Source of the DNA: a virus
DNA length: 23,490 nucleotides
IMG/VR virus record: IMGVR_UViG_3300004770_000118
Location: 1-23,490 of that record
Reading direction: 5' to 3' (one strand)
Part shown: positions 1 to 23,490 of the stretch, in pieces
How the letters are laid out: every line of letters starts with the position of its first letter
Numbering within the stretch: the stretch's first letter is position 1
Made by a program: the position numbers and the translations under genes
Notes under the pieces: generated by a model
Told to the model about the DNA's origin: nothing
Database searches by the model: none
Seen by the model: only the letters and a program-made list of their open reading frames with translations

Positions 1-69
1 GCAGTTGTTCTTGAATACTTTTTCAATAGAACTGGTTACTAGATTTTCTTTTGTAAAGATGTCACTCAT
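1..69 (-). CDS. N-terminal fragment of an unrecognised protein
   Basis: Only the first 23 codons are in the window; the gene continues beyond the left edge. The peptide starts MSDIFTKENLVT. Its ATG (67-69) overlaps the TAA of the upstream gene (69-71) as TAATG, typical of translational coupling, which supports the start. Nothing can be said about function. Confidence 0.6.
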   Translation of the reverse strand, partial: MSDIFTKENLVTSSIEKVFKNNC

Positions 70-428
70 TAGAACTCGAATTTCTTTTTACTCTTTGCGT
101 GTGGGTGTCTTTTTCCCGTCTTTTTCTTATACGCATCTTCCGCCTTAGACCTAACTTCGTCCTCGCCAGAATTACCGCCTCTTTTCTCCGAAAGCTCTGC
201 GCTCAAGTCCCACATCTGACCGATAGAATAGTTCTTTCCGCGAGTCTTTTTTACAAAATCTTCGGAGGAGTTAAGGCTGATTTGCGTGTCCATAGACGTT
301 TGGGGCTTAGTGAAAATTCTGTCCCACTTCAAGCCCGTTTCGTCAATAAAAACGTGTTCCTCGTTCATTCTCTGAACGATTTCCTTGACTTTATTGGTCT
401 TTGGATGTTGGAACAAGTAGATTGGCAT
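69..428 (-). CDS. Small phage protein, FmdB-like N-terminus without cysteines
   Basis: A 119-residue protein. The N-terminus MPIYLFQHP recalls the beta-strand opening of FmdB-type zinc ribbons (MPxYxxxC), and similar cysteine-free versions occur in phages; no zinc-binding cysteines are present. A central T-rich stretch is followed by a very basic lysine-rich tail (about residues 97-119), compatible with nucleic-acid or virion binding. It sits in a tight minus-strand operon: 2 nt after the upstream gene and overlapping the downstream start. Function unknown; the FmdB comparison is by recollection of the family and is weak. Confidence 0.7.
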   Translation of the reverse strand: MPIYLFQHPKTNKVKEIVQRMNEEHVFIDETGLKWDRIFTKPQTSMDTQISLNSSEDFVKKTRGKNYSIGQMWDLSAELSEKRGGNSGEDEVRSKAEDAYKKKTGKRHPHAKSKKKFEF

Positions 429-430
429 AA

Positions 431-610
431 TTAAGTAGAATAGGTAAAGCGGATTTTTGAGTAGTCAAAATCAACCCATTTGCCTTCCTTATTGACGACT
501 TGCGCTTTGATTCCGCCCTCTTTTACGGGGACGTTTGATGCTACCAACGAAGCGGCCATATCATTGACTACTTCTTCTCCGGTTTTTTCTGCTGATATAT
601 TAATTTTCAT
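431..610 (-). CDS. Short hypothetical protein (59 aa)
   Basis: An ATG-to-TAA frame of 60 codons, starting MKINISAEKT and ending FTYST, fits exactly between its neighbours with 2 nt on each side, which is the main reason to call it real. It is acidic in the first half, then has a short beta-rich segment with KWVDFDYSKIRF. No membrane segment or recognised motif. Same operon as the flanking minus-strand genes. Confidence 0.6.
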   Translation of the reverse strand: MKINISAEKTGEEVVNDMAASLVASNVPVKEGGIKAQVVNKEGKWVDFDYSKIRFTYST

Positions 611-612
611 AA

Positions 613-960
613 TTATGTTCCTAGTTCGTTTTTAAAATACATTTTTTCGCCAACAACGGGTTCGGCGGATACTTTTGCCTCAAGTCTGACTACTCTTGGG
701 GACGCACCATTTTGTTCCATCGCAGCAACAGACATGGCTGCGATTTTTCTCATAATAGCAGCAACCCTGTCGCCAGATTCATAATCCGAGAATCGGCTCG
801 TAACGTGCATAGCCTCTTCAACGTAATCGCGGATATAGACAAGCCATTCCGTATTCGTATGGACACCGCCAGATGGAGTAGTCGCTGGATTCCACCTAGA
901 ATCTTGATAAGCTCTTTCGCCATCAATGGCCGCATATACTTCTTCGCGTGTTGATTTCAT
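613..960 (-). CDS. Conserved phage hypothetical protein (ERAYQDSRW type)
   Basis: A 115-residue protein of a type common in phages: GERAYQDSRW near residue 14, then EWLVYIRDYVEEA around 38-50, then RKIAAMSVAAMEQNGA near 71-86. It looks all-helical with charged residues spaced as in MazG-like or other small nucleotide-binding helical bundles, but I cannot show the MazG metal-binding set, so that is only an idea. It starts 3 nt after the FkbM gene stop and belongs to the same operon. Confidence 0.7.
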   Translation of the reverse strand: MKSTREEVYAAIDGERAYQDSRWNPATTPSGGVHTNTEWLVYIRDYVEEAMHVTSRFSDYESGDRVAAIMRKIAAMSVAAMEQNGASPRVVRLEAKVSAEPVVGEKMYFKNELGT

Positions 961-963
961 ATT

Positions 964-1665
964 TTATTTAATAAAATTATCCGATAGATTTGTCTTAGAC
1001 ATCCAAAACTGTATTCTCCCCTTGTCGTTCAGTGGCGTAGAGTAGCAGTTAATGAATCCCTTGATACCCATGCTCTTTTTGAACTCAGCAAATTCTGAAT
1101 CCGAGCATGATACTTCTCCGCATACGGAGTTTACGTTCTTCGGTAAAATTTCTGAGCCGAGTAGGATTTCCTTCTCTGCGTAGCCGATGTTAATTTTAAG
1201 AACATCTACTTGTTCATCAAAACAATATTCTCGAAGAATAGTGTCGAGAGTTACGCACTGGCATGGATAATAGCTTCCATCGGAGATAGAAAGACCGATT
1301 CCAGCTAAGTCAAAATATAAACCATCAATCAATTCAGGAGCGGAGAATTTTCCTATCATTGGTTGAGTATAGACTCCTAGTTGATACGGAGTTACTCTGC
1401 CTACAAAGCTGTGGGTATAGCAATTCTTCAAAAGGACATTGAAGTTGTCAATATATGGCTCAAAACAATAAACCTTCTTCGCGCCCAATACCAATGCTGA
1501 AAAAGCAAAAAAACCCGCGTGTGCGCCAATATCAACGAATACCTTCTTGAGTTCTTTACTATCTTTTTCTTTGCCGCTTTTAAGATTGTAAAGGTTGTCA
1601 AAAAAGACCTTATCAAAGGTCAGTTGGTCATTACTAAAGCTTCTCGTTGTGATTTCTGGAGTCAT
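964..1665 (-). CDS. FkbM-family SAM-dependent methyltransferase
   Basis: A 233-residue protein with the class I methyltransferase SAM-binding start VFVDIGAHAGFFAFSAL (about residues 42-57) and CFEP (about 67-70), both typical of FkbM methyltransferases, which O-methylate sugars or other small molecules. The family's second landmark, usually LKIDxEGxE, reads LKINIGYAEKEIL here: the usual Asp and first Glu are replaced, so the active site may be altered. It lies 2 nt downstream of a glycosyltransferase gene, which suggests methylation of a glycan made by that enzyme (inference). Confidence 0.88.
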   Translation of the reverse strand: MTPEITTRSFSNDQLTFDKVFFDNLYNLKSGKEKDSKELKKVFVDIGAHAGFFAFSALVLGAKKVYCFEPYIDNFNVLLKNCYTHSFVGRVTPYQLGVYTQPMIGKFSAPELIDGLYFDLAGIGLSISDGSYYPCQCVTLDTILREYCFDEQVDVLKINIGYAEKEILLGSEILPKNVNSVCGEVSCSDSEFAEFKKSMGIKGFINCYSTPLNDKGRIQFWMSKTNLSDNFIK

Positions 1666-1667
1666 GT

Positions 1668-2780
1668 TTATTGCAAGACATTAATCACTCCTTCAACGAA
1701 CTTCTCTTTCGAGAATGTATTTTGCAAAGTTAATCCAGCGTTATTAACGCGACTGGCTTTTACCTTTTGGATAGCAATTTCGCAAGAAGCGATAAATTCA
1801 TCCTCGTTAAAATCAAAAATATTACCCTGATTGAAAGGCTGGCCCTTCTGAAAAAATACGTTATCGTAAGCGGGAATTTTGCCCGTTTGATTAACCCAAG
1901 TAACCATTTCGTCCGTAGCCCAGTCTTTATACGCATGAGCTTTCAAAAGGACAGCGTGTTTTCCAAGGGCAATACTTTGAAATTCTGGCAATCCAAATCC
2001 TTCTGAACCGCTTAGTCCGAGAATAATATCAGAACTATTCAAGAACTCATTATAGACGACATTTTCAGTCATCATAGGGAAGAAACTTACGTTAAACGGC
2101 TTTACGCCTCCAAGAATCTTTCCAATCGCCTGTTGATTGTTGGCATTGATTTCTTCTTGATTTCTTCCAAAGAAGGGGTTAAAGACGGCGCATTGTAGCG
2201 CGTATTGATTATTAGAGCCGAATTTTTTAATCCAAGCTTTGATAATTTTTTCGTGATGCTTTCTCTTTTCGAGTTTGCCGCAGAGATTAAACACGATTCT
2301 GTCGTCGTCGTGAGCCTTCTTATTCAGAACCTTAAAGTTATATGAATCGAAGCCTAACGGCAGGTAGGACGATTTAATACCAGCCTTTTCAAAAACTTCG
2401 CAAGAATACTTGGAAGAAAAAATCAGATTGGTGTTTCGAGCGATGTTTAACTCAACCTTAGTTGGTTCATCAAGCTCATAGAAAGTAAGCAGAGAGGGTT
2501 TGCTGGAAACAGATTCCAGAGAACCATTGAGATGCCACAGCTTAAAGCACGGAATATCTCTTGAATAGTTCTCGATTCCGTTGATAATCTTCGATTTAAT
2601 CCATTCCATGAACTTTTCGTCCTGAGACTGGCTCGAAAGGTCGATTTGTCCGATTGGGAAAAGAAAAAGGTTATGCGTTTTTGCACCATTAGCCTCTTGG
2701 TCATAGATAGTTCTCAACAAGAGCGTAGAGACTTGACCAAAAGATACCTTATTAAGAGGAAGATTAAGTGCTAAATTCAT
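1668..2780 (-). CDS. GT-B fold glycosyltransferase (GT4-like)
   Basis: A 370-residue protein. The C-terminal half has GKLEKRKHHEKIIKA (about 168-182) and SGSEGFGLPEFQSIALGK (about 257-274), the nucleotide-sugar binding E-x7-E pattern of GT1/GT4 glycosyltransferases, with E260 and E266 visible. It likely transfers a sugar from a nucleotide-sugar to an unknown acceptor; in phages such enzymes modify DNA, virion proteins or host surface glycans. No Shine-Dalgarno; the start is preceded by a strong hairpin at 2790-2815. Followed 2 nt later by an FkbM methyltransferase. Confidence 0.88.
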   Translation of the reverse strand: MNLALNLPLNKVSFGQVSTLLLRTIYDQEANGAKTHNLFLFPIGQIDLSSQSQDEKFMEWIKSKIINGIENYSRDIPCFKLWHLNGSLESVSSKPSLLTFYELDEPTKVELNIARNTNLIFSSKYSCEVFEKAGIKSSYLPLGFDSYNFKVLNKKAHDDDRIVFNLCGKLEKRKHHEKIIKAWIKKFGSNNQYALQCAVFNPFFGRNQEEINANNQQAIGKILGGVKPFNVSFFPMMTENVVYNEFLNSSDIILGLSGSEGFGLPEFQSIALGKHAVLLKAHAYKDWATDEMVTWVNQTGKIPAYDNVFFQKGQPFNQGNIFDFNEDEFIASCEIAIQKVKASRVNNAGLTLQNTFSKEKFVEGVINVLQ

Positions 2781-2789
2781 TTGTTAGTT

Positions 2790-2815
2790 GGGAGGGTGGT
2801 ATTTCACACCCTCCC
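2790..2815 (-). promoter_or_regulatory. Perfect 9-bp hairpin between two operon genes
   Basis: GGGAGGGTG and CACCCTCCC flank an 8-nt loop. It sits between the stop of the 101-aa gene (2827) and the glycosyltransferase ATG (2780). No T-run follows on either strand, so it is not a classical terminator; it may stabilise or partially end the strongly promoted upstream message. Confidence 0.6.
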
Positions 2816-2826
2816 ATTGGGACGAC

Positions 2827-3132
2827 TTAGATAATTTCGTTGTCGTTTTCGGCAGCAGCGGGAGCCGCAACCGTCTTTGCTGCCGCAGGAGCGGGAGCCG
2901 ATGTCTTTGGCTTGGAGAGGTAAACTCTCAAGTCAGGATGAGTGTCCTTCTGCTTGAACTTGTTGGAGAAGATAACTACGGGGAGTTCCTTCGTCGCAAT
3001 GAGTTGCTTAACTTGGTCATCAGTCAAGTTTTTGATGTTGATGTTTCCGGCCAAGAACTTCTGATTCTTGCCTTCTTTTTTCCACAATGCGCCGATTTCG
3101 ATTTGGTCGGACTTGGTTGCGTTTTCGCTCAT
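2827..3132 (-). CDS. Small DUF736-like phage protein
   Basis: A 101-residue protein. The core reads IEIGALWKKEGKNQKFLAGNI (starting near residue 11), then VVIFSNKFKQ and HPDLRVYLSK (about 65-73), a pattern seen in short DUF736-like phage and plasmid proteins. The C-terminus is an alanine/proline-rich linker ending in acidic NDNEII, similar to the acidic tail of single-stranded DNA-binding proteins; a nucleic-acid role is only inference. It has its own strong promoter at 3192-3220 and a 5' leader with a hairpin at 3167-3183, so it is probably produced in quantity. Confidence 0.7.
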   Translation of the reverse strand: MSENATKSDQIEIGALWKKEGKNQKFLAGNINIKNLTDDQVKQLIATKELPVVIFSNKFKQKDTHPDLRVYLSKPKTSAPAPAAAKTVAAPAAAENDNEII

Positions 3133-3166
3133 ATTAGTATGTGTTTTTAGTTTGTCTAGTTAAATT

Positions 3167-3183
3167 GCTTCCACAATGGAAGC
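3167..3183 (-). promoter_or_regulatory. 5' leader hairpin
   Basis: GCTTCC and GGAAGC pair around a 5-nt loop, within a few bases of the predicted transcription start of the 2827-3132 gene. Hairpins at the very 5' end of a transcript often protect it from decay. Confidence 0.5.
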
Positions 3184-3191
3184 TACCTATT

Positions 3192-3220
3192 ATAGTAAGT
3201 GGTTTTTCTGTTTTTGTCAA
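3192..3220 (-). promoter_or_regulatory. Sigma-70-type promoter, minus strand
   Basis: On the minus strand TTGACA (3220-3215), a 17-bp spacer, then TACTAT (3197-3192). It drives the 101-aa gene starting at 3132. The -35 box overlaps the last codons of the FkbM gene at 3217. Confidence 0.75.
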
Positions 3221-3807
3221 GGACTTTCTTTCAAAGAAAAAAAGTTATTATACTGGTCTTTTCCAACGAATTGATAGTTGAGTTCGTTTAATTTCTTCAT
3301 CAAAAGGTTGTTCTTCGCACCCGTTGTATATGTGCCGTCAGAATGATAGAACTCGTATTTTATCCTCTTTATGTTGAACTTAGGTAGGTCGGCTTGAAGT
3401 AGGATGTCAACGTCATAACCCTCACAGTCTATGAAAAAATAATCAATAACATCAAGGTTAATCGAAGTTAGTAAGTCGTTTATCGTTAAACATGGGACGA
3501 ATACGGAATAAGTCTGTGGGTGTTCGTGATTTTCTACATGAGCCTTACTCAATGAGGCGTGGGCTGAATGAAGTTCGCCTACTGGGAGAAAAAATTCGGC
3601 AATACCATTAGTCGTCCCAACGGCGACATTAACCGCTTTTATCTTATTACCCAAGAAAGAGTATTTCTCCTTAGCTATCGTAATAGCCTCTTGAGAGGCG
3701 TCAATAACAACAAAGGTTCCTATTTTTTCATCATTGTTTTTTATGAAGTCAAATACCTCATCTTTACAATCGTCGCAGCCTATTTGGATAATATTGAGCT
3801 TTTTCAT
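3217..3807 (-). CDS. FkbM-family methyltransferase (second copy)
   Basis: A 196-residue protein with a shortened N-terminal SAM-binding part (IIQIGCDDC near 6-14, VVIDAS near 33-38) and an intact FkbM landmark YFFIDCEGYDVDILL (about 123-137). It is only distantly similar to the FkbM protein at 964-1665 but, unlike that copy, keeps the Asp and Glu-Gly of the motif. Probably O-methylates a sugar or small metabolite. Its ATG overlaps the TGA of the upstream sigma-like gene by 4 nt (ATGA), so the two are translationally coupled. Confidence 0.85.
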   Translation of the reverse strand: MKKLNIIQIGCDDCKDEVFDFIKNNDEKIGTFVVIDASQEAITIAKEKYSFLGNKIKAVNVAVGTTNGIAEFFLPVGELHSAHASLSKAHVENHEHPQTYSVFVPCLTINDLLTSINLDVIDYFFIDCEGYDVDILLQADLPKFNIKRIKYEFYHSDGTYTTGAKNNLLMKKLNELNYQFVGKDQYNNFFSLKESP

Positions 3808-4433
3808 ACCATATCACAGATATTTTCAACACTGGTAATTTTATTTTTAATTAAAGAGATTCCTTTTCGATGTAGAGACATGACGGTTTGCGGGGAAGTG
3901 TGCATCTTCTTGGCGATATTTCCCCAAATCATCTTCTTTGCATGAAAATAGCGATACTCGAAGATGGTCTTAATCCTCTTATCCTTTAATTGATTCAGGA
4001 TGCTAAAAATGTAATCGCGGCTTTCCTCAAGACTTGGGCCGCTTTCAAAATACTTTTGGCAGATTTGCTGTTCTTCAATTCTTTGTCTGACTTCATCATC
4101 GGGCGAGGGAATCAAAAGCTTTTTTGAGTTCATGGAGTTCAAGCAAAGATACCTAGCATAGTTACCAATCCAAGAAGAAAGTTTCGTTTTCTTACTGGGT
4201 TTAAAAGTCCTGACACAATGCAAAATGATGATATTTTTCTCATTGAAAATATCCTGAACATAAATACCGCAAGAAGAAAGGGATGCGGCATACTTTTGAC
4301 AAACCTTGTAAAACAAATCTTCGTAACGGTCACAAATTTCAACGAAGGCTTCGCTTGAAGCTTTCTGCTTCACTTGCCTAATCAAATAAGAATCGCTGCG
4401 CTCAGATAATGGTTTAGATGTTCGCCTTTGCAT
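3804..4433 (-). CDS. Sigma-70-like RNA polymerase sigma factor (regions 2 and 4)
   Basis: A 209-residue protein organised like a small sigma factor. The first ~110 residues form a region-2-like helical bundle (AFVEICDRYEDLFYKVCQKY near 29-48, SSWIGNYARYLCLN near 86-99). The C-terminal ~60 residues form a region-4 helix-turn-helix (WGNIAKKMHTSPQTVMSLHRKG near 169-190). It should direct host RNA polymerase to phage promoters (inference). First gene of the minus-strand operon, overlapping the FkbM gene by 4 nt. A second, different sigma-like gene lies at 9881-10438. Confidence 0.8.
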   Translation of the reverse strand: MQRRTSKPLSERSDSYLIRQVKQKASSEAFVEICDRYEDLFYKVCQKYAASLSSCGIYVQDIFNEKNIIILHCVRTFKPSKKTKLSSWIGNYARYLCLNSMNSKKLLIPSPDDEVRQRIEEQQICQKYFESGPSLEESRDYIFSILNQLKDKRIKTIFEYRYFHAKKMIWGNIAKKMHTSPQTVMSLHRKGISLIKNKITSVENICDMV

Positions 4434-4536
4434 GAAGATTAGATGCGTCGAGGGTTAATATAATTCAAAATAATTACCGTTTTAATTACCCTACGGAAAA
4501 CCACCTGTGATAGATTCTTAAAGCAAAAAGAGAAGA

Positions 4537-4580
4537 AATACCCCCAAAATAAACATTTTTCTGCTTACTTTAGGGGTATT
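4537..4580 (-). terminator. Long hairpin, better paired on the minus strand
   Basis: AATACCCC and GGGGTATT form the base of a 16-bp helix. Two positions are A/C mismatches if read on the plus strand but G-U wobbles on the minus strand, so the RNA is probably transcribed leftward. A pyrimidine/T-rich stretch (TCTTCTCTTTTTG) follows on the minus strand, as at an intrinsic terminator. Confidence 0.5.
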
Positions 4581-4905
4581 CTGTAACAGCTTCTTTGAAG
4601 GGCATTGTTATTTTATCGTCCTAGCCAACGGACAGAAGTTCAGAGGAGAATTGCGCTCCAGATAGCTTCCTTGTTACAGGCGATGAGAGAGATTCTGAAC
4701 TCATTTACGCTACCAATACCTCGGTTATGAAACGTCGGGTCAACTCCATGACTTAATCATGGACTCTTTTTATTTCCCATCTGATAATGGGGACACTGGC
4801 CTTTGGGCTGGTATTAGGGTCACTTTACCAATCTACTTTGCTTCGATTGCCGCAGGAAAACCTCACGTTTGGCGTATGGCTGAAAAGGGTCTAATCCTTT
4901 TTTGA
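4581..4905. ncRNA. Candidate structured RNA in a 534-nt gene-free gap
   Basis: Between the sigma gene (4433) and the next gene (4968) I see no convincing coding region. CTGTAAC (4581-4587) pairs with GTTACAG (4673-4679), and AGTTCAGA (4637-4644) with TCTGAACT (4694-4701); these helices cross, so they could form a pseudoknot. Further hairpins: TCCATGA/TCATGGA (4745-4763, followed by CTCTTTTTATTT), ACTGGCC/GGCTGGT (around 4796-4813), and an A/T stem before TTTTTTGATTTTT near 4883-4910. Strand evidence is mixed. On the minus strand TTGACA at 4941-4936 is followed 17 bp later by a poor -10. It does not match RNase P, 6S or tmRNA landmarks that I can recognise. Confidence 0.35.
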
Positions 4906-4952
4906 TTTTTCCAACTTAAACAGTTATTTCAGATTTTGTCAAGGGATTTCTC

Positions 4953-4958
4953 TATAAT
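4953..4958 (+). promoter_or_regulatory. -10 box just upstream of the 4968 gene
   Basis: TATAAT ends 9 nt before the ATG at 4968, leaving almost no room for a leader. No good -35 is found at the expected spacing. Confidence 0.45.
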
Positions 4959-4967
4959 ATTTTTGAC

Positions 4968-5327
4968 ATGAATAATATTTTATTTATTTTGTGGGTCGTT
5001 TTGGTTCTCTACGTTCTTCTCGAAACAGATGCCGTTCCCAAATGGGGTAAACTGTTGAGAATGAGCTTTTTAAGATACGAGGACTACGATAAACAAATCG
5101 GCATTTTCGGCAACATTAAATACAAGGATTTCCTTCTTTCCAAGTATCAGAACTTTTTTATCTACCTCGTAACGTGTCAGGAATGTCTGTGCGTTTGGGT
5201 AAATATAATTACATTTGCCATTTTTCCGAAGGTTTTCGGCGGCTGGTGGATGTTTGGTGCAACCACTTTGGGTTGTATAGTTGGAATGGCGTTGTTTAAG
5301 TTCATTTTGAGAAAACTGTATGAGTAA
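4968..5327 (+). CDS. DUF1360-like membrane protein
   Basis: A 119-residue membrane protein. Residues 3-20 form a first membrane helix; a soluble basic/tyrosine-rich stretch follows; YLVTCQECLCVWVNIITFAIF (starting near 66) joins a cysteine cluster CxxCxC to a second helix; a third lies near 95-112. The T-C-x-x-C-x-x-x-W arrangement at the start of a helix is typical of DUF1360 proteins of phages and bacteria; biochemical role unknown. Probably leaderless or nearly so. It overlaps the next gene by 8 nt. Confidence 0.7.
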   Translation: MNNILFILWVVLVLYVLLETDAVPKWGKLLRMSFLRYEDYDKQIGIFGNIKYKDFLLSKYQNFFIYLVTCQECLCVWVNIITFAIFPKVFGGWWMFGATTLGCIVGMALFKFILRKLYE

Positions 5328-5817
5328 TCTCGTTTTAGAAAGACTTTCCCGCGAAAAGGTTCAGCCAATAGCCTTTCGACAGCCCTTCGCCCAAACCGAA
5401 GAAAAAGAACCAGAGCAACTCACCGATTCTTCTCCAATCGTGCAACCAGACGCGTTAAGAAAGAAGCTTGAGGAAAAATTAAACCCGCAACCCCAAATAA
5501 CAATGGCAGTTGATGTATCTGAACCAAAAATTGAAATCGTTCATTTCGCCAATATTTTTGAGTTCGTGCATTGGTATGAGAACAATAAGACTTCATTTTC
5601 CGAAAAACAAACGAAACCTCTCGACACTTTAATCGAAGCAAAAAATATCACTTTGGGCGGCTGCAACTGCGATAGAGACAAGAGGGTTTTCATCGCTGGC
5701 GACTACTTTAGAAAATTCTGGTCGCAAAATAAAAATACAGACCTCCTACCTACACTCACAAATATCCTGAAAACAAAAAAAGTTGTTTTTGGAGACTTTT
5801 TATCCTACCCCGAATAA
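5320..5817 (+). CDS. Unrecognised phage protein with a C-terminal conserved-looking domain
   Basis: A 165-residue protein in two parts: residues 1-65 are glutamate/proline/glutamine-rich and probably disordered; residues 70-165 look folded, with FEFVHWYENNKTSF, LGGCNCDRDKRVF and DYFRKFWSQNKNTDLLPTL. The CNC cysteine pair may bind metal, but only two cysteines are present. Translation is coupled to the membrane protein upstream (8-nt overlap). Function not recognised. Confidence 0.65.
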   Translation: MSNLVLERLSREKVQPIAFRQPFAQTEEKEPEQLTDSSPIVQPDALRKKLEEKLNPQPQITMAVDVSEPKIEIVHFANIFEFVHWYENNKTSFSEKQTKPLDTLIEAKNITLGGCNCDRDKRVFIAGDYFRKFWSQNKNTDLLPTLTNILKTKKVVFGDFLSYPE

Positions 5818-5891
5818 ATTACTGTATTTAATCTTGCGAAATTTTACTTGCATTAATTTGAAATCACTGGTAAAGTTGGAAAAGCTTTTAT

Positions 5892-7862
5892 ATGGACAAA
5901 AAAATTATCAACGGTCTTGAGGAGATGGCGAACTTCACGTTCACAACCAAATACGCCAAATACGAAGAGAAGAAGCAAAGAAGGGAAACTTGGGATGAAA
6001 CAGTTTCTCGTATTGAGAAGATGCACTTGAAGAAGTTTGCGTTTCTCTCTCAAAAGGACAAAGATGATATTATCAAGGCTTTTGATTTTGTTCGTATCAG
6101 AAAGGTCACTCCTTCAATGCGTTCAATGCAATTCGGTGGTAAGGCCGTTGAAGCGCATAACGGCAGACTTTTTAACTGTGGTGTTCGCCACATAGACTCA
6201 ATCCGCTCATTCGCTGAATCTTTCTATACCCTCCTTTGCGGAACTGGTGTTGGCTTCGGAATCACAAATCATTTTCTTAACCGCCTTCCTCGTCTCGTTA
6301 CGGCAGAAGATAAGACCGGAACAGTCATCACCTATGTCGTTCAAGATACTATTGAAGGATGGGGCGATTCAATCGAAGCTTTGATGAATTGCTATTTTCA
6401 AAATACTGCGTATTCAGGAAGAAAAATTGTTTTTGATTATAGCCGAATTCGCGCAAAGGGGGCGAAACTCAAGACTGGTGGCGGTAAAGCGCCCGGTTAC
6501 AAGGGCTTAAAGAACGCACACAAAAAAGTCAAGGCGATTCTCGATGCTATTATCGAAGATAATGGACAAACGCGCCTAAAGACAATTAACGCTTATGATA
6601 TTTTAATGCACTGCGCCGATGCCGTTTTGAGTGGTGGTATTCGCCGTAGTGCTTGCAGCGTTATCTTTGAAGCGACTGACGAAGATATGATGAACGCCAA
6701 GACTGGCGACTGGTTCAAGGAAAATCCGCAGAGAGCGAGAAGCAATAATTCCGCAATCATCATTCGCGGCAAGACCTCCTTCAAGGAGTTTGTTAATCTC
6801 ATTGAAAAGACAAAACAATTCGGGGAGCCGGGATTTCTCTACGTTGTTGATGAAAAGCAACTTTTGAATCCATGTTTTGAAATCTCTTTCATTCCCATTA
6901 CTGCTGATGGTCGTTGCGGATTTCAATTCTGTAACTTGACTTCTATCAATGGGTCTTTGGTCACTTCGTTGCAGGAATTTAAGGATGCTTCTTGGGCTGC
7001 TTCGCTAATTGGAACTCTCCAAGCAGCATATACTTCCTTTCCGTATCTTGGGCATACTTCCGAAGAACTCTCGAAGGAAGAGGCTCTTTTGGGTGTGTCT
7101 ATTACTGGCATGATGGACAACCCCGACGTTCTTTTCAATCCAAAGAATCAGAGGGAAGCGTCGAAGGTCGCCGTTGAGACAAATAAAGAATGGGCGAAGA
7201 AAATTGGAATCAATCAAGCTGCTCGCGCAACTTGCATCAAGCCAGAAGGCACGAACTCCATTGTTCTTTCCGCAGCATCGGGTATTCACCCGCATCACGC
7301 TCGCAAGTATTTTCGCCGTATTCAAGTGAACCACGACGACAATGTTTACAAGTTCTTTAAGATTTACAATCCACACGCTTGCGAACCTAGCGTATGGAGC
7401 GCAAATAAGACGGATGACGTTATTACGTTCCCAATTCAAGTCCCCGAAAAGGCTATGATTAAGAGCGACATTTCCGCCATCGAACACTTAAAATTAATTA
7501 AATTAACCCAAGAAAATTGGGTAAGCACCGGAACAACCGAAGCCAATAAGAAGCCATTGAACCACAGTGTAAGCTGCACAGTCATGGTTAAGGACGAGGA
7601 ATGGGAAGAAGTGACGAAGTTCCTGTTTGATAATCAGGCAGACTTTACGGCAGTTTCTCTATTGCCTAGCTCTGGTGACAAAATCTATAAGCAAGCCCCA
7701 ATGGAAGCAGTTCTAACTCCAGAGGACGAAGCTAAATTCGACGCGCTCCTCAAGGACTGGAATAGAGTTGACTACAAGAAGCTAGAAGAAAACGACGACG
7801 CTACAATGCACACGGCGGAAGCCGCTTGCGCTGGCGGTGCTTGCGAACTAACCAAGATTTAA
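5892..7862 (+). CDS. nrdJ: Class II (adenosylcobalamin-dependent) ribonucleotide reductase
   Basis: A 656-residue enzyme that makes deoxyribonucleotides from ribonucleotides using a cobalamin-generated thiyl radical, independent of oxygen. All expected residues are visible: C96 (LFNCG), NPCFE with C328 and E330, C342/C347 (RCGFQFCNL) for the paired active-site cysteine, SGGIRRSA near 247-254, IKPEGTNSI and the C-terminal relay pair C646/C651 (ACAGGAC). Overall order and the CxGGxC tail match monomeric Lactobacillus-type reductases, about 80 residues longer, so this is a compact version. Weak Shine-Dalgarno (GGAAAAG) about 10 nt before ATG. It would need host cobalamin. Followed 1 nt later by a 46-aa gene. 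Confidence 0.93.
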   Translation: MDKKIINGLEEMANFTFTTKYAKYEEKKQRRETWDETVSRIEKMHLKKFAFLSQKDKDDIIKAFDFVRIRKVTPSMRSMQFGGKAVEAHNGRLFNCGVRHIDSIRSFAESFYTLLCGTGVGFGITNHFLNRLPRLVTAEDKTGTVITYVVQDTIEGWGDSIEALMNCYFQNTAYSGRKIVFDYSRIRAKGAKLKTGGGKAPGYKGLKNAHKKVKAILDAIIEDNGQTRLKTINAYDILMHCADAVLSGGIRRSACSVIFEATDEDMMNAKTGDWFKENPQRARSNNSAIIIRGKTSFKEFVNLIEKTKQFGEPGFLYVVDEKQLLNPCFEISFIPITADGRCGFQFCNLTSINGSLVTSLQEFKDASWAASLIGTLQAAYTSFPYLGHTSEELSKEEALLGVSITGMMDNPDVLFNPKNQREASKVAVETNKEWAKKIGINQAARATCIKPEGTNSIVLSAASGIHPHHARKYFRRIQVNHDDNVYKFFKIYNPHACEPSVWSANKTDDVITFPIQVPEKAMIKSDISAIEHLKLIKLTQENWVSTGTTEANKKPLNHSVSCTVMVKDEEWEEVTKFLFDNQADFTAVSLLPSSGDKIYKQAPMEAVLTPEDEAKFDALLKDWNRVDYKKLEENDDATMHTAEAACAGGACELTKI

Positions 7863-7863
7863 T

Positions 7864-8004
7864 ATGTATAGACAACTTGAATTTGATTTTGTGCTTGATG
7901 TTGAAATTCAAGAGGTTATTCGTAGGCGAAAGCAAGTATGGGCTTGGGACATTATTACCAAAGTCTTAAAAGAAGAGCTTGACAAAGAGCGAAAGCCCGT
8001 GTAA
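7864..8004 (+). CDS. Small basic/acidic helical protein (46 aa) after nrdJ
   Basis: ATG-to-TAA frame of 47 codons starting one base after the nrdJ stop. It reads MYRQLEFDFVLD, then VIRRRKQVWAWDIITKVLKEE, ending DKERKPV; likely one amphipathic helix. Tight coupling to nrdJ supports it being real. Its last codons contain the -35 and -10 boxes of the tmRNA promoter. Function unknown. Confidence 0.55.
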   Translation: MYRQLEFDFVLDVEIQEVIRRRKQVWAWDIITKVLKEELDKERKPV

Positions 8005-8007
8005 TAT
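7979..8007 (+). promoter_or_regulatory. Promoter of the tmRNA gene
   Basis: TTGACA (7979-7984), 17 bp, TAATAT (8002-8007). The predicted start falls close to the mature tmRNA 5' end at 8016. It is inside the 3' end of the 46-aa gene. Confidence 0.85.
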
Positions 8008-8015
8008 ACTTTTAT

Positions 8016-8387
8016 GGGGATGCAATGATTCGACTTGTGAATAATAGGTTGCGTTGCGCGTAGTGGATGATAGTGGGCCACTTTAAAACACCTGTCAAAA
8101 CTCAACTGCTAACGCATTGAAATCGCTTGCTTTTAAGCCAGTAATGGCATTTGAAGCGGCTGCTGTCAGGGCCTAACCGCACTGACCCGTTTGCCTCTGG
8201 ATTCTCACTAAAGAGAGCAGACGAAATAGTGAGAAAAAACGCAGGGATACTTATGCGTAATTAAGCGTCAAAAACTCACGGAAGATGGACTGTTGGTTCC
8301 TATTCTGTGTTTTATGAAGTCCAACTACACGCGTAGAAACTTGGTCTGTTACCGCAAACACTCGGCTCGATGCCGACATCTCCACCA
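8016..8387 (+). ncRNA. ssrA: tmRNA (ribosome rescue RNA)
   Basis: A 372-nt one-piece tmRNA. The tRNA-like ends pair as GGGGATG (8016-8022) with CATCTCC (8377-8383), with a G3-U70-type wobble expected for alanine charging, then A and an encoded CCA (8385-8387). GATTCGACT near 8029 is the usual 5' landmark; the T-arm reads TCGG/CCGA around CTCGATG. The long P2 helix is seen as GCGCGTAG (8056-8063) with CTACACGC (8325-8332). The tag frame resumes at GCT 8108 and ends at TAA 8174-8176: 22 residues beginning ANALKSLAF and ending EAAAVRA. The tag lacks the LAA end used by ClpXP. It has its own promoter. It rescues stalled ribosomes by trans-translation. Confidence 0.9.
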
Positions 8388-8415
8388 ATTTCTTATCGTT
8401 TCCACCACAAACAAC

Positions 8416-8421
8416 TATAAT
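8416..8421 (+). promoter_or_regulatory. -10 box of a probably leaderless HNH gene
   Basis: TATAAT ends 5 nt before the ATG at 8427; transcription should start at or next to the A of ATG. The -35 region (TTATCG, 8393-8398, 17 bp away) is weak. Confidence 0.6.
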
Positions 8422-8426
8422 AGGGT

Positions 8427-8945
8427 ATGAAAACGATTATTGTAAGCTGCTCCTTCTGTTGTAGTCCAGTAGAAAAGTTACAAAAAGAAGTTAATAGAAG
8501 TAAAAAAGGAAGTGGGAAAATGTTTTGTAATCATAGTTGTTGTTGCTCTTACGGATTACAAGTAAGTCCAAGGAAAGGTAATGTAGAATATCTTAATGCC
8601 TCAAACCGCCTTGATTCTTTTAGTCCTTTCAAATATTTTATTTCAAAAGCAAAATCCAAACAAAGAATTGCTTCGTATGGCGAGACAGACCTAACTCTTG
8701 ATTATTTAAAAACTATATGGGAATCCCAAAAAGGCGAGTGTCCATATACAAAAAAGCCCATGTATTTGCCCCCAAATACCAAGAGTCATAATTACAAATC
8801 TTCTCCAAATCAAGCGTCTTTAGACAGAATAGATTCTTCCAAGGGGTATATTAAAGGAAACGTGGAATTTGTTTGTTTGGCCGTTAATTTGGCTAAAAAT
8901 CACTTTTCTAAAGCGGAAATGATGTCCTTTTTCGGTAAAGATTGA
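8427..8945 (+). CDS. Free-standing HNH homing endonuclease, tmRNA-adjacent
   Basis: A 172-residue protein. An N-terminal zinc finger is suggested by C8/C11 and C34/C38. The catalytic part reads GECPYTKKPM (about 103-112), then SLDRIDSSKGYIKGNVEF (131-148) and VNLAKNHF, the HNH variant common in phage homing endonucleases. It should nick or cut DNA at a specific site to spread its own gene. It starts 39 nt after the tmRNA 3' end and is clearly related to the HNH gene at 20627-21109, which also follows an alanine-type RNA. Probably leaderless. Confidence 0.85.
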   Translation: MKTIIVSCSFCCSPVEKLQKEVNRSKKGSGKMFCNHSCCCSYGLQVSPRKGNVEYLNASNRLDSFSPFKYFISKAKSKQRIASYGETDLTLDYLKTIWESQKGECPYTKKPMYLPPNTKSHNYKSSPNQASLDRIDSSKGYIKGNVEFVCLAVNLAKNHFSKAEMMSFFGKD

Positions 8946-8981
8946 ATTATTTCCATCTTCCTTGCATCTAACCATTAGTAA

Positions 8982-9272
8982 ATGTTAAAATCCGAAGAAG
9001 ATTTGAAAACTAGGATGCTAAACGAAGCTTTACTAATAGTAAGGTCGGTTGGCTTTCTCGAAAAACAAATCCAAATAAAGACAAGCGAGCTTGAAGAGGC
9101 GTATAATAATGACTACTTCAACGACATAGAGCTTTTAGAAAAACAGGTCAGAGCCTTGATTCACAAGGTAGGCGAAGAAAATAAGAACATGGATATTTTC
9201 ATGTTGAAATACGAAAAAGAAATAAAAAATGAAAAGGAAGCAATTTTATCTTGTGTTGAACAAAAAGAATAA
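8982..9272 (+). CDS. Coiled-coil protein (96 aa), unknown function
   Basis: A highly charged, nearly all-helical protein; residues about 20-90 show repeating hydrophobic spacing (LEKQIQIKTSELEEAY, LLEKQVRALIHKV, FMLKYEKEIKNEKEA), consistent with a coiled coil. No recognised family. No Shine-Dalgarno. It overlaps the next small gene. Confidence 0.6.
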   Translation: MLKSEEDLKTRMLNEALLIVRSVGFLEKQIQIKTSELEEAYNNDYFNDIELLEKQVRALIHKVGEENKNMDIFMLKYEKEIKNEKEAILSCVEQKE

Positions 9273-9381
9273 ATACACCTTCGGGGCGTTTCCGCGCACC
9301 AAAGTAGGCAAGGAAGCCGCGCTTCTTTATAGAGAGGAACTGAAAAAGAAGCATAGCGCACTTGAGTTTATAATTAAATAA
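9253..9381 (+). CDS. Small basic protein (42 aa), GTG start
   Basis: Starts at GTG 9253 (or TTG 9256) inside the end of the preceding gene, with AAGGAAG about 12 nt upstream, and ends at TAA 9379-9381, just 3 nt before the next ATG. It reads KKNKYTFGAFPRTKVG then REELKKKHSALEFIIK. The close packing is the reason to call it. A non-ATG start and lack of homology knowledge make it uncertain. Confidence 0.5.
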   Translation: MLNKKNKYTFGAFPRTKVGKEAALLYREELKKKHSALEFIIK

Positions 9382-9384
9382 ATT

Positions 9385-9561
9385 ATGGAAAGCAAAGAGA
9401 AAAGCGCAGCATTGGAACTTCTGGAACAACTAATTGAGCTAGAACAGATTAAAGACCAAGAACACCTACAACTGCTTGCCGAGAAAAAGGTTTATAGGAA
9501 GGGAGAAAGCGCGGTGCTTTTTCATCTTAGGGCTTTAAGAGAACTTATTGAGAGAATATGA
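9385..9561 (+). CDS. Small helical protein (58 aa)
   Basis: ATG-to-TGA frame, 3 nt after the preceding stop, overlapping the next gene as ATGA. The sequence (MESKEKSAALELLEQLIELE at the start, FHLRALRELIERI at the end) is a heptad-like helical hairpin. Unknown function; probably part of the same small-gene operon. Confidence 0.6.
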   Translation: MESKEKSAALELLEQLIELEQIKDQEHLQLLAEKKVYRKGESAVLFHLRALRELIERI

Positions 9562-9842
9562 TTACGATTGGTCTAATCAATGAATTGCGTTTCATTTCCA
9601 AGGAACTCAGAACGCCGATTTCTGCCACGATAAAGTGCGAGCAGATAAAGACACATATCAATATCGAAATCAAGGAACAGGTTCTTGATTTGTGGTATAT
9701 GGGCTACCACATCTGGCGAGAAGCCCTTGACGATGCCTCAAGTATGTTTGGAATAGAATCCTGCGATAATATCAGTAAAATCCTAATCCTTATTGATAAA
9801 GGAGACGATAATTGGCGAGAACTCAGGTATTTAGAAGAATAA
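9558..9842 (+). CDS. Hypothetical protein (94 aa)
   Basis: A 94-residue soluble protein beginning MITIGLINELRFISKELR, with aromatic/charged core DLWYMGYHIWREALDDA in the middle and an acidic end. Start overlaps the previous stop by 4 nt (ATGA). No recognised motif. A promoter for the next gene begins directly after its stop. Confidence 0.6.
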   Translation: MITIGLINELRFISKELRTPISATIKCEQIKTHINIEIKEQVLDLWYMGYHIWREALDDASSMFGIESCDNISKILILIDKGDDNWRELRYLEE

Positions 9843-9844
9843 AC

Positions 9845-9873
9845 TTGACAAATTCGGCATTATAGCATACTCT
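9845..9873 (+). promoter_or_regulatory. Promoter of the second sigma-like gene
   Basis: TTGACA (9845-9850), 17 bp, TACTCT (9868-9873). The ATG at 9881 is 7 nt downstream, so the mRNA is probably leaderless or has only a base or two before ATG. Confidence 0.7.
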
Positions 9874-9880
9874 ATTAGAG

Positions 9881-10438
9881 ATGTCAAACAAAGACTTTGA
9901 GGAAAAAATCGGAGGCGCGTTGGAAAAGGCGAGGAAGTATCTCTTATCGAGATACCAATTCACTTATTCAAATTCTGACATAGACGATATTTTGCAAGAG
10001 GCTTCCTTAAAGGCGATGAAGAAACTTAATTCTTTCCAAGAAAAGTGTTCTTTTGATACTTGGTTTATTTCAATTTGCAAGACGGAAGCCACGGCAATCT
10101 TCCGAAAAAACAAGAAGCACGAAACATATTTTTCCAAGGATGCTACGGAGACGGACAAAGAGTTTTTCTGCGAAGAATCGCCCGTTAAGAGAAAAAGCGA
10201 ACTGGATGAATGTCTGTATCTCGTAAATAATGCTTTAAGCAAGCTAAACGAAAAGAACAGAAAAATTATTGAGTTCGCTATGGAGAACTCCAATTCCTCA
10301 AAAGAAATCGCGGAACTTTTACATATCCCAATTAACTCTGCCAGAACACGCCTCTTTTATGCAAAAAAAAGATTGAAGAAAATACTTTTGCAAAATAATC
10401 AACTACCGTGTAATAAGTATTGTAGTTTTGATTTTTAA
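9881..10438 (+). CDS. ECF-type sigma factor
   Basis: A 185-residue protein with the two-domain build of ECF sigma factors. Region 2: SDIDDILQEASLKAMKKL (about 32-49) and FDTWFISICKTEATAIFR (about 58-75), which bind the -10 element and core polymerase. Region 4: CLYLVNNALSKLNEKNRKII (about 111-130) and SSKEIAELLHIPINSARTR (about 139-157), the helix-turn-helix for the -35 element. It has its own TTGACA promoter. Its tail NKYCSFDF is unusual. Probably directs a later gene class (inference). Confidence 0.85.
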   Translation: MSNKDFEEKIGGALEKARKYLLSRYQFTYSNSDIDDILQEASLKAMKKLNSFQEKCSFDTWFISICKTEATAIFRKNKKHETYFSKDATETDKEFFCEESPVKRKSELDECLYLVNNALSKLNEKNRKIIEFAMENSNSSKEIAELLHIPINSARTRLFYAKKRLKKILLQNNQLPCNKYCSFDF

Positions 10439-10443
10439 CAAAA

Positions 10444-11109
10444 ATGAAGAAAATGTTCACAGATTCTGATATTGATTTTTTAATGGAAAATTATTCATCA
10501 AAGGGGTCTTTATTTTGTAGTATCTACCTTGGGTTTTCTCCCTCTCAAATTATTAGAAAAGCTGCTTATCTTGGCTTAAAAAGATGTTTTGTTAATGCTG
10601 ACGGAACAAAGACTTGTGGAAAATGCCTAAAAAACAAACCGTTAAATCAATTTCATAAGAGAAATCTAGTAAATTCAGGAGTTTCCTCGCGCTGTAAAGA
10701 TTGTAGCAAAGATTTGCAAAAAGCATATTGGAAAAATCCAGAAATTAAAGCCAAATACAATAAAAATAGGAGACTTAAATTTCAAAATAGCCCGCAATTC
10801 AAAATAAGAGTTTGCTTCGCTAATCGAATCCGTGATGCAATAAAATTAAACAAGGCAAAAAAATCAAAGTCCAGCATCGCTCTTTTGGGTTGCAGCATAG
10901 ATACATATAAAGATTTTCTTGAACTTCGATTCTCAAAAGGAATGAGTTGGGATAACTATGGTAAAGTTTGGGAAATCGACCACATCAGACCATGTGCAAG
11001 TTTTGATTTGACCGACCCCAAACAACAGATAGAATGTTTTAATTATAGGAATACACAACCGCTTTTTTCAAACCAAAATAGAAGTAAAGGAGCCAAAATT
11101 GCATACTAA
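10444..11109 (+). CDS. HNH endonuclease with N-terminal DNA-binding part
   Basis: A 221-residue protein. Residues 1-50 look like a helix-turn-helix (SDIDFLMENYSSKGS, SPSQIIRKAAYLGLKR). A zinc ribbon is formed by C58/C61 and C84/C87 (CGKC, CKDC). The HNH motif is WEIDHIRPCASF (about 176-187) with D179/H180, then FNYRNTQPLFSNQNRSKG. This is a different HNH type from the two at 8427 and 20627. It starts 5 nt after the sigma gene and overlaps the next gene, as expected of a mobile intruder in an operon. Confidence 0.85.
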   Translation: MKKMFTDSDIDFLMENYSSKGSLFCSIYLGFSPSQIIRKAAYLGLKRCFVNADGTKTCGKCLKNKPLNQFHKRNLVNSGVSSRCKDCSKDLQKAYWKNPEIKAKYNKNRRLKFQNSPQFKIRVCFANRIRDAIKLNKAKKSKSSIALLGCSIDTYKDFLELRFSKGMSWDNYGKVWEIDHIRPCASFDLTDPKQQIECFNYRNTQPLFSNQNRSKGAKIAY

Positions 11110-11659
11110 TCAAACATACAACTTCTTAACCATTGATAGTCCAAATAAGTTACCGTTTCCAAAAGACGTTTTACCTTATTTAACTTCATTTGATTGGAGT
11201 TCCTTTGTTTGGAACACTGTCGGCTTGCCATCTTTCAACTCCACTTTTAATCTCGTTGGCGACCAACTATACTTCGAGAAGGACGCCTCTGATAACGTAA
11301 AGATAAGGAAGGAAGATTTCACTGGTCAAGTATTGATGAATGGAGCTTTGGTTCCGGTAGATAGTGAGAATGTTTTTTTCTTTGTCTTTGAGTTATCTTT
11401 CTGTAATGGCGTTCTTTGTGGCGCAACTTTAGAGCAAGACAAGAATCAGCCAAAGGCCGAATACGAAGTTGGGTTCAAGAAATTCTGCGCCAACATAGAT
11501 AGGGAAGTTAGGATAAGGAAGTCTTGGTGGTTCAAATGGCTATATCGTCCTTATTTTCACACCCTTAAATGGATTACGTTGGGAATCATTTTTATTGTTG
11601 AGGGAATACTGAAATTGTTCGTTTTCCTCGTAGAACTCTGTTTACCCATCAAAATTTAA
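11099..11659 (+). CDS. Unrecognised protein with a C-terminal membrane helix, TTG start
   Basis: A 186-residue protein. The start is TTG at 11099, chosen because AGGAG lies 6-7 nt upstream; it overlaps the end of the HNH gene. Residues about 1-150 look soluble and beta-rich (FVWNTVGLPSFNSTF, NVFFFVFELSFCNGV). Residues about 158-182 are hydrophobic (WITLGIIFIVEGILKLFVFL), so it is tail-anchored in the inner membrane. Function unknown. Confidence 0.65.
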   Translation: MHTNQTYNFLTIDSPNKLPFPKDVLPYLTSFDWSSFVWNTVGLPSFNSTFNLVGDQLYFEKDASDNVKIRKEDFTGQVLMNGALVPVDSENVFFFVFELSFCNGVLCGATLEQDKNQPKAEYEVGFKKFCANIDREVRIRKSWWFKWLYRPYFHTLKWITLGIIFIVEGILKLFVFLVELCLPIKI

Positions 11660-11697
11660 AATTAGATAAAATTAGAGCCAAAAGCTAAAATAACTAT

Positions 11698-11904
11698 ATG
11701 GAAAAACCCGACATTCAAAAAATCATCGCAGAATCGCCAAGCAAACTTTGCAAGTGCGGCTGTGAATACTTCGACAACGTAACCGTCCAAAAGGAAGTTT
11801 CGGCGTTGCGCTCTGGAACGGGTAAGCAAGAAATTTTACTTGTAGGCGTCCTTATTTGCCACAAATGCGGCGAAAGAGACGAGCCTAGCAAGATAATTCA
11901 CTAA
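11698..11904 (+). CDS. Small zinc-ribbon protein
   Basis: A 68-residue protein with cysteines C18, C20, C22 (LCKCGCEYF) and C54, C57 (ICHKCGERD), the two knuckles of a zinc ribbon separated by about 30 residues of beta-strand. Such proteins are common in phages; partner unknown. TAAAAT ends 6 nt before the ATG, similar to the leaderless starts elsewhere in the window. Confidence 0.7.
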   Translation: MEKPDIQKIIAESPSKLCKCGCEYFDNVTVQKEVSALRSGTGKQEILLVGVLICHKCGERDEPSKIIH

Positions 11905-11908
11905 AATC

Positions 11909-11937
11909 TTGACATTTGTTCAAGGTTTGTTTATTAT
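11909..11937 (+). promoter_or_regulatory. Strong sigma-70-type promoter
   Basis: TTGACA (11909-11914), 17 bp, TATTAT (11932-11937). Its first spacer bases (TTTGTT) are shared with the promoter at 19525. It drives the 12005 gene through a ~60-nt leader containing a CCTC/GAGG hairpin. Confidence 0.8.
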
Positions 11938-12004
11938 AAGACTGTAACTAAGCTTGTGCTTGGTTCAAACAAAAGTCCTCTGTTTTGAGGCACGAAAGGT
12001 AAAT

Positions 12005-12841
12005 ATGTATCTAACTGATATAGAAATACTGGTCAATGGGAAGCCAGTCAAAAAATACTCCCACGAAAACAGAACCTACATTCAGGCTCACAAAGGTTCA
12101 AAATACTCCATCAAAATCAAGAATAATTCTTGGAAAAGACGCCTCTTTATGGTGTCGGTTGACGGGATAAACGTCATTGATGGAAAACCCGCTGGTTCCA
12201 CAGACCAAGGATATGTCCTTAACGGATACTGTTCCTACGAAGTCTCTGGTTTCAGAACATCCAACGAAGCGGTTCACCCGTTCAAGTTCAACGATAAGCA
12301 AAAAAGCTTCGCAGCTAAATCAGATGAAACTGCTGGCGATACTTCTAGCTGTGGCGTTATTGGCGTCAAAGTCTATGATGAAAAAGAGAAGCCAATCGTT
12401 TCTTATCCAATCATCAGTCCATTTTGGAATCAGCCTCGTTATGGTTCGACAATCGGCACTCCCGATTTTACCTATACCGCAAATTCATCCACGTTGAGGG
12501 GCAGAAGTTCAAACGATACTGTCGTTTGTAATTTTATGGCATCTTCCGCGCCGATGGAGAAGGCAAGAAGCATTGAACATACTTATGCTTGTAACGTAGC
12601 AGAGCCAGTCATGGATATGTGCGCCGAGCCATTCCAAGCTGGCACAGAGTTCTCAAAGGAAGAAGTCAGAGATACGGTTAGTGAGACTACGTTTGAGATT
12701 GGTAATCTCGTAACGACTTACGAAATCTTTTATGATTATCGTGATGGCTTGCTATCTATCGGAGTTCCTCTTACCAAGGAAGTGAAGATTACGATGCCGC
12801 AAGCGTTCCCATCACGCTTCTGCAAGGCTCCCAAAGATTAA
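12005..12841 (+). CDS. Conserved phage protein, probably abundant
   Basis: A 278-residue protein. Start chosen at ATG 12005 because GAAAGG lies 5 nt upstream and the family usually begins close to VNGKPVKKY; an in-frame GTG at 11954 lies in the leader. Residues 10-120 contain EILVNGKPVKKYSHENRTYI, VSVDGINVIDGKPA, YVLNGYCSYEVSGFR and CGVIGVKVYDEKEK, a beta-sandwich-like domain I recall from phage and bacterial conserved hypothetical proteins. The C-terminal part carries FEIGNLVTTYEIFYDYRDGL. A strong promoter and strong terminator bracket it as a single gene, suggesting high expression, perhaps a virion protein (inference). Confidence 0.75.
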   Translation: MYLTDIEILVNGKPVKKYSHENRTYIQAHKGSKYSIKIKNNSWKRRLFMVSVDGINVIDGKPAGSTDQGYVLNGYCSYEVSGFRTSNEAVHPFKFNDKQKSFAAKSDETAGDTSSCGVIGVKVYDEKEKPIVSYPIISPFWNQPRYGSTIGTPDFTYTANSSTLRGRSSNDTVVCNFMASSAPMEKARSIEHTYACNVAEPVMDMCAEPFQAGTEFSKEEVRDTVSETTFEIGNLVTTYEIFYDYRDGLLSIGVPLTKEVKITMPQAFPSRFCKAPKD

Positions 12842-12863
12842 CAGGTTCCGGCCAAATAAGCAA

Positions 12864-12902
12864 AAACCCCGACGAGAGTGATTTCGTCGGGGTTTCTTTT
12901 TT
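12864..12902. terminator. Bidirectional intrinsic terminator
   Basis: AAACCCCGACGA (12864-12875) pairs with TCGTCGGGGTTT (12884-12895), 12 bp with an 8-nt loop; TTTCTTTTTT follows on the plus strand and an A-run precedes, so it works both ways. It lies between two convergent genes. Confidence 0.9.
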
Positions 12903-12913
12903 CACGGAGGCTG

Positions 12914-14068
12914 TTACTTCGTTTCTTCTTTGCGTTCAGGATTTGTTTTTTCGCTAGAACCTTCGTTGTTAGTCTTGTTCACAACGGTTTCATCTTCATA
13001 AGAAGGTTTTGAATTGACGAGTTTTGGCATACTCTTAATGAGTTCGTCTTGGCGATAGAAGGTTTTGCCATCCCAATCGGCATCGGCCTTCGGGTCAGTA
13101 ACCTTTTCGGTATAAAAGTCGGCCATTTGGTCAAGGGTCTGTTCCTTAGCTTCCGCAGCCAAAGCTGGATTGACCTTTGCTCCCCAATACAACGGCATCC
13201 ATCTTGGGCCGATGTTGGTCGGGTCGCTCGCTTGGCAAGCATTGAAACCTACGCGAACGATTTCTTCCTTGTCGTTCTTAACATAAACGGCGTATGCCGT
13301 CTTGCCTGTTGGAGTCTTAAACGGCTTGTTCAAGACCTTCTTTTCCTTCGTCGAGGCGATAGACGCCGACATATCAATGACTGTGTTCATATTATTTGTT
13401 TTTTTATTTAAAGCGTCTTCGATAAGACTCCCAATGTTTATATTACACTCTTTTGCGCTCGAAAGCTGATTTTTTGGAGGCGTGAAATTATCTTTACCAT
13501 CTTGGCATTGTTTTGGCAAATAATGGTCGCCAATCCACTTTTTGTCGTCTCCCTTAGTTTCAAGCTGCAAAGAGCCTATTTTGCCTTGAGGAACGCCGTC
13601 ATCGCCTCTATAACCGCTCACAGGGTATTCTGCGATGCTTGAGGTGGGTTTCATGTTTGGACTCACTGGCACAGGGTTTCCAGAGGGATAAATGGTATGA
13701 TAGGCGTCAAGCGGGGTTGGCATCATCTTTTCACCAGAAGCGGCGAAATCTTCCTTTCTGTGCCATTGCTGGTCAAATAAATCGAGTCTAATCCTGTCAT
13801 TGTCAACAGTCGTCCCCTTTTGAGCCATCGTTTCCTTTGGCAAGAGGTCTTTGGTCATATCTAGTTGAGCCTTAAAGAAATCCGCGCTTTCCTTTTTGGG
13901 GTCGCGTTCCTTGAGGACTGTTTTAACAGAAGCTCCTTCATAGAAGAAATCATCAGCTTTTTCTTCTTTGATTGTTTTAGCTTTACTCTTATCTTTCCAA
14001 TACTGTTTTCTCCAAGAGTCAGGTTGCTCATCGTCAAAGAGGTCTATATTTTTTGACATATTTGCCAT
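12914..14068 (-). CDS. Unrecognised 384-aa charged phage protein
   Basis: Start chosen at 14068 (MANMSKNIDLF) because a -10 box TATTAT on the minus strand (14079-14074) ends 5 nt before it, matching the other leaderless genes here; ATG 14059 is the alternative. The first ~230 residues are lysine/aspartate-rich with low complexity and likely flexible (LFDDEQPDSWRKQYW, then proline-rich PSGNPVPVSPNMKP). A compact domain follows near 245-340 (TPTGKTAYAVYVKNDKEEIV, DPTNIGPRWMPLYWGAK). The last 45 residues are again charged. Possibly an internal virion or scaffold-like protein; this is a guess from composition. Confidence 0.65.
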   Translation of the reverse strand: MANMSKNIDLFDDEQPDSWRKQYWKDKSKAKTIKEEKADDFFYEGASVKTVLKERDPKKESADFFKAQLDMTKDLLPKETMAQKGTTVDNDRIRLDLFDQQWHRKEDFAASGEKMMPTPLDAYHTIYPSGNPVPVSPNMKPTSSIAEYPVSGYRGDDGVPQGKIGSLQLETKGDDKKWIGDHYLPKQCQDGKDNFTPPKNQLSSAKECNINIGSLIEDALNKKTNNMNTVIDMSASIASTKEKKVLNKPFKTPTGKTAYAVYVKNDKEEIVRVGFNACQASDPTNIGPRWMPLYWGAKVNPALAAEAKEQTLDQMADFYTEKVTDPKADADWDGKTFYRQDELIKSMPKLVNSKPSYEDETVVNKTNNEGSSEKTNPERKEETK

Positions 14069-14113
14069 ACAATATAATACACGCACACAAAAGAATCATG
14101 TGTAAATAAAAAT

Positions 14114-14374
14114 ATGAACGAAGAAGTCCAACCACAACCAGCAAAAGAATTAGTCCAAGGCGAAGCAATTAAGCTCGCCCCCGCAACCACTACCGATGGT
14201 TCACAAATTTTGGGCGTAAGCGTCCGTGGCCTACTAACGCTAATCGTTATATCTACGGTATGTGTTATGGCTATTGAGAAAATTGAAGTAACCGAACCTC
14301 TACGCTCTCTCGCAGGAATGATTGTCGCCTTCTATTTTGGTCATCAAGTAGGTCAGGCTACTAAGAAGCTATAA
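14114..14374 (+). CDS. Holin-like small membrane protein
   Basis: An 86-residue protein with a polar N-terminal tail (residues 1-34), a hydrophobic helix at about 36-55 (LLTLIVISTVCVMAI), a short charged loop, and a second helix at about 66-80 (LAGMIVAFYFGHQVG), ending in KK. Size, two helices and charged ends fit a class II holin; a generic phage membrane protein is equally possible. Its stop overlaps the ATG of the next gene by 1 nt. Confidence 0.6.
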   Translation: MNEEVQPQPAKELVQGEAIKLAPATTTDGSQILGVSVRGLLTLIVISTVCVMAIEKIEVTEPLRSLAGMIVAFYFGHQVGQATKKL

Positions 14375-14934
14375 TGAAAAAGCTATTCATTTTATTTTTG
14401 GGTTTGTTTATTTGCTTTTCGGCACAATCGCAAGTGATTACGAACGTCGCGCCATTAAGGTATCTTCATACTTTAAGGCTTTTTCACGAAAATCCAACCA
14501 ACTGTTATGGGTCAAGGGAAACGGTTGTTGAATTTGCGCCGACTATTTCTTCAGTGAATCTATTTAATACATCAAGCCCACACACATACGGATATTCATT
14601 GGAAATCGAACACTGGACTTCTCAAAATTTGGGGACTGGATTTGAAATGGGCAGTTATGATTATCGTAATGGCATAGACCACTTCGCAATCATGGAAGAT
14701 TTTCGCTATATTCCATTTCAGCAATATTATTTTTGGAATAGGTTCGCTATCGGCGGTAAGACTGGCGCGGAGACTTATTTGACAGACGGCTCAAAAGCAA
14801 TGGAGCTTGGTGGTGAGATTTATTGGCATTTCTCTCGAAACGTCAGATTTGAATTTGACATTACCGAGCATATAAGGACTGGCGCAAATAAAAGTGGTCA
14901 AACAGCCAGATTTGCTTTACAGTATTTATTTTAA
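14374..14934 (+). CDS. Exported outer-membrane-like beta-barrel protein
   Basis: A 186-residue protein. Residues 1-20 are a signal peptide (MKKLFILFLGLFICFSAQSQ) probably cut after AQS. The mature part alternates polar and aromatic residues in strand-length segments (GYSLEIEHW, GFEMGSYDY, QQYYFWNRFAIGG, MELGGEIYWHF, VRFEFDITEH) and ends in ARFALQYLF; a terminal Phe is the signal for BAM-mediated insertion. It may alter the host surface, for example superinfection exclusion (inference). Translationally coupled to the holin-like gene. Confidence 0.7.
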   Translation: MKKLFILFLGLFICFSAQSQVITNVAPLRYLHTLRLFHENPTNCYGSRETVVEFAPTISSVNLFNTSSPHTYGYSLEIEHWTSQNLGTGFEMGSYDYRNGIDHFAIMEDFRYIPFQQYYFWNRFAIGGKTGAETYLTDGSKAMELGGEIYWHFSRNVRFEFDITEHIRTGANKSGQTARFALQYLF

Positions 14935-14944
14935 CTCCTATAAT
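14916..14944 (+). promoter_or_regulatory. Promoter of the lipoprotein-patatin pair
   Basis: TTTACA (14916-14921), 17 bp, TATAAT (14939-14944), inside the end of the preceding gene. ATG follows 6 nt later at 14951, so the transcript is predicted to be leaderless. Confidence 0.75.
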
Positions 14945-14950
14945 ACAAAT

Positions 14951-15412
14951 ATGAAGAAAATTCTATCTCTCGTAGCAGTAGTCGGATTGTCCCTGACGCT
15001 TCTCACTGGCTGCGTCACAAACGGCAATACCAGCAACAATGTTGCAGCGGAACACGCCCTAATCACATTAGCGGCTTCAACAGGAACGGAAATTGATTTG
15101 CAGAGCCGCCCTCAAGATGCGATTTATTTCGTCGGCGCGGAACAGGCTTTGGGAACAATCGGGACTGGCACAGACCAAATTACGGCCTCAACAGTTCAAG
15201 CGGCTTTGAATGACGCTGGCGTTACAAACCCAATTATCGCTTCTGCGATTACGGAAGCAATCAGTTTGGGCAATACGTTTATTGTAAATAGTGCAGGAAC
15301 AAACGCGCCAGCGGCACTTGTCGCCACGAAAGCGGTTTGTGTGGATATTTCGACTGGTATTCATCAGGGACTCGTCCTTTCTGGCAGAGCCACTGTTCAC
15401 AAGAGCAAATAA
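14951..15412 (+). CDS. Lipoprotein with signal peptidase II site
   Basis: A 153-residue protein beginning MKKILSLVAVVGLSLTLLTGC: charged n-region, hydrophobic core, and lipobox LTGC with the lipidated Cys at 21. C is followed by VTN, with no Asp at +2, so outer-membrane sorting is expected in Gram-negatives. The mature region is alanine/threonine/glycine-rich and helical (ITASTVQAALNDAGV, AIITEAISLGNTF-like segments) with no recognised enzyme motif. Its TAA overlaps the patatin ATG (TAATG), so the two are coupled and may act together at the envelope. Confidence 0.8.
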   Translation: MKKILSLVAVVGLSLTLLTGCVTNGNTSNNVAAEHALITLAASTGTEIDLQSRPQDAIYFVGAEQALGTIGTGTDQITASTVQAALNDAGVTNPIIASAITEAISLGNTFIVNSAGTNAPAALVATKAVCVDISTGIHQGLVLSGRATVHKSK

Positions 15413-16323
15413 TGGAAGCCTTAGCTCTACAAGGCGGGGGCGTTCTTGGTTACGGTCAATCCGTAATCTTAACGGAGCTTGAAAAGGTCGCGCAGAAACC
15501 CTGCGCGGCCATTTTCGATATTATCGGCGGGACTTCCGTTGGTTCCATTAACGCCGCCCACTTAGCTGCCGGAATCCCAGCGAGCCAATTACAATCCTTC
15601 TTCACCATTAAGGCTCCTGAAATCTTCAAATCTACCCTATTCAACAAAATAAGTCAATTATGGGGTGCGAAGTATTCAGCCGCTCCGATTGAAAAAGCCC
15701 TTCAAGAGTGTCTAGGTGATAGGACTTTAGCTGATTGCAAAACAAAATTCATTGCCACGGCTTATGATTGGAAGTCCGATAGACCAGTCTATTTCAAGTC
15801 ATACGAAAAGTCGTTTCAAACCAAGGACTATATCATCATTGGTTATGATGACCCGATTAAGCTTTGGCAAGTTTGTAGGGCTTCTTCTGCCGCTCAAACA
15901 TACTTCCCCGCGTATCAATACGAAGGTTACGTCTTGATGGACGGAGGCAACATTGGAGACAACGACCCCGATATGCTGGTAATAGCAGAATCATCAGAGT
16001 ATGTTAAATCCTTGAGTAAGCTTAATTTACTTTCTTTGGGCGCTGGTGATACGAAATGGGCCGAATCAGCATCTACGATGATAAATCCTAGCGTGGCTGT
16101 TGCGGGTATTAAGACAATTACCATTGTATTTTCCGCTGGTGAATCTTCCGAAGTCTATAAGGCATCGAAAATTTTAGGTGACAATTACTGCCGCCTATCC
16201 CCCGACTTGGGCAATGGATATGCTATTGATGACGCCTCTAAAGCTACGCTAGACCTACTTAAAACTGCATCTGACTTGGTAATTTCAAATAACCCCTTAC
16301 TTTTTAAGAAGTTATTCACATAA
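15412..16323 (+). CDS. Patatin-like phospholipase
   Basis: A 303-residue lipid acyl hydrolase. All patatin landmarks are present: oxyanion loop QGGGVLGYG (7-15), nucleophile elbow GTSVG with S42, and the catalytic Asp in MDGGN (D177). Start at 15412 is set by the TAATG overlap with the lipoprotein gene; the frame extends further upstream without need. No signal peptide, so it should act in the cytoplasm or at the inner membrane face, hydrolysing phospholipid acyl chains. In this lysis/envelope neighbourhood it may help lysis or alter membranes (inference); patatins also occur in anti-phage systems, but no partner of those is here. Confidence 0.88.
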   Translation: MEALALQGGGVLGYGQSVILTELEKVAQKPCAAIFDIIGGTSVGSINAAHLAAGIPASQLQSFFTIKAPEIFKSTLFNKISQLWGAKYSAAPIEKALQECLGDRTLADCKTKFIATAYDWKSDRPVYFKSYEKSFQTKDYIIIGYDDPIKLWQVCRASSAAQTYFPAYQYEGYVLMDGGNIGDNDPDMLVIAESSEYVKSLSKLNLLSLGAGDTKWAESASTMINPSVAVAGIKTITIVFSAGESSEVYKASKILGDNYCRLSPDLGNGYAIDDASKATLDLLKTASDLVISNNPLLFKKLFT

Positions 16324-16353
16324 AATAATCTTTTTTGTGTAATAATTGGGGAC

Positions 16354-17019
16354 ATGACAACCAATGCCATAGCAGTAGCATCAATTATTTCTACGAATTT
16401 ACCTTCTTTATCCGGTATGGATTTAGAGAAGCGTTCTACCGAAATCTATTATTGGGTAGTAATTCTTACTGGGGTTTTTACGAGCGTGGCTTTTGTTTGG
16501 AAAATCCTTTCAAATTTCTTCAAAACAGTTAAAAATAAATATATTTACATCGAACAGTCATTGGGTAAAATCGAAATTATCTCAAAGGAATTTCAGCCAA
16601 ACCACGGCTCTTCCCTCAAAGACCAGCTAAACCGAATTAGCGTCGAACTTCAAAAAAATACCGAACTTACAGAAAAGATTTCTACCCGCCAAAAATGGAT
16701 TTTCGATAATAGGGATATGCCAATTTTTGAGTCAGACAACGAAGGAAAGTGCGTTTGGGTTAATGTTTCTTTCCTAAATCTCATAAATCGAGACATGGGA
16801 TATATTTTGGGACATGGTTGGAAAAACATCATCGCGGAGGAGGATAGGGAAAGGGTTGTTAAAAACTGGGAATTATGTGTAAAGGATGGTAGGGACTCTG
16901 AGGACACCTATCACATCCTTGATGTTAAAGGTAACAAAATTAAAGTCTTTACTGCGGCTTGCAAAACTGGAAAATTCGGTTATGTTGGAGCCGTCAAAGT
17001 GATTGGCGAAAATGAGTAA
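16354..17019 (+). CDS. Membrane-anchored PAS-domain protein
   Basis: A 221-residue protein. One membrane helix at about 31-49 (IYYWVVILTGVFTSVAFVW), a coiled linker (about 60-112, SLKDQLNRISVELQKNTELTEKI), then a PAS domain (about 114-219): PIFESDNEGKCVWVNVSF, GHGWKNIIAEEDRERVVKNW, then YHILDVKGNKIKVF. There is no kinase, cyclase or effector domain after PAS, so it would sense a ligand or redox state and signal through protein contact. Uncommon in phages. A weak promoter (TTCACA-17-TGTAAT) lies upstream. It overlaps the next gene. Confidence 0.8.
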   Translation: MTTNAIAVASIISTNLPSLSGMDLEKRSTEIYYWVVILTGVFTSVAFVWKILSNFFKTVKNKYIYIEQSLGKIEIISKEFQPNHGSSLKDQLNRISVELQKNTELTEKISTRQKWIFDNRDMPIFESDNEGKCVWVNVSFLNLINRDMGYILGHGWKNIIAEEDRERVVKNWELCVKDGRDSEDTYHILDVKGNKIKVFTAACKTGKFGYVGAVKVIGENE

Positions 17020-17227
17020 TGAAACCGATATAATGCAGGAAGTCGCTGCGAACTTAAAATGCCCAAGCCCCATGAGGGCGGCTATGGACAAATACTCTAA
17101 TTTACCAAATCACGAAAACTGGGTCATCTTAAATGATGCGTATTGTAAATCATGTCCATGTCTTCAAAATTGCGGAAAATGCAATATCCTAAAGGGCATT
17201 GTCCGACACATTTTGACTTCAAAATAA
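17012..17227 (+). CDS. Small cysteine-rich protein (71 aa)
   Basis: Start ATG 17012 overlaps the end of the PAS gene (ATGAGTAA), chosen over an upstream TTG at 17003. The C-terminal part has five closely spaced cysteines (CKSCPCLQNCGKC, about 45-57), plus C17, suggesting a zinc or iron-sulfur site. Coupling to the PAS protein suggests a shared pathway. Family not recognised. Confidence 0.65.
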   Translation: MSNETDIMQEVAANLKCPSPMRAAMDKYSNLPNHENWVILNDAYCKSCPCLQNCGKCNILKGIVRHILTSK

Positions 17228-17230
17228 TTC

Positions 17231-17259
17231 TTGACTTTTCAAGAAAAAACCCATATCCT
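17231..17259 (+). promoter_or_regulatory. Possible promoter
   Basis: TTGACT (17231-17236), 17 bp, TATCCT (17254-17259). The -10 is imperfect. An ACCCAT/ATGGGT inverted repeat spans the -10 region (about 17249-17272). It would drive the 17302 operon. Confidence 0.5.
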
Positions 17260-17301
17260 CAAATAAATGGGTATCGTCAGTTCTAAAAACTTAGGTGAAT
17301 C

Positions 17302-17517
17302 ATGTTAATCCAGCTTTTAATGTGGATTGGCTTGGTTTTTATGATTTTAGGCAGTATCCTATCAATCTACAAGAATTGGTGGTGCTGGATGGCCTACAAT
17401 GTCTCGGCGGTTACTTGGTTCTTCTGTTGCTGGCGCAACAAACAATGGGCTTTCTGCGTAGCTCAAATTTTCTCTATTGGCCTTAATATATTTGGGATGA
17501 TAAAATGGAAAAAGTAA
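17302..17517 (+). CDS. PnuC/SemiSWEET-like small membrane protein
   Basis: A 71-residue protein with three short hydrophobic helices (about 2-20, 25-43, 48-66) and conserved-looking aromatic residues (YKNWWCWMAYN, then FGMIKWKK at the end). The W-rich helices and the end resemble the repeat unit of PnuC-type nicotinamide riboside transporters; half-size versions would work as oligomers. AGGTGA lies 6 nt upstream, a rare clear Shine-Dalgarno here. Four genes later-encoded P-loop kinase could process the imported nucleoside (inference). It overlaps the next gene. Confidence 0.6.
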   Translation: MLIQLLMWIGLVFMILGSILSIYKNWWCWMAYNVSAVTWFFCCWRNKQWAFCVAQIFSIGLNIFGMIKWKK

Positions 17518-17903
17518 AATCAAAAACTTCAAAGATGAAAGCGGGGAAGCCAAATAACGATATTCCGCCAGCCGAAAAGATTTCCGCCGCCCTTACCCTA
17601 TTTGACCTCACTCTCGATAAGTGTTTGCATCTGAAAAAACTTTGTGTCGGAGAATTTTCCGTGGCAAAATGCCGCCGTCATTTGCCTGACAGAGAAATGA
17701 TTGAGCATTTTTATCGTTACGAGGCCACCTTCAAACATGGCCCATTTAACGAGCAAACGCTTTCTTTAAGAAAAGAATACTTCCGCCCCTTTGACGAGGA
17801 AGAACTTACAAACCTGATTTTCAACACACTTTCCTCTTGTTCGTCATTTAGGTTTAATTTCGAGATACAGAAATACGAAAAGAAGAGAATTTTATTAGGA
17901 TAA
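17505..17903 (+). CDS. Hypothetical protein (132 aa)
   Basis: A basic soluble protein; N-terminal 20 residues are lysine-rich, the rest has KISAALTLFDLTLDKC, HLPDREMIEHFYRYEATF and EEELTNLIFNTLSSC segments, mostly helical. Starts inside the end of the PnuC-like gene and ends 4 nt before the kinase gene, so it belongs to that operon. No recognised motif. Confidence 0.6.
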   Translation: MEKVKSKTSKMKAGKPNNDIPPAEKISAALTLFDLTLDKCLHLKKLCVGEFSVAKCRRHLPDREMIEHFYRYEATFKHGPFNEQTLSLRKEYFRPFDEEELTNLIFNTLSSCSSFRFNFEIQKYEKKRILLG

Positions 17904-17907
17904 ATAC

Positions 17908-18471
17908 ATGAGAATTAACTTACTAGGCGGGCCGGGTTCGGGAAAATCAACAACAGCCGCATGGCTATTTTCAGTAATGAAGGAGAGGCATATCTCCGTC
18001 GAACTCGTAACTGAATACGTCAAATCATGGGCGTGTCAAAAGCGTCAGGTCACATCGTTTGACCAAGTATATCTGCTCGGCAAGCAGATGCAATATGAAT
18101 ACCGATTCTTAAATTCGGGAATCAAAAACATTATCACTGACAGTCCTGTTTTTCTTTCGGCGGTCTATGCCGAAGTCTATTACAGCGAACTCAAAATCTC
18201 CAAACCAATCCTTGAATTGGTTGATGCCTACGAGAAGCAGTTTCCTAGCGTCAACATTTTTCTCAACCGCAAAAATAAACCCTATATCCAAGAGGGTCGC
18301 TATCAGAACTATGAGCAAGCCAAAGAGGTTGATAACCTTATTCGTCATAATCTATTAGCTCGCCCCGAATGGAAAACACACTTCATTGATTACGACAATC
18401 GCAGAGAATTACTGATGATTCTTTCTGATTACATTCCAGAATTAGCTGACCCACTAGATAATCAGTTATGA
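17908..18471 (+). CDS. P-loop NTPase / nucleoside kinase-like (AAA_28 type)
   Basis: A 187-residue protein with Walker A GGPGSGKST at 7-15 and IITDSPVFLS around 72-81, where the Asp serves as the Walker B/catalytic acid of nucleoside-type kinases. The order matches AAA_28-type ATPases, which include the ribosylnicotinamide kinase domain of NadR and many phage proteins. With the PnuC-like gene upstream, an NAD precursor salvage role is plausible but not shown. AGGA lies 7 nt upstream of ATG. Overlaps the next gene as ATGA. Confidence 0.75.
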   Translation: MRINLLGGPGSGKSTTAAWLFSVMKERHISVELVTEYVKSWACQKRQVTSFDQVYLLGKQMQYEYRFLNSGIKNIITDSPVFLSAVYAEVYYSELKISKPILELVDAYEKQFPSVNIFLNRKNKPYIQEGRYQNYEQAKEVDNLIRHNLLARPEWKTHFIDYDNRRELLMILSDYIPELADPLDNQL

Positions 18472-18734
18472 AACAAGTATCATTCAGCAAACAATTCTTA
18501 AAATGTAAGGATGAGGGTCTTACAAAGGAAACCAAGTTTTTTTCTTTTGAGAAGTATCCCCAATTTCTTCCCGCTTTTCCAAATAAAAGAATGTTTAATT
18601 TAATTTCCTCTGGAGAATGGAAGGGAAATGATTTTATTGTTTGTGGTCGTTTTGGTTCGATTTGTAACGGTGGTCACAATGAATGTCGTAAGATGCGCGG
18701 ATTGTCACCAAGCAGTAACAAACAACTTGAATGA
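18468..18734 (+). CDS. Hypothetical protein (88 aa)
   Basis: A basic protein starting MKQVSFSKQFLKCKDEG, with a possible metal-binding C-terminal segment (VCGRFGSICNGGHNECRKMRG: three Cys and one His). Start overlaps the kinase stop by 4 nt. The last bases overlap a possible upstream start of the phosphoesterase. Not recognised. Confidence 0.6.
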   Translation: MKQVSFSKQFLKCKDEGLTKETKFFSFEKYPQFLPAFPNKRMFNLISSGEWKGNDFIVCGRFGSICNGGHNECRKMRGLSPSSNKQLE

Positions 18735-18751
18735 GGTCGTGTAATTACATT

Positions 18752-19417
18752 ATGACCGAATACACTATTACAAACGACTGGCATATCGGAAGCGAGGTTT
18801 GTCAGCGAGAGAAAATAATCCACTTTCTAAAGGGGCTTCACACAAAAACCTTAATTCTCAATGGTGATATTATTGACATCAATCACACCAAACGCCTCAA
18901 AAAGAAGGATTGGGAGATTCTTTCACTTTTGCGAAAACTCAGCAAGCATACCCGTATCATTTACATTGGCGGCAATCACGACTTGGAAGTTGCGGAGTTA
19001 ATTTCTGAACTTTTGGGGTTTGAGTTTAAGCGCGAATTTGACTTTGAACTCGCAAATAAGAAATTCCACATCACCCACGGAGACTTTTTCGATACATTTA
19101 TCTCCAATTTTCCCATCATAACTGAAATAGCCACAGGACTTTACTATTGGATTCAACGAGTCAGTCCAAAGAAACAGGGTCTTGCTCGCGCACTTAAACG
19201 TCAAAGCAAGGGTTTCATTAAAGCCTGTGACAAAATAAGAAAACACGCCGAAGCTCATGCTAAAGCAAATAAATACGACTATGTTATTTGTGGTCACACT
19301 CATCACTATTTCACCAGTCCCGAAAGCCCATACGTCAATACAGGCTGTTTTACTGAGGTAGATTGCAGTTATGTATCAATCAATGAGCATGGTGATATTT
19401 TATTTAATTTTATTTAA
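18752..19417 (+). CDS. Calcineurin-like metallophosphoesterase (LpxH-like)
   Basis: A 221-residue enzyme with the five metal-binding blocks in order: D9/H11 (NDWHIG), GDIID (38-42), GNHD (74-77), HGD (109-111) and GHTH (181-184). Spacing and GLYYWIQRVSPK resemble UDP-2,3-diacylglucosamine hydrolase-like bacterial phosphoesterases, but substrate cannot be told. Start: ATG 18752 places the first metal ligand at the family-typical position; ATG 18731, overlapping the previous stop, would add 7 residues. Could remodel lipid A precursors or act on nucleotides. Confidence 0.85.
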   Translation: MTEYTITNDWHIGSEVCQREKIIHFLKGLHTKTLILNGDIIDINHTKRLKKKDWEILSLLRKLSKHTRIIYIGGNHDLEVAELISELLGFEFKREFDFELANKKFHITHGDFFDTFISNFPIITEIATGLYYWIQRVSPKKQGLARALKRQSKGFIKACDKIRKHAEAHAKANKYDYVICGHTHHYFTSPESPYVNTGCFTEVDCSYVSINEHGDILFNFI

Positions 19418-19449
19418 GAATTTGATTTGAAGATTTTTTCAAAAAGCCC

Positions 19450-19478
19450 TTGACAAAAAGTGAAATACTCCGTAGTAT
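19450..19478 (+). promoter_or_regulatory. Promoter, first of a tandem pair
   Basis: TTGACA (19450-19455), 17 bp, TAGTAT (19473-19478). Transcription would begin near 19485, before ATG 19498 in the small-gene frame. Confidence 0.75.
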
Positions 19479-19524
19479 ATTAAAACATTCGGGAACGATG
19501 TCGAAAATGACTTTGAAAAAAGAT

Positions 19525-19553
19525 TTGACATTTGTTGAAACCGTGTGTATTAT
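19525..19553 (+). promoter_or_regulatory. Promoter, second of a tandem pair
   Basis: TTGACA (19525-19530), 17 bp, TATTAT (19548-19553). It starts like the promoter at 11909 (TTGACATTTGTT). ATG 19564 follows 10 nt after the -10. Confidence 0.8.
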
Positions 19554-19563
19554 ACATTTAGAT

Positions 19564-19671
19564 ATGAAACAAGTGTCAGAACAATTTAGATTGCGTAGCG
19601 AAGTCACGAAAGGTGGCTCCCCTGCTATTCATACTAATTATAGTTGGACACTCGCGGGGGATAGAATGTAA
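19564..19671 (+). CDS. Small protein (35 aa) under tandem promoters
   Basis: MKQVSEQFRLRSEVTKG at the start, SWTLAGDRM at the end. An in-frame ATG at 19498 would give a 57-residue form containing the second promoter's DNA within it; the two promoters could therefore make two protein forms. Its first codons (ATGAAACAAGT) match those of the 18468 gene. A terminator follows at 19712. Function unknown. Confidence 0.45.
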   Translation: MKQVSEQFRLRSEVTKGGSPAIHTNYSWTLAGDRM

Positions 19672-19711
19672 TATGGGCGACTAATAGAAGAATCACAGGA
19701 TTAAAAGGTCG

Positions 19712-19742
19712 CCCGAAAAGAAATTTTCGGGTTTTTTGTTTT
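19712..19742 (+). terminator. Intrinsic terminator with GAAA loop
   Basis: CCCGAAAA (19712-19719), GAAA loop, TTTTCGGG (19724-19731), then TTTTTTGTTTTT. An upstream GGGCGAC (19675-19681) can pair with GTCGCCC (19708-19714) and would compete for the first three bases of the terminator stem. Confidence 0.85.
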
Positions 19743-19790
19743 TGAGGAGTCAGTCAGCCGGAAGCAAAAGAAAAAAGTAAAAGAAAGTAG

Positions 19791-19819
19791 TTGACAGGGA
19801 CGTAAAAGTGGGTTAGTAT
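19791..19819 (+). promoter_or_regulatory. Promoter of the tRNA array
   Basis: TTGACA (19791-19796), 17 bp, TAGTAT (19814-19819). It is the only good promoter before the array and lies 50 nt after a terminator. Confidence 0.8.
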
Positions 19820-19820
19820 T

Positions 19821-20148
19821 GGGAAGGCGAAGATGGTAGCCGGAAATTGGCTCCTCATTTAGATTTTAGTGTTAAACAGGCTTTGAACTCAAACAGTTGG
19901 CCTCCTAGCGGTGAGTATCGCGGGTGCTTTGGATAAAAAACAACTAATCGGTCATAGGGTGTTATGCGTAAATGCAGAACCAGTGCCTAGATATAAGCTC
20001 TAGGATAATATGGCGTTCGACGGAATTAGGAAAGCCTAGTCGTTGATTTAATGGGGTTGGAGCTTTTGCTCACCCCTTTAATTTACCGTTCGGGAACATT
20101 TAGCTCTCCTTTAATGGATTTGAGCATTTTATTACCGAGCGGGATTTT
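19821..20148 (+). ncRNA. Structured RNA leader of the tRNA array, unknown family
   Basis: About 330 nt with no gene and no recognisable tRNA, transcribed first from the array promoter. Visible helices: CCTAG/CTAGG near 19986-20004, GCG/CGC near 19908, AGTTG with CAACT, GGGGT/ACCCC with inner GAGC/GCTC near 20053-20077 followed by TTTAATTT, and AGCTC/GAGC with TCC/GGA near 20102-20126 followed by ATTTTATT. The last two resemble weak terminators or processing hairpins. It could be an independent RNA or a 5' part of the array transcript. Confidence 0.4.
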
Positions 20149-20222
20149 GCGGTATTGATGTAATAGTAGCCTCTGACATTGCCAATGTTAGTGCATCGGG
20201 GCAGAACCGATATACCGCTCCA
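20149..20222 (+). tRNA. tRNA-Gly(GCC)
   Basis: Acceptor GCGGTAT pairs perfectly with ATACCGC; discriminator U73 and encoded CCA fit glycine. Anticodon arm TGACA/TGTTA holds loop TTGCCAA (anticodon GCC). T-arm ATCGG/CCGAT with loop GGCAGAA: G instead of U at 54 and 55. D-loop contains AGT where GGT is usual. Confidence 0.85.
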
Positions 20223-20225
20223 ATT

Positions 20226-20338
20226 TCGGTCATAGTAATAGCGAGTTCTCTAGGGCAGTAGCTCTATGCCCAATCAAAGTCATTTCGACATGGGAGTATT
20301 CGGGGATTTCTTCTCGCCCCTAGCAACTATGACTGAAT
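20226..20338 (+). ncRNA. Oversized folded element in the array, no CCA
   Basis: CGGTCATAG and CTATGACTG form a 9-bp closing stem around about 90 nt containing GGGCA/TGCCC and GGGG/CCCC hairpins. It has tRNA-like ends but no CCA, no 7-nt anticodon loop and no T-loop that I can see. It ends with the same AATTT linker as the tRNAs. Confidence 0.45.
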
Positions 20339-20349
20339 TTAATTTTCAT

Positions 20350-20421
20350 ACATCCACGTTCAAGGGAACAATACCGCCTCCAAAACGGTAGAGTGGGGAG
20401 CGTTACCTCATGGATGTGCCA
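20350..20421 (+). tRNA. tRNA-Trp(CCA)
   Basis: Acceptor ACATCCA/TGGATGT perfect, G73 and CCA. Anticodon loop CTCCAAA (anticodon CCA); stem ACCGC/ACGGT with a C-A mismatch at 31-39. T-arm TGGGG/CCTCA with loop AGCGTTA (G55, C56). Short D-arm TTC/GAA with loop AAGG. Confidence 0.85.
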
Positions 20422-20425
20422 TTTT

Positions 20426-20505
20426 ATCAGTTTCCCTGTTGAGGGGAGTCTCTGCTAGAAAGCGTAAGTCAGACGCTTGGATGGGTTAAAGTCCCAACGA
20501 CCCAA
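20426..20505 (+). pseudogene. Degenerate tRNA-like element, Ser(GCT)-like
   Basis: Has a D-arm-like CCC/GGG with G-T in the loop, a CTGCTAG loop, a long variable-arm hairpin AAGCGT/ACGCTT, and a T-arm TGGG/CCCA with loop TTAAAGT. No acceptor stem can be formed from the flanks. Loop features suggest a decayed class II tRNA. Confidence 0.4.
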
Positions 20506-20510
20506 ATTTC

Positions 20511-20585
20511 GGGGGTGTGGCTAGACTAGGATGCACCGCGTTTGCAACGCGTTTTATGGGAGTGCGAATCTCCTCACCTCCACCA
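20511..20585 (+). tRNA. tRNA-Ala(TGC), first copy
   Basis: Acceptor GGGGGTG/CACCTCC with the G3-U70 alanine identity pair, A73 and CCA. Anticodon loop TTTGCAA (TGC). T-arm GGGAG/CTCCT with loop TGCGAAT: U55 replaced by G. It ends 41 nt before the HNH gene at 20627. Confidence 0.88.
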
Positions 20586-20592
20586 TTTTTAT

Positions 20593-20621
20593 TTCACATT
20601 CTCCACCGATTTCTGTATAAT
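20593..20621 (+). promoter_or_regulatory. Promoter of the array HNH gene
   Basis: TTCACA (20593-20598), 17 bp, TATAAT (20616-20621); ATG follows 5 nt later, so a leaderless mRNA is predicted. Confidence 0.75.
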
Positions 20622-20626
20622 AAGAT

Positions 20627-21109
20627 ATGCACGATGGAACGCCAAAGCAATTTGTTGAATTGACCTGTAAAAAATGCGGAAACCTTTTTCAAAAAGAAAA
20701 GAAGGAATATGACAGGCAAGTGCGTAAGGGTCGTAAAGATTTTTACTGTAATTTGAAGTGCGCTGGCGTGACGAAAGAATCAAAGTCAGATGCTCCATTT
20801 AAGTTTATGTGGAGAATATCAAGGCAAAATTCAATAAAAAGGAAACACGATTTTAACTTATCCGTAAAAGATATTGAAGATTTGTGGGAGAAGCAAAAAG
20901 GAAAATGCGCCTATACAGGAATACCACTAATATCTCCTACTTACAAACATCTTTCGTCTCCAAGGAAAGCTTCGTTAGACCGAATTGATTCTTCTAAGGG
21001 ATATGTAAAAGGAAATATCGAATTTGTTTGTGTTTTTGTCAATCTTGGAAAGAACGGATTTAATAAAAAAGAAATCTTTGATTTGTTACAAGAATTTAAG
21101 AAAAATTAA
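20627..21109 (+). CDS. Free-standing HNH homing endonuclease within the tRNA array
   Basis: A 160-residue protein: zinc finger C14/C17 and C41/C45 (LTCKKCG, FYCNLKC), then KGKCAYTGIPL and SLDRIDSSKGYVKGNIEF (116-133), VNLGKNGFNKKE. It is a clear relative of the tmRNA-adjacent protein at 8427-8945 (the SLDRIDSSKGY block is shared). It lies between two tRNA-Ala(TGC) genes, 41 nt after one and 4 nt before the other, and carries its own promoter. Likely cuts a site in or near an alanine tRNA gene lacking the insertion (inference). Confidence 0.87.
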   Translation: MHDGTPKQFVELTCKKCGNLFQKEKKEYDRQVRKGRKDFYCNLKCAGVTKESKSDAPFKFMWRISRQNSIKRKHDFNLSVKDIEDLWEKQKGKCAYTGIPLISPTYKHLSSPRKASLDRIDSSKGYVKGNIEFVCVFVNLGKNGFNKKEIFDLLQEFKKN

Positions 21110-21113
21110 AAAC

Positions 21114-21191
21114 GGGAAATGGGACTGCTTGGAGTGGTCATCGCACTTGCAATGCGAATACAGATGGGTTCGATGCCCATATTTTCCACCA
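21114..21191 (+). tRNA. tRNA-Ala(TGC), second copy, canonical loops
   Basis: Acceptor GGGAAAT/ATTTTCC with G3-U70, A73, CCA. D-arm GACT/GGTC with GG in the loop; anticodon stem TCGCA/TGCGA, loop CTTGCAA (TGC); T-arm ATGGG/CCCAT with the standard loop TTCGATG. It differs from most of the array by having U55 and G18-G19. Confidence 0.93.
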
Positions 21192-21333
21192 ATTAACCCC
21201 GCGAGAGGATAGAATCGCTCGCCTGACGCAGTAATGCGTCTCTCAATTTAAGTAAGGCGATTGCAGTCGGCTTCCTGCATGACTAGAAGAACGGAGAATA
21301 TGAAATATCTAGTCTTGCTACACAAAATTTAAT
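21192..21333 (+). ncRNA. Two folded non-tRNA segments between tRNAs
   Basis: First segment (to about 21245): GCGAG/CTCGC and GACGC/GCGTC hairpins, then AATTT. Second (21250-21330): AGTAAGG could pair with TCTTGCT, followed by A and CAC instead of CCA; inside are TGCAG/CTGCA and GACTAG/CTAGTC hairpins but no T-arm. A 10-codon ATG frame with GGAG upstream lies at about 21300. Probably a decayed tRNA plus an unknown element. Confidence 0.35.
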
Positions 21334-21419
21334 GCGTCGTTATACCGTAGTAGTAGCGGGACAGACTGTAAATCTGTTACTTAACAGTTCGGGGGGTGCG
21401 ACTCCCTCACGGCGCACCA
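21334..21419 (+). tRNA. tRNA-Tyr(GTA), class II
   Basis: Acceptor GCGTCGT/ACGGCGC, A73, CCA. D-stem CCG/CGG, loop TAGTAGTAG. Anticodon stem ACAGA/TCTGT, loop CTGTAAA (GTA), followed by a long variable arm as in bacterial tRNA-Tyr. T-loop TGCGACT (G55). Confidence 0.88.
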
Positions 21420-21423
21420 TTTT

Positions 21424-21500
21424 CGGCGTGATAGTAGAAGTATCGAACTGTCTGACTGTAAATCAGATGCAAGTAAGTGTGAGCCTTACCGCGCCGACCA
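21424..21500 (+). tRNA. tRNA with GTA anticodon, class I, C1-G72
   Basis: Acceptor CGGCGTG/CGCGCCG starting with a C1-G72 pair, A73, CCA. D-stem AGT/ACT. Anticodon stem TCTGA/TCAGA, loop CTGTAAA (GTA). Variable loop is short. T-arm GTAAG/CTTAC, loop TGTGAGC (G55, U56). Anticodon says Tyr, but class I shape and C1-G72 are unlike bacterial tRNA-Tyr. Confidence 0.8.
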
Positions 21501-21508
21501 ATTTTTAT

Positions 21509-21585
21509 GGTGATACTAATGTAGAAGTCTAGCATCTCTCCCTGTGAAGGAGATTGGACGGGAGCGTTACCCGTGTGTCACCCCA
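21509..21585 (+). tRNA. tRNA-His(GTG)
   Basis: G at -1 (21509) opposite C73, the histidine signature, then acceptor GTGATAC/GTGTCAC and CCA. Anticodon stem TCTCC/GGAGA, loop CTGTGAA (GTG). T-arm ACGGG/CCCGT, loop AGCGTTA. D-loop TAGAAGTCTAG. Confidence 0.9.
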
Positions 21586-21589
21586 ATTT

Positions 21590-21660
21590 GCGCCGTATCC
21601 TTGCGAGGGGAACAAGTTTCCAGCAAGGCTAGTTCCGAGGCGTGGCAAAATATCGGATTT
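21590..21660 (+). ncRNA. Folded non-tRNA segment
   Basis: GCGCC/GGCGT can close a 55-nt element containing the hairpin CCTTGC/GCAAGG; no anticodon or T-loop is visible and GCA replaces CCA. Function unknown. Confidence 0.3.
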
Positions 21661-21667
21661 GATTTAC

Positions 21668-21745
21668 GTCCCAGTAATGGCCGCGCTTGCGAAGCGTTGT
21701 GTGCATAATTGGATTATGAAAGTTCGACTCTTTCTTGGGACACCA
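21668..21745 (+). tRNA. tRNA-like gene, anticodon unclear
   Basis: Acceptor GTCCCAG/TTGGGAC, A73, CCA, and a canonical T-arm GAAAG/CTTTC with loop TTCGACT. The middle is odd: hairpin CGC-TTGCGAA-GCG (would read GCG, Arg) and hairpin CATA-ATTGGAT-TATG (would read TGG, Pro) with no normal D-arm. Identity cannot be fixed. Confidence 0.55.
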
Positions 21746-21751
21746 ATTTGC

Positions 21752-21828
21752 CAGTTATTAAACTGGATGGTGGAGGCGGCGGAAACGTCGCCCTATAAGA
21801 GTGCCTGTCCTCAAAATGACTAGGCCCG
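21752..21828 (+). ncRNA. Folded non-tRNA segment
   Basis: CCAGTT/AACTGG with an ATTA loop and GGCGGCG/CGTCGCC with a GAAA tetraloop, then about 40 nt without clear pairing. Linker-like ATTT follows. Not a tRNA. Confidence 0.35.
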
Positions 21829-21832
21829 ATTT

Positions 21833-21908
21833 GCACTATTAGCTCAATGTATAGAGCCTCACGCATCGAACGTGAATGATATAGGTTAGAGTCCTTTATA
21901 GTGTGCCA
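21833..21908 (+). tRNA. tRNA-Arg(TCG)
   Basis: Acceptor GCACTAT/ATAGTGT (G1-U72 wobble), G73, CCA. D-stem GCTC/GAGC, loop AATGTATA. Anticodon stem TCACG/CGTGA, loop CATCGAA: anticodon TCG with A instead of U at 33. T-loop TTAGAGT: C56 is A, matched by U at D-loop position 19. Confidence 0.8.
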
Positions 21909-21914
21909 ATTTAC

Positions 21915-22006
21915 GGGAGTATAATGTAAAGAACATCGTGGGACTTATAAACCCAAGCGCACATGATAAGTGCCGTATGTCGGAGCGTTACCGACTACTC
22001 CTACCA
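21915..22006 (+). tRNA. Class II tRNA, loop suggests anticodon TAT
   Basis: Acceptor GGGAGTA/TACTCCT, A73, CCA; D-stem ATGT/ACAT; long variable arm GCAC/GTGC; T-arm GTCGG/CCGAC with loop AGCGTTA. Anticodon arm TGGGA/ACCCA (A-A mismatch at 31-39), loop CTTATAA. UAU would read AUA (Ile), but the long variable arm is unlike tRNA-Ile; identity uncertain. Confidence 0.7.
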
Positions 22007-22011
22007 TTTAC

Positions 22012-22096
22012 CGCATCGTGACATAAGCGCGAATTACAACAGCCACTAGCCTCAAAAACTAGAGTTTTGGGAGTGGAAGTCTCCCCGATGCGACCA
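22012..22096 (+). tRNA. tRNA with CAA anticodon (Leu-like), extended D region
   Basis: Acceptor CGCATCG/CGATGCG perfect with C1-G72, A73, CCA. Anticodon loop CTCAAAA (CAA), stem CTAGC/ACTAG with C-A at 31-39. D region about 9 nt longer than usual, containing AATTACAA as in the tRNA at 22321. Short variable loop. T-arm GGGAG/CTCCC, loop TGGAAGT (G55, G56). Confidence 0.7.
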
Positions 22097-22102
22097 ATTT
22101 AT

Positions 22103-22192
22103 GCCGCTATGGTGAAAGAGCAGACACACCAGTTTGAGAGACTGGCGCGAAGTAATAGTAGCGTGTAGGTGCGATTCCTACTAGCGGCACCA
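22103..22192 (+). tRNA. tRNA-Leu(GAG)
   Basis: Acceptor GCCGCTA/TAGCGGC perfect, A73, CCA. Anticodon stem CCAGT/ACTGG, loop TTGAGAG (GAG); long variable arm as expected for Leu. T-arm GTAGG/CCTAC, loop TGCGATT. D-arm GTG/CAC resembles Leu tRNAs but has AGC in place of GGT. Confidence 0.88.
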
Positions 22193-22200
22193 AAATTTAT

Positions 22201-22311
22201 TTGGGATTGGCGAAAGTATAAACGCAAGAGAGTTATGTCTCTGGTTTCATAGTGACTTCGCGCGAAGATTATGAAATGCTGCTCCGATGAAAAGCCGAGC
22301 ATCCTGAACCA
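22201..22311 (+). tRNA. Oversized tRNA-like element with CCA
   Basis: 111 nt. Acceptor TTGGGAT/ATCCTGA (two wobbles), A73, CCA; D-arm GCG/CGC; anticodon-like hairpin AGAGA/TCTCT with 6-nt loop GTTATG; a very large variable arm TTTCATA/TATGAAA with inner CTTCG/CGAAG; T-arm replaced by GCTC/GAGC with a 12-nt loop. May be a remodelled class II tRNA. Confidence 0.45.
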
Positions 22312-22320
22312 ATTTTTTAT

Positions 22321-22407
22321 GGCAGTATGGCGAAATTACAAGACGCACCGCGCTTAGAACGCGGCGGTAGAAATACCGTGGGGGTGGAAGTCCCTCTACT
22401 GCTACCA
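22321..22407 (+). tRNA. tRNA-Leu(TAG)
   Basis: Acceptor GGCAGTA/TACTGCT, A73, CCA. D-arm GCG/CGC with AC where GG is usual. Anticodon stem CCGCG/CGCGG, loop CTTAGAA (TAG); variable arm CGGTA/TACCG. T-loop TGGAAGT: G56 matches C19. Confidence 0.9.
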
Positions 22408-22416
22408 ATTTAGTTA

Positions 22417-22492
22417 GGTCTATTGTTGAATGAGTTTATCTTGCTGCCCTGTCACGGCGGCGTAACGGGTGCGAGTCCCGTATAGACCGCCA
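22417..22492 (+). tRNA. tRNA-Asp(GTC)
   Basis: Acceptor GGTCTAT/ATAGACC perfect, G73 (Asp identity), CCA. Anticodon stem CTGCC/GGCGG, loop CTGTCAC (GTC), identical to typical tRNA-Asp. T-arm ACGGG/CCCGT, loop TGCGAGT. D-loop has AGT for GGT. Confidence 0.9.
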
Positions 22493-22493
22493 A

Positions 22494-22563
22494 TTTCGGG
22501 TGATGTAAGCAGCATAGCGCGTGTAAAAGCGCGTGAGTATGGGTGCAAGTCCCATCCCTTAAA
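22494..22563 (+). pseudogene. Degenerate tRNA-like element with 8-nt anticodon loop
   Basis: D-arm ATG/CAT, loop TAAGCAG; hairpin GCGC/GCGC with 8-nt loop GTGTAAAA; T-arm ATGGG/CCCAT with loop TGCAAGT. Acceptor stem TTTCGGG/CCCTTAA has two mismatches and no CCA follows. Confidence 0.5.
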
Positions 22564-22570
22564 TTATTTT

Positions 22571-22628
22571 TGTTTGACGGAGAGTATAAACCCCGTTAGC
22601 CAGCGGCTTTAAAGCTGCCAGAATTATT
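22571..22628 (+). ncRNA. Short folded segment
   Basis: ACGG/CCGT hairpin and a near-palindrome centred on TTTAAA (CAGC/GCTG). No T-arm or CCA. Possibly a tRNA fragment with a Lys(TTT)-like loop; weak. Confidence 0.25.
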
Positions 22629-22629
22629 T

Positions 22630-22705
22630 GGGCATGAAGGTAAAAAGTGGAACCGTTCCGTTGTCTGCGGAAAAACAGTGGGTGCGACTCCCATTATGCC
22701 CGCCA
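22630..22705 (+). tRNA. tRNA with GTC anticodon (second Asp)
   Basis: Acceptor GGGCATG/TATGCCC, G73, CCA. D-stem GGT/ACC, loop AAAAAGTGGA. Anticodon stem TTCCG/CGGAA, loop TTGTCTG (GTC, but T at 37 where a purine is expected). T-arm GTGGG/CCCAT, loop TGCGACT. Confidence 0.8.
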
Positions 22706-22708
22706 TTT

Positions 22709-22815
22709 TACTGAAGGATTCCGTAATTGATTCCTGTTGTGTCTCAATTACGCTCGCTTGGGAGAACGTCGAGTTCAGACAAGTTGCATGGTAATACCTA
22801 GAGTCCTCGTTAATT
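22709..22815 (+). ncRNA. Folded non-tRNA segment
   Basis: CGTAATTG/CAATTACG, an 8-bp stem with a 15-nt loop, and CTCG/CGAG downstream; ends in AATTT. Not tRNA. Function unknown. Confidence 0.35.
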
Positions 22816-22817
22816 TC

Positions 22818-22895
22818 GGTCAGTGAGGGAGTAAGAGAACCCCGACGCCTGCAAAGCGTCTCGTATAATTGGCGCAATACCAATACTGACCTCCA
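22818..22895 (+). tRNA. tRNA-Cys(GCA)
   Basis: Acceptor GGTCAGT/ACTGACC perfect, U73 (Cys identity), CCA. D-stem GGG/CCC, loop AGTAAGAGAA. Anticodon stem GACGC/GCGTC, loop CTGCAAA (GCA). T-arm ATTGG/CCAAT, loop CGCAATA (G55, C56). Confidence 0.9.
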
Positions 22896-22902
22896 ATTTG
22901 AT

Positions 22903-22962
22903 GCCAGTTGGGACGACAACCCAACCAATCGCCTCGTCAGTGTTTTGGGGCTGGCGTTTTTT
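22903..22962 (+). terminator. Compound hairpin followed by T6
   Basis: GCCAG (22903-22907) and CTGGC (22951-22955) enclose a GTTGGG/CCCAAC hairpin, then GTTTTTTATC. It could end or slow transcription within the array, or act as a processing site. Confidence 0.35.
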
Positions 22963-23047
22963 ATCGGTTTGCCAAATGAAAGTTTGGTTTCAAGCGGTTG
23001 GGGGTGAGAAGCCCCGTGTGACGCTGAACGTAAGTGACCGCTCTTTA
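22963..23047 (+). ncRNA. Folded segment, T-arm-less tRNA-like shape
   Basis: CCAAA/TTTGG hairpin, then AGCGGTT/GACCGCT enclosing GGGG/CCCC and a second weak hairpin. The 7-bp closing stem resembles an acceptor stem, but there is no anticodon loop, T-arm or CCA. Confidence 0.3.
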
Positions 23048-23125
23048 CGGTGTGTAGGGAAAAAGTGAACCCACCTGTTCTGGAAACAGGCTATTAAGTC
23101 GGAGCGTTACCGACCATGCCGACCA
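23048..23125 (+). tRNA. tRNA-Pro(TGG)
   Basis: Acceptor CGGTGTG/CATGCCG with C1-G72 and A73 as in bacterial tRNA-Pro, CCA. D-stem GGG/CCC, loop AAAAAGTGAA. Anticodon stem CCTGT/ACAGG, loop TCTGGAA (TGG, with C instead of U at 33). T-loop AGCGTTA. Confidence 0.82.
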
Positions 23126-23128
23126 TTT

Positions 23129-23200
23129 CGCTTGGAGAATGAGATTCAAGCAAGCCTCATAAGCTTGCCCCCGTAGGTGCGACTCCTACCCTTGCACCCA
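23129..23200 (+). tRNA. tRNA-Met/Ile(CAT), short form
   Basis: Anticodon stem CAAGC/GCTTG, loop CTCATAA (CAT). T-arm GTAGG/CCTAC, loop TGCGACT. Acceptor CGCTTGG/CCTTGCA has C1-A72 and two T-T mismatches; C73; CCA. Could be initiator-like or Ile2; acceptor mismatches lower confidence in function. Confidence 0.7.
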
Positions 23201-23254
23201 ATTTGCTACCAAACATTCATCCAAAGTTAATTCCTCGGATGGATAGACGCAAAG

Positions 23255-23305
23255 TAGGCTGACACAAAAAGTAAGTCTTAAAGAGCGCGATGTAAGCGCA
23301 GCCTA
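23255..23305 (+). ncRNA. Mini tRNA-like element without T-arm
   Basis: TAGGCT/AGCCTA stem encloses a D-arm-like GAC/GTC with loop ACAAAAAGTAA and a hairpin GCGC/GCGC with 7-nt loop GATGTAA (TGT, Thr-like). The T-arm is missing and no CCA follows. Upstream (23214-23240) is a CATCC/GGATG hairpin. Confidence 0.35.
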
Positions 23306-23314
23306 ATAATTTAT

Positions 23315-23403
23315 CGCAGGAACAAGCCGGAAGACGCTAAAGAGGCTCATAACCTCTGCATTGCAAGATGCTATGTGTGGTGTAACTCCACTTTCTGCAA
23401 CCA
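23315..23403 (+). tRNA. tRNA-Met(CAT), initiator-like C1-A72
   Basis: Acceptor CGCAGGA/TTCTGCA pairs except C1-A72, the hallmark of bacterial initiator tRNA; A73; CCA. Anticodon stem AGAGG/CCTCT, loop CTCATAA (CAT), identical to initiator loops. A long variable arm GCAT/ATGC is atypical. T-loop TGTAACT (G55, U56). Confidence 0.78.
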
Positions 23404-23407
23404 TTTC

Positions 23408-23482
23408 GTGTAAGTGACAGAAAAGTGATGTATCTGCCTTCCAAGCAGACTCAAGTGGGAGCGTTACCCATCTTACACTCCA
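23408..23482 (+). tRNA. tRNA-Gly(TCC)
   Basis: Acceptor GTGTAAG/CTTACAC perfect, U73, CCA. D-stem ACA/TGT, loop GAAAAGTGA. Anticodon stem TCTGC/GCAGA, loop CTTCCAA (TCC). T-arm GTGGG/CCCAT, loop AGCGTTA. The array continues past the window. Confidence 0.9.
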
Positions 23483-23490
23483 TTTCGCGG

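Follow-up and report, generated by a model that had tools for sequence, protein, structure and literature searches.

The window, meaning the whole stretch of DNA analysed here (IMGVR_UViG_3300004770_000118; 23,490 nt), is a 23.5-kb phage fragment that carries about 20 tRNA genes at 20149-23478. They are given below with their elbow letters and the means by which each was found.

20149..20218, + strand: tRNA-Gly(GCC); T-loop GGCAGAA (G54·G58, G55), D-loop AATAGTA (A18 G19); cloverleaf scan
20350..20417, + strand: tRNA-Trp(CCA)-like; T-loop AGCGTTA (G55), short D-loop (5 nt); cloverleaf scan
20511..20581, + strand: tRNA-Ala(TGC); T-loop TGCGAAT (G55), D-loop GACTAGG, G3·U70 kept; ARAGORN, Rfam, cloverleaf scan
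21114..21187, + strand: tRNA-Ala(TGC); canonical elbow, G18 G19 / T55 C56; ARAGORN, cloverleaf scan
21334..21415, + strand: tRNA-Tyr(GTA); T-loop TGCGACT (G55), D-loop GTAGTAGTA (A18 G19); Rfam, cloverleaf scan
21424..21496, + strand: tRNA-Tyr(GTA)-like; T-loop TGTGAGC (G55, U56), D-loop GAAGTATCG; cloverleaf scan
21510..21581, + strand: tRNA-His(GTG); T-loop AGCGTTA (G55), D-loop AGAAGTCTA, G-1 and C73 kept; cloverleaf scan and reading
21668..21741, + strand: tRNA-Arg(GCG)-like, without a normal D-arm; T-loop TTCGACT (T55); Rfam, acceptor/T-arm scan
21833..21904, + strand: tRNA-Arg(TCG); G18 U19 / U55 A56, 19-56 swapped to U-A; ARAGORN, Rfam, cloverleaf scan
21915..22002, + strand: tRNA, anticodon probably TAT; T-loop AGCGTTA (G55), long variable arm, 5-nt D-loop; acceptor/T-arm scan
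22012..22092, + strand: tRNA-Leu(CAA)-like; T-loop TGGAAGT (G55 G56), D-region containing AATTACAAC (A18 C19); acceptor/T-arm scan
22103..22188, + strand: tRNA-Leu(GAG); T-loop TGCGATT (G55), D-loop AAGAGCAG; ARAGORN, Rfam, cloverleaf scan
22321..22403, + strand: tRNA-Leu(TAG); T-loop TGGAAGT (G55 G56), D-loop AATTACAAG (A18 C19), both elbow pairs swapped; ARAGORN, Rfam, cloverleaf scan
22417..22488, + strand: tRNA-Asp(GTC); T-loop TGCGAGT (G55), D-loop ATGAGTTTA; ARAGORN, Rfam, cloverleaf scan
22630..22701, + strand: tRNA, anticodon GTC; T-loop TGCGACT (G55), D-loop AAAAGTGG; Rfam, cloverleaf scan
22818..22891, + strand: tRNA-Cys(GCA); T-loop CGCAATA (G55), D-loop GTAAGAGA, U73; cloverleaf scan
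23048..23121, + strand: tRNA-Pro(TGG); T-loop AGCGTTA (G55), D-loop AAAAGTGA, C1-G72; cloverleaf scan
23129..23200 (ends approximate), + strand: tRNA-Met(CAT)-like; T-loop TGCGACT (G55), reduced D-arm, mismatched acceptor stem; read by eye
23315..23399, + strand: tRNA-Met(CAT)-like; T-loop TGTAACT (G55 U56); cloverleaf scan
23408..23478, + strand: tRNA-Gly(TCC); T-loop AGCGTTA (G55), D-loop AAAAGTG (A18 G19), U73; cloverleaf scan

A cloverleaf scan of the window returned 17 matches scoring at least 34, of which 16 lie within 20149-23478 and one, at 13191, is a weak, chance-level match; the dinucleotide-shuffled array region, used as a control, gave one match in six trials. All 16 cloverleafs have 7/4/5/5 stems, a 7-nt T-loop and T33, the acceptor stem is free of mismatches in 15 of them, and each of the ten window tRNAs tested combines an encoded CCA end with a discriminator base that fits its anticodon. 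A looser scan for acceptor stem plus T-arm contributed 21668, 21915 and 22012, and the tRNA at about 23129-23200, which has a poor acceptor stem, was spotted by eye and is unreported by any scan. ARAGORN finds six of the roughly 20 genes, while a search with Rfam RF00005 gives nine array matches, seven exceeding the cut-off. These low yields, together with the poor D-arms of a few members, are what one would expect of degenerate pseudogenes that resemble tRNAs by chance, but stems and identity bases are kept, the tertiary covariation described below contradicts such a reading, and the altered elbow is conserved in relatives (a tRNA-Asp in genome G014, 88% identical, retains it); we consider it very improbable. 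The RF00005 tRNA label stands for the array members, with a variant elbow, and those with an odd D-arm (20350, 21668, 21915, 22012 and about 23129) may be decaying. tRNA array units are defined by at least 20 tRNA genes at a density of at least two per kb, and this array qualifies, scanning and reading together placing about 20 within 3.3 kb (ARAGORN alone would give only six). An anti-defence role has been proposed for such units on phages, plasmids and islands (PMC5966550, PMC12803027), with which our array shares dense clusters of many isoacceptors on a mobile element and nearby HNH-type genes; nearly all of its members have a rewritten elbow, whereas T-loop or D-loop changes are unmentioned in those two papers. 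No near-identity match to the window was found among deposited phages.

The canonical tRNA elbow is built on G18·Ψ55 and G19-C56 (PMC4810234, PMC7912444). The array departs from the conserved G18/U55 contact: position 55 is G in 17 of 20 window tRNAs and T in three (Ala 21114, Arg 21833 and 21668), as a sequence-only reading of this DNA had put it for about 17 genes, and every T-loop listed in that reading is present, including AGCGTTA at 20350, 21510, 21915, 23048 and 23408. Its further claim that the G55 tRNAs carry A18-G19 holds for most genes whose D-loop can be numbered, the exceptions being 20350 and 21915, which have D-loops of 5 nt, 22321, where A18-C19 with G56 makes a compensated 19-56 swap, and 21424, which has T18-A19 with T56. 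The two genes it had singled out also read as described, with U55 and GG in Ala 21114 and U55 with G18 in Arg 21833 (G18-T19/T55-A56). Positions 19 and 56 form Watson-Crick pairs, mostly G-C but U-A at 21833 and C-G at 22321, with a few D-loops numbered uncertainly. Like the canonical elbow, the rewritten one keeps the D-loop/T-loop architecture, the stacking positions and the 19-56 pair; unlike it, 18-55 is A·G (or G·C) rather than G·U/Ψ, 54·58 is often A·U or G·G, and the TruB site is absent. The window's tmRNA retains U55, which shows that the phage has a tRNA-like RNA outside the swap.

The sequence-only reading had proposed that the 18-55 contact was exchanged as a unit, an idea that a lack of association between the two positions in related phages would undo. 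We observed the opposite. Across phage arrays there are 65 tRNAs with A18/G55, 73 with G18/T55, none with A18/T55 and one with G18/G55, and the loop of this last, GTAGGAGTA, is readable as A18-G19. Forced numbering of 7-nt D-loops in phage tRNAs gave A:G 24, G:T 69, G:C 4 and T:T 1, so that every A18 is accompanied by G55 (24/24), while G18 is seen with U55 (69) or C55 (4) and nothing else. An unbiased covariation scan covered 184 phage and cellular tRNAs, from which pattern-selected baits had been removed; there 18-55 ranked 19th among 2346 position pairs, right behind 18 stem pairs and ahead of all other tertiary contacts, its mutual information being 0.79 where permutations reached 0.11 at most. 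Compensated exchanges also affect 19-56 and 54-58, and where C56 is lost, position 19 has usually changed to match (AC-GG, GT-TA, GA-TT, GC-TG and AA-GT, as 18-19 and 55-56). C55 with G18, found in the L102 array, is a second route to losing U55. Amino-acid identity bases persist through these changes: the discriminator agrees with bacterial identity in 66/75 phage G55 tRNAs, where shuffling gave a mean of 31 and a maximum of 43, and G3·U70 is kept in 5/5 G55 tRNA-Ala of the set. Cellular G55 tRNAs that break the rule (G/G 6, C/G 2 and T/G 1 among 86 seven-nt loops) probably have D-loops that have lost residue 18. An IMG/VR-wide census of 18/55 by GCTC..GAGC patterns was discarded, as its matches proved on inspection to be TGC lying elsewhere than in the T-loop, or G18 read in a different register. 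No true uncompensated 18/55 intermediate was seen among the inspected IMG/VR pattern matches, a set that has no denominator.

The swap is peculiar neither to this phage nor to phages, being also present in bacterial arrays and chromosomal tRNAs. It occurs in cultured Erwinia phages; tRNA-Ala 20511 is 83% identical to a tRNA-Ala of G009, in whose array position 55 is converted in 19/19, and tRNA-Tyr 21334 has a T55-bearing homologue in a Salmonella phage. In arrays of Verrucomicrobia MAGs, 110/112 tRNAs lack U55, and in one MAG the array is flanked by an integrase, HipA and a DNA methylase, an island context; a phage RNR, sought in the Verrucomicrobia array genomes as a sign that the array belonged to the same phage, was not found. 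Single chromosomal tRNAs with the swap occur in Patescibacteria, SAR11 and Mollicutes, among them the sole tRNA-His of the SAR11 isolate HIMB114 and, in Mycoplasma SG1, the sole Gln, Asp and Glu tRNAs and the sole UGA-reading tRNA, all A18/G55. Loss of bacterial TruB was considered as a general cause and rejected, since 29/50 genomes with A18/G55 tRNAs have TruB, HIMB114 and Verrucomicrobia included. Neither TruB nor EF-Tu is phage-borne in any of 18 phage records.

As these sole cellular tRNAs are essential and share the elbow, the alternative elbow works in ordinary translation and is not decay. They also argue against a change in EF-Tu use that would take the tRNAs out of translation. In such a scheme, weak EF-Tu binding would divert array tRNAs much as it does staphylococcal cell-wall tRNA-Gly, and the parallel is real in that those natural, non-proteinogenic bacterial tRNAs also lack G18-G19, having UU or CU at 18-19, as far as given where PMC4052509 cites Giannouli 2009. 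By that same account the staphylococcal case concerns one amino-acid species, unused by the ribosome, whereas here the replacement is a compensated A18-G19 that spans most isoacceptors, in arrays covering most amino acids, and includes the tRNAs of HIMB114 and Mycoplasma SG1 that must serve the ribosome; the array does not fit the staphylococcal type, and we regard diversion as improbable.

We think it likely, judging from sequence, that the array tRNAs reach the normal L-shape by way of an alternative elbow. In the predicted geometry A18·G55 would replace G18·U55, G19-C56 would stay or give way to a different Watson-Crick pair, and contact 54·58 within the T-loop would be U·A, A·U or G·G; at the level of the letters, these positions change together while stems and amino-acid identity bases are preserved. 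Removal of the TruB site, also foreseen in the sequence-only reading, follows directly, because without U at position 55 TruB can make no pseudouridine 55, and A18 in place of G18 likewise means no Gm18. More tentatively, selection would favour tRNAs unrecognised by host enzymes that read the canonical elbow (modification enzymes, defence tRNases), while the ribosome, EF-Tu and RNase P would still accept them through their shape and the exposed 19-56 pair. Evasion of TruB or defence enzymes is plausible; AriB reads a D-loop base, a precedent for D-loop recognition by a defence nuclease (PMC12409363). A related case is that of phage tRNAs that escape tRNases through mutations in the anticodon loop (van den Berg 2023, PMC10264068). 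There, too, the altered letters are ones that host enzymes may recognise and the tRNAs stay functional, but the change lies in the anticodon loop, whereas here it lies in the elbow and is compensated.

That selection for non-recognition by host enzymes converted phage and island arrays nearly wholesale is an inference we hold tentatively, at somewhat under an even chance. We give similar weight to neutral compensated drift, in which arrays are redundant and weakly constrained and only structure-preserving double changes survive, with no evasion of enzymes. Mycoplasma SG1, which has a reduced genome and no detected TruB, shows many swaps, of the same kinds and in its sole tRNAs, so they can arise by compensated drift; and the Verrucomicrobia genomes hold about 45 high-scoring tRNAs outside their arrays. 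Drift sits less easily with near-complete conversion at position 55 (19/19 for G009, 110/112 for the Verrucomicrobia arrays) when only some one in ten are changed at position 56 (12/112 in Verrucomicrobia), with the unmismatched acceptor stems of 15 of the 16 window cloverleafs, with identity bases that are kept, or with other phage arrays of similar size that remain canonical (0/75 swapped in a cultured set). Returning to selection for non-recognition, a broader form of the proposal, which we find rather doubtful, is that mobile arrays of phages and islands constitute a pool of elbow-rewritten tRNAs in which most letters recognised by host modification enzymes and defence tRNases (18, 54, 55, 58 and sometimes 19/56) are exchanged in compensated pairs with structure kept, and which host enzymes could neither modify nor destroy while ribosomes could use them.

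To our knowledge, G18·Ψ55 has been described as universally conserved and Ψ55 as the most universal tRNA modification. The Steinberg group reportedly recovered E. coli suppressor tRNAs from libraries with randomised D- and T-loops, in which alternative 54-58 and elbow combinations were functional in vivo; those were products of artificial selection, whereas the alternative elbow here is natural and widespread. Our literature search found no prior description of A18-G55, older papers on selected suppressor tRNAs lying beyond its reach. For annotation, the array is a warning that many phage tRNAs escape gene finders, and the alternative elbow could serve in engineered tRNAs. More generally, many natural double mutants replace G18·Ψ55, in phages as well as among the sole essential tRNAs that cultured bacteria possess, and within this tRNA set no tertiary contact covaries more strongly than 18-55. 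The need for Ψ55 and for the 18-55 contact thereby becomes directly testable, and the question is raised of why mobile arrays abandon the canonical elbow.

The window is an entire virus record of 23,490 bases, and is probably a piece of a large phage, because relatives of its ribonucleotide reductase (RNR; 76-87% identity) sit on contigs as long as 354 kb. A cloverleaf scanner blind to loop sequence found 16 tRNAs at 20149-23478, compared with a single match over six trials on the shuffled region; a looser scan added three more (21668, 21915 and 22012), and a further one at ~23129 was recognized by eye. The sequence-only reading that most array tRNAs carry G55 is borne out by this set, where G55 occurs in 17 of 20. 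Standard tools overlook most of these genes: ARAGORN reported six, and Rfam matched nine, seven of them past the cut-off.

Other features of the window
3804-4433, sigma-70-like factor
5892-7862, RNR, resembling adenosylcobalamin-type phage enzymes
8016-8387, tmRNA gene (Rfam, 64.7 bits), T-loop CTCGATG with U55 retained; a possible 22-residue tag read by eye, ANALKSLAFKPVMAFEAAAVRA, ends differently from the usual LAA
8427-8945, HNH-like ORF just past the tmRNA, related to the one at 20627-21109 (by eye; no Pfam match)
9881-10438, sigma-70-like factor
15337-16323, patatin-like phospholipase
20627-21109, HNH-like ORF within the tRNA array (by eye)
21668-21741 and ~23129-23200, tRNA-like genes inside the array with the D-arm absent or strongly reduced

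G55 is also the majority state in four related phage arrays (G009, 20/21; G014, 17/19; G015, 19/30; G017, 9/13), and the arrays of G013 and G018-G022 are mainly canonical with a few G55 genes; both elbow states therefore occur inside single genomes. The proposed exchange of the 18-55 contact as a unit held in these relatives: across phage arrays, bases 18 and 55 were A/G in 65 tRNAs, G/T in 73, G/C in one, G/G in one and A/T in none, and for the lone G/G case, with D-loop GTAGGAGTA, A18-G19 is an equally good reading. Assignment of 18-19 is uncertain where the D-loop is short or long, and picking these positions from their letters could skew the counts; we therefore turned to D-loops of exactly 7 nt, in which the numbering is forced. 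Among these phage tRNAs, 18:55 was A:G in 24, G:T in 69, G:C in four and T:T in one, and 19:56 was G:C in 95, with one each of A:T, T:A and T:G.

We then ranked every position pair by corrected mutual information in 184 phage and cellular tRNAs with 7-nt D-loops, with pattern-selected baits removed; the viral loci had been picked partly by T-loop pattern, never by D-loop. Stem pairs filled ranks 1-18, followed directly by 18-55 (rank 19) and 54-58 (rank 20), with the Levitt pair 15-48, 8-14 and 19-56 at ranks 27, 30 and 35. Mutual information for 18-55 was 0.79, and none of 1000 permutations exceeded 0.11. Weighting at 80% identity left 172 effective sequences, so the signal is not a single family counted repeatedly.

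Compensation extends to the neighboring pair. In most tRNAs lacking C56, with few exceptions, position 19 has changed to match: A18 C19 with G55 G56 (at 22321 in the window, and in relatives), G18 U19 with U55 A56 (at 21833 in the window, and in relatives), and also G18 A19 with U55 U56, G18 C19 with U55 G56, and A18 A19 with G55 U56. Where the 54.58 pair is U.A, position 60 is a pyrimidine; the alternatives A.U and G.G mostly go with A60. In another phage array, L102 (IMGVR_UViG_3300012008_000022), T55 is absent in 10 of 19 tRNAs, and about half of the genes combine C55 with G18 and have no encoded CCA; C55 with G18 is a second route to losing the TruB site.

A genome-wide scan, with loci selected by pattern (at least 80, many from MAGs), found A18/G55 tRNAs in bacteria as well, 76 of 80 among the matches listed having good cloverleafs. 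These matches include tRNA-Met and tRNA-Cys in Patescibacteria, tRNA-His in SAR11 and in Bacilli MAGs, tRNA-Cys in Omnitrophota, and tRNA-Ile in an Endomicrobium MAG and one member of the Steroidobacteraceae. Verrucomicrobia MAGs contributed twelve loci with full or partial arrays, in which 110 of 112 tRNAs lack T55; in two such genomes the array lies on a single contig and ~45 higher-scoring tRNAs lie elsewhere. One of these arrays (L524, contig PLTX01000063) is adjoined by an integrase, an SNF2 helicase, HipA and a DNA methylase, a setting that looks like a defense-type island. Among cultured phages, Erwinia phages Cronus and IT22 encode one tRNA-Met with AGTAGTA in the D-loop and TGCAACT in the T-loop, where the 79% identical Kolesnikvirus homologue has AGTGGTA/TTCAATT, a clean double change.

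The single tRNA-His of the SAR11 isolate HIMB114 is A18/G55, as are the lone Gln, Asp, Glu and UGA-reading tRNAs of Mycoplasma sp. SG1; such tRNAs must therefore be charged, delivered and decoded, a genomic argument on function that we consider decisive. The only Pro tRNA of SG1 combines G55 with a D-loop of 6 nt. Swaps at 19-56 occur in the Ile(GAT) and Asn tRNAs of this genome and in some of its Gly, Trp and Leu tRNAs; among its single-copy tRNAs (L523 and L515) they are varied (U-A, A-U and C-G). In phage arrays, the discriminator base agrees with the anticodon in 66 of 75 G55 tRNAs versus 31 expected, and G55 tRNA-Ala retains G3.U70.

Reviews describe the 18-55 contact and Psi55 as universally conserved (PMC4810234, PMC7912444). 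None of the papers we searched uses A18-G55. Suppressor tRNAs selected from randomized libraries may include similar elbow combinations. Staphylococcal tRNA-Gly departs from the canonical elbow uncompensated (PMC4052509), whereas A18/G55 tRNAs are compensated.

At the level of sequence, we have shown a compensated elbow, intact stems and identity, and presence in essential cellular tRNAs. As the earlier reading anticipated, Psi55 is precluded, a direct consequence of position 55 not being U, and A18 likewise rules out Gm18. The ribosome, EF-Tu and RNase P would be satisfied by overall shape and the exposed 19-56 platform. TruB and EF-Tu were absent from every phage record examined. Simple TruB loss was rejected as the general cause, TruB being kept in 29 of 50 genomes with A18/G55 tRNAs. 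Wholesale conversion of an array may reflect compensated drift, to which we give the same weight as to the reading we tentatively favor, namely that the tRNAs evade enzymes recognizing the canonical elbow. Evasion has precedents in phage tRNAs with an altered anticodon loop (PMC10264068) and in AriB, which reads D-loop residue 16 base-specifically (PMC12409363); rewriting the elbow across an array might similarly shield phage tRNAs from such enzymes.
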